From Flavobacteriales bacterium (GTDB taxonomy: Bacteria; Bacteroidota; Bacteroidia; Flavobacteriales_F; PHOS-HE28), in NCBI GenBank assembly GCA_020852835.1, contig JADZAC010000006.1:1-64000 (forward strand): a DNA stretch of 64,000 nucleotides, given 5' to 3'. The position numbers and the translations under genes are program-made. This document shows, one piece after another, positions 1-64,000 of this stretch (the first letter of the stretch is position 1; every line of letters starts with the position of its first letter). The notes under the pieces were generated by a model, which did no database searches, was not told the DNA's origin, and saw nothing but the letters and a program-made list of their open reading frames with translations.

Positions 1-1
1 C

Positions 2-58
2 GGCCTGCTCTGCTTCGGCCTCTTCTTCAAAATGACCAACTGGTTCGAAAAGATCTGA
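2..58 (+). CDS. C-terminal end of a small protein upstream of kdpF (partial)
   Basis: The window opens inside a reading frame whose last 19 codons end in KMTNWFEKI and a TGA. The residues are hydrophobic with a short charged tail, and the stop lies 3 bases before kdpF, so it looks like the first member of the kdp operon. Bacteroidota kdp operons often carry a tiny membrane protein here, as far as I recall. The gene start is outside the window and I do not assign a function. Confidence 0.45.
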   Translation, partial: GLLCFGLFFKMTNWFEKI

Positions 59-61
59 CCC

Positions 62-142
62 ATGCTCATCACCCTGCTCATCATCGCCATCCTGCTGTTC
101 GCCTACATGGCCTACGTGCTGGTGAAACCCGAAAAATTCTGA
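62..142 (+). CDS. kdpF: KdpF, small subunit of the high-affinity K+ ATPase
   Basis: This 26-residue ORF starts with ATG and encodes a single hydrophobic helix followed by the ending KPEKF, the usual KdpF layout of one transmembrane segment and a short charged tail. It lies 3 bases before kdpA. KdpF stabilises the KdpABC complex in the inner membrane. The identification rests on size, hydrophobicity and position, because so short a protein has little sequence signature. It is too short for routine ORF calling. Confidence 0.85.
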   Translation: MLITLLIIAILLFAYMAYVLVKPEKF

Positions 143-145
143 TCC

Positions 146-1843
146 ATGCCGAACACTGAACTCCTGGGCGTGATCGCCATGTTCGCCGCCACGGTGGGCC
201 TGGCCATACCGCTGGGCCGCTACATCGCCAAGGTCTACGGCGGCGAGCGCTCCCTGCTCGATCCCGTGATGGGCCCGCTGGAACGTTTCATCTTCCGATT
301 TTCCGGTATCGACGCCGTCAAGGAAATGTCCTGGCAGCAGCACCTGCGCGCGCTGCTCACCATCAACCTGGTGTGGTTCCTCTGGACCATGCTGCTGCTG
401 ATGAACCAGGGGTGGCTGCCTTGGAACCCCGACGGCAATCCCAGCATGGGCGCCGAGCTGGCCTTCAACACCACCATCTCCTTTCTGGTGAACTGCAACT
501 TGCAGCACTACAGCGGCGAAACCGGTGCCACCTACCTCAGCCAGGTGTTCGGCATGATGTTCCTGCAGTTCGTGAGCGCCGCCACGGGCATGGCCGCGGC
601 CGCCATGGTGTTCAACGCCTTGCGTGAACGAAGCGCCACCAAGCTGGGCAACTTCTACGACTACTTCCTCAAGAGCATGACCCGCGTGCTGCTGCCGCTG
701 TGCCTGGTGGTGGGCACCGTGCTGATGTTCGAGGGCATGCCGCAGACCGCGCTGGGCAAGGACAGCATGGTGACCCTGGAGGGCGACAGCGTGCAGGTAT
801 CGCGCGGGCCGGTGGCGGGGTTCGTGGCCATCAAGCACTTGGGCACCAACGGCGGCGGCTTCTATGGCGCCAACAGCGCGCACCCGCTGGAGAACCCCAC
901 CTACCTCACCAACATGGTGGAGATGTGGAGCCAGATGGTGATCCCCCTGGCCATGGTCTTCGCCCTGGGCTTCTACCTGCGCAAACAGCGCTTTGCCTGG
1001 ATGGTGTTCGGCGTGATGACCGCAGGTTTCCTGGCGCTGGCCGTGCCCAACGTGATCATGGAAATGAACGGCAACCCGGCCATCGGCGCCATGGGCGTGG
1101 ACAACACCGGCGGTGCCATGGAAGGCAAGGAAACGCGCATCGGCGCGGCCGCCTCCGGCTACTGGAGCATCGTGACCACGGTGATCAGCACCGGATCGGT
1201 GAACGCGATGCACGACAGCACCATGCCCCTGAGCGGCATGAACGAGCTGCTGGCCATGATGACCAACGCCTTTTACGGCGGCGTGGGCGTGGGCATCCTC
1301 AACATCTTCATCTTCATCATCCTGGCCGTCTTCATCGGCGGCCTGATGGTGGGCCGCACGCCCGAGCTCTTCGGCAAGAAGGTGGAGGCGCGCGAGATGA
1401 AGATCGCCATCCTGGTGACGCTGCTGCATCCCTTGGTGATCCTCACGGGCACCGCGCTGGCCGCCTACGGCATCACCGCCAACCCCGGCTACGGCTGGCT
1501 GAACAACCCCGGTGCGCACGGCTTCAGCGAAATGCTGTACGAATACACCAGCAGCGCGGCCAACAACGGCAGCGGCTTCGAGGGACTGGGCGACAACACG
1601 CCGTGGTGGAACATCAGCACGGGCCTGGTGCTCATTCTCAGCCGCTTCATCCCCATCGTGGGCCCCGTGGCCATCGCGGGCTTGCTCGCCGGCAAGAAAC
1701 ACATTCCCGCCGCCGCCGGCACCCTGCGCACGGACACCTTCACCTTCGGCACCGTGGTGTTCGCCGTGATCGCCATCGTGGCCGCGCTCTCCTTCTTCCC
1801 CGCGCTGGCCCTGGGCCCCATTGCCGACCACCTCAGCTTTTGA
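146..1843 (+). CDS. kdpA: KdpA, K+-binding and translocating subunit
   Basis: KdpA is the channel-like inner-membrane subunit that selects and passes K+ in the KdpFABC P-type ATPase. The 565-residue product has the family length and about ten hydrophobic segments. It shows selectivity-filter-like stretches such as [32 protein letters not shown] and the later NNGSGFEGL. The first filter stretch begins near residue 108. The start is the ATG 3 bases after kdpF. kdpB follows after 8 bases, consistent with one transcript. No frameshift or missing segment is apparent. Confidence 0.97.
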
Positions 1844-1851
1844 ACCACGCC

Positions 1852-3882
<2,031 letters not shown>

Positions 3883-3942
3883 AACTGTACGGTCAACCCT
3901 GCTTCAGCTACGCTCAGCAAGGGTCGACGCAACACCGATCCC

Positions 3943-4506
3943 ATGAAACAGCATCTCCTTCCCGCCCTCAAGCTCACCGCCCTGTGCATGCTGCTCTTCA
4001 GCGGCCTGTACACCGTGGCGTTGATGGGCATCGGCCAGCTCACCCCGCACGACGGCAACGCGGCCACCATCGCAGCTAACGGCCGCACCTACTACGCGAA
4101 CATCGCGCAGCGCTTCACGCAGGACCGCTACTTCCAGCCGCGGCCCAGCGCGGTGGACTACAATGCCGCCGGTTCCGGCGCCAGCAACAAGGGCCCGGGC
4201 AACCCCGATCACTTGGCCGCAGTGCAGGCCCGTATCGACACTTTCCTGGCACACAACCCCGGCGTGGCCAAGAGCGAGGTGCCCGTGGAACTGGTCACCG
4301 CCAGCGGCAGCGGCCTGGACCCGCACCTGAGCGTGAAAGCCGCACGGGTGCAAGCCAAACGCGTGGCCACCGCCCGCGGCATGGGCGAAGCCGAAGTGCT
4401 GAAGCTCATCTACGACCACACCGACGCCCCGCTGCTGGGCCTGCTCGGTCCGGCCAAGATCAACGTACTGCAACTGAACCTGGCGCTCGACGCCGCATCC
4501 AAATGA
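3943..4506 (+). CDS. kdpC: KdpC, accessory subunit of the K+ ATPase
   Basis: The 187-residue product has one N-terminal transmembrane helix (about residues 8-30) and a periplasmic domain with family motifs YFQPRPSAVDYN, SGSGLDPHLS and VLQLNLALD. KdpC bridges KdpA and KdpB and raises ATP affinity. Its stop overlaps the start of the next gene (ATGA at 4503-4506), so translation of the barrel protein is probably coupled to it. Confidence 0.96.
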   Translation: MKQHLLPALKLTALCMLLFSGLYTVALMGIGQLTPHDGNAATIAANGRTYYANIAQRFTQDRYFQPRPSAVDYNAAGSGASNKGPGNPDHLAAVQARIDTFLAHNPGVAKSEVPVELVTASGSGLDPHLSVKAARVQAKRVATARGMGEAEVLKLIYDHTDAPLLGLLGPAKINVLQLNLALDAASK

Positions 4507-5576
4507 AACGCCTGCTTCTGATGTCCGCCATGGGCATCACCCTTTCCACCCAAGCACAACCGCTCAACAGCGCCGTGACCTTGAGCGCGTACGCCGAGGT
4601 GTACTACAGCTACGACCTGGCGCAGCCGGAAGATCACCTGCGGCCCGGATTCTTTTACAGCTTCAACCGGCACAACGAAGTGAACCTGAACTTCGGCATG
4701 ATGAAGCTGGCCTACGCAATGAAGAACGTGCGCGGCAACCTCGCGCTGATGGCGGGCACCTATGCGCACTACAACCTGGCCGCCGAGCCGGAGCTGCTGC
4801 GCAGCGTGTACGAGGCGAACGCGGGCGTGAAGCTGAGCAAGACCAAGGAGCTCTGGCTCGACGCGGGCATCCTGCCCAGCCACATCGGCTTCGAGAGCGC
4901 CATCGGCAAGGACTGCTGGACCCTCACGCGCAGCATCCTGGCGGAGAACACGCCTTACTTCGAAACCGGTGCCCGGCTCAGCTACACCAGCCCCAACGGA
5001 AAGTGGTACGCAAGCGGCCTGCTCCTGAACGGTTGGCAGCGCATGGCCCGCGTGGACAGCAACAACACCCCGGCCTTCGGCACCCAGCTCACCTACAAGC
5101 CCACGGCCAAGGCCACCATCAACTGGAGCACCTTCGTGGGCAATGACAAGCCGGACTCGGTGAGCCAACTGCGGATCTTCAACAACCTGTACGCGCAGCT
5201 TCAGGTAACGGAGAATTTCGGTGTGATCGTGGGCTGCGATATGGGCATGGAGGAAGCCGACAGCGGTGACAGCACCAACCGGTTTATCACCCCGGTCCTG
5301 ATCCCGCGCTTGCAGGTCGGCGAGAAATGCTTCCTCGCTGCACGGATCGAATACTACCAGGACCAGGACGGTGTGATCATCGCCACCGGAACGCCCAATG
5401 GCTTCAACACGATGGGCTACAGCCTGAACTACGACCATTGGATCGCGCCCAACGTGCTGTGGCGCACCGAGGCCCGCATGCTGCAGAGCGAGGACAAGAT
5501 CTTCCTGGAAGCAGACGAAGCGCCGACGCGGAGCAACACCTTTTTCACCACCAGTTTGGCCATCGCCCTGCCATGA
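4503..5576 (+). CDS. Porin-like outer-membrane beta-barrel in the kdp operon
   Basis: The 357-residue product begins with a signal peptide (MKRLLLMSAMGITLSTQAQ). It continues with alternating aromatic and polar strands ending in a barrel-like C-terminus, resembling the BBP2/OmpL-like putative porins of Bacteroidota. It overlaps kdpC by 4 bases at its start and the next gene by 4 bases at its end, so it is firmly inside the kdp operon. An outer-membrane pore for K+ or osmotic solutes would fit this position. That role is inferred from context. Confidence 0.8.
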   Translation: MKRLLLMSAMGITLSTQAQPLNSAVTLSAYAEVYYSYDLAQPEDHLRPGFFYSFNRHNEVNLNFGMMKLAYAMKNVRGNLALMAGTYAHYNLAAEPELLRSVYEANAGVKLSKTKELWLDAGILPSHIGFESAIGKDCWTLTRSILAENTPYFETGARLSYTSPNGKWYASGLLLNGWQRMARVDSNNTPAFGTQLTYKPTAKATINWSTFVGNDKPDSVSQLRIFNNLYAQLQVTENFGVIVGCDMGMEEADSGDSTNRFITPVLIPRLQVGEKCFLAARIEYYQDQDGVIIATGTPNGFNTMGYSLNYDHWIAPNVLWRTEARMLQSEDKIFLEADEAPTRSNTFFTTSLAIALP

Positions 5577-6739
5577 TCGGCACCACCGACAGGAATCCGT
5601 TGCAACCTGCCACCAAGCCGGGGCGGCTGAAGGTGTACATCGGCATGAGCGCCGGCGTGGGCAAGACTTACCGCATGCTGGAAGAGGCGCATGACCTGCT
5701 GGCGCGCGGGGTGAACATCCAGGTGGGCTATGTGGAAACACACGACCGTCCGGAAACCCGCGCACTCATTGAAGGACTGCCGGTGATCCCCAGAAGGGAA
5801 GTGTACTACAAGGGCAAGCGCTTGGAGGAATTCGACCTGAACGCCGTGCTGGTGCTGCACCCCGACGTGGTGATCGTGGACGAACTGGCCCACAGCAACG
5901 TGCCGGGCAGCAGGCATGCCAAGCGCTACCAGGACGTGCTGGAACTGCTCGCCAATGGGATCAACGTGATCACCGCCGTGAACATCCAGCACATCGAAAG
6001 CATCAACGCCCAGGTGGAGCGCATCACGGACGTGGGCATCACCGAGCGGGTGCCGGACAGCTTTTTACAGCGGGCGGACGAAGTGGTGAACATCGACCTC
6101 ACGGCAGAAGAACTGATCGGCCGCCTTCGTGAAGGGAAGATCTACGACCTGAAGAAAGTGGAGACCGCATTGCGGAACTTCTTCCAACCCGAGAAGATCC
6201 TGCAATTGCGCGAACTGGCCCTGAAGGAAGTGGCGGGCCAGGTGGAACGCAAGGTGGAACTGGAGGTGACCAAGCCCGACCTGCGGCATGAACATTTCCT
6301 GGCCCTGATCAGCACCAACGCGGAGATTGCCGGCAAGATCATCCGCAAGACCGCGCGCCTGGCCAACTATTACCACAGCGGCTGGAGCGTGCTTTACGTG
6401 CGCACGCCCGCCGAAGCCCCGGACCGCATTCCGTTGGACAAGCAGCGCCACCTGATCAACAACTTCAAACTGGCCACCGAGCTGGGCGCGGAGGTGATCC
6501 AAGTGCAGACCGGCGGGGCCTCTCCGGGCCTGGCTGCCATGCCGGCCCGCATCCTCCACCTGGAAGGGGCCGACATCGCGGAGGCCATCCTCAGCGTGGT
6601 GAACGAAAAGGAGGTTACCACCATTTGCATGGGCAAGCCCCACATCAGCGTTTGGCAGGTGATCTTGCGCAGGAATATCTTCAAGCGCCTGCTTGTGGAA
6701 CTGGGTGAAAAAGACATCGATCTCGTGATCCTCTCATGA
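5573..6739 (+). CDS. kdpD: KdpD N-terminal sensor module without kinase domain
   Basis: The 388-residue product matches the cytoplasmic N-terminal half of KdpD: the KdpD domain with Walker A GMSAGVGKT (residues 24-32), the Walker B-like stretch VVIVDELAHSN, and a following UspA-like domain to the C-terminus. It lacks the four transmembrane helices and histidine-kinase domain of canonical KdpD of about 900 residues. The frame is open further upstream, but ATG 5573 overlaps the porin stop as ATGA and gives the right N-terminus. The kinase function appears to be supplied by the next gene, which also overlaps by ATGA. Confidence 0.93.
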   Translation: MIGTTDRNPLQPATKPGRLKVYIGMSAGVGKTYRMLEEAHDLLARGVNIQVGYVETHDRPETRALIEGLPVIPRREVYYKGKRLEEFDLNAVLVLHPDVVIVDELAHSNVPGSRHAKRYQDVLELLANGINVITAVNIQHIESINAQVERITDVGITERVPDSFLQRADEVVNIDLTAEELIGRLREGKIYDLKKVETALRNFFQPEKILQLRELALKEVAGQVERKVELEVTKPDLRHEHFLALISTNAEIAGKIIRKTARLANYYHSGWSVLYVRTPAEAPDRIPLDKQRHLINNFKLATELGAEVIQVQTGGASPGLAAMPARILHLEGADIAEAILSVVNEKEVTTICMGKPHISVWQVILRRNIFKRLLVELGEKDIDLVILS

Positions 6740-8421
6740 AAACCAAAGGCCGATTGACCGTACTGCTCGGGGTGATGCTCCTGCTGGTGACCGTGCTGGC
6801 AGCAGTGAGCCTGGCCACCATTTGGAAACTGCGCGGCGAAGGCATGGCCGTGATCAAGGCCAACTACAACAGCATCGCCTACATGCAGGCCATGGTGGAA
6901 GCCTTGGACACCTCGCACGACACGGCCGAGCGCCATGCCCGCCTCACCGAACAGATCCGGGCGCAACAACAGAACATGACCGAACCGGGCGAGCGCGAGG
7001 CCACCGAACGATTGGCGCGTGCCCTGGACTCCTTGGCCTCCATCCCCACCGACCCGGCGGCGGTGGCGGGGCTGCGCAGGGCCATTGCGCACGTCTCCGA
7101 CCTGAACCGCGCCGCCATAGTGGACAAGGCGGAGGCCCAGGAACGGCGCGGCGAAGAGGCCGTGATCTGGATCAGCTTCACCGCCACCTTCGCCTTCCTG
7201 ATCGCCTTCTCGCTGTTCCTGAGCATGCCCACCTTCATCGCTGAGCCGATCCGCACGCTCACCGACGGCATCGACCGCATCGCCGCAGGGCACTACGATG
7301 AACGGGTGACCCTGCAGCGCAGCGATGAATTCGGGCACATGGCCGAGCGGTTCAATACCATGGCCGCGGAGCTGGAGCGCTGGAGCACCAGCAACCTCTC
7401 GCGGATCATGCAGGAAAAGACCCGCGCCGAGGCCGTGATCAACAGCTTGCGCTACCCGAGCATCGGCGTGGACGACCAGCAGCGCATCCTGTTCATGAAC
7501 AGCCAAGCCGCAGAACTGCTGGGCGTGGCACCGCAGGACCTGATGAACCTGGACGCCACGACCGCCGCAAACCGCAACGACCTGCTCGCCCTCATCCTCC
7601 GCGCCGAGGGCAGCGCCACCTTCAAGGCCGTGCTGAACGGACGGGAGCAGCACTTCACCGTGGAAAGCAGCCCCATTGAAACCGATGCCGGCCGCGCCGG
7701 TACCGTGTACACGCTGTACAACGTCACTCCCTATTTGGAACGCGACCAGGCCAAGACCATGTTCCTGGCCACCATCAGCCACGAGCTGAAAACGCCGCTG
7801 GCCAGCAGCGACATCGGCCTGGGCCTGCTCGAACGCCACCAGGCCGCCCAGCTCACCGCCGACCAGGCCGAGATCGTCAGCGACCTGCGCAAGGACCACC
7901 AGCGGCTGGTGCGCATCGTGAGCGAACTGCTCGACATGGCGCAGCTGGAAACCGGGCAGCTCCGCGTGCAGGTGGCCAAGCATTCCCTTCCGGGCATCAT
8001 CCACGCGGCCATGGACAGCGTGCGCGCGGCATCCACCGCTCGCGGCATGCAGCTGGCCGTGCACCTCCACACCCCCCTGCCCTTCGTTGCCGCCGATGCC
8101 GACAAAGCCACCTGGTCGTTGATCAACCTGCTGAGCAATGCCCTGCGCCATGGCCCCGCCAACAGCACCATCACCATCCGCAGCGAGGCCACCGGGCCCA
8201 ATATCCTGGTCACCGTGGCCGATGATGGGCCCGGCTTGACGATGGAACAACAGGCGCACCTCTTCGAGCGCTTCGCCCCGCACGGTGCTGCGGGCACCGG
8301 CCTTGGCCTGTCAATTGCCCGTGAGCTGATGCGTGCCATGGGGGGTGACATCACCTACCAGGCCGGGCCACGCGGTGGCGCCGAATTCGTACTTCGTTTC
8401 GCATCACCGGCCAACGACTGA
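6736..8421 (+). CDS. Membrane sensor histidine kinase of the kdp module
   Basis: The 561-residue protein has a transmembrane helix at about 8-30, a short periplasmic helical region, and a second helix at about 143-164. A HAMP domain (about 165-218) and a PAS-like domain (about 232-332) follow. The HisKA box is FLATISHELKTPL with the phosphoacceptor at His349. The HATPase domain has an N-box LLSNALRHG and glycine boxes ADDGPGL and GTGLGLSIA. It overlaps the KdpD-like gene by ATGA and lies 24 bases before the response regulator, so the three genes form one signalling unit. Confidence 0.93.
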   Translation: MKTKGRLTVLLGVMLLLVTVLAAVSLATIWKLRGEGMAVIKANYNSIAYMQAMVEALDTSHDTAERHARLTEQIRAQQQNMTEPGEREATERLARALDSLASIPTDPAAVAGLRRAIAHVSDLNRAAIVDKAEAQERRGEEAVIWISFTATFAFLIAFSLFLSMPTFIAEPIRTLTDGIDRIAAGHYDERVTLQRSDEFGHMAERFNTMAAELERWSTSNLSRIMQEKTRAEAVINSLRYPSIGVDDQQRILFMNSQAAELLGVAPQDLMNLDATTAANRNDLLALILRAEGSATFKAVLNGREQHFTVESSPIETDAGRAGTVYTLYNVTPYLERDQAKTMFLATISHELKTPLASSDIGLGLLERHQAAQLTADQAEIVSDLRKDHQRLVRIVSELLDMAQLETGQLRVQVAKHSLPGIIHAAMDSVRAASTARGMQLAVHLHTPLPFVAADADKATWSLINLLSNALRHGPANSTITIRSEATGPNILVTVADDGPGLTMEQQAHLFERFAPHGAAGTGLGLSIARELMRAMGGDITYQAGPRGGAEFVLRFASPAND

Positions 8422-8445
8422 CGTGAAGCGGCGTTACTTCGCGCC

Positions 8446-9777
8446 ATGCCCGCCGCTCCCCGCCTGCTCATCATCGACGACGAACCCCAGCTGCGCAACA
8501 TGCTGCGCCGCGTGTTCGAAGGAGAAGGTTACCACGTGGCCACGGCGGAGACCGGCGCAGCCGGCTTGAAGCTCATGAAGGACGGTTCCTTCCCTGTAGT
8601 GCTGTGCGATGTGCGGCTGCCCGACGCCCATGGCGTGGAGCTCACGCGTGCCCTCAAGGCCCTTCAACCCGCCAGCCAGGTGGTGGTGATGACCGCTTTC
8701 GGCTCCATTCCCGATGCCGTGCAGGCCATGCGCAACGGCGCGTTCCAGTACTTGGTGAAGGGGGATGACAACGCCAAGCTCATCCCTACGGTAAGTGCGG
8801 CGCTGCAGCAGGTGGACATGGACATCCCGACCGGCAAGGGAGCGGCCAGCGACCCCTTCGCCGGCATCATCGGCCGATCGGCAGCGATCAAGCACGCTAT
8901 CGGCCTGGCCCGCAAAGTGGCCCCCACCGGCGCCACGGTGCTGCTCACCGGCGCCACGGGCACCGGCAAGGAAGTGTTTGCCCAGGCCGTGCATGCCGCG
9001 AGCACCCGCAGCAAGCTGCCCTTGCTGGCCGTGAATTGCGGCGCACTGAGCAAGGAGCTGCTGGAGAGCGAGCTCTTCGGCCACGTGGCCGGCGCCTTCA
9101 CCGGTGCGCTTAAAGACAAAAAGGGGCTGATCGAAGCCGCCCGAGGCGGTACCCTCTTCTTGGACGAGGTGGGTGAAATGCCGCTGGAACTGCAGGCCAA
9201 ATTGTTGCGGGTGCTGGAAACCGGTGATTACCTGCGCGTGGGCGATACCGTGCCCCGCAAGGCCGATGTGCGCTTCCTGGCGGCCACGCACCGCAACATT
9301 GCACCTCCTGAAGGGAGCACCCGTTTCCGGGAGGATCTCTACTACCGGCTCGCCGCCTTTGTGATCCGCATTCCCGACCTGGCTGAACGTCCGGGGGACA
9401 TCCTGCTGCTCGCCGAACACTTCCTCAGCCTTGCCGCAACACGCTACAGCAAGACCATACAAGGGATCGGGGAGCAGGCTGCAGCCCTGCTCAATGCCTA
9501 CAACTGGCCAGGCCAGGTGCGCGAGCTCCGCAACGTGATCGAGCGGGCCTGCATCCTTTGCGACGGCCCCGTACTGGACCCGGCGGCGTTGCCGTTGGAA
9601 TTGCAGGGCGCTGCCGGCCAACCCGCAAATTCAAGCCCTTACGACCTTGAACAGGTGGAGCGCGAACACATCCGCCGGGTGCTGGCGCACACTGCCGGCA
9701 ACAAGACCCTGGCAGCCACCCTGCTGGGCATCGGCCTCACCACGCTCTACGCCAAACTGAAGAAGTGGGGCATGTGA
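8446..9777 (+). CDS. Sigma-54-dependent NtrC-family response regulator
   Basis: The 443-residue protein has three domains: a receiver with acidic pair DD (11-12) and phosphoacceptor Asp55 in VVLCDVRLPD, an AAA+ sigma-54 activator domain, and a C-terminal Fis-type helix-turn-helix ending YAKLKKWGM. The AAA+ domain has a variant Walker A GATGTGKE and an intact GAFTGA loop. It should activate RpoN promoters. In the classical system the partner of KdpD is KdpE, an OmpR-family winged-helix protein, so this is a different output module. The likely target, the kdp promoter, lies upstream of the window. Confidence 0.95.
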   Translation: MPAAPRLLIIDDEPQLRNMLRRVFEGEGYHVATAETGAAGLKLMKDGSFPVVLCDVRLPDAHGVELTRALKALQPASQVVVMTAFGSIPDAVQAMRNGAFQYLVKGDDNAKLIPTVSAALQQVDMDIPTGKGAASDPFAGIIGRSAAIKHAIGLARKVAPTGATVLLTGATGTGKEVFAQAVHAASTRSKLPLLAVNCGALSKELLESELFGHVAGAFTGALKDKKGLIEAARGGTLFLDEVGEMPLELQAKLLRVLETGDYLRVGDTVPRKADVRFLAATHRNIAPPEGSTRFREDLYYRLAAFVIRIPDLAERPGDILLLAEHFLSLAATRYSKTIQGIGEQAAALLNAYNWPGQVRELRNVIERACILCDGPVLDPAALPLELQGAAGQPANSSPYDLEQVEREHIRRVLAHTAGNKTLAATLLGIGLTTLYAKLKKWGM

Positions 9778-9783
9778 CCCGCC

Positions 9784-10668
9784 CTACGCCTTGAGCACCA
9801 CATTGCGCTCCACGTAGGCAATGATCTCCCCGGCGATGTCCCTGCCCGTGGCCTGCTCGATGCCCTCCAAACCCGGTGAGGCGTTCACTTCCAGCACCAG
9901 CGGGCCGCGGCTGCTCTGGATCATGTCCACCCCGGCCACGCGCAGGCCCAGGGCGCGCGCGGCATGCACGGCCATTTCCTCCTCCTCGGGAGAGAGGTCG
10001 ATCAACTCGGCATTGCCCCCGCGATGCAGATTGCTGCGGAACTCCCCTTCCTTTCCGCGGCGGCGCATGGCCCCCACGATGGTGCCGTCCACCACGAAGG
10101 CACGGATGTCCTCGCCTTTGGCCTCCTTGATGAATTCCTGCACGATCACCCGCGCCTTCAACGTATTGAACGCCTCCACCACCGCCACGGCGGCCTTCTT
10201 GGATTCGGCCAGCACCACGCCCAGCCCTTGGGTGCCTTCCAGCAGTTTGATGATGCACGGTGCACCGCCCACGTGTTCCACGGCCATGGCCACATCCTTG
10301 CTGTAGTTGGTAAAGACCGTGCGGGGCATGTCCACCCCGGCCTTGCTGAGGATCTGCAGGCTGCGCAACTTGTCGCGGCTGCGCACAAGCGATTGGCTCT
10401 CCACCGTGGTGAACACTTTCATGGCCTCGAACTGGCGCACCACGGCCGCACCGTAGAAGGTCACGCTCGCACCGATCCGCGGGATGATGGCGTCCACGTC
10501 CTGCAACCGGTGCCCACGGTAAAGCACGTGCGGGTCCTTGCGCACGATCACCAGGTCGCATTTCACATGGTCCACCACGCTGATATCATGGCCGCGTGCC
10601 CGGCCGGCTTCCACGATGCGGCGCGTGGAAAAGAGTTTTCCGCTGCGCGAAAGGACCAGGATGTTCAT
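9784..10668 (-). CDS. rimK: RimK-type ATP-grasp glutamate ligase
   Basis: The 294-residue product begins MNILVLSRSGKLFSTRRIVEA and shows ATP-grasp features such as CIIKLLEGTQGLGVVLAES, EFIKEAKGEDIRAFVVDG and VLEVNASPGLEGIE. Such ligases add glutamate to ribosomal protein S6 or make poly-glutamate. I chose ATG 10668, not the ATG seven codons earlier at 10689, because a perfect TAnnTTTG box sits at 10687-10694 and would overlap the longer start. It converges on the kdp regulator with a 6-base gap. Confidence 0.92.
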   Translation of the reverse strand: MNILVLSRSGKLFSTRRIVEAGRARGHDISVVDHVKCDLVIVRKDPHVLYRGHRLQDVDAIIPRIGASVTFYGAAVVRQFEAMKVFTTVESQSLVRSRDKLRSLQILSKAGVDMPRTVFTNYSKDVAMAVEHVGGAPCIIKLLEGTQGLGVVLAESKKAAVAVVEAFNTLKARVIVQEFIKEAKGEDIRAFVVDGTIVGAMRRRGKEGEFRSNLHRGGNAELIDLSPEEEEMAVHAARALGLRVAGVDMIQSSRGPLVLEVNASPGLEGIEQATGRDIAGEIIAYVERNVVLKA

Positions 10669-10686
10669 GCGGGAAAGGAAGGAGTG

Positions 10687-10694
10687 CAAAAGTA
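10687..10694 (-). promoter_or_regulatory. -7 promoter box for rimK
   Basis: On the minus strand the sequence TACTTTTG matches the Bacteroidota -7 consensus TAnnTTTG exactly, 18 bases before the ATG at 10668. No convincing -33 TTG was found. It decides the rimK start, since the alternative upstream ATG would lie at or before the predicted transcript start. Confidence 0.55.
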
Positions 10695-10731
10695 ACCGGG
10701 GGCGTACTTGTTGGCGGCCATCAGCCCTGTA

Positions 10732-11436
10732 TCACACAGGGGGACGGTCAACGGTTGCCGAGCAATTGCGCAGCAGTCGGCCAGCGAGCGCCCATGCCAA
10801 CCAGGCGGCCGGCACCGCAGCCAGTACATCCACTGTCCAATGCACGTGCTGCGCCAGCACCAACACGGCCACCGCTGCTGCGCCCAACGCGGCAAGCCAA
10901 CGGGCATGGCCGGCGGGCGCCATCAGGGCCAGCAGCACCAGGGTGGCCGTGTGGCCGGAGAAGAACAGGTCCTTGAGGAACGGAGTTCCGCCCGGATAGA
11001 AGAGCTGCGTTACCGGATCCACCAAGGGGATGATCGTGGGTGGCGGCTCCAGCACCACGAGCGCCATGGCCGCCATGCGCAAGCCCGTCATCAGCAGGTA
11101 GGCGTACAGGCCGCGCAGCACCGTGCCGGGCCTGCCGGAAACGGCTGCCAGCACCAACAGCAACACACCGTAAAGCACCAGGAACGTGGCCATGGAAACC
11201 TGACGGGGTTCCCACAAGCCCAACAGCGGCTCCGGTGGCAGTAGGCCTTGGCGTTGGCCCACCCAGCCGAAGAAATGCGGCAGCGCCCATACCACAGCCA
11301 CGCCCATGGCCAAGCCTGTGGCCAAGAAGCTCACAAAGCACGGTGCTGCCAAGGCCTGCCGCCAACGGGCGGTGAAGGAAAAGCCCGCGGTTACCATCAG
11401 CGCCGAATGTAGCGGCCTGCGTGATGCCCGGGCCAA
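10732..11436 (-). CDS. PAP2_C / sphingomyelin-synthase-like membrane protein
   Basis: The 234-residue protein has about six hydrophobic segments. Two motifs near the C-terminus, KDLFFSGHTATL and HVHWTVDVLAA, match the catalytic H-H-D motifs of the PAP2_C family (sphingomyelin synthase and related lipid phosphotransferases). Members move a phospho-headgroup to or from ceramide or diacylglycerol at the membrane. Bacteroidota make sphingolipids, so a headgroup transferase or lipid phosphatase is plausible, but the substrate cannot be read from sequence. It diverges from the next gene across only 25 bases. Confidence 0.75.
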   Translation of the reverse strand: MARASRRPLHSALMVTAGFSFTARWRQALAAPCFVSFLATGLAMGVAVVWALPHFFGWVGQRQGLLPPEPLLGLWEPRQVSMATFLVLYGVLLLVLAAVSGRPGTVLRGLYAYLLMTGLRMAAMALVVLEPPPTIIPLVDPVTQLFYPGGTPFLKDLFFSGHTATLVLLALMAPAGHARWLAALGAAAVAVLVLAQHVHWTVDVLAAVPAAWLAWALAGRLLRNCSATVDRPPV

Positions 11437-11461
11437 GGGCTAATTTGCCCCCACTTTCCGC

Positions 11462-12976
11462 ATGACCCTCCCTGAGCTATTCGCCAAGCTGAAACAGCGC
11501 CCGCTGTTCTGGCTCACCCTGTTGGCCTTGGTTCCGCGGCTGCTCGCGGCTCTCTTCTCCGAGGGGTATTTCGCGCATGACGACCATTTCCTGATGATCG
11601 AGGCCGCCCAAAGCTGGGTGGACGGTTTCGATTACAACAACTGGCTTCCATGGAACCAGAGCGGCACGCCCGCCCCAACCGGGCACATGATGCTCTACCC
11701 CGGGTTGCACTACGTGCTTTTCAAGCTCTGCGCGGCCATCGGGCTCAGCGACCCCGCCTGGAAGATGGTGCTGGTGCGCTTGCTGCACGCGCTCTGGAGC
11801 TTGATCACCGTGCGTGCGGGCTATCGCATCGCCCTGCGGTTGTCCGGGCCGGACACCGCGTGGCGCTGCGGGCTGTTGCTTGCCTTGTTCTTCTTCATGC
11901 CCTTCCTCTCGGTGCGCAACCTGGTGGAGATGGTGGCCGTACCGCCCTTGATGCTCAGCGCTTGGTGGCTGGTGCGCCAAGACGGAACACCGCCGCCCCG
12001 GGCGCTGCTCATGGCCGGCATGTTCGCCGGGCTGGCCGTGGACCTGCGTTTTCAAACGGTCTTCTTCGGGGCCGGCGCCGGGCTTGCGTTGCTGTTGCAG
12101 CGCAACCCGCGCGGCATGGTGCTGTTCGGCCTGGGCATGCTCGCACCCATCGCGCTGGTGCAAGGCGGCGTGGACCTGGCGATCTGGGGGCGCCCCTTCG
12201 CAGAGCTCACGGAATATGTGCGCTACAACCTGGCCAACTCCACCACTTACTTCAACCAGCCTTGGTACAACTACCTGCTGGTGCTGGCCGGGGTGTTCAT
12301 TCCGCCCTTCTCCCTGGCGGTGCTCTTCGGTTTCTTCCGGCGGCCCAAGCCTATCGCCGTTTGGTCTGCGGTGCTCAGCTTCCTGTTTTTCCATTCGCTC
12401 TTCCCCAACAAGCAGGAGCGCTTCATCCTCTCCATCGTGCCCTTGGTGCTGGTGTTGGGCTACACCGCATGGGAGCAGTACCGGGAACAAAGCACTTGGT
12501 GGCATAAGCGGCCCCAGCTGTGGAAGGGCGTCATGGCATGGACCTGGGCCTTGAACCTGCTGTTGCTGGTACCGCTCACCTTCAGCTCCAGCAAGCGCGA
12601 ACGCGTGGAGGCCATGGGGATGCTGCGCGGAAAGGAAGTCCGCGCCTTATGGGTGGAGGACACGGCGGAACAGGACCCGCCCATGCTGCCGCTGTACTAC
12701 TTGGGCCGATGGGATGTGGCCGTGCAAAACATCACCAACCCTGATATGGACATCCGGGCGCTGGCCGCTGCTTCCCCGCCGGAAGGCCGCCCGGACGTGG
12801 TGCTGTTCATCGGTCCTGAAGCACTCGAGGCACGGATCGCCCGCGTGCAGCAAGCGCTGGGCCCTTTGCAACTGGTGGGCCGCGCCCAACCGGGCCTGTT
12901 GGACCGCCTGATGCACTGGCTGAACCCGGTGAACCGCAACGAAGTGATCAGCATTTACCGGGTCGCCACGCCGTAA
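11462..12976 (+). CDS. GT22-like (ALG9/PIG-B-type) mannosyltransferase membrane protein
   Basis: The 504-residue protein is polytopic, with about nine hydrophobic stretches and an early luminal loop EGYFAHDDHFL containing the acidic DD pair typical of GT-C glycosyltransferases. The stretch FPNKQERFILSIVPL resembles the HKExRF signature of GT22 mannosyltransferases. It probably transfers a sugar from a polyprenyl-phosphate donor to a lipid or glycan acceptor outside the inner membrane. The acceptor is unknown. Its neighbour on the other strand is a lipid phosphotransferase-like gene, which hints at envelope lipid or glycolipid work. Confidence 0.75.
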   Translation: MTLPELFAKLKQRPLFWLTLLALVPRLLAALFSEGYFAHDDHFLMIEAAQSWVDGFDYNNWLPWNQSGTPAPTGHMMLYPGLHYVLFKLCAAIGLSDPAWKMVLVRLLHALWSLITVRAGYRIALRLSGPDTAWRCGLLLALFFFMPFLSVRNLVEMVAVPPLMLSAWWLVRQDGTPPPRALLMAGMFAGLAVDLRFQTVFFGAGAGLALLLQRNPRGMVLFGLGMLAPIALVQGGVDLAIWGRPFAELTEYVRYNLANSTTYFNQPWYNYLLVLAGVFIPPFSLAVLFGFFRRPKPIAVWSAVLSFLFFHSLFPNKQERFILSIVPLVLVLGYTAWEQYREQSTWWHKRPQLWKGVMAWTWALNLLLLVPLTFSSSKRERVEAMGMLRGKEVRALWVEDTAEQDPPMLPLYYLGRWDVAVQNITNPDMDIRALAAASPPEGRPDVVLFIGPEALEARIARVQQALGPLQLVGRAQPGLLDRLMHWLNPVNRNEVISIYRVATP

Positions 12977-13030
12977 GGCGCACACGGGGCAATTGGCCAG
13001 TGCGCGTATTTTCGCGCCCCATTCCGCGAC

Positions 13031-13783
13031 ATGCTACCCTTGGACAGCCTCGATTTCTCCGTTTTCCTCACCACCCACGGCTGGGTGCAGCTGCTCACCC
13101 TCACCGCGTTGGAGATCGTACTGGGCATCGACAACATTGTGATGATCAGCATCCTCAGCGGCGAGCTGCCGCAGGCCCGCCAGGCCCGCGCGCGCCGCCT
13201 CGGCCTGGCCTTCGCACTGATCACCCGCATCCTGCTGCTGCTTACCCTGAGCTGGATCATGCACTTGGTGGAGCCCTTGTTCCACATTGGCTCCATGGCC
13301 GTGACCGGCAAGGACCTGGTACTGATCTCGGGCGGCCTCTTCCTGATCTGGAAGGCCAGCATGGAGATCTGGCACAAGGTGGAGTTCGTGAAAGAGAAGC
13401 AGGGCGATGCGCGCGTGCGTGCATCGGTGTTCATGGTGGTGTTCCAGATCGTGCTGATGGACATCGTCTTCTCGCTGGACTCGGTGATCACCGCCGTGGG
13501 CATGAGCAATGAGCTGCTGATCATGGTGCTGGCCGTGGTGATCGCGGTGATCATCATGCTGGTGGCGGCCGAGCTGATCAGCGATTTCGTGAACAAGCAC
13601 GCCACGGTGAAGGTGCTGGCCCTGGTTTTCCTGGCGATGGTGGGCGTGGTGCTGCTGCTGGACGGTTTCGGCGTGCACATCGACAAGAACTACCTCTACG
13701 CCGCCATGGGCTTCTGCACGCTGGTGGAGCTGCTGAACCTGCGCATGCGCAAGAATGCCAAGCGCTTGGGCCGCGAGGCGTAG
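13031..13783 (+). CDS. TerC-family integral membrane protein
   Basis: The 250-residue protein has seven or so hydrophobic segments and the TerC signatures LEIVLGIDNIVMISIL near the N-terminus and MDIVFSLDSVITAVG in the middle, each with conserved acidic residues inside a membrane helix. TerC proteins are linked to tellurite resistance and to manganese export during protein secretion. The family is clear, but the ion is not evident from the sequence. It stands alone on the plus strand and converges on the protease gene. Confidence 0.93.
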   Translation: MLPLDSLDFSVFLTTHGWVQLLTLTALEIVLGIDNIVMISILSGELPQARQARARRLGLAFALITRILLLLTLSWIMHLVEPLFHIGSMAVTGKDLVLISGGLFLIWKASMEIWHKVEFVKEKQGDARVRASVFMVVFQIVLMDIVFSLDSVITAVGMSNELLIMVLAVVIAVIIMLVAAELISDFVNKHATVKVLALVFLAMVGVVLLLDGFGVHIDKNYLYAAMGFCTLVELLNLRMRKNAKRLGREA

Positions 13784-13898
13784 TCCTTGGGGGCCGGGCG
13801 TTCACCGGTTTAGTGCAGGCTTTTGGCGCAGCTGCTTAGGCCCGCAAGGGCGAAGTTGCTTCGGGAATGTGTTCGCATCCCGCTCCCGCAGCGAGTCC

Positions 13899-13921
13899 GG
13901 ACCACCCCTTGGGGCGGGTCC
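13899..13921. terminator. Hairpin between convergent terC and protease genes
   Basis: The stretch GGACC-A-CCCC-TT-GGGG-CG-GGTCC folds into a GC-rich stem with a small internal loop. It lies in the 150-base gap where two genes converge and could serve as a bidirectional terminator, although no T-run follows on either strand. Confidence 0.4.
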
Positions 13922-13933
13922 CCGACAGGTGGT

Positions 13934-16021
13934 TCAGGGCAAGGCCGTATTGCGCACGGTTGTGGGCAGTCCGCCCAAGGTTGAAAGGATCCGGTCGCGG
14001 TCGTTGCCGGAACCGATGTATCTGGTGAAGCCGTCCATGTTCGTATCCTCCCTGAAATAACCCGGTATGGAGGCGTTGACCGTGGCGCCGCCCACACGGA
14101 CCAGCACGGCATCCCGGTCATTCACCGGACCGGTGTAGCTGACCTTGCCGTTGCCGTTGGCATCGCCGGCGCGCATGCACCGCGTTCCGCCCACCAGGGC
14201 CGTGGCATTGCTTCCGCCCTGCACGGCCACGCTGCCGTCGGTGAAGTCCAGAAGCACGGCCTGTGTACTGAGCGCTACGGGTGCTGCGGTCATGATGCCC
14301 AAATGGTTGCGGTGCCTCACCGCCAGGTAATAGTTGTCGGCGGCGGCGGCGCGGAACACCACGGCACTCACTCCGTCCACTCCGGTGATGGTTCCATCCC
14401 TGTGCAACAGGGCCGAACGGCTGGCCAACACCTGCGCAGGAGCGTTCTTGTTGCGCAATTCCACCACTACCCAATCCACTACGGCCAACGGGCCGTTCAC
14501 TGCCAGCACTTCGGCATCGGTGGTTTCGCCGCCGCCCGTACCGGCGTGTACATAGCCCAAGCCGGAGTACGGCTCCGTCAGGGGCAGCAACCCGGCGGAG
14601 TTCAGCGCATCGCTCATGTTGCCGGTGCCCTGCACAAAGGGGCCTTGCAACATTGCCCGTGGACGCACCGCCACAAAGGGCTGCGCCCCGTTGGGATCGA
14701 AGCCGTCCAACGCCATGGTGGTGTTGGACGGGTCCAACCAATCGCGCAAGCGCGAGCCGGCGTTGGTACCGCCGTTCCAATTGTAGCTGAACTTGGCGGC
14801 GAAGACGGGATCGGTGGTGGCCGTGGCACAGGTCATGCCTCCGCCCACCATGTGCCCCACCACCCGTTTGTTCTCGTCAAAGAAGGGTGCGCCGCTGGCA
14901 CCCGCTTCCAAAATACCGTTGAACCAGTAGTTCTCCCAGCAGGGGATCTGCTCCTCGTCCAACGTGGCGGATTGGGCGGGAACATTGTAGAAGGAGATCT
15001 TTTTCACGTCGGACAACGGGTTGAGGATGGCCGCACCGCTCAGGGGCGTATTGCCCGAGCGGTCCCAGCCCGCGTAATAGGCCTTGTACGCCGGTGGCGG
15101 TGTGTCGAAGAGTTCCATGAGGCAAAAATCCCCGTGATAAAGAATGGACCGCCGCACGCTGCCGGTGAGCGTTTGCATCGTTTGCCCCGTATCCCCGATG
15201 CAAGTAGGGCTCTGGTAGTTGAAGTAGAACACCCACTGGCTTTCCGAGGGCACGTAACAATGGTTGGCGATCAGCACGTACGGCGTTCCATCCTGTGCCG
15301 TGTTGTTCAACAGCGTGCCGTTGCAGGTGTAGCCCTCGGGGGTCATGAACCAGAGCACCGCCCGGCTTTGGTCCTGCCAGTCGGCGGCCACGGGGCAGGC
15401 CACGTTGTTGTGGCAAGGCGAGCTGGGATAGCCCGGGTAGTAATCGCGCGAGGCTTGCGCCCCGGGCGGGAAGATGCTGCGCCAGGCATGGGTGATGTGC
15501 GATATCCGGATAGTGGCGGGCGGTGCGCCGGGCGGTTCCTGATACTCCAAGGTGACGGCATCGCCTGGCAGGAAGGCCGTGGCAAAGCGGCCATCCGCCT
15601 GTTGATTGGCCTGGGTGAAGCCGCCCAGGAAGGTGGTGCGGGCATGATCGTAAAGGAACAGGCGCCCGCCCCATGGCAAGGTGAACTGGTCGAATTGCAC
15701 GGCCAGCATCACCGCGCTGTCGCTTTGGATGGTGAAGCGGCACACCCGCCCTCCGCCCGGCATGCGGGCCCACTGGCCTTGGGCAAGCATGTCCGCCCCA
15801 ACGGCACGGCGCAGGCCGAAACGGTAGCCCCCAGGTGCACCGGCAGTATCCGCAGCGGCCAACGCAGCGCCCTGGTCCGGCGGCCCGAGGTGATGGTCGG
15901 CGACCGGGATGTACGGTGCGGTGCCATTCGCCCACTGCAAAGGCTCCCCGCCATGTGAAAGTTGTGCACGGCCTTGGGCGGCAACCAACAAAAGGAACAG
16001 CAGCAGGAACGGTTTTCCCAT
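13934..16021 (-). CDS. Secreted lysyl-endopeptidase-like serine protease with dockerin-like tail
   Basis: The 695-residue protein starts at MGKPFLLLFLLLVAAQGRAQ, a clear signal peptide. A TACCTTTA box at 16027-16034 supports this ATG over the one 15 codons upstream. After a beta-rich prodomain comes a trypsin-fold domain like Achromobacter protease I, with His254 in LIANHC, Asp298 in GDFCLMEL and Ser376 in GASGAPFF, plus several cysteines. The last 80 residues hold two calcium-loop-like units, DANGNGKVSYTG and DTNMDGFTRYIG, each followed by NDRD and a short hydrophobic stretch. The tail resembles dockerin or thrombospondin-type-3 repeats. No canonical type IX secretion C-terminal domain is seen. 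Confidence 0.85.
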   Translation of the reverse strand: MGKPFLLLFLLLVAAQGRAQLSHGGEPLQWANGTAPYIPVADHHLGPPDQGAALAAADTAGAPGGYRFGLRRAVGADMLAQGQWARMPGGGRVCRFTIQSDSAVMLAVQFDQFTLPWGGRLFLYDHARTTFLGGFTQANQQADGRFATAFLPGDAVTLEYQEPPGAPPATIRISHITHAWRSIFPPGAQASRDYYPGYPSSPCHNNVACPVAADWQDQSRAVLWFMTPEGYTCNGTLLNNTAQDGTPYVLIANHCYVPSESQWVFYFNYQSPTCIGDTGQTMQTLTGSVRRSILYHGDFCLMELFDTPPPAYKAYYAGWDRSGNTPLSGAAILNPLSDVKKISFYNVPAQSATLDEEQIPCWENYWFNGILEAGASGAPFFDENKRVVGHMVGGGMTCATATTDPVFAAKFSYNWNGGTNAGSRLRDWLDPSNTTMALDGFDPNGAQPFVAVRPRAMLQGPFVQGTGNMSDALNSAGLLPLTEPYSGLGYVHAGTGGGETTDAEVLAVNGPLAVVDWVVVELRNKNAPAQVLASRSALLHRDGTITGVDGVSAVVFRAAAADNYYLAVRHRNHLGIMTAAPVALSTQAVLLDFTDGSVAVQGGSNATALVGGTRCMRAGDANGNGKVSYTGPVNDRDAVLVRVGGATVNASIPGYFREDTNMDGFTRYIGSGNDRDRILSTLGGLPTTVRNTALP

Positions 16022-16062
16022 GCCCGTAAAGGTAGCGGGGGGAGTGGCGGTTGCAGCCCGGT

Positions 16063-18186
16063 TCAATGCGCCGTGATCACGAAGGTGGTGCGCCGGTTCA
16101 GGGCGCGGCCCGCTTCGGTGGCATTGTCCGCGATGGGCACGGTGGGGCCGAATCCTTGGCTGCCGAGGCGCTCGGCGGCGATGCCTTGGCCGGTAAGGTA
16201 CTGCATGACGTTGGCTGCACGGCTGCGGCTCAGCACCATGTTGGCCTCCAGGTCGCCCACATTGTCGGTGTGGCCCTGCAGTTCGATCCGCACCTTCGGA
16301 TTCTCACGCAGGAAGGTGATGAGCTCTTCCAGGATGTAGCGGCTGGCCCCGGTGATGTCCGCACTGTTGGTGGCGAAACGGATGTCGTTCACCCGGTAGT
16401 TGCGGCCCGTTTCGATCTTGTCCAACTGCAGATCGACCTGGGCCACGCCGCCGCGCACGGTATCTTCCATGCTGAAGGAGCGGCTGTCGAACACGTGGTC
16501 GGGCTTTTTCACGGTGACGATGACGTCCGAACCGGGTTGCAGGCGCAGCACGGCGGCATACTTGCCGTCGTTGGGGTCCACCTTGAGCATTTCCGTTTTG
16601 CGGGTATCCATGTAGGTGATGGACACGGTGGCATCGCGCACGGCTTTGCCAGCCTCGTTCTTCACCTCTCCCTTCATGATCACGATCTCTTGGGGCCGCG
16701 CCTCCTTGGGCAGGTTGAAGCCGTAGATGTCCAGCCCTCCCGGGCCATTGAAGCGGCTGCTGGCGAAGTAGGCCGTGCGGCCGTCGGCGCTCACGATCAG
16801 GCCATGTTCGTCCTGCGGGGTGTTGATCGGGTTGCCCAGGTTCTTGGGTTGTTCCCATTGGCCGTCTTCCTTCAATCGGCTGTAGAAGATGTCGTAGCCT
16901 CCGATGCCCCGGTGGCCTTTTCCGAGTTCCTCATTGCCCTGTTCATCGCGGGGCGGCCGGGCGGCAAAGTAGAGGGTGCGGCTGTCGGAGTGCATGAAGG
17001 GCGCCTTCTCATCACCCACGGTGTTTACGGGGGCGGGCAAGGGCTTGGCCATGCTCCATTCGCCTTTCGCGTTGCGTTCGCTGGTATAGATGTCCATGCC
17101 TTGGCTGGCCGGCCGCAGGGTGGCGAAAAACAGCGTCTTCCCGTCCGCGCTCAGCGATGGCTGGCTCTCCCAGCCATCGGCGGTGTTGATCGCCGGCCCG
17201 AGGTTGTTGAGCTCGCTCCACGTGAAAGTTTGTTGGCCGGTGCTGAAATCCACATGCGTGGTGTAGTGCGTGGTGTAGATGTCGCAGTTCTTGTATTCGG
17301 CGCTCACCGGCCGGCAGACGGTAACGAAGAGCTCCTTGTTGTTGAGGCTTACGGTAACGCCGCCGTAGCTGTCGCCGGTATTGAACGGGGGCGGCAGCGG
17401 GGCGCCCTTGCCGAAATCCGCCTGCAGGGAGCTGCGCCGGGCCTCGGTGAGTTCCTCCACCTCGCGCGCAAAGCGGTCGCCCAAGGCTTGCCGCTTGCTG
17501 ATGCGGGTGAAGAAGAGCAGTTCATTGTCCGGCGAGAACATGGGCAGGTACTCATCGGCCGGGGTGTCCACGCCGGCCAGCGGGCTGGGGGCCAGGGGTG
17601 CCTTGTCGCGGTAGAAGTCGCGGTAGAAGGCCAGTTCGGGCAGGATCCGTTCCACCTCCGCCACCCGGGCATCATGCTCGGCTGCGCCGCCCTGGCCATC
17701 GCCCCCGGGCAGGGACAGGAATTGCTGAAAAGCTTCCGCGGCCTCGGCGAAGCGCTCCTGGGCGTAGTACATGGAGCCGAGGTAGTAGTAGAGCTCGCCG
17801 TGCTGCCGAGGGCATTGCTGCCGGTACTGTTCGAGGTACCCGATGCCCGCATTGAAGCTGCCCGCCCCGGAACGCGCCCGGTGGAAGGCGCTTTCGCCTG
17901 TTCGGAACAGGCATTCCGCACAGTCGGGATAGGCATCGAGTAGGGCCTTGAGCTGCTGGTGTTTCTCGGTGGGGTTGTTCATGGCCACGGCTGCATCCAA
18001 GCGCTTGAGAAGCTTCTTGTCCGCTGGCGGCCCGCACGGATCTTCCGCCGGTTCCTGGCCCATGGCTGCGGTGCGCGGCAAGGCCAAGAGCACCACCAGC
18101 ACCAGGTATGCCACCTGCCGGGCCCGACGCAACCGTACTGGACATTCAGGCCGGCCATGCTCACCGGCGATCGCACGCTCCGCCAT
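16063..18186 (-). CDS. PorE-like OmpA-family protein (TPR, PD40 propeller, CRD, OmpA)
   Basis: The 707-residue protein has a long basic N-region plus hydrophobic signal segment, then TPR-like repeats (about 40-150), WD40/PD40 beta-propeller blades with motifs such as QPSLSADGKTLFFAT and GLIVSADGRTAYFAS, a carboxypeptidase-regulatory-like domain (about 500-570), and a C-terminal OmpA domain with HTDNVGDLEANMVLSRSRA. That order matches PorE, a peptidoglycan-binding component of the type IX secretion apparatus. Many Bacteroidota have several paralogues, so PorE itself is not certain. The start overlaps the end of the AsmA-like gene, indicating coupling. A GTG at 18192 is an alternative start. 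Confidence 0.8.
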   Translation of the reverse strand: MAERAIAGEHGRPECPVRLRRARQVAYLVLVVLLALPRTAAMGQEPAEDPCGPPADKKLLKRLDAAVAMNNPTEKHQQLKALLDAYPDCAECLFRTGESAFHRARSGAGSFNAGIGYLEQYRQQCPRQHGELYYYLGSMYYAQERFAEAAEAFQQFLSLPGGDGQGGAAEHDARVAEVERILPELAFYRDFYRDKAPLAPSPLAGVDTPADEYLPMFSPDNELLFFTRISKRQALGDRFAREVEELTEARRSSLQADFGKGAPLPPPFNTGDSYGGVTVSLNNKELFVTVCRPVSAEYKNCDIYTTHYTTHVDFSTGQQTFTWSELNNLGPAINTADGWESQPSLSADGKTLFFATLRPASQGMDIYTSERNAKGEWSMAKPLPAPVNTVGDEKAPFMHSDSRTLYFAARPPRDEQGNEELGKGHRGIGGYDIFYSRLKEDGQWEQPKNLGNPINTPQDEHGLIVSADGRTAYFASSRFNGPGGLDIYGFNLPKEARPQEIVIMKGEVKNEAGKAVRDATVSITYMDTRKTEMLKVDPNDGKYAAVLRLQPGSDVIVTVKKPDHVFDSRSFSMEDTVRGGVAQVDLQLDKIETGRNYRVNDIRFATNSADITGASRYILEELITFLRENPKVRIELQGHTDNVGDLEANMVLSRSRAANVMQYLTGQGIAAERLGSQGFGPTVPIADNATEAGRALNRRTTFVITAH

Positions 18187-18188
18187 GT

Positions 18189-21029
18189 TCACTTCACCGT
18201 GGTGTCCGTGGCCTCGGCCTTGGCGATGAGGGCATCGCCCTGCTTGCGCGCCTGTTCCACCAGGCCGTCCGCACGCTTATCGGCTTCGGCGATGAACTGT
18301 TTCTCCTTGTCGTCGGCCACCTTCTTGGCCTTGTCCGCGGCCACCTTGGCAGCGGCTTTGGCAATGGGGTTGTTGGCCTGGTTGACCAGGTCGTCGGCTG
18401 CTTTGTACGCCTGTTTCTTGGCAGTGGCCGCCTCGCTGCGGGCCTTGGCCTTGAGGTCGTCGGCCTGCCTCTGCGCCTCGGCCAATAGCTTCGCGGCTTC
18501 CTCGCGCGCCTTGGCAATGGCTTCCTCCTTGGCCTTGCCGATCTGCTGGTTGAGCTGCTCCTTCACCTCTTCCTTCACCGTTTCCTTCACGCCCTGCCCG
18601 CCGGCGAACACCGGCTTTACCACGGGCTTGTCCACGGTGCCCGTGATCTTGGCGGTGAGGTCCAGTTCCTTGGGCAGTTCCGTATTGGTGCCCAGGGTGC
18701 GGTTGATCTGGCCGAGCAGCCCGCCCACAAGCTGGCCGGCGTCGGCGCCGAACATGTCCGTGGGCACTTTGGTCTTCAAGGTGTAGTCGATGGCCTGGTC
18801 TTCAAAGGCCGTGCTGCCGCCCACATTCGCCGTTAGCCGGTCGATCTTCACATTGAACGGCTTGGTGATCATCTTGCCGTCCTGGATGTCGTAACTGAAA
18901 TCCACATCCTGCACCTTGGCGGAGGCGAGCTGGGGCATTTTCAGCACATTGGCCACCTCTTGCAGCGGCTTGAAGCCGGACAGTACGATGCCCTTGGTCG
19001 CCAGGGTGCCTTGCCCGGCCAAGCTGGCCATTACCGGTGCCATGCGTGCATCGAGATGGCCGGCCAAGGCCAAGGTGGTGGTGAGCTTGCCGGTGCAATA
19101 CTTGGCCACCGGGGCCATTTCGCGCACCATCTCCACGTTGTCCACGAGCTGCTTGATGTCCACGCCGCCCACCTTGAGGTCCATGTCGAACTTCGGAACG
19201 TCCTTGTGCTGTGTGCTGTACGACCCGTCCATGCCGATGCGGCCGCCGAACAGGTTGAAGCCCATGCCGCTGAGGTCCACGCGCTGATCGTGCACGTGCA
19301 GCTTGCCCGCGGCATCGGCAAGGGTGAGGTTTTCATACAGCACTTGCTGTACGGCTGCGGTGAGGCTGAAGTCGATGTTCGCGGGCACTTCGATGATGCC
19401 CATGGCCGCCGTGTCCGGTGCTGCGGTGGCCGTGGCCGGGCCTTCTTCGGCAGGGCCCATCAGCTCGTTGAGGTCAAAGCGGCTGCTCTTCACGTTGAAG
19501 CTGCCCGCCAAGGTGCTGTCCTTGAGCCACCACTGCAGGTAGTTGTCCATGCGGCCGTTGGCCTGCACATCACTGCGGCCCAAGCTGCCGGTGAAGTTGG
19601 TGAGGGCCAGGAACTGCGGGCTGAAGTCGAAGATGAGCGATCGGATGTCCACCGCAAAGGGCAAGGAATCGCTCTTGTAGTTCATGCCGCTGAGGGCGAG
19701 CTGGCCCTGGGCCTTGAATTTTTCATAACGCTGCGCTTCCACATCGCTCATGCGACCGGCCATTTGCACATCGGCCACCACCTTGCCGGTAAGGGCATCG
19801 CCCTTGGGCAAAGGCACCACCTTGTTCACGTTGGCCAGGTCGATGTCCGCTTTCAGGGCCGCATCTACGTTGGGGTCGCTGATGGGCGTGGAGAGGAGCA
19901 TGCGTGCCTGCACGGGGTTGCCGGCCAGGTTGAGGGCGAAGCGCTTGAGGTCCACCACCATGCCGTCCAGGTCCTTGCCTTGGGGGCTCTGGATGCGGCA
20001 ATCCACGAAGATGGCCTCCACGCTGGCGGGCAGGTCGGGGTATTTGAAGCGGCCGTTGTCCACGTTGATGTCCACTCCGAAGCCGGGCATGGTGTGTTCG
20101 TTGTAGGTGCCCTTCACGTAGCCCTTGAATGCGGCTTTCCCGGAGAGGTCCACGCCCTTCATGTTGCTGGCGAACTCGGCGGGGACCAAGGAGAGCAGCG
20201 TGCCGATGTCGTTCTTTTTCATGTTCCACGACAGGTCCATGTCAATGTCGTCCGCAGGCATGGCCACCCAACCGTCCAGCCCGAGCTCCAGCTGGTTCAC
20301 CCGGATGTTGTTCTCCTTGAAGGTGAACTTCATGTTGGGCAGGTCCATCCCGATGTCGGCCTGCAGGTCGGCTTTGGCATTGCGCAGGTATTTCACCCCG
20401 TCGAACACCACCGTGGCCTGCTCGGCGGTGGTTTGCGTGGAGAGGGTGAAGAGGTCTTGGGTGAAATCCCCTTTGCCGGTGTGCTCCACGCCCTGCAAGT
20501 CCATCAGCATGGGCAGGCTTTCGTCATCGTAGCGGATGCGGCCTTGTGCAATGCTGTAGTGCTTGAGGGCCACGTTGAAACGGGTGGTGGAGGTGTCGGC
20601 GGGCAGTTCGGCGGCGACGCTGTCCGGGATGGCGATGTCCCAGTTGGCGCGGCCGTCCTTAAGTACTTTGATGTGGATGTCCGGCTTCACCAAGGCCACT
20701 TCGCGTACCTTGATCTGGTCGCTGAAGAGGCTCATGATCGCGATGGTGGCCCGGGTCTCCCCCACATCGGCCAGGCAAATGCCTTCGAAGGGTGCTTTGT
20801 TGCACACCTTGAGGTTCTTCACTTCCACGCTGGCATTGGGGAAGCTGCGCAACAGGCTGATATCCCATTCCCCCCAGTCCACCGTGGCATTGATGCTCTT
20901 GTTCACCTGCTCTTTGACGGCGGCCTCGATCTTGTCCGCGTAGAGGACCGGGATGAGCACTGCGGCAACCAGCAGCAGCACCAGCAGGATGCCGACTGCC
21001 AGCAGGATACGTTTAGTCCACTTGGCCAT
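18189..21029 (-). CDS. AsmA-family protein with Ala/Lys-rich coiled-coil tail
   Basis: The 946-residue protein starts at MAKWTKRILLAVGILLVLLL, an N-terminal membrane anchor. A long beta-rich AsmA/DUF748-like body follows, with repeated D-I-L strands and SLFSDQIKVREVALVKPDIH near the N-terminus. AsmA-like proteins form periplasmic bridges implicated in lipid transport and outer-membrane assembly. From about residue 810 to the end the sequence becomes an Ala/Lys/Glu heptad region, predicted coiled coil, which is unusual for the family. The frame is open 56 codons further upstream, but that stretch is not protein-like. The PorE-like gene overlaps its stop. Confidence 0.82.
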   Translation of the reverse strand: MAKWTKRILLAVGILLVLLLVAAVLIPVLYADKIEAAVKEQVNKSINATVDWGEWDISLLRSFPNASVEVKNLKVCNKAPFEGICLADVGETRATIAIMSLFSDQIKVREVALVKPDIHIKVLKDGRANWDIAIPDSVAAELPADTSTTRFNVALKHYSIAQGRIRYDDESLPMLMDLQGVEHTGKGDFTQDLFTLSTQTTAEQATVVFDGVKYLRNAKADLQADIGMDLPNMKFTFKENNIRVNQLELGLDGWVAMPADDIDMDLSWNMKKNDIGTLLSLVPAEFASNMKGVDLSGKAAFKGYVKGTYNEHTMPGFGVDINVDNGRFKYPDLPASVEAIFVDCRIQSPQGKDLDGMVVDLKRFALNLAGNPVQARMLLSTPISDPNVDAALKADIDLANVNKVVPLPKGDALTGKVVADVQMAGRMSDVEAQRYEKFKAQGQLALSGMNYKSDSLPFAVDIRSLIFDFSPQFLALTNFTGSLGRSDVQANGRMDNYLQWWLKDSTLAGSFNVKSSRFDLNELMGPAEEGPATATAAPDTAAMGIIEVPANIDFSLTAAVQQVLYENLTLADAAGKLHVHDQRVDLSGMGFNLFGGRIGMDGSYSTQHKDVPKFDMDLKVGGVDIKQLVDNVEMVREMAPVAKYCTGKLTTTLALAGHLDARMAPVMASLAGQGTLATKGIVLSGFKPLQEVANVLKMPQLASAKVQDVDFSYDIQDGKMITKPFNVKIDRLTANVGGSTAFEDQAIDYTLKTKVPTDMFGADAGQLVGGLLGQINRTLGTNTELPKELDLTAKITGTVDKPVVKPVFAGGQGVKETVKEEVKEQLNQQIGKAKEEAIAKAREEAAKLLAEAQRQADDLKAKARSEAATAKKQAYKAADDLVNQANNPIAKAAAKVAADKAKKVADDKEKQFIAEADKRADGLVEQARKQGDALIAKAEATDTTVK

Positions 21030-21218
21030 GATGATGCGATCAGTATTGATGGGGTCTGGAGAAAGCGGCGATGTGCATGCAAGAACCGTGCACTTGCGGC
21101 ATGCGGCCGCAAAGATCATCTTTTCAACGTTTGCCCTGTTGGCAGGCGCTGCCCTGCACCAAGTCCTCCGGCCAAAAGAGGAGGTCTCCTGCGGCACGGC
21201 GATCGGCAGTGGACCGCG

Positions 21219-24200
21219 TCAGCGCCCGGTGTTCAGCGTCCAGATGTATTCGGAAATGCTTTGGCCGTTCTTGAAGTAGAAGGTGCCCCACTTGGCGATG
21301 ACCTTGTTGTATTCATCGGCCTTGTTGCCCTGCACCACCACACGCTTGATGATGACCTTGTTGCCTTCGGTGTAGCTCTCTTCGGTGACGCCCTGGGGGT
21401 ACTGCGAGGCCAGTTCGCTGCGGGCGTAGTCATCGTAAGATCTGCCTTCGTTGGGTGTAATGGAACCGAGGCGGTCGTACTGGCCTTGGGTGCGCTGCAT
21501 ACCCTCGGCCGCGGATCGGCGTTCCTGGGCCTGTTGGCGCTCTTTGGCCTGCTCCACTTGGCGGCTGCCGGACTGCGCCAAGGCATTGAGCTCCTGCTGC
21601 CTTGCACCGCTGCTGCCTGCCTGGCGGTCCACCTCCGACTGTGCCGCTTCGGAGCGTGACATGCCCGCATCCGCCATACGGCCCAGCCCGGCAAGCCATT
21701 GGTTTTTGCGCGCTTGCACCTGCTCATCCTGCTGTTGCTGTTGTGCACGCAAGGAGACATCCTGCTGGCGGAAATCCGCCTCCATGTTCTCCACTTGCTG
21801 CCGCGCGGCCCGGCTTTCATCCAGCCCGCGTGCCGTCCACGTTTTGCGGCGTTCGGCCATGGCGTTGCGGAAGGCCTCCAACTCCTCGGCATTGCGCTTG
21901 CGCGCGGCTTCGCTCCCTTGGTAGAGCGAGGCGTTCGCTGCTTGTTGCCCGGCGTTCCTCTCGGCGGATCGCCGCTGGCGATCGTCGGCCATTTCGGTCC
22001 GGGCCAAGGCCTGTTCCTCCCGGGCGGTCATCTGGCGTTTGATCCGAAGGTATTTCTCCGCTTCTTCGCGCTCGCGGGCTTCGCGCATGAATTCCTCGGC
22101 CTCCTGCTCCTTGCGGTTGTCCAAGCCGCTGGAGGCTGCCGGTGGCGGCTTCTTCTCCACCTGGCGGGCGGCCAGCTCGCGCTCGTTGCGTTGGCGTTCC
22201 TGCTCAGCAAGCAACTGGTCGATCTGGCCGATCTTCACCTGCGGGTAGGTTTCGTCGGGCTTGATGTCCAGCGCCTGGGCATACAGGTCGCGGGCGGCGG
22301 TGTACGTTTTGGAGGCCAAGGCCTCATCGGCCTGCCGGATAACGCCGTTGTATCGTTCGTCCAAGGCCTGCTTGGCTTCCCGTTCCTGACGGGCGCGGTC
22401 CAATGCGGCGCGGTCCGCGTCGGCCTGCTCGGCCAGCTTGCGCTGGCGCTCCTGTTCGGCGAGCCGCTCGGCTTCCGCGGCGGCGGCGGCATCCTGTTCG
22501 GCCTTTGACCGGTCGGCCAAGGCCTTCTCAATGGCGGCCAATTGGCCCACGGGGTACTGCTCCGCGGGTTTCACCGCCAGGGCTTCGTTGTAGCCTTCAC
22601 GGGCCAGCTCATAGGCTTGGTTGCGGAAGGCTGCATCCGCCTTCAGGATGGCATCGTCATAGCGCGCTTGGAGCGCCGCTTCCGCCTCTGCTTTGCTGCG
22701 TCGTTCCGCATCGAGCCGCTCCCGTTCCGCTGCTTCCTGCGCCGCTTTCAGGCTGTCCGCCTCCGCCTTTCTCCGTGCTTCTTCCGCCAAACGCTCGCGC
22801 TCTGCGGCATCCTTGGCCGCCTTCAGGCTGTCCGCCGCTGCTTGCGCCTGCAGCAAGGATCGGATCTCCGCCAAGCGGTCCGTGGGATGTTTCTCCCCGG
22901 GCTTTACTTCCAGGGCGGCAGTATAGCCCGTGGTGGCGGCGTCATACGCCTTTGCCTTGAAGTCCTTGTCGGCCTGGGCCATCAGCGCTCCGTATTGTCT
23001 GTCCTTTTCGGCCTGCTCGCGCGCCAAGCGCTCTTTTTCAGCCTGTTCCTTGGCGGCACTGTCAAGCAAGTTGCTGATGGCCGCGATCTGGTCCTTGGGG
23101 TATTGTTCATCGGGCTTGAGCGCGGCCGCATCCTTGTAATCGTTGAGCGCTTCGCCGAGCTGCTTGGCCTTGAACTTCCCATCCGCACTGGCGACCAGGG
23201 CGGCATACTTGGCATCGAGCTCCTCCTGCTTGCGCTTGGCTGCGGCCTCGCGCTCGCGTTCGGCCAGCTTGGCGTCGATCTCCACGATCCGCTCCTTGGG
23301 TTGTGCTTCATCGGGCTTCACGCCCAAGGCTTCCTGGTACTTTGTTTTTGCCGCTGCCAGTTCGCTTTTGCCGAACAAGTTCTCGGCCTGCTCCAGGATG
23401 GCGGCATATTTCGCATCGCGTTCCTTGGCCAAGCGCTCCTCGTCGGCCTTGCGCGCCTGATCGGCCATGGCTTTGGCGATGGCCGCCAATTGGTCCGCCG
23501 GGTATTTCTCCTTGGGCTTCAGGCCCAGCGCCTCGTTGTACTTGGCCTTGGCCTGCTCATAGCCCGCCGCTTTGAAGGAGGCATCGCCGGCGGTGATGGC
23601 CGCTTGGTAGGCCGCATCCAGTTCGGCGGCCTTTTTATCGGCTTCCGCCTTGGCGGCGAGTTCCGCCAACTTCTTGTCGATCGCCGCCAATTGGTCCTTG
23701 GGGTATTTCTCCTGGGATTTCAGGCCCAGTGCCTCGTTGTAGCCGGCACGGGCCTCTTCATACTTCGCCCCCTTGAAAGCCGCATCGGCTGAGGCAATGG
23801 CCGCTTGGTAGGCGGTGTTGAGCTCGGCGGCCTTCTTGTCCGCCTCGGCTTTGGCGGCCAGCTCGGCCAGCTTCCGGTCGATGGCGGCCAGCTGGTCGGC
23901 AGGGTATTTTTCATTGGGCTTTAGCCCCAGCGCTTCATTGTACTTGGCCTTGGCCTCTTCGTACTTGGCGGTTTTGAAGGCGGCATCGCCCGCTTTGACG
24001 GCCGCTTGAAAGGCCGTCTCCAGCTCGGCTGCTTTTTTGTCGGCCGCGGCCTTGGCGGCCAGTTCAGCCAGCTTCTTGTCAATGGCGGCCAACTGGTCCG
24101 TGGGATACTTTTCCTTGGGTTTCAAACCCAGTGCTTCGTTGTACTTGGTGCGGGCGTCTTCGTATTTGGCACCTTGGAAGGCCGCGTCGCCGGCGGCAAT

Positions 24201-25139
24201 GGCCGCATTGAATTTGTCGTTGAGCTCCTTGGCCTTTTTATCCGCTTCGGCCTTGGCGGCGAGGTCCGCCAGGAAGGCATCGCATTCCTTGATCTTCTGC
24301 TTGGGGTAGGCTTCTTCCTCCTTGATGCCCGAAGCTGCCGCGTATTTGGCCTTGGCTTCCTCGTAGCTCTTCTTGGCGAGCAGGCCGTCGGCCTCCTTGA
24401 CCAGGTCCGCGTACTGTTTATTGCGTTGTTCGGCGCGTTCCAGCTCGCCCAGCTTGATCTTCGCATCGCTCAGGCGTGCCGTGGCGATGGGATCGCCTGC
24501 CTTCATGCCCAAGGCATCGGTGAAGCTCTGCACGGCTTTCCTGAAGTCCTTCGCGGCCATGGCGGCGTTGCCCTGCTCCATGAGCTTGTTGAATTCCGCG
24601 TCGGCACTGGCGGCCCGCTTCATCTTTTCATCGTACTCCTTCTGCAACCGGCCCAGTTCGGCACGCATCTGCTCGGTGTATTCCAGGTCCCAAGCGAGCA
24701 TGCCGGTGGAGGGGTCGTACTTCGATTTGCCGATGGGCTGGTCGAGGATCTTGTAGTCGATGCCCGGAATGTCTTGGAAGAGGGTCATTTCCACGTTCAT
24801 GGCCAGGCCGCCCTGGCGGTCGTCGTCCGGGATGCCCTTGGTGTTGATGGACACGTTCTTGCCTACCATGCCCTGCTTCTCGAACAGGATCTTGTAGTCG
24901 TAGCCGTAATCCAGGTTGAACTCGTACTTCCCGTTGGCGCTGGTTACCACGGAGTTGAGCCGGGCCCCGTCCTTGAAGACGGTGACGTTGATGCCGTCGA
25001 GCTTCTTGGAGGTGTTGTAGTCCTTTACCGTACCGTAGACATAAATGTTGTCGACCTGGGTGAAGGCCGTTGCGGCCAGTAGCAGGAAGGTGAGGACCAG
25101 GGAGCGGCGCACAAGGCGGAAGACGGGGGATACGACCAT
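21219..25139 (-). CDS. Giant secreted repeat protein (CRD domain plus about 11 TPR-like/coiled-coil units)
   Basis: The 1,306-residue protein begins MVVSPVFRLVRRSLVLTFLL with a signal peptide. It has an N-terminal carboxypeptidase-regulatory-like fold (YVYGTVKDYNTSKKLDGINV). About eleven repeat units follow, each built on a stretch like AKYNEALGLKPKEKYP followed by a charged helix LAELAAKAEADKKAAEL. Four central units repeat with an exact 67-residue (201-base) period. Later units diverge and gain long Glu/Arg/Gln helices. The C-terminal stretch KWGTFYFKNGQSISEYIW resembles a conserved ending seen in Bacteroidota repeat proteins of this type. The function is unknown. A periplasmic scaffold is an inference. 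The open frame upstream of 25139 is a shadow of the next gene. Confidence 0.8.
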   Translation of the reverse strand: MVVSPVFRLVRRSLVLTFLLLAATAFTQVDNIYVYGTVKDYNTSKKLDGINVTVFKDGARLNSVVTSANGKYEFNLDYGYDYKILFEKQGMVGKNVSINTKGIPDDDRQGGLAMNVEMTLFQDIPGIDYKILDQPIGKSKYDPSTGMLAWDLEYTEQMRAELGRLQKEYDEKMKRAASADAEFNKLMEQGNAAMAAKDFRKAVQSFTDALGMKAGDPIATARLSDAKIKLGELERAEQRNKQYADLVKEADGLLAKKSYEEAKAKYAAASGIKEEEAYPKQKIKECDAFLADLAAKAEADKKAKELNDKFNAAIAAGDAAFQGAKYEDARTKYNEALGLKPKEKYPTDQLAAIDKKLAELAAKAAADKKAAELETAFQAAVKAGDAAFKTAKYEEAKAKYNEALGLKPNEKYPADQLAAIDRKLAELAAKAEADKKAAELNTAYQAAIASADAAFKGAKYEEARAGYNEALGLKSQEKYPKDQLAAIDKKLAELAAKAEADKKAAELDAAYQAAITAGDASFKAAGYEQAKAKYNEALGLKPKEKYPADQLAAIAKAMADQARKADEERLAKERDAKYAAILEQAENLFGKSELAAAKTKYQEALGVKPDEAQPKERIVEIDAKLAEREREAAAKRKQEELDAKYAALVASADGKFKAKQLGEALNDYKDAAALKPDEQYPKDQIAAISNLLDSAAKEQAEKERLAREQAEKDRQYGALMAQADKDFKAKAYDAATTGYTAALEVKPGEKHPTDRLAEIRSLLQAQAAADSLKAAKDAAERERLAEEARRKAEADSLKAAQEAAERERLDAERRSKAEAEAALQARYDDAILKADAAFRNQAYELAREGYNEALAVKPAEQYPVGQLAAIEKALADRSKAEQDAAAAAEAERLAEQERQRKLAEQADADRAALDRARQEREAKQALDERYNGVIRQADEALASKTYTAARDLYAQALDIKPDETYPQVKIGQIDQLLAEQERQRNERELAARQVEKKPPPAASSGLDNRKEQEAEEFMREAREREEAEKYLRIKRQMTAREEQALARTEMADDRQRRSAERNAGQQAANASLYQGSEAARKRNAEELEAFRNAMAERRKTWTARGLDESRAARQQVENMEADFRQQDVSLRAQQQQQDEQVQARKNQWLAGLGRMADAGMSRSEAAQSEVDRQAGSSGARQQELNALAQSGSRQVEQAKERQQAQERRSAAEGMQRTQGQYDRLGSITPNEGRSYDDYARSELASQYPQGVTEESYTEGNKVIIKRVVVQGNKADEYNKVIAKWGTFYFKNGQSISEYIWTLNTGR

Positions 25140-25230
25140 GCAGGGGGTGCTTGCTGGGGCGGGGCAAACGAAGCCGCAATTTAGGACAACTTTGGCGGCC
25201 GGGCCACCAGAACGCCCGAAGAGACGATCC

Positions 25231-26352
25231 ATGGAAAGCATTTGGGAGACCCGTTCCTTCAGCAATGGCGCGGACCTGGTGGTGGTGGGCGCGGGCATCA
25301 CCGGGCTGTTCACCGCGTGGCATGCCCGCCGCCGCCGGCCCTCGCGCAAGGTGGTGGTGCTGGAGCGCGGCCCGCACCCGGCGGGGGCCAGCGTAAAAAA
25401 TGCGGGGTTCGCCTGTTTCGGAAGCCCCAGCCAGCTGCTGTCGGACCTGGAGCACGAAGGCGAGGCCATTGCCCTGCACCGCGTGGAAGAGCGTTGGCGG
25501 GGCCTGCAGGAGTTGCGTGCCACCTTGGGTGATGAGGCCATCGGTTTTGCGCCGGTGGGCGGGTACGAGGTGTTCCGGCCGGATGACGCGCTGTACACGC
25601 GTGTGGCCGGGCGGTTCGATGCGCTCAACGCCGCGCTGCACGGCATTTTCGGCAGGGACGTGTACAGCTGGGCCGATGGACGCACGGCCAGCCTGGGGCT
25701 GCGTGCGGGGCACCTGGCCTTCAACCCGCTGGAAGGGGCGGTGGACAGCGGCCTGCTCATGCGGCGCCTGTTGGACCTGGCCCGGGAGGCGGGCGTGGAG
25801 GTGCGCTTCAACACGGCCGTGGAAGGTTGGGAAGAACAGGCCCAAGGTGTGGAACTCTTGTTGCACGGCGGCCAGCGGTTGCGCGCGGAGCAGGCCGTGA
25901 TCGCCACCAACGGCTACAGCCGGGGGCTGCTGCCGCAGATCGACGTGGTGCCCGGCCGCGGCCAGGTGCTGCTTACCTCCCCGATCGGGGGTCTGCGGCT
26001 GAAAGGAACCTTCCACCTGGATGAAGGCTACTATTACTTCCGTGACCTGGACGGACGGGTGTTGCTGGGCGGCGGAAGAAACTTGGACAAGGCCGGTGAG
26101 ACCACCGAGGAGGATGCCACCACGCCACGGATCCAGGATGCGCTGGAAGAGCTGCTGCGCCGGACCATCTTGCCGGATACCCCTTTCCGCATTGAGCAGC
26201 GCTGGAGCGGGATCATGGGCTTCCGCCCGAACGGGGGACCGGCCGTGGTGGAACGCCTCTCGCCCCATGTGGTGGTGGCCGCCGGCCTGGGCGGCATCGG
26301 CGTGGCCATCGGCATCCGCGTGGCCCGCCATGCCGCGGAGCTGGTGGCCTGA
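25231..26352 (+). CDS. FAD-dependent oxidoreductase (DAO/PuuB-like)
   Basis: The 373-residue product has an N-terminal dinucleotide fold, DLVVVGAGITGLFTAWHA, then SVKNAGFACFGSPSQLL. Its C-terminal FAD-contact segment is GFRPNGGPAVVERL followed by VVAAGLGGIGVAIGI. This layout is that of D-amino-acid-oxidase/glycine-oxidase-type flavoproteins, including gamma-glutamylputrescine oxidase. The substrate amine is not predictable. I start at ATG 25231 (MESIWETR) because upstream in-frame sequence is intergenic and antisense to the repeat protein. Confidence 0.88.
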   Translation: MESIWETRSFSNGADLVVVGAGITGLFTAWHARRRRPSRKVVVLERGPHPAGASVKNAGFACFGSPSQLLSDLEHEGEAIALHRVEERWRGLQELRATLGDEAIGFAPVGGYEVFRPDDALYTRVAGRFDALNAALHGIFGRDVYSWADGRTASLGLRAGHLAFNPLEGAVDSGLLMRRLLDLAREAGVEVRFNTAVEGWEEQAQGVELLLHGGQRLRAEQAVIATNGYSRGLLPQIDVVPGRGQVLLTSPIGGLRLKGTFHLDEGYYYFRDLDGRVLLGGGRNLDKAGETTEEDATTPRIQDALEELLRRTILPDTPFRIEQRWSGIMGFRPNGGPAVVERLSPHVVVAAGLGGIGVAIGIRVARHAAELVA

Positions 26353-26361
26353 AGGCCCGAC

Positions 26362-26369
26362 TATCTTTG
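26362..26369 (+). promoter_or_regulatory. -7 promoter box immediately before the M1 peptidase start
   Basis: TATCTTTG matches TAnnTTTG exactly and ends 5 bases before the ATG at 26374. A transcript from it would start at or within the first codon, so either the message is leaderless or translation begins at the ATG at 26398. Confidence 0.5.
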
Positions 26370-26373
26370 GTGC

Positions 26374-28092
26374 ATGCGAGCCTTCTACCCATGGACCATG
26401 GCCGCGTTGCTGCTGCCGGCAGGGGCCGGTGCGCAACCGTTGCAGCAGCGCACCGGCTTTACCCATGCCGACACCCTGCGCGGGTCCAACGGCCCCGGCC
26501 GCGCGTGGTGGGACGTGGTGCACTACGACCTCACCATACGGCCCGACCCCGTGGCCCGCACGCTCCACGGCACCAACAGCATCACCCTGCGCACCTTGGC
26601 AAGCGGCCAACGCATGCAGATCGACCTGCAGCAACCGCTGGTGGTGGACAGCATCAAGGCGGACATGGCATCCGCCTCCACAGCGTCCGCTGACCGTGGA
26701 AATGAACGCGTGCCGTTCACACGAGAAGGCGATGTGATCTGGGTGGATTTCCTCGCCCCGCTGAGCCCCGGGAGCACCTTCCCCCTCCACATCCACTACC
26801 ACGGCACCCCGAAGGAAGCCAAGAACCCTCCCTGGGACGGGGGATGGATCTGGAAGACCGATGCCCAAGGCTACCCGTGGATGACGGTGGCCTGCCAAGG
26901 CCTGGGGGCCAGCGCGTGGTACCCCTGCAAGGATATCCAGAGCGATGAACCGGACAGCGCCCTGCTGCACATCACCGTGCCCACCGGCCTGCAAGCCGTG
27001 GGCAACGGCCGGTTGCGCAGCACCGTGGACCATGGGAACGGCACCAGTACGTGGACCTGGGCGGTGACCAACCCCATCAACACCTACAACCTGGTGCCCT
27101 ACATCGGGCGCTATGCACACTTCGCAGCAACCTTCCAAGGCCTGGCCGGGCCGCTGGACCTGGACTACTGGGTACTGCAGGACCATGAGGCCAAGGCCCG
27201 CGAACAATTCAAGCAGGTGCCCGGCATGCTGCAATGCTTCGAAAACTGGTTCGGGCCCTACCCTTTCTACCGCGACGGATACAAGCTGGTGGAAGCACCG
27301 CACCTGGGCATGGAGCACCAGAGCGCCGTGGCCTACGGCAACCACTACCTCAACGGCTACTTGGGCAAGGACCTCAGCGGCAGCGGCTGGGGCCTTCAAT
27401 GGGACTTCATCATCATTCATGAAAGCGCCCACGAGTGGTGGGGCAACAGCATCACCTCGGCGGACATCGCCGACATGTGGGTGCACGAAAGCTTCACCAA
27501 CTATGCCGAAGCCCTCTACACCGAATGCCGCTTCGGCAAGGCCGCCGGCGAGGATTACGTGATCGGCCTCCGCGCGAACATCGCCAACGACATCCCCATA
27601 ACAGGTCCGTACGGCGTGAACCAGGAAGGCAGCGGCGACATGTACTACAAGGGCGCGAACATGGTGCATACCATCCGCCACATCATGGCCAACGACTCTC
27701 TGTTCAAGGCCATGCTGCGTGAAATGAACCGCCGCTACCGCCACACCACGGTCACCGGTGCCCAGGTGGAAGACTTCATCAGCACGTTCAGCGGCCGCGA
27801 CTTTTCCGCGCTCTTTGAGCAGTACCTGCGCACCACCCGCATACCCGAGCTGCAATGGACCGTGCACCGCGGAAAGTTGTACGTGCGTTTCGCCAACTGC
27901 GTGGACGGCTTCGCCATGCCGGTAACCATCATGGTGAACGGCGAGGAGCGCACCGTGCCCATCAACGAACGGTGGAGTTCGCCCGCACATGGCCTCAACG
28001 ACCGCACCGCCACCTTGGTGGCGGACCGCAACTGGTACATCCAAGTAAAACGTACAGGGCCTGCCGCGCTCAAGGGGGAGCGAACCCGATGA
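26374..28092 (+). CDS. M1-family zinc aminopeptidase, secreted
   Basis: The 572-residue protein has a signal peptide (MRAFYPWTMAALLLPAGAGA) and an N-terminal beta domain. The zinc site is HESAH (residues 349-353) with the third ligand Glu372 in WVHESFTNYAE, the standard M1 spacing. The usual GxMEN substrate loop appears as GMEHQS. It lacks the large C-terminal helical domain of PepN, as is common for Bacteroidota M1 enzymes. A later ATG at 26398 (MAALLL) is possible because of the promoter box directly upstream. Confidence 0.93.
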   Translation: MRAFYPWTMAALLLPAGAGAQPLQQRTGFTHADTLRGSNGPGRAWWDVVHYDLTIRPDPVARTLHGTNSITLRTLASGQRMQIDLQQPLVVDSIKADMASASTASADRGNERVPFTREGDVIWVDFLAPLSPGSTFPLHIHYHGTPKEAKNPPWDGGWIWKTDAQGYPWMTVACQGLGASAWYPCKDIQSDEPDSALLHITVPTGLQAVGNGRLRSTVDHGNGTSTWTWAVTNPINTYNLVPYIGRYAHFAATFQGLAGPLDLDYWVLQDHEAKAREQFKQVPGMLQCFENWFGPYPFYRDGYKLVEAPHLGMEHQSAVAYGNHYLNGYLGKDLSGSGWGLQWDFIIIHESAHEWWGNSITSADIADMWVHESFTNYAEALYTECRFGKAAGEDYVIGLRANIANDIPITGPYGVNQEGSGDMYYKGANMVHTIRHIMANDSLFKAMLREMNRRYRHTTVTGAQVEDFISTFSGRDFSALFEQYLRTTRIPELQWTVHRGKLYVRFANCVDGFAMPVTIMVNGEERTVPINERWSSPAHGLNDRTATLVADRNWYIQVKRTGPAALKGERTR

Positions 28093-28132
28093 AACGTGCC
28101 ACCACCTAATTTTCGGGCGGCGCCCCCGCCCG

Positions 28133-29209
28133 ATGCCCTACCGCCCCATGCGCCCGTTGGCTCTACTTCTGCTTTGGACATTGGCACTGCGGGCCCAAGC
28201 CCAGCTCGGTGACCAAGTGCGCCAACTGCTCAACGGCGATCCGCATGCGGCACCCGCCTACGACACGGCCTACGTGGCCAGCTACCGCAGCAACCTCACG
28301 CTCTCCTTGGTCACCAAGTACCAGAGCGTGGATGTGGACATCGAGCCGGACACGCGCGAAGCCCTGTCCTTCTCGGCCAATACCGCCGAGCAGTACGGCG
28401 CGGGCCTGAACTACAAATGGCTCAGTGCCGAGGCCACCTTCACCGTGCCCGCACTGGACGACTACGACCCGGCGCTGGGCAAGAGCCGCTCGCGCGGGTT
28501 CGGGCTGGGCTATACGGGGCGCCGTCTGTGGGTGCGCGGATTTTGGAACAAGACCACCGGTTACTACCTCAACGAACCGCAAGTTTGGGTGGCCGATTGG
28601 GAAGCCGGCGACCAGCCGGTAACCCGGCCCGACCTGGGCAGTGAATCATACATGCTCTCGGCCAACTGGGCGCTGAGCGGCAAAAGACGCTACAGCCAGA
28701 ACGCCGCGCTGTTCCAGCTGGAACGCCAGAAACGCAGCGCGGGCACCTTTGTGGCCGGTTTATCGGGCTGGCGTACCTCGGTGTTCGCGGACAGTTCCAT
28801 CCTCCCCCCGGCCTTGGTGGACACCTTCCAGCTGGCATCGGGCTTCCAGAACGTGGAGCGCACGCTGATCGGCCTGACCATCGGCTACACCCACACCTTC
28901 AGCTTCTGGCACAAGGGCTTCATCCATGTGGCACTCTTGCCGGGACTGGGCTACGTGCACCAATCCATCGGGGTGGCCGGACCGGAGAAATTGGAGGGCT
29001 CGGGCATCGGGGCAGTTTCCGAATTCAAGCTCGGCGCAGGGTACAACGGCGACCGCTGGTATACCGCGCTCACCACGGCCTTCTACTACAGCACCACCCC
29101 GATCGCCGAGCACCTCAACTTGGCCACCAACTACGGTTTCATCCGGTTCGCCATCGGCATCCGTTTGGGCGCCCCGGGGATCAGGGGATTGGAGAAGGTG
29201 GGCCTATAA
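28133..29209 (+). CDS. DUF4421-family outer-membrane barrel protein
   Basis: The 358-residue product has a signal peptide ending ALRAQA and a barrel-like body. It shows the DUF4421 features DTAYVASYRSNLTLSLVTKY and GAGLNYKWLSAEATFTVP. The family is specific to Bacteroidota and its function is unknown. An ATG five codons downstream (28148) would also give a good signal peptide. Its 3' end overlaps the convergent SnoaL-like gene by 6 bases. Confidence 0.82.
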   Translation: MPYRPMRPLALLLLWTLALRAQAQLGDQVRQLLNGDPHAAPAYDTAYVASYRSNLTLSLVTKYQSVDVDIEPDTREALSFSANTAEQYGAGLNYKWLSAEATFTVPALDDYDPALGKSRSRGFGLGYTGRRLWVRGFWNKTTGYYLNEPQVWVADWEAGDQPVTRPDLGSESYMLSANWALSGKRRYSQNAALFQLERQKRSAGTFVAGLSGWRTSVFADSSILPPALVDTFQLASGFQNVERTLIGLTIGYTHTFSFWHKGFIHVALLPGLGYVHQSIGVAGPEKLEGSGIGAVSEFKLGAGYNGDRWYTALTTAFYYSTTPIAEHLNLATNYGFIRFAIGIRLGAPGIRGLEKVGL

Positions 29210-29665
29210 GCCGGGTTCAGCCCGCATGGCCTTTGCCAACCGTGCAGCAGCCATGGCCCGCACCTTGTTGTGCACCAAGGGCGACCAGCCCAGCAGCAGC
29301 CCTACAGGCCCCATGGCCTGCCTGGACCAGCGCCACAGGTCGAACCGGTCGTTCTGCACGGCGATCAAGCCGTTGTGCAGGATAAAATCGCTGTGGACCA
29401 CGTTGTGCACCGCACGGCCCGTACCGCCGAACGTGTAGCGGGCCTCCCAGGTGCACACGCCGTGGGCCGGCCCCTGCTGCTGCACCGTGTGCTCCAGGCG
29501 CAGGTCGGTGCCGCCGCCCAACAACATCTTCCACATGGCCCGCACCCCGGCCGCATCCAGTGCGGGAAACACGGGATCGCTGAAACGGGCATCATCGGCG
29601 TAGCACTCCCCCATGGCTTGCCAATCATGCCGGGCGAAAGCCGAATAGAAACGATCGAGCACCAT
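29204..29665 (-). CDS. SnoaL/NTF2-like protein
   Basis: The 153-residue product starts MVLDRFYSAFARHDWQAM and continues YADDARFSDPVFPALDAAGV, a typical SnoaL-like (NTF2 fold) N-terminus. Such proteins bind small hydrophobic molecules or act as isomerases. No catalytic assignment is possible. The ORF stays open 66 codons upstream, but the ATG at 29665 matches the domain start. A box with one mismatch to TAnnTTTG (29672-29679) lies just before it. Confidence 0.8.
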   Translation of the reverse strand: MVLDRFYSAFARHDWQAMGECYADDARFSDPVFPALDAAGVRAMWKMLLGGGTDLRLEHTVQQQGPAHGVCTWEARYTFGGTGRAVHNVVHSDFILHNGLIAVQNDRFDLWRWSRQAMGPVGLLLGWSPLVHNKVRAMAAARLAKAMRAEPGL

Positions 29666-29752
29666 GGTGCCGAAAAGTAAGCAACGGCACGCGGCCGCAG
29701 CATCCCGGCGATCCTTCACGGGCACGGCCGTGCGGCGCCGTGGAAGGGGCCC

Positions 29753-29760
29753 TAACTTTG
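29753..29760 (+). promoter_or_regulatory. -7 promoter box upstream of the large conserved unknown gene
   Basis: TAACTTTG is a perfect TAnnTTTG match 20 bases before the ATG at 29781. No clear -33 element was seen. Confidence 0.5.
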
Positions 29761-29780
29761 CCCCGTACACTTGAGAGCCA

Positions 29781-31256
29781 TTGATGCGGATGTCCCACGA
29801 ACAGCACCGGGTGCAATTGAGCGCCAACCAGAAAGCCAAGCGCATCAACTCAGACCCGGCCATCTACGGTACGTTCGCCGAGATCGGCGCGGGCCAGGAA
29901 ACGGTGCGCCATTTCTTCCGGGCGGGGGGTGCCAGCCAAACCATCGCCAAGGCGATGAGCGCCTACGACAAGGACTTCAGCAATGCCATCTACGGGGCCG
30001 AACCCGGCAACCGCTTCGTGTGCGAAAGCAGGCTGCGCAACATGATCCGCCATGAATACGGCCTGATCGTGGAGCGCCTGGACCGCAAGGACCATCCCCA
30101 CAAGCGCTTCTTCAGCTTCGCCAACACGGTAACCACCAGCACGATCCAACAGCCGCACAGCGGCCATGGCTGGCTGGGCGTACGCTTTCAGACCGCCCCC
30201 GAACGGCCCACCAACGATGTGATCATCCATGTGCGCCTGCACGAGCCCGACATCAACCTCCAACAGGAAAGCATCGGGCTGCTGGGCGTAAACCTGCTCC
30301 ACGCCTGCTTCTTCCACCACGAAGATCCGGAGATGATGATGACCACGCTGTACGACAACCTCAGCCGGCACGTGGTGGAGATCGACATGATCCAAATGAA
30401 CGGGCCCGACTTCAGCCAGGTGGACAACCGCCTGCTGAGCCTGCAACTGGTGAAACGCGGATACACCGACGCGGTGATCTTCGGGCCCGACGGACAGAAC
30501 CTACAGGCCAGCGAGGTGCTCTACAAGAAGAACATCCTGGCCATACGCGGCAGTTTCCGCCCGGTGACCAAGGTGAACATCGACATGATCATGAACGGCT
30601 ACAACATGTTCATCAAGGAACAGCGCGTAGACCGCCAGAATCTCCAGGTGCTCTTCGAGATCACCCTCAACAACCTGCAGGCCGACAGCGGCGATGTGGA
30701 CGAGAAGGACTTCATCGACCGCGCCGACATCCTCTGCTCACTGGGGCAGACCGTATTGATCAGCAACTACCAGGAATACTACAAGCTGGTGGAGTACTTC
30801 AGCCGCTTCACCAAGGCCCGCATGGGCCTGATCATGGGCGTGGCCAACTTGATCGAGGTGTTCGATGAAAAATACTACCGCCACCTCAACGGCGGCATGC
30901 TCGAAGCCTTCGGCATCCTCTTCACCCGCGACCTGAAGATCTACGTATACCCCAGCAGGGCGAGCCGGGATGAACCCCTGATGACCCTGGGCAACATGCC
31001 CGTGCACCCGCGCGCGCGGCCCCTTTACGACTACTTGCTGAGCAACAAACGCATGGTGGACATCGAGACCTTCGACCCCAGCGTGCTGCACATCCTCAGC
31101 AAGGCGGTGCTGCAAATGATCCGCGACGGCCGCGCCGGCTGGGAACCCATGGTGCCTCCTTACGTGGACAACATGATCAAGGATAACCAGCTCTTCGGAT
31201 ACCGCCCCGGCAACGGCATGGTGCACGCCGGCAAAGCGGGCAAGGTTGAAGCGTAG
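29781..31256 (+). CDS. Large conserved protein of unknown function
   Basis: The 491-residue product is soluble, without signal peptide or membrane helix. It contains conserved-looking stretches such as INSDPAIYGTFAEIGAGQE, HFFRAGGASQTIAKAMSAYD and IYVYPSRASRDEPLMTLGN. I recall long proteins with this N-terminus in several phyla, sometimes labelled nicotinate-nucleotide adenylyltransferase, but I see no HxGH nucleotidyltransferase motif and do not adopt that name. In-frame ATGs at 29784 and 29793 (MSHEQHRVQL) are alternative starts. It is monocistronic with its own -7 box. Confidence 0.7.
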   Translation: MMRMSHEQHRVQLSANQKAKRINSDPAIYGTFAEIGAGQETVRHFFRAGGASQTIAKAMSAYDKDFSNAIYGAEPGNRFVCESRLRNMIRHEYGLIVERLDRKDHPHKRFFSFANTVTTSTIQQPHSGHGWLGVRFQTAPERPTNDVIIHVRLHEPDINLQQESIGLLGVNLLHACFFHHEDPEMMMTTLYDNLSRHVVEIDMIQMNGPDFSQVDNRLLSLQLVKRGYTDAVIFGPDGQNLQASEVLYKKNILAIRGSFRPVTKVNIDMIMNGYNMFIKEQRVDRQNLQVLFEITLNNLQADSGDVDEKDFIDRADILCSLGQTVLISNYQEYYKLVEYFSRFTKARMGLIMGVANLIEVFDEKYYRHLNGGMLEAFGILFTRDLKIYVYPSRASRDEPLMTLGNMPVHPRARPLYDYLLSNKRMVDIETFDPSVLHILSKAVLQMIRDGRAGWEPMVPPYVDNMIKDNQLFGYRPGNGMVHAGKAGKVEA

Positions 31257-31328
31257 CCGCAGCCCCTGGTGCGGCATACGAATGCCGGGCGGGCACGGGC
31301 CGATCCTCCGGCAGCATGCGGCCCGCGC

Positions 31329-32492
31329 CTATTGACCGGACGGGGCGTTCTCTGCAGCCAGTGTGAAGGCCACGGGCAGCGTGAAGCGCGTAGCCACTGC
31401 TTTACCCGCCACTTTGCCCGGTGACCAGGCCGGCATGGAACGCACGGCACGGAGCGCTTCATCGTCCAGGTCCTTCCGGATGCCATGCCTTAAGCCTACA
31501 TCCTGCACGGTTCCGTCCTGCGCCACGATAAACTCCACAAAGACCTTGCCTTCAACCTTGTCTTGCTTCGCCTTGTCGGGATAGTGGATGTGCTTAACCA
31601 GGTACGTGACCATGGCCTCCATGCCACCGGGGAATTCCGGAGGCACTTCCACCTTGCCAAGGTCATAAACCGGTTCCTGTGCCAGAAGCGGTGATACCAC
31701 CGTGCCCGGGGCAACCAGGAACAAGGCCAAGGCCAAGGCGGGAATGGAGGCAGCATACTTCATTCCGGCATGTTTGGAAGGAGCGGCGTTCAGCATGAGC
31801 ATTCGGGTTTTGAGGTTCGGGGATCTGAAACTGTTCAACAGGGTGCTTGCGGGCACACCCATGGCACGCGCCACCAACAAGGTGGCGTAATCGGAATGAA
31901 AACGGCTGGCCACCGCATCCGCCTGCAGTTCATGCACGGTCCGCAGCTCACGCAGCGCCAAGCGCCACATCGGGTTCCACCAGGAAACCGCCGCGAGCAA
32001 TTCATAGTAGACCACATCCAGGCTGTGCCGGTACTGCACATGCACCTGCTCATGCCGTAACAGTGCTTCGGCATCCTCCGCATCCAACCCTTCGGGGATC
32101 ACGATGCGGTTGAAGAACGACAACGCTTCGCTGCCGCTCCGGGCACTGAGCTGCCAGGCACGCACCCCGCGGGCGGCGAGCAGCAACAGGGATACGGTCA
32201 ACCCGGCCAAATAAACCTTGGCCCATGGGAATAGGATGCTCGCGCCCGGGGGATCCATGGCGCCCATAGCATGGGACCGGGGGCCGGTGCCTAACAGCAG
32301 GTCGGCCAGGCCGGATGACGGAACATTGGCCGGAAGCCCCACCACGGGAAGCACGAACGCGGCGGCCGGCGCTGCCAGCAGCCATGCGCGGTTCATCCGG
32401 AAACGGTCCAGGTTCCTCAGCACCGCCATATAGAAGACCAGAATGACGGTGAACGCAATGTTCGCTTTCAACAGTACGTGCAAGTATTCCAT
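31329..32492 (-). CDS. BlaR1-like M56 membrane metallopeptidase with TonB C-terminal domain
   Basis: The 387-residue protein has N-terminal transmembrane helices, then the M56 zinc motif HEQVH in LLRHEQVHVQYRHSLD, with the downstream ligand probably in VHELQADAVAS. Another membrane helix follows near residue 240. The C-terminal 95 residues (KVFVEFIVAQDGTVQDVGL onward) form a TonB_C-like domain where BlaR1 would have a penicillin sensor. It lies 1 base downstream of the blaI stop and should form a signal-to-repressor-cleavage pair with it. The inducing signal is unknown. Confidence 0.9.
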   Translation of the reverse strand: MEYLHVLLKANIAFTVILVFYMAVLRNLDRFRMNRAWLLAAPAAAFVLPVVGLPANVPSSGLADLLLGTGPRSHAMGAMDPPGASILFPWAKVYLAGLTVSLLLLAARGVRAWQLSARSGSEALSFFNRIVIPEGLDAEDAEALLRHEQVHVQYRHSLDVVYYELLAAVSWWNPMWRLALRELRTVHELQADAVASRFHSDYATLLVARAMGVPASTLLNSFRSPNLKTRMLMLNAAPSKHAGMKYAASIPALALALFLVAPGTVVSPLLAQEPVYDLGKVEVPPEFPGGMEAMVTYLVKHIHYPDKAKQDKVEGKVFVEFIVAQDGTVQDVGLRHGIRKDLDDEALRAVRSMPAWSPGKVAGKAVATRFTLPVAFTLAAENAPSGQ

Positions 32493-32493
32493 C

Positions 32494-32859
32494 TCAGCGC
32501 TGTTTCCGGGCGTTCAACAACTTCAGGATATTGTCCAGCTCCCGCACATCCACCTTGTTCCGTTCCACAAATGCGGACACAAGTCCATGCAACGAGCCAT
32601 CGAAGTAGTCCTTCACCACCTTGTCCATCATTCGGGCGCGGTATTGCTCCCGTGCGATCACCGGGTGGTACAAATGGCTTTTGCCGAAGGCCGTATGCCC
32701 CACAAAGCCCTTCTGCTCCAAGATACGGATCACCGTGCTCACCGTGGTGATCGCCGGATGCGGACGCGGCAACGCGGCCCGGACCTCCTTGGCGAAGCCT
32801 TTGCCCAGCTTCCACAAGGCCTGCATTACCTGCTCCTCCGCTTTGGTCAATCGCTCCAT
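32494..32859 (-). CDS. blaI: BlaI/MecI-family repressor
   Basis: The 121-residue product MERLTKAEEQVMQALWKLGKG is a typical BlaI winged-helix protein, with the recognition region TVSTVIRILEQKGFVGH and a C-terminal dimerisation helix. It is normally removed by cleavage on signalling from its M56 partner, the next gene. The promoter and palindromic operator candidate lie directly before the start codon, so autorepression is likely. Confidence 0.93.
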   Translation of the reverse strand: MERLTKAEEQVMQALWKLGKGFAKEVRAALPRPHPAITTVSTVIRILEQKGFVGHTAFGKSHLYHPVIAREQYRARMMDKVVKDYFDGSLHGLVSAFVERNKVDVRELDNILKLLNARKQR

Positions 32860-32863
32860 GGAA

Positions 32864-32892
32864 CAAATATAACTACATTATTAGTTATTCAA
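32864..32892 (-). promoter_or_regulatory. blaI-M56 promoter (TTG - 18 bp - TATATTTG)
   Basis: Reading the minus strand, TTG (32892-32890), an 18-base spacer and TATATTTG (32871-32864) form a near-ideal Bacteroidota promoter. It ends 5 bases before the blaI ATG, predicting a transcript that starts at or next to the start codon. The palindrome at 32869-32888 fills the spacer. Confidence 0.65.
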
Positions 32893-32908
32893 CGAAATTA
32901 TTAGTTAT
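32869..32908. promoter_or_regulatory. Candidate BlaI operator: palindrome plus direct repeat
   Basis: A perfect inverted repeat ATAACTA-CATTAT-TAGTTAT occupies 32869-32888. The 12-base word ATTATTAGTTAT recurs at 32877-32888 and 32897-32908, exactly 20 bases apart, about two helical turns. The stretch is strikingly AT-rich for this genome and overlaps the blaI promoter spacer, as expected for an autoregulatory site. Confidence 0.6.
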
Positions 32909-33190
32909 AGTGGGACAAGGCGCATTCCCCGCCTGACGCCAAACACGGCCGGGCAACAAACGGCGGTTGACCTGCGCCGCTTGTGTCCAGCGTACCGTCC
33001 ATTCCCGGCCAAGCAGCGCCGCGTGCCGGATATCACGGGCCGCCGGGCAGCCTGGCTGCAGCCCGCGCCACCATGGCCGTAACGCCCCGGTCCATGTTGA
33101 TGCACCATCACTACTTCCCGGTCGGCAAGGTGCGCCGCACCACGGCCCCTCCTGTTCCACCATGCACTCGGGCCAACCGCTTCCATCCGT
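32909..33190. other. Spacer with no recognised feature
   Basis: This 282-base GC-rich stretch between the blaI promoter and the RIC-operon promoter region holds no ORF with protein-like composition and no repeat or hairpin that I can support. The short overlapping ORFs here look like chance. Confidence 0.5.
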
Positions 33191-33214
33191 ATAAAAGTAT
33201 TTGCATGCTTTTAT
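33191..33214. promoter_or_regulatory. Inverted-repeat operator candidate upstream of the RIC operon
   Basis: ATAAAAG and CTTTTAT form perfect 7-base arms around a 10-base centre (TATTTGCATG). The word TATTTGC also repeats directly at 33198 and 33212. The site lies about 15 bases upstream of the -7 box at 33229, where a regulator could block RNA polymerase. The operon encodes an Rrf2 regulator, the most obvious candidate to bind here. Confidence 0.45.
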
Positions 33215-33228
33215 TTGCTCCCCGGAGC

Positions 33229-33236
33229 TAACTTTG
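33229..33236 (+). promoter_or_regulatory. -7 promoter box of the RIC operon
   Basis: TAACTTTG is an exact TAnnTTTG match 31 bases before the ATG at 33268, leaving a short 5' leader. No canonical -33 TTG at 18-20 bases was found, which would suit a promoter needing an activator. Confidence 0.5.
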
Positions 33237-33267
33237 CCCCGCAGACAATAGACCACACAGCCCAACC

Positions 33268-34953
33268 ATGGAAACAACGACCGAAAACATCCTGGACGTG
33301 ACCACGCTGGCCCCCGCCGTGAAACACTCCACCATCTTCGCGCACGTGGACGCCCTGCAGGATGGCGAAAGCTTCATTATCCACAACGACCACGACCCCA
33401 AGCCCCTGTACTTCCAACTGCACAACCTGTACGGCGACGCCTACACTTGGGAATATCTGGAGCAAGGGCCCACGTGGTGGAAAGTGCGCATCGGCAAGGA
33501 AGCTGAAGGCGCCAATGGCACGGACGGAGTGATCCTCGACGTGACCCAACTGGCGCCGGCGGTAAAGCATTCCACCATCTTCGGGCGTATCGCCCAGCTT
33601 GCCGAAGGCCAGTGCTTGATCATTCACAACGACCACGACCCCGCGCCGCTGCGCCACCAGCTTGGCCACACGCACCCGGGCGTGATCGACTGGGAATACC
33701 TGGAGAAAGGCCCGCGCTGGTGGAAGGTGAAGATCACCAAGATCGCCCCGCGCAACCAGGCCGCGGGCCTCAACATCCTGGATGTGACCAAGCTGGCACC
33801 CGCCGTGAAGCACAGCACCATCTTCGAACGCATTGCCAAGTTGCAAGGGGGCGAAAGCCTCACCATCCACAACGACCACGACCCCAAGCCGCTGCGCTAC
33901 CACTTGGAGGCGGAACATGGCGATGCCTACGGCTGGGAATACTTGGAACAGGGCCCCGAATGGTGGAAGGTGAAGATCACCCGGCGCATCGCCGATGCGG
34001 GCGGCAACGGGGAGAACATCCTGGACGTGACCAAACTGGCGCCGCGCGAAAAACACCCCACCATCTTCTCCCGCTACCACGCGCTGAAAGAAGGTGAAAG
34101 CCTCACCATCCACAACGACCACGACCCCAAGCCGCTCTACTACCAGATGCAGGGCGAAATGGGCGACGTGTTCACTTGGGAATACCTGGAGCAGGGCCCC
34201 AAATGGTGGCGCGTGAAGATCACCAAGCGCCCCAGCGGCAGCGGCGCAGAGACCCTGGCGGAGATCGTGACCAAGGACATGCGCAAGGCGGAAGTGTTCA
34301 AGAAGTACGGGCTGGACTTCTGCTGCAACGGACACCTCACCATGCGCGAAGCCTGCGCCGCCAAAGGCCTTGACGTGGTGCGCATCGAGCAGGAGCTGCG
34401 CGAGGCCGACAAGGTGCAGACCTCCACCGCGCTGCCGTACAACGAATGGAACATCGATTTCCTGGCGGACTTCATCGTGAACACCCACCACGCCTTCCTG
34501 CGCAAGAACCTGCCCGAGATCGGCAAGTACAGCGCCAAGGTGGCCCAAGTGCACGGCATGGGCCATCCTGAACTGCACCAGGTGAACCAGCTGGTACAGG
34601 AGGTGATCGCCGAATTCACGGCCCATCTGCCGGAAGAAGAAAAGAACATGTTCCCCTACATCAAACAGCTGGTGGCCGCCAAGAACGCAGGGCAGCCGCT
34701 GCCGGCCAGCACCATGGGCCGTTTCAAGGATTCCTTGGAGGCCTTGGTGAAGGAGCACGTGTCGGTGGGCGGCAAGCTCGATGAGATCAACGAACTGACC
34801 GAAGGCTACACCCTGCCGGGTGATGCCTGCGCCAGCTACACCCTGCTCTTCCGCCTGCTGCACGAGCTGGAAGACGATACGCACGTGCACATCCACCTGG
34901 AGAACAACATCCTTTTCCCCAAGGCGGCGGAACTGGAACGTTCTTTCCATTGA
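33268..34953 (+). CDS. RIC-type di-iron repair protein fused to four DUF2249 domains
   Basis: The 561-residue protein holds four DUF2249 copies at about residues 7-75, 88-157, 169-238 and 250-319, with an 81-residue period. Each has ILDVT, a conserved HNDHDP or close variant (H39, H120, H201, H282) and WEYLE.GP.WW. An ScdA/DUF542 domain (about 328-385) follows with the paired cysteines of GLDFCCNGH. A hemerythrin-like domain with His/Glu ligands comes next (NTHHAFL, HGMGH, HLPEEEKNMFP, HVHIHLENNILFP). RIC proteins (ScdA, YtfE, DnrN) restore iron-sulfur clusters damaged by nitric oxide or oxidants. The four DUF2249 copies are an unusual expansion. It is the first gene of the cluster. Confidence 0.92.
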   Translation: METTTENILDVTTLAPAVKHSTIFAHVDALQDGESFIIHNDHDPKPLYFQLHNLYGDAYTWEYLEQGPTWWKVRIGKEAEGANGTDGVILDVTQLAPAVKHSTIFGRIAQLAEGQCLIIHNDHDPAPLRHQLGHTHPGVIDWEYLEKGPRWWKVKITKIAPRNQAAGLNILDVTKLAPAVKHSTIFERIAKLQGGESLTIHNDHDPKPLRYHLEAEHGDAYGWEYLEQGPEWWKVKITRRIADAGGNGENILDVTKLAPREKHPTIFSRYHALKEGESLTIHNDHDPKPLYYQMQGEMGDVFTWEYLEQGPKWWRVKITKRPSGSGAETLAEIVTKDMRKAEVFKKYGLDFCCNGHLTMREACAAKGLDVVRIEQELREADKVQTSTALPYNEWNIDFLADFIVNTHHAFLRKNLPEIGKYSAKVAQVHGMGHPELHQVNQLVQEVIAEFTAHLPEEEKNMFPYIKQLVAAKNAGQPLPASTMGRFKDSLEALVKEHVSVGGKLDEINELTEGYTLPGDACASYTLLFRLLHELEDDTHVHIHLENNILFPKAAELERSFH

Positions 34954-35025
34954 ACACGTGCGCAACGGTCAGTGCCCGCTCAACATGCACCGGCCGTTCC
35001 ACGATCAAAACGATGGTCCTGATAA

Positions 35026-35111
35026 GCACACGGGTGGGCGCAGAGAGATGCCAGTTGAAATCCGACCAATGATCCCGTCCTTCTTTAATTCGTGCCCGTT
35101 CACCCGTGTGC
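35026..35111. repeat. 11-bp inverted repeat in the RIC cluster gap
   Basis: GCACACGGGTG (35026-35036) and its exact reverse complement CACCCGTGTGC (35101-35111) flank 64 bases within the 180-base gap between the first two genes of the cluster. It could form a long-loop hairpin affecting downstream expression. No terminator-like T-run follows. Confidence 0.4.
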
Positions 35112-35133
35112 AACAGGGACCCGTGCAGCCCGC

Positions 35134-35943
35134 ATGATCACCATCAACGCCCAGACCAAGATCGCGGCGCTGCTGCGCGCCAACCCGGCCGCCTTGGAGG
35201 CCATCATCAGTCTTTCGCCCAAGTTCAACAAACTGCGCAATCCGCTGCTGCGCAAACTGATGGCCTCCCGCGCCACCATTGCCATGGCCAGCAAGATCGG
35301 CGGTTGCACCCCCGAGGATTTTTTCGCCAAACTGGAGCCCTTGGGCTTCGCCATCGATCGGTCTGCCGCCGAAGAGCAAGCTGCAGCACGGGTGCCCCGA
35401 CCGGAATTCATGATGCATCTGAAACCCGATGACGTGCTGGAATTGGACGTGCGGCCCATCCTGAACGAAGGCAAGGACCCGTTCAACCTGATCCTGGGCA
35501 AGGTGAAAGCGCTATCGGTCGGTCAAGCCCTGAAGATCACCAATGATTTCGAGCCCATCCCCCTGATCCAGCTGCTGGGCAGGCAAGGGTTTGAAACATG
35601 GTCCGAGATGGTGGAAGGCAATACGTGGCACACGTGGTTCTTCAAGGCCGGCCCCGGTACGATACCCGATGCCAAGCAGCCCGCCAACAGCGATGATCTC
35701 GAGGCGTGGATGAAGAAGTTCGAGGGCCGTACCACCACCATTGATGTGCGCCACCTGGAGATGCCGCTGCCCATGCTCACCATCCTGGAAGCACTGGACC
35801 ACTTGCCCGCAGGCCAAGCGCTGTTCGTGAACCACAAGCGCATTCCCGTGTTCCTGCTTCCGGAACTGGAGGAGCGCGAGTTCCAGTACCGCGCCAAGGA
35901 GATCGCCGAGGGCGATGTGAAGCTCTTCATCTTCAAAGCCTGA
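35134..35943 (+). CDS. DUF1858-DUF2249 protein
   Basis: The 269-residue protein has an N-terminal DUF1858-like helical domain (about 1-72, with ALEAIISLSPKFNKLRNP), a DUF2249-like domain (about 105-175, ELDVRPILNEGKDPF to WHTWFFKAG) and a second, more diverged one (about 198-267, TTIDVRHLEMPLPMLTILE). In place of the HNDHDP motif of the neighbour it has TNDFEP and NHKRIP, so a metal-binding role is doubtful here. ATG 35134 (MITINAQTKI) is preferred over the earlier in-frame ATG at 35092, because DUF1858 begins there. DUF1858/DUF2249 proteins recur beside denitrification and nitric-oxide genes. Confidence 0.82.
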   Translation: MITINAQTKIAALLRANPAALEAIISLSPKFNKLRNPLLRKLMASRATIAMASKIGGCTPEDFFAKLEPLGFAIDRSAAEEQAAARVPRPEFMMHLKPDDVLELDVRPILNEGKDPFNLILGKVKALSVGQALKITNDFEPIPLIQLLGRQGFETWSEMVEGNTWHTWFFKAGPGTIPDAKQPANSDDLEAWMKKFEGRTTTIDVRHLEMPLPMLTILEALDHLPAGQALFVNHKRIPVFLLPELEEREFQYRAKEIAEGDVKLFIFKA

Positions 35944-35949
35944 ACATTC

Positions 35950-36044
35950 AAGCACGGATAAACCCGGATGTACACGGATAAAACGCCAGCGTCTTGGCCG
36001 GCCTTGATGCATCCATCCATGTTCACCCGGGTCTATCCGTGGTT
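35950..36044. repeat. Imperfect inverted repeat of the CACGGATAAA type
   Basis: The arms 35950-35974 and 36020-36044 are reverse complements with about four mismatches over 25 bases, and a further CACGGATAAA copy sits at 35973-35982. I recall closely similar CACGGAT-rich palindromic sequences scattered in intergenic regions of many environmental bacteria. It fills the 147-base gap before the CcoN-like gene. Confidence 0.6.
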
Positions 36045-36090
36045 CCAAACTCTGCATTCTGTGGTTCACCGGCGCAAGCAATAGGACTTC

Positions 36091-37383
36091 ATGTTCGGTT
36101 CTCCCCTGGGCGGCAACGTGGCACGGACCACCTCGTACAAGGTGGTGATCCCCTTCTATGCCTATGCGGCCGTGTCGTTCCTGGTGGCGTGCGTCCTGCT
36201 GCTGGGCTCGGGCGACCTCTTCCAAGGGCACTGGTTCCAGCCGCGCCTGCTGGCCATCACCCACCTGATGGCCTTGGGCTGGGCCACGATGATCATCCTC
36301 GGTGCCAGCCACCAGCTGGTGCCCGTGCTGATCGAGAACGACCTGTACAGCAACCGGCTGGCCCACCTCTCCTTCGCCCTGGCCGCTGCGGGCATCCCCC
36401 TGCTGGTCTACGGCTTCGCCGTGTTCAACTTGGGCTGGCCGGCGCAGCTGGGAGGCACGCTGGTGCTGGCCGGCCTGCTGGCCTTCATCGCCAACATCGC
36501 CATCAGCATCTCCACGAGCAAGCGCGAAAACGTGCATGCCGTGTTCGTGTTCACCTCCACCATCTGGCTGCTGCTCACCGTATCGCTGGGGCTCGCACTG
36601 CTGTTCAACTTCACCACCTCGGTGCTCACCCGTGATTCCTTGCACTACCTCGCGTTGCACGCGCACTTGGGCATGGTGGGCTGGTTCCTGCTGCTGGTAC
36701 TGGGCGTAGGCTCGCGCCTGATCCCCATGTTCCTCATTTCCAAATACACCAACCCGCGCCTGCTATGGGCCGTGTTCGCCCTGGTGAACAGCGCCTTGGT
36801 GCTGTACGGCCTGTTCTTCCTCTACGCCCGCAACGCCGCCTTGGACCTCCTGCCGGCCCTGCTGGTGCTGGTGGCGTTGCTGCTGTTCGCCTATTACTGC
36901 AGAAAAGCCTACGTGGAACGCATCCGTAAAAAAGTGGACGATCAGATGAAGGTGTCGCTGCTGGCCGTGGCCCTGCTGCTGGTGCCCACACTGGTGCTGC
37001 TGGCATTGATCGCGGTGCTGCTCGCCACCCGCGGCGACCAGGCCCGTGTGGTGCTGCTCTATGGCTTCACCATCTTCTTCGGCTGGCTCACCGCCATGAT
37101 CCTGGGCATGACCTTCAAAACCCTGCCCTTCATCGTGTGGAACAAGGTGTACCGCCATCGCGCCGCTCTGGGCAAGATGCCCAGCCCCAAGGACATCTTC
37201 AGCCACCCGGTGTACAAGGCCATGGCCGTGGCGTACCTCGCGGGCTTCGCGCTTTTCGCCTGCGGCATCCTGCTCTCGAACATGTACTTGCTGAATACCG
37301 GCGCCGCCGCGCTGCTGGCCGCTGCGGTGCTGTACAACTGGAACGTGGCCAAACTGCTGGCCCACAAACCGCTCAAGCAATGA
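36091..37383 (+). CDS. CcoN/NorB-like polytopic membrane protein
   Basis: The 430-residue protein has about twelve hydrophobic helices. Histidines in helices, such as ITHLMALGW and LHAHLGMVGWFLLLVLGVGSR, recall heme-ligand positions of heme-copper oxidase subunit I and nitric-oxide reductase relatives. It is shorter than CcoN, and I cannot place the full set of six His ligands, so terminal-oxidase activity is not claimed. Position between iron-sulfur repair genes suggests a heme- or NO-linked role, as with NnrS-type proteins. The next gene overlaps its stop by ATGA. Confidence 0.6.
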   Translation: MFGSPLGGNVARTTSYKVVIPFYAYAAVSFLVACVLLLGSGDLFQGHWFQPRLLAITHLMALGWATMIILGASHQLVPVLIENDLYSNRLAHLSFALAAAGIPLLVYGFAVFNLGWPAQLGGTLVLAGLLAFIANIAISISTSKRENVHAVFVFTSTIWLLLTVSLGLALLFNFTTSVLTRDSLHYLALHAHLGMVGWFLLLVLGVGSRLIPMFLISKYTNPRLLWAVFALVNSALVLYGLFFLYARNAALDLLPALLVLVALLLFAYYCRKAYVERIRKKVDDQMKVSLLAVALLLVPTLVLLALIAVLLATRGDQARVVLLYGFTIFFGWLTAMILGMTFKTLPFIVWNKVYRHRAALGKMPSPKDIFSHPVYKAMAVAYLAGFALFACGILLSNMYLLNTGAAALLAAAVLYNWNVAKLLAHKPLKQ

Positions 37384-37706
37384 ACCATTCCGAAGAAAGC
37401 AAAGCACTGGTGGACCAGGCGTACGAAGGCCTCAAATTCGTGGACGACCCGGAAGTGGGCCTCAACGTGGTGGACCTGGGCCTGATCTACGAGCTGGACG
37501 TGAACGAGGCGGAGAAAAAGATCGTGTGCCTGATGACCTTCACCACGGAATTCTGCCCGATGGGTGAATCCATCCTGGCCAACGTCACCGAATCGCTGAA
37601 GATGACCGTGCCGGGCTACACACCGGAGGTTACCGTGACCTTCGACCCGCCGTGGAGCCAGCACATGATCTCCGACGCCGGCCGCGCCTTCCTGGGCGGG
37701 TACTGA
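37380..37706 (+). CDS. SufT/MIP18-like (DUF59) iron-sulfur assembly protein
   Basis: The 108-residue product matches the MIP18/PaaD fold: VDDPEVGLNVVDLGLIYELD, the cysteine motif TEFCPMGE (Cys59) and the ending WSQHMISDAGRAFLG. Such proteins help deliver or mature iron-sulfur clusters. The ATG overlaps the stop of the CcoN-like gene and a 3-base gap leads to the Rrf2 gene, so these three are cotranscribed. The frame is open further upstream but only as a shadow. Confidence 0.9.
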   Translation: MNHSEESKALVDQAYEGLKFVDDPEVGLNVVDLGLIYELDVNEAEKKIVCLMTFTTEFCPMGESILANVTESLKMTVPGYTPEVTVTFDPPWSQHMISDAGRAFLGGY

Positions 37707-37709
37707 ACC

Positions 37710-38141
37710 ATGCTGAGCCTTACGTGCAAAGCGGCCATCAAGGCCGTGGTGTTCCTGGGCTCGCGCCTGGCTTCCGGCGAGCGGAGCAGCCTGAAGCAGG
37801 TGGCCGCCTATACCGGCGAGAACGAGCATACCGTGGGCAAACTGCTGCAGCGGCTGGTGAAGGCAGGCATCATCCAAAGCGCCAAGGGCCCGCGAGGCGG
37901 ATTCTTCCTCACCGCCCACCAGGCGGAACAGCGCGTGATCCGCATCGTGGAAGCCATCGACGGTGCGGATGTCTTCAAACAATGCGGACTGGGCATGAGC
38001 CAATGCAGTGATGCCCACCCCTGCCCTTTCCATGAGGATTTCAAGCCCATCCGTGAGCAGTTCCGCGACTTGTGCCACCACCGCCGCGTACGCGACCTGT
38101 ATGAAGAGGTGAACAGCGGGCTGGCGCATTTGGTGGGGTGA
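37710..38141 (+). CDS. Rrf2-family regulator with three conserved cysteines
   Basis: The 143-residue winged-helix protein has the Rrf2 signature AAYTGENEHTVGKLLQRLVKAG and a GPRGGFFL wing. Three cysteines (92, 99, 105) in QCGLGMSQCSDAHPC match the cluster-binding pattern of NsrR/IscR-type regulators. It most likely senses iron-sulfur status or nitric oxide and controls this operon, of which it is the last gene. The inverted repeat at 33191-33214 is the best candidate operator. Confidence 0.92.
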   Translation: MLSLTCKAAIKAVVFLGSRLASGERSSLKQVAAYTGENEHTVGKLLQRLVKAGIIQSAKGPRGGFFLTAHQAEQRVIRIVEAIDGADVFKQCGLGMSQCSDAHPCPFHEDFKPIREQFRDLCHHRRVRDLYEEVNSGLAHLVG

Positions 38142-38219
38142 ACCGTGCAGGGGCGTAGCACATGGGTCCGCATGGGCATGCCCTTCAAACATCCCCTTGC
38201 GAACCGTTCACCGTTCCCC

Positions 38220-38266
38220 CGCAAACGCCGCAGGGCCCCCTTCCGGAGGCCCTGCACAGGTTTGCG
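38220..38266. terminator. Bidirectional terminator-like hairpin
   Basis: CGCAAAC pairs with GTTTGCG and, inside, GCAGGGCC pairs with GGCCCTGC around a small CCCTTCCGGA loop that itself pairs partly. It lies between the convergent Rrf2 and C1-peptidase genes. No strong T-run flanks it, so the assignment rests on stem strength and position. Confidence 0.6.
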
Positions 38267-38277
38267 AAGAACGAAAA

Positions 38278-39459
38278 CTATCCCTTGAGCTTCTTCAGCA
38301 CATCGGAAGGCACGCCTTTCCGGTTCACCATGAAGGAGGTGGTCTTGTAGCGCACGAAGTTCTTGCTCATGTACAGGTAGCCCTCGTGGTCGTTGTCCAC
38401 GCCCCACGAGTTCTTCACGATGTACCACTCGGTGCCCTGCTGGTCCTTGGCGATGCCGGTGATCTGCATGCCGTGGTCGTCCTGCGTGGTGTAGTTGTCA
38501 AATGCTTCCTGCCGCAGTTCCGGGGTGATCTTCATTTCAGGCTTGGGCCCGGAGAAGAGGTCGGCCTTTTGCTCCTTGGTGAGCTCATCGGCAGGCGTTT
38601 CGGGCACCCAGGCCACACCGTTCTTCCAGCTGAAGGACGGTTCGCTCACATCACCACCCCAGGCCACGGTGTAGCCGCTGCGCAAGGCCTGGTCGATGGT
38701 GGCCACCATATCCTCCATGGGGATGTTCCAGCAATATTGGAACGCCCAATTGTCCGGAACCATCATCATGGTCTCGGCCCAGTACGGCGCGGTGGTCACC
38801 GATACGAATTCCACGTAGTCGGCAGGGTTGATCTTCACCACCTCCTTGGCAAAGCTCTGCGGCGTGTAGCTCTTGCCCATGTACGTAAAGGTGGCGGGCA
38901 CCGGCCCGAGGTAGGCATCGAGCACGCTGCTGAACGCCTTTTTCCATACCGGAGTGAGCTTCCCGCGGTTCGGGGCCTTGATCACGGCATCCAGCATGCC
39001 CTTGAGCACGGATTGCATTTCGCCGAACTGGTTCTTGCTGGTGCCGTACTGCAGCCCGGTGTAGGCCTCCTCGGGCATGGTGCCGTACTTGGCGTACATG
39101 TTGATCACATCGTGCGGTTCACCCCCGTCGCCGTAATTCAGGCTGCCGTGCATGCGCACGTACGAATCGGCCTTGTCCTCGTACGACCTGCGTGCCGTGT
39201 AGATCTTGGAAAGATGGATGGAGGGGCCGCCTGCCTTGATCATCTCCGATTCCAGGAAGCTGTTGGCCGCGTAGCTCCAGCAGGTGCCCGAGGAAGCTTG
39301 GTTCTCCACCGGCGTGGCTTCCGCGCTCACCACCGTGGTGAAGCGGTAACCGGTGCTGTCGGTGGCGGTGGCATTGGCCTTCTTCACCAGGTCGTCCTGG
39401 GCTTGAAGGGTGCCAAGGGCCATGATCGCGGCCGTGCAGGCCAAGATGCGCATGTTCAT
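38278..39459 (-). CDS. Secreted C1-like (bleomycin hydrolase/PepC-type) cysteine peptidase
   Basis: The 393-residue product starts MNMRILACTAAIMALGTLQA, a signal peptide. The C1-like triad is visible: catalytic Cys60 in NQASSGTCWSYAANSF, His in DDHGMQITGIA and Asn in IVKNSWGVDNDH near the C-terminus. The family (PF03051) contains aminopeptidases, usually cytosolic. Exported versions are common in Bacteroidota. An ATG two codons downstream is equally good. The open frame before 39459 is intergenic and antisense to the MarR gene. Confidence 0.9.
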   Translation of the reverse strand: MNMRILACTAAIMALGTLQAQDDLVKKANATATDSTGYRFTTVVSAEATPVENQASSGTCWSYAANSFLESEMIKAGGPSIHLSKIYTARRSYEDKADSYVRMHGSLNYGDGGEPHDVINMYAKYGTMPEEAYTGLQYGTSKNQFGEMQSVLKGMLDAVIKAPNRGKLTPVWKKAFSSVLDAYLGPVPATFTYMGKSYTPQSFAKEVVKINPADYVEFVSVTTAPYWAETMMMVPDNWAFQYCWNIPMEDMVATIDQALRSGYTVAWGGDVSEPSFSWKNGVAWVPETPADELTKEQKADLFSGPKPEMKITPELRQEAFDNYTTQDDHGMQITGIAKDQQGTEWYIVKNSWGVDNDHEGYLYMSKNFVRYKTTSFMVNRKGVPSDVLKKLKG

Positions 39460-39613
39460 TTGGAGGGGGTGTGGAATGCGGGAGCGGTCCCGCTGTTGGG
39501 GGCGCAAAATAGCAAGTGCGGGCGTTGGCGCCATGAGGGCTGCCCCCGGGGACAATGCGCAAAGGCCCATCGGCCCGCATCCTTCACGATCGTTAACCAA
39601 CACGGGCCAAATC

Positions 39614-39646
39614 GTTTCACATGAAACCATCTCGGCCGTACCTTCG
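39614..39646 (+). promoter_or_regulatory. MarR operon promoter region with palindromic operator candidate
   Basis: GTTTCA-CA-TGAAAC is a perfect palindrome at 39614-39627. TACCTTCG at 39639-39646 matches TAnnTTTG with one mismatch, 15 bases before the ATG. The palindrome would sit between the -33 and -7 positions, the usual place for a MarR autorepression site. Confidence 0.5.
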
Positions 39647-39661
39647 CGGCCCGAAAAAGGC

Positions 39662-40141
39662 ATGAAACGCGGTACCGAGCCTTCTCTTGGATACTGGTGC
39701 GCCCTGGTGGGCCAGCAGTACTTCAGCGGCATGCGGCGGCTGTTGGCCAATTTGGACATGGACCGCTGGTACTTCGCCTTGGTGCAGATCGCCGAGGCCG
39801 AGGCCCCCATCACCCAGCAGCAGCTGGCCGACAGGCTGCACCTGGACAAGGCGACCATGGTGCGGGCCATCGACCACTTGAGCAGCCGCGGGTACGTGGC
39901 GCGCAAAACCTGCCCCAACGACCGGCGCAAGCACCATTTGGAACTGCTGCCCAAGGCGGCACCGGTGATCCGGCAGATCCGTGCCGCCTACGCCGAGCTC
40001 AACGACACCGCCATGGCCGGGCTGGATGCCGCAGAGCGCCGTGCGGCCATCGGCCAGCTGCAACGCATGCTAAGGCAATTGAACAACGCATCTCCGGCCC
40101 CGTTGCCGAACGCGCGCAAACGAACCCCGAAAACGAAATGA
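39662..40141 (+). CDS. MarR-family regulator of the RND efflux operon
   Basis: The 159-residue protein has the MarR winged helix: ITQQQLADRLHLDKATMVRAIDHLSSRGYV followed by the wing KTCPNDRRKHHLELLPKA (two adjoining stretches, residues about 52-98). It overlaps the adaptor gene by ATGA, so regulator and pump are cotranscribed, and autorepression with ligand release is expected. Its ATG at 39662 fits the domain. The open frame upstream is noncoding. Confidence 0.92.
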   Translation: MKRGTEPSLGYWCALVGQQYFSGMRRLLANLDMDRWYFALVQIAEAEAPITQQQLADRLHLDKATMVRAIDHLSSRGYVARKTCPNDRRKHHLELLPKAAPVIRQIRAAYAELNDTAMAGLDAAERRAAIGQLQRMLRQLNNASPAPLPNARKRTPKTK

Positions 40142-41274
40142 GGAACACGGATCGCACCTTACGGTCCCGCTTGGCCGCCCTCCACGGGCACGCCGCACGC
40201 TTCGCCCTGCCTTTCTTGGCCCTGGTGGCATTGGCCGCATGCGGCGCCAAGGGCAAGCAACCGGGCGCACACATGCGCGGCGATGCACCCATGGCAGTGC
40301 AGGTGCACGTGCTGACGCCCGAGACCCTTGCAAACAAGCTCCTGGGCAGCGGCACCCTGCTCGCCAATGAATCGGTGGACATCCGCAGCGAGGTGAGCGG
40401 GCGCGTTGCCCGGATCGGCTTCGAAGAGGGTGCGCCCGTGCAGGCCGGCCAGGTGCTGGTGCAGATCAATGATGACGACCTGAAGGCCCAACTGCGCAAG
40501 GCGCAGGCGGAACTGCAGTTGGCCACCCTCACCGAAGAACGCCAAGAACAACTGTTGGCCGTGAAGGGCATCAGCCAAGAGGCTTTCGATGCCACCCGTG
40601 CCCAGCGCACCGGCAAGCAGGCCGATGTGGACAACCTCCAGGCCCTGATCGCCAAAACCACCATCCGCGCACCGTTCAGCGGGGTGATCGGCCTGCGCAC
40701 CATCAGCGAGGGCGGCTATGTTGCACCCAGCACCTCCATCGCCACGCTCAACCAAGTAAAAACGATGAAGCTGGACTTTGACGTGCCCGAGCAGTTCGGC
40801 CGCCAGGTCCGGGGCGGTACCCCCGTGCAATTCACCCTGGTGGGCGACACCGTGCGTTACGCCGCCACCATCTACGCCGTGGAGCCCGGCGTGAACCCCG
40901 AAACGCGCACTGTGCGCGTGCGTGCCCGTGCCCACAATGCCGATGGCGCCTTGGCACCTGGTGCCTTTGCCCGGGTTTCGCTTGACCTGGGCTCCGTTCC
41001 CGGCGCCCTTTCCATTCCCTCCGAAGGCGTAGTGCCCGACATCCATGGCCAAGTGGTGATGGTGATCAAGGACGGGAAGGCCAAGCAGGTGCGGGTGGAA
41101 CTGGGCCTGCGCACCGAAAAAACCGTGCAACTGATCAGCGGCGTGCAACCCGGCGATACCGTGATCACCAGCGGCCTGCTCGCCGTGCGTGAAGGCATGC
41201 CGGTGCGTGCGGCCAAGGCCCGGGCCTCCGTGGCGGCTGACAGCGCTTCCACCGCCAAACCCCGCGGCAACTGA
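40138..41274 (+). CDS. RND efflux periplasmic adaptor (MFP) lipoprotein
   Basis: The 378-residue product has a long basic N-terminus, a hydrophobic segment and a lipobox LAAC near residue 35. A lipoyl/barrel-sandwich domain (SVDIRSEVSGRVARI to GQVLVQIN), an alpha-hairpin, the second lipoyl half (TTIRAPFSGVIGLRTISEGG) and beta-barrel domains follow. It links the inner-membrane pump encoded next to the outer-membrane channel. The gap to the pump gene is 13 bases. Confidence 0.94.
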   Translation: MRNTDRTLRSRLAALHGHAARFALPFLALVALAACGAKGKQPGAHMRGDAPMAVQVHVLTPETLANKLLGSGTLLANESVDIRSEVSGRVARIGFEEGAPVQAGQVLVQINDDDLKAQLRKAQAELQLATLTEERQEQLLAVKGISQEAFDATRAQRTGKQADVDNLQALIAKTTIRAPFSGVIGLRTISEGGYVAPSTSIATLNQVKTMKLDFDVPEQFGRQVRGGTPVQFTLVGDTVRYAATIYAVEPGVNPETRTVRVRARAHNADGALAPGAFARVSLDLGSVPGALSIPSEGVVPDIHGQVVMVIKDGKAKQVRVELGLRTEKTVQLISGVQPGDTVITSGLLAVREGMPVRAAKARASVAADSASTAKPRGN

Positions 41275-41287
41275 GCCGCGATCCGGG

Positions 41288-44200
41288 ATGAACATCAGCT
41301 CCATCAGCATCAACCGGCCGGTGCTGGCCACGGTGATCAGCATCCTGATCCTGCTCTTCGGCGCCATCGGCTTCACCTACCTGGGCGTGCGCGAATACCC
41401 CAGCGTGGACCCGCCCATCATCACGGTAACCACGAACTACACCGGGGCCAATGCCGACATCATCGAGAGCCAGATCACCGAGATCCTCGAAGAAAGCATC
41501 AATGGCATCGCCGGCATCCGCACCCTCTCCAGCATCAGCAGCGACGGCCGTTCCACCATCACCGTGGAGTTCGAACTGGACGTGGACCTGGAGGCCGCCG
41601 CCAACGACGTGCGCGACCGCGTGAGCCGCGCCGTGCGCAACCTGCCGCCCGATGCGGACCCGCCCATCGTGGCCAAGAGCGACGCCGACAGCAGCCCGAT
41701 CCTCTCCATGACCATCCAGAGCGACCAGCGCAGCCTGCTGGAGCTGAGCGACCTGGCCACCAACGTCTTCAAGGAACGGTTGCAGACCATCCCCGGGGTG
41801 AGCGAGATCAACATCTGGGGCGAAAAGAAGTACAGCATGAAGCTGGAGCTCGATCCGGTGAAGATGGCCGCCCTGGGAGTGACCCCCGAAGATGTACGCA
41901 CCGCCCTGGAGCGCGGCAACGTGGAGCTGCCCAGCGGCCGCATCGAAGGCTACCGCACCGAGCTCACCATCCGCACCTTGGGCCGCCTCTCCACCGAAGC
42001 CGAATTCAACGACCTGATCCTGCGCCAGGAAGGCATCACCCTGGTGCGCCTGCGCGATGTGGGCACCGCCCGACTGGCCCCCCACAACGAACGCACCCTG
42101 CTGCGCGGCAACGGCGGCATACCCATGGTGGCCGTGGCCGTTACCCCACAGGCCGGAAGCAACTACGTGGCCATCGCCGACGAATTCTACAAGCGTGTGG
42201 AGCAGATCAAGAAGGAAATGCCCGGCGACCTGCGCTACGACCTGGCCATGGACACCACCACCAGCATCCGCAAGGCCATCCTGGAGGTGGAGGAAACCAT
42301 CGTCATCGCCTTCCTGCTGGTGGTGCTGGTGATCTTCGTCTTCCTGCGCGACTGGCGCACCACGCTGATCCCTGTGCTCGCCATTCCCATCTCCCTCATC
42401 GGCGCGTTCTTCATCATGTACGTGGCCGACTTCAGCATCAACATCCTCACCTTGCTCGCCATTGTGCTGGCCACCGGGATCGTGGTGGACGATGCCATCG
42501 TGGTGCTGGAGAACATCTACGCCAAGATCGAGGGCGGCATGGACCCCGTCCAGGCCGGCCATGTGGGCAGCAAGGAGATCACCATGGCCATCATCAGCAC
42601 CAGCATCACCCTGATCGTGGTGTTCCTGCCCATCGTCTTCCTTAGCGGCCTCACCGGCCGCCTGTTCCGCGAATTCGGCGTGGTGGTGGCCGGCGCCGTG
42701 CTCATCAGCGCCGTGGTAAGCCTCACCCTTACGCCCATGCTCAGCGCCCATTTCCTCAAGCGCGAGGAAAAACGCAGCCGCTTCTATGAGCTCACCGAGC
42801 GCTGGTTCGAGCGCCTGGTAGGCAACTACGAGCGCACCCTGGAGGCGTTCATGCGCAAACGATGGATCGCCTTCCTCATCATGGCCGCCAGCGTGGGCCT
42901 CATCTTCCTGGCCGGGTACAATACCCCCAGCGAGCTGGCCCCGCGCGAGGACAAGAGCCGCTTCATGGTGACCAGCACCGCGCCCGAAGGAACCAGCTTC
43001 GAGCTGATGAACGACTACATCTCGGAGATCATCCGCACGGTGGACACCCTCCCGGAGGTGAGCAACATGCTCTCGGTGACCTCCCCCGGTTTCGGCGCCT
43101 CCGTCTCCGTGAACTCCGGATTCGTGCGCGCCGCCTTGGTGGACCCATCTGAGCGCACCCGCACCCAGGACGAGATAGCCACCGAAGTGGGCAAGCTGGT
43201 GCAGCAGCACAACCTGGCACGCACCTATGTTATCCAGGAACCCACCATCGGCGGTGGCCGGCGATCGGGCCTGCCCGTGCAGTACGTCATCCAAGCGCCC
43301 GACTTCGAACGCCTGCGCAACGTATTGCCCACTTTCCTCGAGGAAGCACGCAAGGAACCCGCCTTCCAGATCGTGGACGTGGACCTGAAGTTCAACAAGC
43401 CCGAACTCCAGGTGGAGATCGACCGCGACCGCGCCCGCAGCCTGGGCGTGGACGTGCGCGACATTGCCCAAACGCTCCAGCTCTACTTCAGCGGCCAGCG
43501 CTACGGCTACTTCATCCTCAACGACAAGCAGTACGAGGTGATCGGCCAGGCCACAAGGACCAACCGCGATGCCCCGGCCGACCTGGACAAAGCCTACGTG
43601 CGCAACAACAAAGGGGAGATGATCCAATTGGGCAACCTGGTGCGCACCAGCAACCAGAGCACCCCGCCCATGCGCTACCGCTACAACCGCTACGTGAGTG
43701 CAACCGTCAGCGCTTCCTTGGCCGAAGGCTACACCCTGGGCACCGGCATCGAGGCCATGGACCGGATCGCCGCAACCACCTTGGACGGGTCCTTCAGCAC
43801 GGCCCTCAGCGGCGAGAGCAAGGAGTTTGCCGAGAGCGGCAGCAGCCTGCTCTTCGCCATGCTGTTCGCCCTGGTGCTCATCTACCTCATCCTCGCAGCG
43901 CAGTTCGAAAGCTGGGTGGACCCCCTGGTGATGATGTTCGCCGTACCCCTGGCCTTGGCCGGTGCCCTGCTCACCCTTTGGCTCGGCGGCCATACCCTCA
44001 ACATCTTCAGCCAGATCGGCATCATCGTGCTCATCGGCCTGGTCACCAAGAACGGCATCCTCATCGTGGAGTTCGCCAACCAGAAGCGCGAGACCGGCAT
44101 GGACAAAATGAAGGCCGTGATCGAAGCCTCCGCCCAGCGCTTCCGCCCGATCGTGATGACCACCTTGGCCACCACCTTGGGCGCATTGCCCATCGCCCTG

Positions 44201-44368
44201 GGCCTGGGCGCTGCCGCCAAGAGCCGGATCCCCATGGGCGTGGCCCTGATCGGCGGCCTGCTCTTCTCCTTGGTGCTTACCCTCTATGTGGTACCGGCGC
44301 TCTACAGCTACATGGCCTCCAAGGTGGCGGTGAAGCCCGTGGCGGAAAGCAATTCGGATCGCGCATGA
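41288..44368 (+). CDS. RND-family multidrug efflux pump (AcrB/MexB-like)
   Basis: The 1,026-residue protein has the HAE1-RND layout: two halves of six helices, large periplasmic loops, and TM4 with GIVVDDAIVVLENIY holding the paired aspartates needed for proton relay. It also has the conserved FLR..R cytoplasmic motif in FVFLRDWRTTLIP and the C-terminal GLVTKNGILIVEFAN. The ATG at 41288 (MNISSISINRPVLATVISIL) is chosen over an earlier in-frame ATG. Substrates are unknown. Confidence 0.96.
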   Translation: MNISSISINRPVLATVISILILLFGAIGFTYLGVREYPSVDPPIITVTTNYTGANADIIESQITEILEESINGIAGIRTLSSISSDGRSTITVEFELDVDLEAAANDVRDRVSRAVRNLPPDADPPIVAKSDADSSPILSMTIQSDQRSLLELSDLATNVFKERLQTIPGVSEINIWGEKKYSMKLELDPVKMAALGVTPEDVRTALERGNVELPSGRIEGYRTELTIRTLGRLSTEAEFNDLILRQEGITLVRLRDVGTARLAPHNERTLLRGNGGIPMVAVAVTPQAGSNYVAIADEFYKRVEQIKKEMPGDLRYDLAMDTTTSIRKAILEVEETIVIAFLLVVLVIFVFLRDWRTTLIPVLAIPISLIGAFFIMYVADFSINILTLLAIVLATGIVVDDAIVVLENIYAKIEGGMDPVQAGHVGSKEITMAIISTSITLIVVFLPIVFLSGLTGRLFREFGVVVAGAVLISAVVSLTLTPMLSAHFLKREEKRSRFYELTERWFERLVGNYERTLEAFMRKRWIAFLIMAASVGLIFLAGYNTPSELAPREDKSRFMVTSTAPEGTSFELMNDYISEIIRTVDTLPEVSNMLSVTSPGFGASVSVNSGFVRAALVDPSERTRTQDEIATEVGKLVQQHNLARTYVIQEPTIGGGRRSGLPVQYVIQAPDFERLRNVLPTFLEEARKEPAFQIVDVDLKFNKPELQVEIDRDRARSLGVDVRDIAQTLQLYFSGQRYGYFILNDKQYEVIGQATRTNRDAPADLDKAYVRNNKGEMIQLGNLVRTSNQSTPPMRYRYNRYVSATVSASLAEGYTLGTGIEAMDRIAATTLDGSFSTALSGESKEFAESGSSLLFAMLFALVLIYLILAAQFESWVDPLVMMFAVPLALAGALLTLWLGGHTLNIFSQIGIIVLIGLVTKNGILIVEFANQKRETGMDKMKAVIEASAQRFRPIVMTTLATTLGALPIALGLGAAAKSRIPMGVALIGGLLFSLVLTLYVVPALYSYMASKVAVKPVAESNSDRA

Positions 44369-45663
44369 GAACGCTCCTCTTCCCCCTCTTCCTGCTCGCC
44401 GGCCAGGCCATGGCCCAGGGCATCGGTGCACACCTCACCCCGGAACAGGCCGTGGCCGTCGCCCTGGAAAACAACCACGGTGTACGGCTCGCACGCACCA
44501 GCGCCGACATGGCAAAGCTCGCCAACAGCGCCGGCGCAGCAGGCATGCTGCCCTCCCTGGACGCCACCGGCGGCTACAGCATGGACAATGCCGGCACCAA
44601 GCAGGAATTCTTCACCGGCGAAGTACGGGAGGCCGACAACGCCAATGCCCAGGCGATCAACGCAGCGGTGGAACTGAATTGGACCTTGTTCGACGGCCTC
44701 TCCATGTTCGCCGCCAAGGACCGGTTGGAAGCCTTGGAACGCATCGGGGAAACCCGCTTGCGGCAATCCTTGGAAGCCACCGCCTATGGGGTGCTCACCA
44801 CCTACTACCAGCTGGTGCAACTGCAGCATGCCACGGCCGTGCAGCGTGAAAGCATGCGCACCTCCCGCGAGCGCCTGCTGATCGCGGAGGCTGGTGAACG
44901 CGCAGGTACCGCGTCCGGCCTGGAACTGGTGCAGGCCCGCTTGGACCTCAGCGCAGACAGCGCCCAACTGCTGGCCTTGTTGCAGCAGGCCAGCAATGCC
45001 CGTACGGCCCTGAACACCCTGCTGGCCCGCCCACCGGGCTCCGCCATCGAGGTGGATTCCGCGATCGGTGCCGCTTCACCGCCGGACCTTGCCCAGGTGC
45101 AACAAGCTGCCCGTGGCGCCAATGCCGAGCTCCAATTGGCCCGTGAAGAACGTATTGCCGCGGACATTTCCGTGCGGGAGCTGCGCGGCACACTGCTGCC
45201 CAAGCTGGATGCCTTTGCCGCCTACGGCTGGTCCCGCAACACCTCCGATGCCGGCTTCCTGATGAGCAACCAACGCCTGGGCCCGCAGTACGGGCTCACC
45301 CTCAGCGTGCCGCTCTTCCGCGGGGGCGCGATCAAGGCCGTGAAACAAGCGCGGCTCGCGGGCGAGCAGGCCGGCCTCGCCGAGCAGCAGGCCGAACTGG
45401 AGCTTGAACGCGAACTGCTCGACCGCTGGAACCAGTACGGTTTTGCCCGCCAACGCACCGAACTGGAGGAGTCCAACCTTTCCGGTGCCCGCATGCAATT
45501 GACCGTGGCGCTGGAGAGCTACCGCATCGGCGTGATCACCGCGGTGCAGCTGCGCGATGTGCAGCAAGGCGTAGTGGCCGCGGAAAATCGTTTGCTCACC
45601 GCACATTTCGAAACCAAGGTGGCCGAACTGCAGCTCCGCTTGCTTGCGGGAACACTGCTGTAA
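44365..45663 (+). CDS. TolC-family outer-membrane efflux protein
   Basis: The 432-residue product has a signal peptide (MRTLLFPLFLLAGQAMAQG) and the duplicated OEP helices, with LTPEQAVAVALENNHGVRLAR at the start and GLTLSVPLFRGGAIKAVKQAR in the second half. It overlaps the pump gene by ATGA and completes a tripartite efflux system. Length and repeats are typical. Confidence 0.94.
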   Translation: MRTLLFPLFLLAGQAMAQGIGAHLTPEQAVAVALENNHGVRLARTSADMAKLANSAGAAGMLPSLDATGGYSMDNAGTKQEFFTGEVREADNANAQAINAAVELNWTLFDGLSMFAAKDRLEALERIGETRLRQSLEATAYGVLTTYYQLVQLQHATAVQRESMRTSRERLLIAEAGERAGTASGLELVQARLDLSADSAQLLALLQQASNARTALNTLLARPPGSAIEVDSAIGAASPPDLAQVQQAARGANAELQLAREERIAADISVRELRGTLLPKLDAFAAYGWSRNTSDAGFLMSNQRLGPQYGLTLSVPLFRGGAIKAVKQARLAGEQAGLAEQQAELELERELLDRWNQYGFARQRTELEESNLSGARMQLTVALESYRIGVITAVQLRDVQQGVVAAENRLLTAHFETKVAELQLRLLAGTLL

Positions 45664-45692
45664 GTACCTTGGCCCGGCCATCCGATAAGCAC

Positions 45693-46277
45693 ATGTTCTT
45701 CCGAACCGCCCCGTACTTCGCCGCCGTGCTGCTCCCCTTGGCCATGGCGCTGCCGGGCGGGCCCGTGCACGCGCCAACGACCATCAACCGGGCCCAAGAG
45801 CAAAAGCTGCGGCAATCGGGTGCGCCGCCCGTAGTGAAGGAAATCCGGCGTATTGCCAACCGCACCGGCGCGCAATGGAAGCTCTTGGTAGGCCCCGGCA
45901 ATGCCACAGCACATGCCGGGAAAGCCCTGTACATCCTGCCCGCCCACGATACCAGCCAGGTGATATTGGGGCAGGAGGCGTGGCACCTGCCCGGCCGATT
46001 GATCGATGCCGGCAACAACCAGTGCTTCTATCAAGCGGATGTCTTTGCCGGCGAAGTGCTGCGCGACACCATCGGCGTGATCTGGTACGACCGCACCTTG
46101 ATGCCCGACGGCCGCTGGAAGGAGAACACCACCCTGCTCAACCTTAGTTCGGCCGTGCCGGATACCCTGGTGTTCTTCGGCCACGGACGAAGAAGCACCA
46201 CCTTGGGCTTGGCCTTCCGCGGCAAATGCGCCCTGATGGACACCATCCGGCAAACGGTGCATGCGCCGCAGCAGTAG
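45693..46277 (+). CDS. Secreted protein of unknown function
   Basis: The 194-residue product starts MFFRTAPYFAAVLLPLAMALPG, a likely signal peptide, and continues with a soluble, Trp- and Gly-containing body (QEAWHLPGRLIDAGNNQCFY, FFGHGRRSTTLGLAFRGKC). I do not recognise the family. It follows tolC after 29 bases and may be cotranscribed. An ATG at 45669 is possible but gives a poorer N-terminus. Confidence 0.55.
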   Translation: MFFRTAPYFAAVLLPLAMALPGGPVHAPTTINRAQEQKLRQSGAPPVVKEIRRIANRTGAQWKLLVGPGNATAHAGKALYILPAHDTSQVILGQEAWHLPGRLIDAGNNQCFYQADVFAGEVLRDTIGVIWYDRTLMPDGRWKENTTLLNLSSAVPDTLVFFGHGRRSTTLGLAFRGKCALMDTIRQTVHAPQQ

Positions 46278-46575
46278 TGCGGGCCTGCAACCGGATTGCC
46301 ACACCAGCCCGCCCGCGGCCTGCAAGACATGCCTGCAACGGCTGCAGCATAAGCAATGCCCCCCGTACTTGTCGAACAGCGCTTTCGCCTCTTTCCATGG
46401 CAGGGTTGAACAGTGGTCGTGGCCCTTCCCATGCAGCCGTTGACGAACAGGGGAGGTGCCCTTCATCCGATCTGCACGTCGCGGCAGGCAACACGCTGAA
46501 TAACCGGCAAGGCGCGAAAGCCGTGCAAGGCCTTGGCCCAGGCCTGGTCCAAATAGTTTACTTCGCACTGCTCCG
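46278..46575. other. Spacer with no convincing gene
   Basis: This 298-base gap carries short overlapping ORFs on both strands, including a cysteine-rich minus-strand frame (GHCLCCSRCRH). None has a plausible start or recognisable family. No repeat or terminator was seen. Confidence 0.4.
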
Positions 46576-47436
46576 ATGGCCTTGTTAAAGCTCCTGCGAA
46601 CACTCCTGCACGGCCTGGGCCAGATCATGCTGCAGGCCAATGCGGCCACGGGGCTGCTGTTCCTGGCGGGCATCACCTGGGGCGCACCGGTGCTGGGTTT
46701 GGCCGCGCTGCTCGCGGTGTGCAGCGGCACCGCCACGGCATTGCTGTTGAACTATGATGAACAGCAGGTCCGGCAAGGGCTCTATGGCTTCAGTGCGGCG
46801 TTGGTGGGCGTGGCCCTGGTGCTTTTCCGGGGGGCTGGTCCGATGGTCTGGGCTGCCGTGGTGCTGGGATCCGCAGCGGCGGCGGTCATCCAGCACCGGT
46901 TCATCGCCTGGAAGATCCCCGTGTTCACCCTGCCCTTCGTGCTGGTCACCTGGGCACTGCTTGCGCTCCTGCCCGCTACCACGGCGGTTGCAGCCCCCGC
47001 TGCCCCGCTCCCTGTTCCCGGGGGCAGCTACATGGCGGCCACGGTGCGCGGTTTCGGGCAGGTGATCTTCCAGGACCGCTTGCTCTCCGGTGTGCTGTTC
47101 CTGCTGGGCGTTGCCGCAGCCTCGCGGGCCGCTGCGCTGTTCGGCATTCTTGGGGCGGTGCTGGCGGCGGGGTCCGCCCAGCTCGCCGGTGTTTCCGCCG
47201 AAGCAGTGGAGCTGGGCCTTTGGAGCTTCAACGCGGTGCTCTGCGCGATCGCTTTCGCCGGCACCGGGCCCCGCCACTATGTGCTGGCGTTCGCTGCCGT
47301 GGTGCTGTCGGTGCCGATCGCCCTGCTGATGGCCAAGCTGCCTCTGCCCATGCTCACTTTCCCCTTCGTGGCGGCGAGCTGCACAGTGCTGGGCGTGGAG
47401 CGCCTGGTGCAGGGCCGCACCGCGGAACAAGCGTGA
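46576..47436 (+). CDS. Urea transporter (UT family)
   Basis: The 286-residue protein is hydrophobic and internally duplicated, as in UT-type urea channels. The two signature stretches are QGLYGFSAALVGVAL in the first half and LGLWSFNAVLCAIAF in the second. It forms a passive urea channel in the inner membrane. No urease genes are in the window. It ends 1 base before the convergent cysteine desulfurase stop. Confidence 0.88.
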   Translation: MALLKLLRTLLHGLGQIMLQANAATGLLFLAGITWGAPVLGLAALLAVCSGTATALLLNYDEQQVRQGLYGFSAALVGVALVLFRGAGPMVWAAVVLGSAAAAVIQHRFIAWKIPVFTLPFVLVTWALLALLPATTAVAAPAAPLPVPGGSYMAATVRGFGQVIFQDRLLSGVLFLLGVAAASRAAALFGILGAVLAAGSAQLAGVSAEAVELGLWSFNAVLCAIAFAGTGPRHYVLAFAAVVLSVPIALLMAKLPLPMLTFPFVAASCTVLGVERLVQGRTAEQA

Positions 47437-47437
47437 A

Positions 47438-48583
47438 TCAGGCCTTCATCCGTGCGGGCATCAGCACGCGTTCCAGCACCTCGGCGGCGCGGTCCACGTC
47501 GGCCTCGGTGTTGAACTTGCTGAAGGAAAAACGGATGTTGGCGCCGGTGCGGCCGGGGTACAGGGCCGCGATGACATGGCTGCCCTTGTTGCTGCCGCTG
47601 CTGCAGGCACTGCCGCCACTGCACGCGATGCCCTCGATGTCCATGTTGTAGATGAGCATCTCGCCCTTGCCGTCATCGGGAAAGTGGAAATTGAGCACGG
47701 TGTAAAGGCTGTCTGCCGAGGGATCGCCATTGACGCTGCTGCCGGGGATGGTCGCCAGCACCTTCTTGCGCATGCGGTCCTTCAATCCTTGCACGTGCCG
47801 CTGGTGCTCATCCAGATCGCGGTAAGCCACCTCCATGGCCTTGGCCAGGGCGACAATGCCGATGATGTTCTCGGTGCCCGCGCGCATGTTGCGCTCCTGT
47901 GCGCCGCCCACGATCAAGGGTTTCACCACGGAGCCGTTGCGCATGTACAGGAAGCCCACGCCCTTGGGCCCATGGAATTTGTGCGCGCTGCACGTGAGGT
48001 AGTCGATGGGCAGCTGCTCCAGATCGAAGCGGTAGTGGCCCATGGTCTGCACCGTATCGGTGTGGAAAAGCGCATTGTACTTGCGGCAGAGCGTGCCGAT
48101 GGCCACCAGGTCGTTGCGGGTGCCCAGTTCATTGTTGGCGTGCATCAAGGAAACGAGCACATGGTCGTGCGCTTGGAGCAGCTCTTGCAAGTGGGCCAGA
48201 TCGGCCTTGCCGTCCGGCATCAGGCGTATCCAATGCACCTGCGCCTCGCGGGTACGCTCCAGCTCCATGGCCACATGCTCCACCGCATGATGCTCTATGG
48301 GCGAGGTGATCACGTGCTTCACGCCGAGATTGCGCACAGCGCCCAAAATGGCCATGTTGTCGGCTTCAGTGCCGCAGCTGGTGAAGACGATCTCGCCGGG
48401 TGCACAGTTCAGCAAGGAGGCCACTTTGCGCCGGGCTTGTTCGATGCCTGCACGGGCCTTGCGCCCGAAGGCATGCACGGCGCTGGGATTGCCGAAATGC
48501 TCGCGCATGTACGGCAGCATGGCATCGATCACCTCGGGATCCAGTTGGGTGGTGGCGGCGTTGTCCAAGTAGATGCGTTCCAT
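47438..48583 (-). CDS. Cysteine desulfurase (NifS/IscS-like)
   Basis: The 381-residue PLP enzyme shows the N-terminus MERIYLDNAATTQLDPEVID, the Schiff-base lysine in SAHKFHGPKG and the flexible catalytic-cysteine loop CSGGSACSSGS, which marks the class I (IscS/NifS) type. It releases sulfur from cysteine for iron-sulfur clusters or tRNA thiolation. No iscU or suf genes adjoin it. The gene stands between a CHU_C-type secreted protein and the urea transporter. Confidence 0.95.
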   Translation of the reverse strand: MERIYLDNAATTQLDPEVIDAMLPYMREHFGNPSAVHAFGRKARAGIEQARRKVASLLNCAPGEIVFTSCGTEADNMAILGAVRNLGVKHVITSPIEHHAVEHVAMELERTREAQVHWIRLMPDGKADLAHLQELLQAHDHVLVSLMHANNELGTRNDLVAIGTLCRKYNALFHTDTVQTMGHYRFDLEQLPIDYLTCSAHKFHGPKGVGFLYMRNGSVVKPLIVGGAQERNMRAGTENIIGIVALAKAMEVAYRDLDEHQRHVQGLKDRMRKKVLATIPGSSVNGDPSADSLYTVLNFHFPDDGKGEMLIYNMDIEGIACSGGSACSSGSNKGSHVIAALYPGRTGANIRFSFSKFNTEADVDRAAEVLERVLMPARMKA

Positions 48584-48697
48584 AGTGGTGGGCGAATTTA
48601 CAGGGTCCGCGGATCCGGTGCCGGTCCTTCTTCCCCGATCAAGGTATTCCTGTCAGGGGTGCTGCAGGGTTGTGCCGTGCCTGCCGGCCGGATGTCA

Positions 48698-50029
48698 TCA
48701 CGGCGCTCCCAGCAGGGTGACCACCCCGGTGGTCAACTCTTCCGAAGTGCCTCCATTGTCCTGCAGCTTGCCGTAACGGACAACCCAGAAGTAGGTGCCG
48801 TCGGGCAGCACCCCGTCGGCTGCGCGGCCATTCCAGCGGTTGTTTGCACTGTGGCTGGTGAAGACCACCTGCCCCCAGCGGTTGCGCACTTCCATGCTGA
48901 ACCACGAGGGCGGGTTGGTGAAGATCGGTCCGAAACCATCGTTCACCCCGTCGCTGTTGGGAGTGAACACGTTGGGCATGCTCAGGTCGGTGCCGCATGT
49001 GTCGGGCAGGAACACCACTGCGTCCGCTACGTTCAGGCAATGACCGTCACTTACGGCAAGCCCGTAGGTGCCCGGTTCCGGCACGGTGATCCCGGGTGTC
49101 GTTTCGCCGGTGCTCCACGCATAGGTGATGGCCGGGTTGGGCCACGCAGGCACCAAGGTGGATGACACCTCGGCCGTTTCCCCCGGGCAGAGCGCACCAC
49201 CTTCACCCAATTCCAGCACCGGTTGTGCGGGCATGACGGTTACTTCCACTGAATCCGTCCACGAGCACAGCGGCGCGAACTCGATGTCGTCCAGTGCAAA
49301 ATCGTTCCCGTCCAGCGCCAGCTGCTGGTTGATGATGCAGATGGTCGCCGTGGTCTGGGCCCCGGAGTTCCAGGTCGCGTAGAACTGGTCCCATTCGCAG
49401 GTGGTGCTGGAGGCCAGCAAGGGCGTGCCCAGGCTTTGCCCGTTCACTTGGAAGTCCATGATGGCGGGATTGGCCGAAGTGGTGGACATCAGCCAGGCTG
49501 AAAAGGCGTAATCCGTATTGGGTGCCACCACCACGGTTTGGCACCAGATGTCCGCGTTGGCCAGCCCGGAGCCGTTCACCACCAGCATTTGGCCGGTGCC
49601 GCTGTGGTCGGTGCAACTGGCGAAATTGTTGTGCACTAGGGACGGGTCGGTGGTGATGGCGTAGGTGCCCTCCGCACTGAGCAACCCCCATGAGCCGCCC
49701 GTGCCGTAGACGAAATCCGTGGAGAACAACGTGTCGCCCAATGAGAAATCACCGTTTTGCACCACGTTGTCGCCGGTGATGGGGAACAGGGCGGTGCACC
49801 AATAGGTGCCCGTGCCTTCCGTATTGATGAACTGCGACTGCTGGCCGTTCTGCCACTGCATGGCCAAGGCACCGTCCGGGCCGTGGAGCAGCAGGTACTG
49901 CCCCGCGCACAGGGTGGTATCCGGCCCCAGGCTGAACTCACAGCTTTGAGCTTGCACGCCCCAAGGCAGTACCGCCAACCCGACCACGGCCGCCGCGGTG
50001 CAACGATCACGCAAACGCAACTTGCTCAT
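48698..50029 (-). CDS. Secreted protein with gliding-motility-type (CHU_C) C-terminal domain
   Basis: The 443-residue protein has a signal peptide (MSKLRLRDRCTAAAVVGLAV onward, cleaved after VQAQ), a PKD/Ig-like and carbohydrate-binding-like middle region, and the C-terminal stretch SMPNVFTPNSDGVNDGFGP through WNGRAADGVLPDGTYFW. The latter is the type-B type IX secretion signal (gliding-motility-associated C-terminal domain). It should be exported across the outer membrane and attached to the cell surface or released. The ligand is unknown. ATG 50029 is chosen for its signal peptide. Confidence 0.9.
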   Translation of the reverse strand: MSKLRLRDRCTAAAVVGLAVLPWGVQAQSCEFSLGPDTTLCAGQYLLLHGPDGALAMQWQNGQQSQFINTEGTGTYWCTALFPITGDNVVQNGDFSLGDTLFSTDFVYGTGGSWGLLSAEGTYAITTDPSLVHNNFASCTDHSGTGQMLVVNGSGLANADIWCQTVVVAPNTDYAFSAWLMSTTSANPAIMDFQVNGQSLGTPLLASSTTCEWDQFYATWNSGAQTTATICIINQQLALDGNDFALDDIEFAPLCSWTDSVEVTVMPAQPVLELGEGGALCPGETAEVSSTLVPAWPNPAITYAWSTGETTPGITVPEPGTYGLAVSDGHCLNVADAVVFLPDTCGTDLSMPNVFTPNSDGVNDGFGPIFTNPPSWFSMEVRNRWGQVVFTSHSANNRWNGRAADGVLPDGTYFWVVRYGKLQDNGGTSEELTTGVVTLLGAP

Positions 50030-50069
50030 CAGGTGCGAATGTAAAGCTTGGGGCCATGCCTGCTGCCGA

Positions 50070-50855
50070 TCAGGGCAGGCCCGGTGGCACGGCAACCGGA
50101 TCGCCGGACCGGCGACTGAAGCGGTAGGCTACGCCGGCGGTGGCAAACAAGCGCTGCTCCGCGCCAACCAGGGCCCTGCCGCCGGCAATGTCCACTTGCA
50201 GTTCGGGCAGCACGGCGAACAGCAGGCCTGCATCCACGTTGTGCCGGGGCATTGCCTGGGAGAAGGTGGCAAAATATTCCACGAACAGGGCCGCCTTGGC
50301 CGAGGCCGACCAGCCCAGCCCGCAGGTAACGCCCACGTTGTTGAGGGAATCGCTGGTGCCGATGTTCCAACCCAATGCCCACCTGTCGGAAAGCTCGCTC
50401 TCAAAGGCCAGCTTCAGCTCGGTGGCGATGCCCTCCTCGCGCAGCTCCCCACTGGCCCATGCCCCAATACCCGCATAACCCACCAAGGCCACGGCAGGCC
50501 TCGCTCCGCGGCCCGCGAGCAAGCGTTGTTTCACGCTGAAGGCCACGGGCAGCAGCCCCTTTGCCATTCCCGCCCTGCCGGCATCCACCAGCAGCCTCGC
50601 TTCCGTGCCGGAGGCCAGGCCGTAACGCACCATCAGGTTGTTCTGCAGGAGGTCCTCGCCGATGGTGGCCCCTTCCTCCAACTGGAAGACGCCCGTCGGC
50701 ACAGTGTACACCCCATCGCTTTGGTCAGGGCGATCGGTATTGATCGGCTCCGGTTCCTGGGCAAGACAATCCGCCGGGCCGTTCAGCAGGCACAAGGCAA
50801 GCAGGCACCGCCGTGCCGCACGGCAAAGCTTCCCTTTCAGGTGGTACAGGTCCAT
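50070..50855 (-). CDS. Outer-membrane beta-barrel protein (MetA-pathway/transporter-like)
   Basis: The 261-residue product starts MDLYHLKGKLCRAARRCLLA, has a signal peptide ending DCLAQ, and then EPINTDRPDQSDGVYTVPTGVFQLEEG, a typical opening of the PF13557-like outer-membrane transporters in Bacteroidota (residues about 35-60). Alternating strands continue to the end. The longer open frame upstream is a shadow of the phosphohexomutase gene. It is followed by the CHU_C protein 40 bases later on the same strand. Confidence 0.75.
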   Translation of the reverse strand: MDLYHLKGKLCRAARRCLLALCLLNGPADCLAQEPEPINTDRPDQSDGVYTVPTGVFQLEEGATIGEDLLQNNLMVRYGLASGTEARLLVDAGRAGMAKGLLPVAFSVKQRLLAGRGARPAVALVGYAGIGAWASGELREEGIATELKLAFESELSDRWALGWNIGTSDSLNNVGVTCGLGWSASAKAALFVEYFATFSQAMPRHNVDAGLLFAVLPELQVDIAGGRALVGAEQRLFATAGVAYRFSRRSGDPVAVPPGLP

Positions 50856-50911
50856 GGTCACCGGGTGAAAGTAGGGTTCGGCCACCAACGCACGCTGCCG
50901 GCAACCGGGGA

Positions 50912-52309
50912 TCAGCCCACCGCCAAGCCCGCCAGTTCGCGCATTTCCTGCATGATGCGGCCGGCCAAGGCATCGGCGGATGCCATGCTCCCGCTTTCGG
51001 CATAGATGCGCACGATGGGCTCGGTGTTGCTCCTGCGCAAGTGCACCCATTCCTTGCCGAATTCGATCCGCAGGCCGTCCACCGTGCTGTGCGGCTGCTG
51101 GCGGTGGCGCTCGCGCATGGCATCCACCAGTGCCTGAACGTCCATGCCCGGCTGCAGCTCGATCTTGTTCTTGCTGATGAAATAATCCGGATAGCTCCGC
51201 CGAAGCGCGGATGCTTTGCCCCCGCGCTTGGCCAGCAGGGTGAGGATAAGGGCGATGCCCACAAGCGCATCGCGCCCGTAGTGCAGCTCGCTGAGGATCA
51301 CGCCACCGTTGCCTTCGCCGCCGATGGGCGCCTTCACGGCCTTCATCAGTTCCACCACGTTCACCTCGCCCACGGCACTGGCATGGCGCTGGCGGCCGTG
51401 GCGCGCGGCCACATCGTCCAAGGCGCGGGTGCTGCTGAGGTTGCTCACGGTATCGCCGGGGCGGTGCGCCAGTACGTGGTCCGCGCAGGCCACCAGGGTG
51501 TATTCCTCCCCGAAGAGCTGCCCGTCTTCGCAAACCAAGGCCAGCCGGTCCACGTCGGGATCCACGGCAATGCCCAGGTGCGCTTGGTTTTTCTCCACGG
51601 CACGGCACAAGTCCTGCAGGTGTTCGGGCAGCGGTTCCGGGTTGTGCGGGAACTGCCCGTTGGGCTCGCAGAACAGCTCTACCGTTTCCACCCCCAAGGC
51701 TTCCAGCAAGAGGGGTACGGCGACGCCGCCCACGCTGTTCACCGCATCGAGCACCACCTTGTACTTGCGGGCAGCTATGGCCTTGGCGTCCACAAGGTCC
51801 AGGGCGAGGATGGCGTCGATGTGCTTCTTCGTCCACGTACTGTCGGTGCGCACCGTGCCCAGCTCATCCACTGCGGCGAACTCCACCGCACCGCTCTCGG
51901 CCAGGCGCAACATGTCCGCACCTTGTTCGGCGCTGATGAACTCGCCCTTGGCATTGAGGAGCTTCAGGGCGTTCCATTGCTTGGGGTTGTGGCTGGCGGT
52001 GAGGATGATGCCCGCATCGGCGCCTTCACCGGCCACGGCCATTTCCACAGTGGGCGTGGTGGCCAGGCCCAGGTCGATCACGTCATAGCCGAGGCCCACC
52101 AGTGTTCCGCGCACCAGGTCGGCCACCATGGGGCCGCTGGGGCGGGCATCCCGCCCGATGACGGCTTTGGGGCGCGCCTTGCCTGCGGATCGTTTCATCA
52201 ACTGGCCGAAGGCGGCCGTGTAGCGCACCACATCAAGGGGTGAGAGTCCTTCGCCTGCGGCGCCACCAATGGTGCCGCGGATGCCGGAAATGGAGCGGAT
52301 CAAGGTCAT
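50912..52309 (-). CDS. Phosphohexomutase (phosphoglucomutase/phosphomannomutase/GlmM type)
   Basis: The 465-residue enzyme begins MTLIRSISGIRGTIGG, has the phosphoserine loop GIILTASHNPKQWN, the metal loop AVDPDVDRLALVCEDG, the sugar-specificity loop GEGNGGVI and the C-terminal phosphate-binding loop RRSNTEPIVRIYAES. It interconverts hexose 1- and 6-phosphates. Specificity for glucose, mannose or glucosamine cannot be fixed by eye. In-frame sequence before ATG 52309 is intergenic. Confidence 0.92.
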   Translation of the reverse strand: MTLIRSISGIRGTIGGAAGEGLSPLDVVRYTAAFGQLMKRSAGKARPKAVIGRDARPSGPMVADLVRGTLVGLGYDVIDLGLATTPTVEMAVAGEGADAGIILTASHNPKQWNALKLLNAKGEFISAEQGADMLRLAESGAVEFAAVDELGTVRTDSTWTKKHIDAILALDLVDAKAIAARKYKVVLDAVNSVGGVAVPLLLEALGVETVELFCEPNGQFPHNPEPLPEHLQDLCRAVEKNQAHLGIAVDPDVDRLALVCEDGQLFGEEYTLVACADHVLAHRPGDTVSNLSSTRALDDVAARHGRQRHASAVGEVNVVELMKAVKAPIGGEGNGGVILSELHYGRDALVGIALILTLLAKRGGKASALRRSYPDYFISKNKIELQPGMDVQALVDAMRERHRQQPHSTVDGLRIEFGKEWVHLRRSNTEPIVRIYAESGSMASADALAGRIMQEMRELAGLAVG

Positions 52310-52469
52310 TTGCACTGGGTCTGATGCTTTTTTTGCACGGCACGCTCTGCTGCGCAGCACATGCCGGGGCACAAAACTACCAAGAGCACCAAGGAGTTGG
52401 CCTAAATTCGGTGCACCGCCGATTGTTCACAATACCGCAGGGGGCCGGGCGTATCGCCGCCTGCTTTTC

Positions 52470-52477
52470 TACCTTTG
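52470..52477 (+). promoter_or_regulatory. -7 promoter box of the TPR-ComA-rhodanese operon
   Basis: TACCTTTG is an exact TAnnTTTG match 23 bases before the ATG at 52501. No clear -33 TTG accompanies it. Confidence 0.5.
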
Positions 52478-52500
52478 GACGATTTAAGCGCGCACCCCTT

Positions 52501-53913
52501 ATGAGTGAAGCCCATCGCCCATCGCCGGAACACAATGCCGATCAGGAGCAGTGCGTTCGGCGATATGAAGCCATGGAGGCCGCCAAGGACCGGTACTTTT
52601 TTGATGTGGAAGAGATCGAACTGATCGTGGACCACTACTTGGAAGGCAATGAGCCCAGGCGGGCTGCCCAGGTGGTGGAGTTTGCCAAGCAACTCCACCC
52701 CTCCTCCTTGCAGGTGACCTACTGCGAGGCCGTAGTGATGATGGCCCTGGGCCGCTTGAGCAAAGCATTGGAGCTGCTGGACACCGTGGAGAAGGTGGAG
52801 CCGTGGAACGAGGACGTGCAGTTGAACAAGGCAGGCATCTACAGCCAGCAACGCAACCACCGCCGGGCCGTGGAGCATTACAAACGTGCGCTGGAACTCG
52901 CCGAGGAAGGCATGGACGAGATCCACTTGGACCTGGCCTTCGAGTACGAAAACCTGGAGGACTTTGAAGCCGCCATTGAGTGCCTGAAGAATGCCCTGGA
53001 ACTGAACCCCGAGAACGAGGCCGTGCTGTTTGAGCTGGCCTATTGCTACGACCTGGCCGGCGCGGATGAAGCCTGTATCTCGTTCTTCCGCCAATTCACC
53101 AACGAACAGCCCTACTCCAGCGTTGCTTGGTACAACTTGGGCAACGTGTACGCCAAGCTGGAGCAGTTCGAGGAGAGCAACCAAGCCCTGGACCTGGCCA
53201 TAGCCATTGATGAACGCTTCAGTTCGGCCTACTTCAGCAAAGCACGCAACCTGCTGATCCTCTCCCGGTTCGAGGAAGCCATTGCCTGCTACGAGGAAAC
53301 GCTCGTGTTCGACGGGCCGCAGGCCATCACTTACAGCTTCATCGGCGAGTGCTATGAAAAAATGGAACGCCTGGAGCAGGCGCTGATCAACTACGACCAA
53401 AGCATCGCCTTGGACCCCGAATGGGTCGATGCCTGGATCGGGCGCGGGGTGGTGAAGGACATGCAGGGCAAGCTCACCGAAGCCTTCCAATGCCTGCAAC
53501 ATGCCGTGCGGCTCAACGCCGAAAACCCGGATGCCTGGTTCTGCCTGGCATCGGTGCTGGCCCGCGCCAAACGCTATGACGAGGCATTCGCCGCCTATGC
53601 CAAACTGAACGTGCTGGAGCCGCAGAACCTGGACGGCTGGCTGGACCACGCGGACCTGCTGCTGGAGATGAAGGGAGCCGATGCCGCTGTGAAGAAACTG
53701 CAGGAATGCGCCCAAGTGCACCAGCTGAACGCCCGGTTCAAATACCGCTTGGCGGGCTATCTGATCCGTGCCGGCCAGGAACAGCAAGGCCTGCTGCTGC
53801 TGGAAGAAGCCTTGGCCGCCGACCATGCCGCCCACGCACAGTTCCTGGAGCACTGGCCCGGGGCCGCCGCCATTCCCCAAGTGATCCATCTCATTGAGCT
53901 ATACGGAAAATGA
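52501..53913 (+). CDS. TPR-repeat protein
   Basis: The 470-residue protein consists almost entirely of TPR motifs, for example SSVAWYNLGNVYAKLEQFEE, ALINYDQSIALDPEWVDAW and AFQCLQHAVRLNAENPDAW, in at least nine repeats, and has no signal peptide. It is probably a cytosolic scaffold. The ATG at 52501 follows a perfect -7 box. The open frame before it is noncoding. It overlaps the ComA-like gene by ATGA. Confidence 0.88.
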   Translation: MSEAHRPSPEHNADQEQCVRRYEAMEAAKDRYFFDVEEIELIVDHYLEGNEPRRAAQVVEFAKQLHPSSLQVTYCEAVVMMALGRLSKALELLDTVEKVEPWNEDVQLNKAGIYSQQRNHRRAVEHYKRALELAEEGMDEIHLDLAFEYENLEDFEAAIECLKNALELNPENEAVLFELAYCYDLAGADEACISFFRQFTNEQPYSSVAWYNLGNVYAKLEQFEESNQALDLAIAIDERFSSAYFSKARNLLILSRFEEAIACYEETLVFDGPQAITYSFIGECYEKMERLEQALINYDQSIALDPEWVDAWIGRGVVKDMQGKLTEAFQCLQHAVRLNAENPDAWFCLASVLARAKRYDEAFAAYAKLNVLEPQNLDGWLDHADLLLEMKGADAAVKKLQECAQVHQLNARFKYRLAGYLIRAGQEQQGLLLLEEALAADHAAHAQFLEHWPGAAAIPQVIHLIELYGK

Positions 53914-54752
53914 ATTTCAGACTTGATCATATCCCTCCGCGCGCCGCCAAACCCCGTGAGGACGGGTTGACCATGGTCATGGACAAAGGGCTCAGCCTGC
54001 GCCAGGCCGAAGACCTGATCGAGGGTGCCGGCCACCTCACCGACCTCGTGAAGCTGGGCTTCGGCACCAGCTACATCACCCCGCGCCTCAAGGACAAGAT
54101 CGCCCTGTACCAAGGGGCGGGCATCAAGGTGTATCTCGGCGGCACCTTGTTCGAAGCCTTCATCGCACGCGGCCAGTTCAGCACCTACCGCAAATTGTTG
54201 GACGACCTGCAACTGCAAGCCGTGGAAGTATCCGATGGCTCCATTGACCTGGACCACGACGAAAAATTGAAATTCATCAACACCCTGGCCAGGGACCGCA
54301 CCGTGCTGAGCGAAGTGGGCAGCAAGGAAACCGGTATCCTGATCAGCCCGGCCAAATGGGTGCGCATGATGAATGCCGAACTGGATGCCGGCAGCTGGAA
54401 GGTGATCGCCGAGGCGCGTGAAAGCGGCACCGTGGGCATTTACCGCCCCAACGGCCACGCCCACACCACCCTGGTGAACCGCATCATGGCCAAAGTGCCT
54501 CGCCAGAACATCATCTGGGAAGCCCCGATCAAGAGCCAGCAGACCTGGTTCATCAAACAGATCGGCCCCAACGTGAACCTGGGCAACGTGGCACCCGATG
54601 AAGTGATCGCCTTGGAAGCGCTCCGCCTGGGCCTGCGCGGCGACACCTTCTTCGAGTACCTGCCCCCGCACATCGCCGACAACCTGCGCCAAGTAAAAGC
54701 CGACAAGCCCGAGGAGGAACTGGTCGCGGAAGCCAAGGCCAAAGTCAAATGA
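53910..54752 (+). CDS. Phosphosulfolactate synthase (ComA) family protein
   Basis: The 280-residue product shows family stretches TDLVKLGFGTSYITPRLKDK, IKVYLGGTLFEAFIARGQF, EVSDGSIDLDHDEKLKFI and NVNLGNVAPDEVIALEALRLG, a TIM-barrel pattern. ComA condenses sulfite with phosphoenolpyruvate to phosphosulfolactate, on the archaeal coenzyme M route. In Bacteroidota the homologue may serve sulfonate or sulfonolipid chemistry, which is not proven here. It overlaps the TPR gene before it and the rhodanese gene after it. Confidence 0.87.
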   Translation: MNFRLDHIPPRAAKPREDGLTMVMDKGLSLRQAEDLIEGAGHLTDLVKLGFGTSYITPRLKDKIALYQGAGIKVYLGGTLFEAFIARGQFSTYRKLLDDLQLQAVEVSDGSIDLDHDEKLKFINTLARDRTVLSEVGSKETGILISPAKWVRMMNAELDAGSWKVIAEARESGTVGIYRPNGHAHTTLVNRIMAKVPRQNIIWEAPIKSQQTWFIKQIGPNVNLGNVAPDEVIALEALRLGLRGDTFFEYLPPHIADNLRQVKADKPEEELVAEAKAKVK

Positions 54753-55066
54753 AACAGATCACCGCAACGGAGCTCCAGCGCATGAAAACCGCCGGGGAGA
54801 AGTTCATCATCCTCGACGTGCGCGAACCCTATGAGCAGGAGATCTGCGCCATCGGGGGGACCAACCTTCCGATGAGCCAACTGATCGACCGTTTGGGCGA
54901 GATCCCCAAGGACATACCCGTGGTGGTGCATTGCAACAGCGGGGCCCGCAGCTGCGCCGTGGTGGATACGCTCACCGCGCGCTACGGCTTCACCAACGTC
55001 ATCAACCTCAAAGGCGGCATCCAAGCATGGCAAGCAGAGGTGGATGCTTCCATGAAGTGCGATTAG
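54749..55066 (+). CDS. Single-domain rhodanese
   Basis: The 105-residue protein is one rhodanese domain: ILDVREPYEQEICAIGGTNL and the active-site loop VVVHCNSGARSCAVV with Cys62. It carries persulfide sulfur or acts in sulfane-sulfur metabolism. The ATGA overlap with the ComA-like gene suggests a shared role, possibly sulfite or sulfur supply, which is inferred. Confidence 0.92.
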   Translation: MKQITATELQRMKTAGEKFIILDVREPYEQEICAIGGTNLPMSQLIDRLGEIPKDIPVVVHCNSGARSCAVVDTLTARYGFTNVINLKGGIQAWQAEVDASMKCD

Positions 55067-55255
55067 CTCTTCCGGCATGGTTCACCGGGCATGGTGGGCG
55101 GAAGCCGGAAATAGCCGACAATATCCAGCCGCCAACCTTCAGGTACCGATCCCATGCCGTGAGCAGTGAAGCATGACCAGCGGCCGCAGCCCGTCCAAGG
55201 AGCTGCCATGCAGCACTCCCCCACCCTGTCAACAACCACCAGTTTTCATCATTCC

Positions 55256-55912
55256 ATGGACCTCATCCTCTCCTTCTGGCATTTCATCACGCACCTGAAC
55301 GAAACCCTCCCGGTGTTCATCAGCGACCACGGCAACCTGATCTACCTGCTGCTGTTCATGATCATCTTCGTGGAAACCGGCTTGGTGGTGATGCCCTTCC
55401 TGCCCGGCGACTCCCTCTTGTTCGTGGCGGGCTCGCTGGCCGCCATCGGCTCGCTGAACTTGGCACTGCTGCTGGCGTTGCTGATCCCCGCGGCCATCCT
55501 GGGCGACAACATCAACTACTGGGTGGGGCGCTATTTCGGCGAACGCATCACCCAGTGGACCCTCTTCGGCAAACGGCTGGTGCGCCAAAAGGACCTCGAC
55601 AAGACCCACGGTTACTTTGAGAAGTACGGCGTGCGCACCATCATCATCGCGCGCTTCGTGCCGATCGTGCGCACCATCACCCCGTTCGTGGCCGGCGTGG
55701 GCCGCATGGACTACAAACGGAAGTTCCTGCCCTATGACGTGTTCGGTGGTGTGCTGTGGATCTCCCTGCTGCTGTTGGCCGGGTTCCTCTTCGGCCAACA
55801 TCCCTTCGTGCAGCAGAATTACGAAACGGTGATCCTGGCCATCGTCTTCATCTCCGTGCTTCCCATGCTCATCGAGTTCGTACGGTTGCGCTTCGCTCCC
55901 AAGCAAGCCTAA
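55256..55912 (+). CDS. DedA-family membrane protein
   Basis: The 218-residue product has the DedA pattern: FVETGLVVMPFLPGDSLLF, the re-entrant ILGDNINYWVGRYFGE, and the conserved ARFVPIVRTITPFVAGVGRM. DedA proteins flip polyprenyl phosphate or phospholipid carriers and affect proton-motive-force homeostasis. I use ATG 55256 (MDLILSFWHFITHLNE). The frame opens at 55166 with an atypical N-terminus. The 189-base gap upstream shows no clear promoter. Confidence 0.93.
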   Translation: MDLILSFWHFITHLNETLPVFISDHGNLIYLLLFMIIFVETGLVVMPFLPGDSLLFVAGSLAAIGSLNLALLLALLIPAAILGDNINYWVGRYFGERITQWTLFGKRLVRQKDLDKTHGYFEKYGVRTIIIARFVPIVRTITPFVAGVGRMDYKRKFLPYDVFGGVLWISLLLLAGFLFGQHPFVQQNYETVILAIVFISVLPMLIEFVRLRFAPKQA

Positions 55913-55921
55913 CTTGCCTGC

Positions 55922-56701
55922 ATGGTGCGCTATGGCCTGATCGGCCGCAAATTGGGCCACAGCTTCAGCAAGGACCATTTCACCGGCGTCTTTGCCCAAG
56001 CCGGGCTGAAGGACCACCGCTACGACCTTTTTGAGCTCCGCGAGATCGACGAATTCCCAGAGCTGCTCAGGAACACCAAGGGCCTGAACGGCCTCAACGT
56101 CACCATCCCGTACAAGGAATCAGTGATCCCCTACCTGGACGAGCTGGACCCGCTGGCCGCCGCCGTGGGCGCGGTGAACACCATCGCCTTCGTGGACGGA
56201 CGCACCAGGGGCTACAACACGGATGTCGCCGGCTTTCGCGCGTTGATCGCCACGATCAGCCCCCGCCTCAGCGACAAAGACAGGGCCGTGAAACCGCGAG
56301 CGTTGCTCCTGGGCAGCGGCGGTGCCAGCAGGGCCGTGGCCTTCGTACTGCGCGAGCAGGGAATACGCTTCCGGATCGTCAGCCGGAGCCGGGAGCGCGG
56401 GGACATTACCTGGGACATGCTGGACTCCTCCCTTGTGCGAGTGTGCCGCCTGATCATCAACACCACCCCGCTGGGCATGCACCCCAACGTGGAGGAAGCT
56501 CCGCCGCTGCCCTACGCCGCGCTCACCGCCAAGCATGTGCTGATGGACCTGGTTTACAACCCGCCACGAACACGCTTTCTGGAACTCGGCCGCACGCATG
56601 GCGCATGCACTGTTGGCGGCCTGGACATGCTCACGGCCCAGGCAACCGAGGCGTGGCGCATCTGGCAGGCGCCGATCGCCCCCCCCGGGCTTATCCACTG
56701 A
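55922..56701 (+). CDS. aroE: Shikimate dehydrogenase
   Basis: The 259-residue enzyme has the AroE substrate motif LIGRKLGHSFSKDHF, the catalytic lysine in LNVTIPYKESVIPYLDEL, an NADP-binding loop GSGGASRAVAFVL, and INTTPLGMHP and GGLDMLTAQA near the end. It reduces 3-dehydroshikimate in the chorismate pathway. It starts 9 bases after dedA and its 3' end overlaps the convergent sigma-factor gene by 11 bases. Confidence 0.95.
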   Translation: MVRYGLIGRKLGHSFSKDHFTGVFAQAGLKDHRYDLFELREIDEFPELLRNTKGLNGLNVTIPYKESVIPYLDELDPLAAAVGAVNTIAFVDGRTRGYNTDVAGFRALIATISPRLSDKDRAVKPRALLLGSGGASRAVAFVLREQGIRFRIVSRSRERGDITWDMLDSSLVRVCRLIINTTPLGMHPNVEEAPPLPYAALTAKHVLMDLVYNPPRTRFLELGRTHGACTVGGLDMLTAQATEAWRIWQAPIAPPGLIH

Positions 56702-57365
56702 TCCGCGCCAGGACCACCTCCACCAAGCGGTCGCACCGGCTGCTGCCGAACTCGAAAGCGGGTGCTTGCGCGTGTTCCTTCCATAGCGCCTCCTTCAGCA
56801 TGTCCTTGGCACGGTGCAGCCGCACCTTCACATTGCTTTCCGTAAGGTCCAGGGCCCGGGCTACCTCGGCCACCGCCATGCCCTCCACCTCCCGCAGCAT
56901 GTACACCGCGCGGTAGCCCTCGGGCAACCGGTCGATGGCCTGCTCCAAGAGCCTGCGGTGCTCCCCCTGGATGGTGCGTTGTTCCGGGTTCATTTGTCCT
57001 GTGTCGGCAATTCGTTCCAATTGTTCCGCATCCGCCGTGTCCGACACGACGCGCATGGTCCGCTGTTTGCGCAGTTGCTGCAGGGCCTCATTGATGCCTA
57101 TGCGCACCAACCAGGTGCTGAAGGCCGATTCCCCCTTGAACTGCGACAGCTTCGCAAAAGCCTTGAGGTAGGCTTCCTGCATGGCATCCTCCACGTCCTC
57201 CCCATCGTGCAGATAGCTCCTCACGGCGCGGTATAGCGTTTGGTTGTGCCTGCGCATCAAGATCTCGTAGAGGCCCGTTTCCCCGCCAACGACCCTCTCT
57301 ACCACATCCCGGTCCGTCCATGAGGCACTGTTCTGAAGTTCAGCCCTTTTCGATTGCATCACCAT
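56691..57365 (-). CDS. ECF RNA polymerase sigma factor
   Basis: The 224-residue protein has sigma region 2 (DAMQEAYLKAFAKLSQFKGE and FSTWLVRIGINEALQQLRK) and region 4 (LPEGYRAVYMLREVEGMA then LDLTESNVKVRLHRAKDML). A C-terminal extension FEFGSSRCDRLVEVV contains a conserved-looking Cys. It should direct polymerase to a small regulon. No anti-sigma gene adjoins it. The start may be 57365 or the ATG at 57359. A promoter with TTGTAACC and GCATCC elements lies upstream and mirrors the one of the divergent operon, so autoregulation is likely. Confidence 0.93.
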   Translation of the reverse strand: MVMQSKRAELQNSASWTDRDVVERVVGGETGLYEILMRRHNQTLYRAVRSYLHDGEDVEDAMQEAYLKAFAKLSQFKGESAFSTWLVRIGINEALQQLRKQRTMRVVSDTADAEQLERIADTGQMNPEQRTIQGEHRRLLEQAIDRLPEGYRAVYMLREVEGMAVAEVARALDLTESNVKVRLHRAKDMLKEALWKEHAQAPAFEFGSSRCDRLVEVVLARISG

Positions 57366-57401
57366 TGCTTGTTCATCCGTTGGTTTCCGCGACCTCTGTT
57401 T

Positions 57402-57460
57402 GGATGCGTGGCCCGAAATAAGGTTACAACTTTTGTAACCCCGGCCCCGTGCAGGCATCC
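57402..57460. promoter_or_regulatory. Symmetric divergent ECF-type promoter pair
   Basis: The palindrome GGTTACAA-CTT-TTGTAACC (57422-57440) supplies one TTGTAACC on each strand. On the plus strand it is followed after 14 bases by GCATCC (57455-57460). On the minus strand it is followed after exactly 14 bases by GCATCC (57407-57402). Identical boxes with identical spacing facing the sigma-factor gene and the reductase-folE operon strongly suggest back-to-back promoters read by the same ECF sigma factor. Confidence 0.75.
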
Positions 57461-57539
57461 AAAGTACACCGGCGGCGAACAAGAAGGCCGTCCCGGTGGT
57501 TGGCAACAGGCACATCGATCCACTCACCAAGATCATCCA

Positions 57540-58211
57540 ATGAACATGGAATTCCCGGTAACGCTCATTAAAAAGGAACAGCTCACCCACGATGTGGTGC
57601 GGCTCACCCTGCAACGCCCCGCGAACTACGCATTCGCGGCAGGTCAAGCTATCGACTTCCGGTTGGACCGCCCGGAAGTGAAGGACAAAGTCTCCCCGTT
57701 CACCTTCACCGGCCCCGGCACCGCCAACTATTTGGAGCTGACTATCAAGTGCTACCCTGCCCACCATGGCATGACCGAGCAAGTGGCCCGCTTGCAGGCC
57801 GGGGACGAGGTGATCATCAGCGAACCGTTCGACACGGTGGCGCTGAAGGGCCCCGGCGTGTTCATCGCCGGTGGCACGGGCGTTACTCCCTTCATCGCCA
57901 TCCTGAGGCAGCTGAATGCCGAGGGCAAGCTGCAGGGCAACTCGCTCTTCTTCTTCAACAAGGCCAAGGCGGATGTGTTCATGGAGCAGGAATTCCGCCA
58001 AATGCTGGGCAAGGACTTCCACCCGGTGCTCAGCAACGAAACGGCACCAGGATACCTCCATGGCATGGTGGGCGCAGACTTCCTGAAGGCGCACATCAGC
58101 AACTTCAAGCAGCCGTTCTATACCTGCGGCCCCGAAGGCTTCGTGAATGCCGTGAAGGCCGCGCTGGTGCAATTGGGCGCCAGTGAAAACATGATCGACG
58201 TACAATTCTGA
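57540..58211 (+). CDS. Ferredoxin/flavodoxin-reductase-type FAD oxidoreductase
   Basis: The 223-residue product has an N-terminal FAD-binding barrel with SPFTFTG (residues 52-58) and an NAD(P)-binding domain with GPGVFIAGGTGVTPF (104-118) and YTCGPEGFVNAV near the end. There is no plant-type [2Fe-2S] domain. It may pass electrons from NAD(P)H to a flavodoxin, ferredoxin or small redox partner. Its stop overlaps the folE start as TGATG, and a decayed copy of this gene lies after folE. Confidence 0.9.
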   Translation: MNMEFPVTLIKKEQLTHDVVRLTLQRPANYAFAAGQAIDFRLDRPEVKDKVSPFTFTGPGTANYLELTIKCYPAHHGMTEQVARLQAGDEVIISEPFDTVALKGPGVFIAGGTGVTPFIAILRQLNAEGKLQGNSLFFFNKAKADVFMEQEFRQMLGKDFHPVLSNETAPGYLHGMVGADFLKAHISNFKQPFYTCGPEGFVNAVKAALVQLGASENMIDVQF

Positions 58212-58861
58212 TGCGCGCCGCACAAGCAACCGGCCGCGCCGCGGCCCAAGTGCCGGGCAGCCCGGTCCCGGTACTTCACGCAGTTGGGCACGGCGATGGC
58301 GACGAGCAGAAGATCGCGGCCATCCGCCACCACTTCGCACAGATCATGGAGGCACTCGGGCTTGACCTCACCGATGAAAGCCTGCGCGACACCCCGCAAC
58401 GCGTGGCCAAAATGTTCGTCAAGGAGGTGTTCAGCGGGCTGGACGAAGCCAACTTCCCCTCCGTCACCACATTCCCGAACACCTACGGCTACGGTGAAAT
58501 GCTGGTGGAAAGGAACATCAGCCTGCACACCTTCTGCGAGCACCACTTCCTGCCCATCATCGGCAAGGTGCATGTAGCCTATTTCCCGGGCGAACAGGTG
58601 GTAGGCCTGAGCAAGCTGAACCGCATCGTGAAACACTACGCCCGCCGCCCCCAGGTGCAGGAGCGGCTTACCGTGCAGATCGCGGAAGGCCTGCAACGCG
58701 TGTTGGGCACCGAGGATGTTGCCGTGTACATAGAGGCAGACCACTTGTGCGTGGCGGCGCGCGGCGTGGAGGACACCAAGAGCTCAACGGTCACCAGTTA
58801 CTACGGTGGAAAGTTCCGGGAGCCGGGGGAACGAAAGAACTTCCTGGAAGCTGTGAAATAG
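58211..58861 (+). CDS. folE: GTP cyclohydrolase I
   Basis: The 216-residue enzyme shows HTFCEHHFLPIIGKVHVAY with zinc ligands (Cys109, His112), GLSKLNRIVKHYARRPQVQE and the third zinc cysteine in EADHLCVAARGVEDT. It converts GTP to dihydroneopterin triphosphate for folate or pterin synthesis. The first 25 residues are Ala-rich and not conserved, so a later start is possible. The overlap with the reductase gene and the shared ECF-type promoter place pterin synthesis under the sigma factor. Confidence 0.95.
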   Translation: MRAAQATGRAAAQVPGSPVPVLHAVGHGDGDEQKIAAIRHHFAQIMEALGLDLTDESLRDTPQRVAKMFVKEVFSGLDEANFPSVTTFPNTYGYGEMLVERNISLHTFCEHHFLPIIGKVHVAYFPGEQVVGLSKLNRIVKHYARRPQVQERLTVQIAEGLQRVLGTEDVAVYIEADHLCVAARGVEDTKSSTVTSYYGGKFREPGERKNFLEAVK

Positions 58862-58997
58862 CGGCTAGTGCAGCCAACGGGCCAAGTTCACATCCATTGA
58901 CGCACCACCCCGTGCTCATGGGGACCTTTTCCTTCGGCGAACTATTCTCCTGCAACAATACCTGCAACGATCTACGCATTGAAACTGCCCGACCAGG
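58862..58997. other. Spacer before the reductase remnant
   Basis: This 136-base stretch after folE contains short CCTGCAAC words at 58951 and 58963 and no gene that I can support. The in-frame sequence immediately upstream of the remnant is interrupted by a TGA. Confidence 0.45.
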
Positions 58998-59321
58998 AAG
59001 TTGACCCATGATGTAGCGGGCAGCACCTTGGAACGGCCCGGCATACCTGCTAGTAAGCCCCCGTTCACGTTCATTGGCCTGTACAGCGGACCCAACCTCC
59101 GAGTGGCCATGAAGACCTACCGGGGCGAGAAGACGCTCGCACCGTACGTCAAGCGGTTGGTGGACGGTGATGCACTAAAGATCAGTGAACCGCGCAATGA
59201 AGCGGTGTACCAGGGTCCCGGCGTGTTCATCGCGGGCGGCCCGGACCCGTTCGTAATCCCGGAGGCCGCTGCGCTTATGGAGCTTGGCGTGGAGGAGAAG
59301 CGGGTGGCGCCGTACCGTTGA
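58998..59321 (+). pseudogene. Decayed second copy of the FAD reductase
   Basis: The 107-codon frame from AAG 58998 reads KLTHDVAGSTLERPG, then PPFTFIG, KISEP and QGPGVFIAGG. It aligns in order with QLTHDVVRLTLQRPA, SPFTFTG, IISEP and KGPGVFIAGG of the gene at 57540. About 16 residues are missing after the first block. The nucleotide-binding loop GGTGVTPF is shortened to GGPDPF, and almost all of the NAD-binding half is gone before a short C-terminal match (AALMELG against AALVQLG). It cannot be functional as a reductase. It is best seen as a decayed tandem duplicate with its frame still open. Confidence 0.75.
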
Positions 59322-59519
59322 GCGGCCGGCCCAGGAGGCAAGCAACAGTTCACAAGGACCTGTGAGCCCAATTGCGGAAGCGCAAGGGCTGTTTGTTGCA
59401 AACGCCGCATCACTGGAGAAGTGCTCATCGGGCATTGAACGGCGGTAAGAACAAGCCGATCAAACGGCTCAAGCTCACCGCACCTTGGTGCGCGTGTACA
59501 CGTGAGCACGGTCGATCGC
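59322..59519. other. Spacer with no recognised feature
   Basis: This 198-base gap lies between the reductase remnant and the small His-rich gene. No ORF of protein-like composition and no strong hairpin was seen. Confidence 0.4.
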
Positions 59520-59672
59520 TCACTGCGGCGCGTTTGCAGGCGCGCTTCCGATGCCGCAGTGGTGCCCCCGCGGACCGTGGTGGCCCCAGTGCCGCGGGCC
59601 TATGGTGAAGCGCAGGGTGAGCACCGTAACGGCCGCGAAGGCCAAGGCGATGAGGAAATTCTTGCGTCGCAT
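59520..59672 (-). CDS. Small His/Gly-rich membrane-anchored protein
   Basis: This 50-residue ORF, too short for routine calling, starts MRRKNFLIALAFAAVTVLTL, a single membrane segment or signal anchor. It continues with a His-rich tail RHWGHHGPRGHHCG, a possible metal-binding stretch. It begins 9 bases after the stop of the upstream small membrane protein on the same strand, supporting a two-gene operon. I do not recognise the family. Confidence 0.55.
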   Translation of the reverse strand: MRRKNFLIALAFAAVTVLTLRFTIGPRHWGHHGPRGHHCGIGSAPANAPQ

Positions 59673-59681
59673 GGTCCCAAG

Positions 59682-59960
59682 CTATTTGGTGGTTTTGGGT
59701 GCATTCGGCCGCCCCTCGAACGGCATGCAGCGATAGTGGTGCATGGCATCCCGCTGCTCCGGGTCCATGCGTTCCCAGGCCATGGCGTGGTGCATCCGCC
59801 AGTGATGCCTTCCATAGATCAAGCGGGAGATCAACCCCACGAGCAGTACAAGTGCCAAAAGCGGGAACAGGAATGGAAAGAAGTAGAGGGTAGCGCCTGC
59901 GAGCACGCCTCCGAGCGCTGGTTTCCAGAACGGGGTCCGGAAGTTGGTGTAGGTGTCCAT
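59682..59960 (-). CDS. Small two-helix membrane protein with His-rich C-terminal region
   Basis: The 92-residue product begins MDTYTNFRTPFWKPALGGVL. It has two hydrophobic segments (about residues 13-47) and a cytosolic or periplasmic tail rich in His, Met and Arg (YGRHHWRMHHAMAWERMDPE). A metal- or stress-linked role is only a guess. The ATG at 59960 matches the hydrophobic start. Earlier in-frame sequence is not protein-like. Confidence 0.6.
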   Translation of the reverse strand: MDTYTNFRTPFWKPALGGVLAGATLYFFPFLFPLLALVLLVGLISRLIYGRHHWRMHHAMAWERMDPEQRDAMHHYRCMPFEGRPNAPKTTK

Positions 59961-60047
59961 GCAAAAGAGGACGGCCCTCCCCGGAGAATACTCTACGGGA
60001 GGTTGCGCCGCTTGACCTGCACAACTGCCTCTGAGCAGCAAGCCATC

Positions 60048-60473
60048 TTATGTTGCCCCGCCCAACTCCGCAGGCGACCAGTACCGTTGCCGCATCCAGA
60101 TCCGGAACAGCGGGTCCAGCCATTCCACCTGCTGCCCCTCAAAGTCGAGGATGTCCTTGGCGCGCATGGCATCGCGGATGCGCCCCACGTTGCCGGAGGT
60201 TCCCAGCCCATAGTGCTGCACGGTTTCCTTGGCGCTCATCTTCGTTTCGCCCGAGAGCAGGGCTTTCAGGAAACCGAGCTGGGGCAAGGTGAACTCCTCC
60301 ACGATGCGTTGGTAGAGCATGGTGTGGTGGTCCAGCAGGTGCTCCATGGCCTGGTCGATGTCGGCCTGCTTGCATTGCTTGCTGCTGAGCAGGAAAGTGC
60401 TGTAGGCCAATTTCTGCACGCCGTACGGGTGGTCGCCCATGCGGGCAGCGATGTGGTCCGCCAATGCCGCGCT
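60048..60473 (-). pseudogene. C-terminal remnant of an AAA+ ATPase
   Basis: The frame encodes about 140 residues resembling only the last third of the Bacteroidota ATP-binding proteins of the archaeal-ATPase (PF01637-like) type: HPYGVQKLAYSTFLLSSKQC, FTLPQLGFLKALLSGE, YGLGTSGNVGRIRDAM and VEWLDPLFRIWMRQRYW. The Walker A and B region of about 250 residues is absent. Homology begins right after the AT-rich repeat cluster, with an in-frame TGA between them. Only a TTG could serve as an early start codon. A deletion or insertion most likely removed the 5' part. Confidence 0.7.
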
Positions 60474-60476
60474 TCA

Positions 60477-60518
60477 GTATGATACAATTATGTATGATAC
60501 TAATTTGTATCATACAAA
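60477..60518. repeat. AT-rich cluster of GTATGATAC repeats and palindrome
   Basis: GTATGATAC occurs directly at 60477-60485 and 60492-60500, and inverted as GTATCATAC at 60507-60515. The last copy lies in a perfect 15-base palindrome TTTGTATCATACAAA (60504-60518). Composition contrasts sharply with the surrounding GC-rich sequence. It abuts the broken end of the ATPase remnant and could be its old promoter-operator or the footprint of a mobile element. Confidence 0.7.
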
Positions 60519-60589
60519 TATGTTTGGTTTGCTTGGTCGGGGTCCGCCCGCCCGCGATGTGGCCCTGCGGTCTGGGAAAGGCATGAAGC

Positions 60590-61951
60590 CTACTTCCCGA
60601 TGCAGAACCGGGAGAAGATGCTGCCCAGCAGGTCGTCCGGGGTGATCTTACCGGTGATCTCGCCCAAGTGGAACTGTGCCCGGCGCAGGTCGGTGGCCAG
60701 CAGCTCCCCGCTGATGCCCTGTTCCACGCCCTGTTTGGCCGAGGCCAGCGCCGCCTTGGCCTTGGTGAGGGCATCCACGTGGCGGGCATTGGTAACGACA
60801 ATGTCGCTCTCGCCGCCGGGGATGGCCCGCACATGGTCCGTGAAGCGCATTCGCAGGGCATCCAGGCCCAGACCTTGCTTGGCGGAAATGCGCAGGGCAT
60901 CCCCGGACTTGGCCTTGCCTTCGCTTTGCACCAGATCGCTCTTGTTCAGTACCGGCAGGATCGCCGGGCCTTCGCCGATGCGCTTGCGCAGCATGTCCGC
61001 CTGGGTGAGAAAGGCCCCTTCGCTGAGCACGCTGGCATCGCCCAGCAGCACCACGAGGCTGGCTTCCGCCGCCTTTCTGTAGCTGCGCTCTATTCCCAGC
61101 TTTTCCACCGTGTCGCGGGTGGGGCGCAACCCCGCCGTGTCGATGAAGCGGAACAGCACGCCGCCCAGGTTGAGCGTCTCCTCCACCGTGTCGCGCGTGG
61201 TGCCGGGAATGTCGCTCACGATGGCCCGGTCTTCCTGCAAGAGCGCATTGAGCAAAGTGCTTTTTCCGCTGTTGGGCGCCCCGACGATGGCCACGGGCAC
61301 GCCCTGCTTCATGGCGTTCCCGAAGCGGAAGCTGCCGATGAGGCGTTCGCATACGCCCATCACCTCCTCAAGCAGGCGGATCAATTCCGTGCGGTCCGCG
61401 AACTGTACGTCCTCCTCTCCGAAGTCCAGTTCCAGTTCCACCAGGGCGCTGAGGCTGATGAGCTGGTCGCGCAGCTCATCGATCTGCCTGCTGTACCCGC
61501 CCCGCAGTTGCTGCAAAGCCAGCTTGTGCGCGGCGCGGCTGCCGCTGGCGATCAGGTCGGCCACGGCCTCGGCCTGGCTCAGGTCGAGCTTCTTGTTCAA
61601 GTAGGCGCGCTGCGTGAATTCGCCGGGCCGGGCCATGCGTGCACCCACCGCCGTGGCGGCTTGCAGCATGCGCTGTTGGATGTAGGGGGACCCGTGCACG
61701 CCGATCTCCGCCATGTCTTCGCCCGTATAGCTCTGCGGCCCGGGGAACCAGGTGAGCAGCCCTTCATCCACGGGGCCTTCCGCGTCGCGCAGCTTCACCA
61801 GTACCGCCCGGCGCGGCTCCGGCGTGAGCAGCAGGGCCGGGGCCAGCAGGTGCATCACCTGCAGCGTTTGCGGCCCGCTGATGCGCAACAACGCCACTGC
61901 GCCCGTGCCCGGGGCGGTGCCCAACGCCACAATGGTATCGGCCTCGAACAT
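60590..61951 (-). CDS. mnmE: tRNA modification GTPase MnmE
   Basis: The 453-residue enzyme starts MFEADTIVALGTAPGTGAVA. It has the formyl-THF-binding N-terminal domain (GEFTQRAYLNKKLDLSQAEA), the helical domain, a G domain with GAPNSGKST, DIPGTTRDT and NKSD, and the C-terminal CIGK motif. With MnmG it modifies wobble uridine in certain tRNAs. Length is typical and all motifs are intact. ATG 61951 is the family start. Confidence 0.96.
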   Translation of the reverse strand: MFEADTIVALGTAPGTGAVALLRISGPQTLQVMHLLAPALLLTPEPRRAVLVKLRDAEGPVDEGLLTWFPGPQSYTGEDMAEIGVHGSPYIQQRMLQAATAVGARMARPGEFTQRAYLNKKLDLSQAEAVADLIASGSRAAHKLALQQLRGGYSRQIDELRDQLISLSALVELELDFGEEDVQFADRTELIRLLEEVMGVCERLIGSFRFGNAMKQGVPVAIVGAPNSGKSTLLNALLQEDRAIVSDIPGTTRDTVEETLNLGGVLFRFIDTAGLRPTRDTVEKLGIERSYRKAAEASLVVLLGDASVLSEGAFLTQADMLRKRIGEGPAILPVLNKSDLVQSEGKAKSGDALRISAKQGLGLDALRMRFTDHVRAIPGGESDIVVTNARHVDALTKAKAALASAKQGVEQGISGELLATDLRRAQFHLGEITGKITPDDLLGSIFSRFCIGK

Positions 61952-62033
61952 GGCCGCAAAGGTGCGAACGCCGCAGGCATCCTGACGAACCTCAGCGGGG
62001 ATCTTATGTTTACCGTGGATCTTCGCATGCACC

Positions 62034-63362
62034 ATGAAAACCCCCGAACGCGCCGCCTTCGATGCCCTGCCCCACCCCACCGTGGTCGTGGTCGGCGGGG
62101 GCTTTGCAGGGCTGGAGTTCATCAAACGCCTTGCCGGCAAACCCTACAAGGTGATCCTGCTGGACAAGAACAACTACCACTGCTTCCAGCCGCTGCTGTA
62201 CCAAGTGGCCACGGGCAGCTTGGGCGCAGACAACATCGCGCACCCGTTCCGCCGCACCGTGGGCCCAATGCCCAACGTGATCTACCGCATGGGCGAGGTG
62301 CTGCGGGTGCTGCCGGAGGAAAACTGCGTGGAGACCGACCATGGCAAGGTGGCATATGACCATCTGGTGATCGCCACCGGCACGGTGACCAACTTCTTCG
62401 GCAACCAGCGCATTGCCCACGAGGCCATGCAGCTCAAGAGCATCAACCAGGCATTGGACATCCGCAGCGATTTTTTGCAGGAGTTCGAAGCGGCCGTGTA
62501 CCTGGATGATGAACATGCCCAGCGCCAGCGCCTCAACTTCGTGATCGTGGGCGGCGGGCCATCGGGCGTGGAGCTGGCCGGGGCGTTGGCCGAGATCCGC
62601 AAGACCATCCTGAAGCACGAGTTCCGCGAGGTGGAGAACCAGCGCATGCAGATCCACTTGATCGACAGCGGCGATGCCGTGCTGGGCAACTTCTCGCCAA
62701 AGGCCCAGCAGCTCTCCAGGGCCTTCCTCGAGGAGCTGGGCGTGAACGTGAAGCTCAACACCCTGGTCACCGATTACGACGGTAAGACGGTGACTTTCAA
62801 GGACGGGAGCACGTTGCAAAGCACCACCGTGATCTGGACGGCAGGTGTGAAGGGGGCGCCGGTACAAGGCCTGGAAGCTGCATTGGAAGAGCGCCCCGCA
62901 CGCCTGCGCACCGATGCCTTCAACCGCCTGGAAGGCTGCACCAACATCTATGCCTTGGGCGATGTGGCGCTTGACCGCTCCGACCCGAAATGGCCCAAGG
63001 GACACCCGCAGGTGGCACCTGTGGCCATCCAACAGGCCACACACCTTGCCAAGAACCTTTTGAGGAAACCGGGCGAAGCCTGGGTGCCTTTCGCTTACCG
63101 CGACAAGGGTTCCATGGCAACCATCGGGCGCTACAAGGCCGTGGTGGACTTCGGCAAGCTCAAGTTCGGCGGGCCCATCGCCTGGTTCCTATGGCTCTTC
63201 GTGCACCTGATGAGCATCGTGGGTTTCCGCAGCCGCGTGATGGTACTGACCCACTGGGCGTGGAAGTACCTGAGCTGGAAGAACACGATCCGCCTCATCA
63301 TTCGGCCTTATGTGCGGAAAGAATACAAGGTGGCGGAACCTGTTGGGGAGAAGGTGGGTTGA
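62034..63362 (+). CDS. Type II NADH dehydrogenase (NDH-2)
   Basis: The 442-residue flavoprotein has two dinucleotide folds, TVVVVGGGFAGLEFIKRL (FAD) and NFVIVGGGPSGVELAGAL (NADH). It also has NYHCFQPLLYQVATGSL, the FAD-site YALGDVALDRSD and a C-terminal amphipathic segment for membrane attachment. It oxidises NADH and reduces quinone without pumping protons. A box TATGTTTA (62006-62013, one mismatch to TAnnTTTG) lies 20 bases upstream. Confidence 0.93.
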   Translation: MKTPERAAFDALPHPTVVVVGGGFAGLEFIKRLAGKPYKVILLDKNNYHCFQPLLYQVATGSLGADNIAHPFRRTVGPMPNVIYRMGEVLRVLPEENCVETDHGKVAYDHLVIATGTVTNFFGNQRIAHEAMQLKSINQALDIRSDFLQEFEAAVYLDDEHAQRQRLNFVIVGGGPSGVELAGALAEIRKTILKHEFREVENQRMQIHLIDSGDAVLGNFSPKAQQLSRAFLEELGVNVKLNTLVTDYDGKTVTFKDGSTLQSTTVIWTAGVKGAPVQGLEAALEERPARLRTDAFNRLEGCTNIYALGDVALDRSDPKWPKGHPQVAPVAIQQATHLAKNLLRKPGEAWVPFAYRDKGSMATIGRYKAVVDFGKLKFGGPIAWFLWLFVHLMSIVGFRSRVMVLTHWAWKYLSWKNTIRLIIRPYVRKEYKVAEPVGEKVG

Positions 63363-63462
63363 GGGTGGAATAAAAGGTGCGGAAGGTGATGACGGCGGAT
63401 GCATCACACCGTGGAGTGATCGGATAGTTCAGCACATGGGGAATAAAGCAGGCGTTGTTGTT

Positions 63463-63543
63463 GGGCCTTCGGCTCCGCTCAGGCCAGACTCTCTTTTCAA
63501 TTAACGTATTAGATAAGTCTGGCCTGAGCGGAGCCGAAGGCCC
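63463..63543. repeat. Perfect 28-bp inverted repeat (hairpin element)
   Basis: The arm 63463-63490 (starting GGGCCTTCGGCTCCGCTCAG) is the exact reverse complement of 63516-63543, with a 25-base AT-rich loop. It lies between NDH-2 and the MFS gene. Its length exceeds that of an ordinary terminator and no T-run follows. I recall very similar CTGAGCGGAG-containing palindromes repeated in other Bacteroidota genomes, so a repetitive element that may also stop transcription fits best. Confidence 0.8.
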
Positions 63544-63653
63544 TTACAACCGGGCGGCTCATCATGTCCAGGCAATGGGCATTTAGAATGCGAAAGCCTT
63601 GAAGCGGTGAAGAAGCAGGTGCGCCGGCAACGTAGCTTCGCGCCCCTTTTTCC

Positions 63654-64000
63654 ATGGACCGGCGGCTCCTCATCCTCTTCCTCACCATCTTCATCGACTT
63701 GATGGGCTTCGGGATCTTCATTCCGGTGATCCCCATCTATGCCCGGGAACTGCAGGCCAGCGATGCACTGGTGGGCGACCTGGGTGCGCTGTTCTCCTTG
63801 ATGATGTTCATCTTCACCCCCGTTTGGGGTGCGCTCAGCGACCGCTACGGGCGCCGCCCGGTGATCATAGCCGCCGTGCTGATCTCCGCCCTGAGCTATG
63901 TGCTCTTCGCCCATGCGTCTTCCTTGTTCCTGCTGGTGGCGAGCCGCATGCTCACCGGCGTGGGCTCAGGCAACATTACCGCAGCCCAGGCGTACATTAC
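63654..64000 (+). CDS. MFS drug/metabolite exporter, N-terminal part (partial)
   Basis: The 115 codons in the window begin MDRRLLILFLTIFIDLMGFG and contain the MFS motif GALSDRYGRRPV between helices 2 and 3, then ASRMLTGVGSGNITAAQAYI. This opening is typical of TetA/multidrug-type 12-helix proton antiporters. The gene runs off the window end. A TAGCTTCG box (one mismatch to TAnnTTTG) is at 63633-63640. Confidence 0.9.
   Translation, partial: MDRRLLILFLTIFIDLMGFGIFIPVIPIYARELQASDALVGDLGALFSLMMFIFTPVWGALSDRYGRRPVIIAAVLISALSYVLFAHASSLFLLVASRMLTGVGSGNITAAQAYI

Follow-up and report, generated by a model that had tools for sequence, protein, structure and literature searches.

The locus and its predicted promoters

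The window (the whole 64,000-nucleotide stretch that was analysed) carries an ECF sigma factor gene and a divergent reductase-folE operon, with two predicted promoters placed head to head in the intergenic region between them. The features, from left to right, are:

56691-57365, minus strand: ECF sigma factor gene, 224 aa (Sigma70_r2, Sigma70_r4_2, NCBIfam NF008888 (PRK11922)), with an extra C-terminal helix and invariant Cys211
57400-57407, minus strand: predicted -10 element GCATCCAA of the sigma-gene promoter, read from 57407 to 57400 (pattern match and conservation)
57422-57429, minus strand: predicted -35 element TTGTAACC of the sigma-gene promoter (pattern match and shuffles; kept in the 14 genus orthologues)
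57433-57440, plus strand: predicted -35 element TTGTAACC of the reductase-folE promoter (pattern match, shuffles and genus conservation)
57455-57462, plus strand: predicted -10 element GCATCCAA of the reductase-folE promoter (pattern match and conservation)
57540-58211, plus strand: flavin reductase of the FNR type (FAD/NAD(P)-binding), which opens the divergent operon
58211-58861, plus strand: folE, GTP cyclohydrolase I, second copy, with the zinc-site residues CEHH and the later Cys retained
59001-59321, plus strand: remnant of a second FNR-type reductase gene, lying 3' of folE (40% identical across residues 42-130)

The sigma protein is a full-length match to NF008888 (247.6 bits, against a curated cut-off of 204), a family whose entry names no regulon or promoter, and its possession of regions 2 and 4 without region 3 places it among the ECF members of the sigma-70 family. 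Its gene abuts the convergent aroE at the 3' end, the genes downstream of it differ among relatives, and no anti-sigma gene was found among its neighbours at the locus. In the divergent operon the reductase and folE reading frames overlap by one base. The other FolE copy of this genome is encoded after PTPS on contig C2, and the window FolE has 39% identity to the matching FolE, also beside PTPS, of the relative G004. An intact second reductase copy is seen near the same place of the locus in G022, G032, G004 and G006. Further right, at 60048-60500 on the minus strand, what looks like part of a longer protein-coding gene is truncated near a TATGATACAATTATGTATGATA repeat, beside an mnmE-like gene.

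The promoter pair is intergenic, lying between the sigma start at 57365 (minus) and the reductase start at 57540 (plus). As the preliminary description had claimed, TTGTAACC-N14-GCATCC can be read on both strands (57433-57460 on the plus, 57429-57402 on the minus), with TTGTAACC at 57433-57440 and GCATCC at 57455-57460 in one direction, TTGTAACC at 57429-57422 and GCATCC at 57407-57402 in the other, and 14 bases between them in each. The window contains no further match, and its dinucleotide shuffles gave none (0/100). The perfect palindrome GGTTACAA-CTT-TTGTAACC reported with them is likewise present, at 57422-57440, so that 57400-57462 reads TTGGATGC-GTGGCCCGAAATAA-GGTTACAA-CTT-TTGTAACC-CCGGCCCCGTGCAG-GCATCCAA. 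Identity on the -10 side is longer than GCATCC, extending to CATCCAA on both strands and indeed to the full box GCATCCAA on both. We take TGTAAC to be the region-4 (-35) element and ATCCAA the region-2 (-10) element, in line with established ECF biology; no sigma-70 type promoters were found in the promoter region. Transcripts would then start at about 57394-57397 for the sigma gene and about 57465-57468 for reductase-folE, roughly 70 bp apart.

The promoter motif and its targets within the genus

Of 45 genus genomes, 14 have an orthologue of the sigma gene; the 13 besides the window genome show 56-78% identity, and the remaining 31 yield only distant ECF paralogues as their top matches. The divergent promoter pair accompanies the orthologue at all 14 loci. 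Exact motif sites occur in 14/14 genomes with the sigma gene vs 2/31 without it (Fisher 7e-10), and the reversed pattern gave none in any of the 45. The FNR reductase tracks the sigma gene in the same way, a close orthologue being found in 13/14 vs 0/31, as does an operon for DUF4142 and cupredoxin proteins, which carries the same promoter (9/14 vs 0/31). The nine genomes with this DUF4142 and cupredoxin target all have the sigma gene; the motif is exact or near-exact in eight of them and has two mismatches in the ninth.

The predicted regulon rests on pattern searches, which for the window genome covered 3.44 Mb in 96 contigs. TGTAAC-N16-CATCCAA occurs exactly at a single place in that genome, the window locus; one mismatch adds two further sites, a level at which the reversed control gave 0. 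Across the genus the targets other than the sigma gene have one upstream site each (DUF4142-cupredoxin, PTPS, the MbnP operon and the helical bundle).

The PTPS promoter shows the ECF motif in five genomes, all with the sigma gene (Fisher 0.006). Here TGTAACC...CATCC is laid over a housekeeping TAnnTTTG element (L102:1566-1603, on contig C2; L103-L105 and L279) that is found in most genus genomes examined, with and without the sigma gene alike. A pure ECF promoter at this site was considered and rejected, because relatives lacking the sigma gene share the underlying TAnnTTTG element.

In the window genome a gene for a secreted helical-bundle protein lies downstream of the one-mismatch site C78:17405. 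G000 and G018 both have members of its family as targets; the family has no Pfam or NCBIfam match over the cut-off, and supplies the divergent gene at the sigma locus of one Ignavibacteria genome (37% identity). It recurs as a putative target of the sigma factor across phyla (L106:3229-3885, L114:1871-2551, L202).

An operon for a small Cys-containing protein and a CDQC protein is a target in three genus genomes, with MbnP added in G022. At L110 (1411-3617), L116 and L120 the sigma motif lies about 75 bp upstream of this operon, and there the Cys-containing protein is secreted and the CDQC protein is beta-barrel-like, with a weak Phenol_MetA_deg match; at L110 the operon also encodes an MbnP-type protein. 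The small Cys proteins have no NCBIfam name, and the operon looks copper-related. A light or photolyase regulon was set aside, no relevant literature having been found and no photolyase being among the identified targets.

Conservation beyond the genus

The divergent pair TGTAAC-N17-ATCYAA is present upstream in 62 of 91 loci with relatives of the ECF sigma gene; in 200 shuffles of the upstream regions of the 91 loci the mean was 0.01 pairs and the maximum 1. The named genomes that contributed loci to the set of 91 include Aequorivita, Aquimarina, Gelidibacter, Pontibacter, Roseivirga, Ignavibacteria and Acidobacteria. Under the limits used the motif is absent from 25 of the 91 homologues, mostly in Acidobacteria and Proteobacteria. 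TGTAAC and ATCNAA are separated by 17 bases in 55/56 forward pairs and in 39/44 reverse ones, and the gap between the two -35 cores is 5-6 bp in 49/62 (5 bp in 17 loci, 6 bp in 32), while the bases within it vary (22 distinct spacers in 35).

There is a second gap class of 19-23 bp, which forms one clade of the sigma tree comprising Chitinophagaceae, other Bacteroidota and one Ignavibacteria, and four loci have gaps of 34, 154, 161 and 174 bp. The tight layout requires only four changes on the sigma tree and is, in this reconstruction, the ancestral state. The predicted abutting layout around this sigma factor is conserved in many Bacteroidota families and some Ignavibacteria. In the other families tested, exact sites away from the sigma locus are mostly intragenic and were not counted as targets, so a wider regulon is not supported there.

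The proposed circuit and its alternatives

These data suggest, with good though not complete confidence, a self-regulating ECF sigma factor that drives both its own gene and a divergent partner through head-to-head promoters. The sigma factor (56691-57365) would recognise TGTAAC-N17-ATCCAA on either strand, transcribing its own gene leftwards, which would constitute positive feedback, and the reductase-folE operon rightwards, and it probably also reads the PTPS-folE operon (C2) and the secreted helical-bundle gene (C78). The preliminary description had read the locus as two ECF promoters serving autoregulation and a divergent reductase-folE operon, and comparison favours that reading (14/14 genus loci, 62/91 loci overall); the motif it had put forward for a genome scan proved to be conserved and present at other plausible targets.

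With 5-6 bp between the cores, holoenzymes of normal footprint would overlap in the -35 region that the two promoters share. A second holoenzyme would run into the first there, so that simultaneous occupancy is unlikely and each firing event would likely be exclusive. A 5-6 bp gap corresponds to about 11-12 bp between core centres, which would put both region-4 domains near one helix face, and its conservation hints at a constraint on the two promoters. Mutual exclusion nevertheless cannot be essential everywhere, as some relatives have their predicted promoters 34-174 bp apart.

The strongest competing explanation, that these are two ordinary promoters kept close by a compact genome and shared ancestry without functional coupling, is a serious one to which we give a little less than even weight. 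The tree reconstructs the tight gap as ancestral and rarely altered, and the wide versions presumably work, but a gap held at 5-6 bp in 49/62 loci despite turnover of the spacer is not what free indel drift would be expected to give. A fuller form of the coupled circuit goes further and is offered tentatively, as rather unlikely to hold in every part: phylum-wide, inverted -35 elements locked 5-6 bp apart would form a composite site for one polymerase, at which self-amplification of the sigma factor and expression of the partner operon compete sterically, DNA geometry would set their ratio, and the cysteine in the sigma factor's own C-terminal helix would replace an anti-sigma factor.

It is improbable that the GTTACA-N5/6-TGTAAC dyad is instead the operator of a separate dimeric regulator of both genes, with promoters elsewhere. 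Such an operator would explain a perfect dyad whose half-site centres are one turn apart and whose spacing is strongly conserved, but not the lone half-sites that other targets carry, each followed after 17 bases by ATCCAA, nor the loci in which the dyad is split by 34-174 bp (L018, L024, L025, L167) and each half keeps its own -10 box; the spacer sequence is moreover unconserved and the motif tracks the sigma gene. Because the half-sites occur singly and separated, the palindrome is best read as the consequence of two -35 elements standing head to head and not as an operator. Slightly less credible again is the view that another ECF paralogue reads both promoters and this sigma gene is merely one of its targets. 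Several ECF paralogues, which could share the motif, are present per genus genome, and the window genome has 18 matches to the sigma query, yet genus genomes without this sigma gene keep ECF paralogues and lack both motif and targets. A chance inverted repeat can be dismissed given the shuffles and the phylum-wide conservation.

The two-promoter circuit predicts a promoter consensus, together with partners and targets, for a Bacteroidota-wide ECF sigma factor, for which no paper describing the sigma or its motif in Bacteroidota was found in a search limited to one library of open papers. The existence of 5-6, 19-23 and >150 bp versions also provides a natural test of divergent promoters with abutting -35 elements that share one sigma factor.

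Signal and comparison with known systems

A C-terminal F-x(3-5)-C-[DN] cysteine motif is present in 59/59 sigma proteins checked, and the predicted structure (pLDDT 79, pTM 0.56) places the cysteine at the start of the extra helix, residues 208-223. This cysteine is a candidate sensor: with no anti-sigma gene adjacent, sigma activity is probably set by the C-terminal helix that carries it. The signal is probably a metal (copper) or redox stress, copper being suggested by targets that include cupredoxin, MbnP and DUF4142/DUF305-type proteins. A C-terminal extension can indeed serve as sensor in Myxococcus CorE (PMC8999054). The metal-responsive CorE/CorE2 (ECF238) likewise have no separate anti-sigma and a cysteine in the C-terminal extension (PMC8999054), but CorE is distinguished by its cysteine-rich domain and by a CXC in the linker, unlike the single Cys211 and cysteine-free linker found here.

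The closest functional analogue is Caulobacter crescentus sigmaF, which recognises GTAACC-N16-CGAA both upstream of its own gene and at the adjacent CC3254-3257 operon under heavy-metal stress (PMC3511200). The -35 GTAACC is shared, and in Caulobacter the sigma gene and this operon, which includes DoxX, are both sigmaF-dependent, much as is predicted for the two promoters here. However, the -10 box is CGAA at N16 in Caulobacter and ATCCAA at TGTAAC-N17 here, the sigmaF operon contains the anti-sigma NrsF (DUF1109) where the present sigma gene abuts convergent aroE, and the sigmaF targets DUF2282, DUF692 and DUF2063 were not seen here. As anti-sigma and -10 box differ, membership of the sigmaF (ECF16-like) group is not claimed.

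Pterin synthesis and other partner genes

The preliminary description called a link between pterin synthesis and an ECF circuit unexpected. The link itself stands in so far as folE is in the operon here, and it is unexpected only in part, as it has a precedent in Rhodobacter, where RpoE, of the RpoE-ChrR singlet-oxygen regulon, controls folE2 (PMC7074977). That is likewise an ECF sigma factor over a GTP cyclohydrolase gene, FolE2 there and FolE here, but it is paired with the zinc anti-sigma ChrR, no ChrR-type gene lying next to the sigma gene here, and the text consulted describes no abutting promoter pair. FolE is known to be vulnerable to metal or oxidative stress (PMC10882993), and plasmid-expressed FolE confers arsenic tolerance (PMC9144182). 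Placing a second, stress-linked FolE under predicted ECF control is relevant to the question of why metal-sensitive GTP cyclohydrolases occur in duplicate.

Beyond the genus, the gene read divergently from the sigma gene encodes a MauE/DoxX-like four-helix membrane protein in 46 of 63 scored loci, and sometimes the reductase, FolE or DUF4142. Because most relatives have this small membrane protein in the divergent position, pterin synthesis appears as an add-on in the present lineage, outside the circuit's core. The Betaproteobacteria L223, L225 and L230 also have homologues of the sigma gene, which lack the motif. In L223 and L230 a ferritin-like protein with a Tat-like signal is encoded downstream of the sigma gene (Ferritin_2 in L223), which suggests that the sigma family has switched partners.
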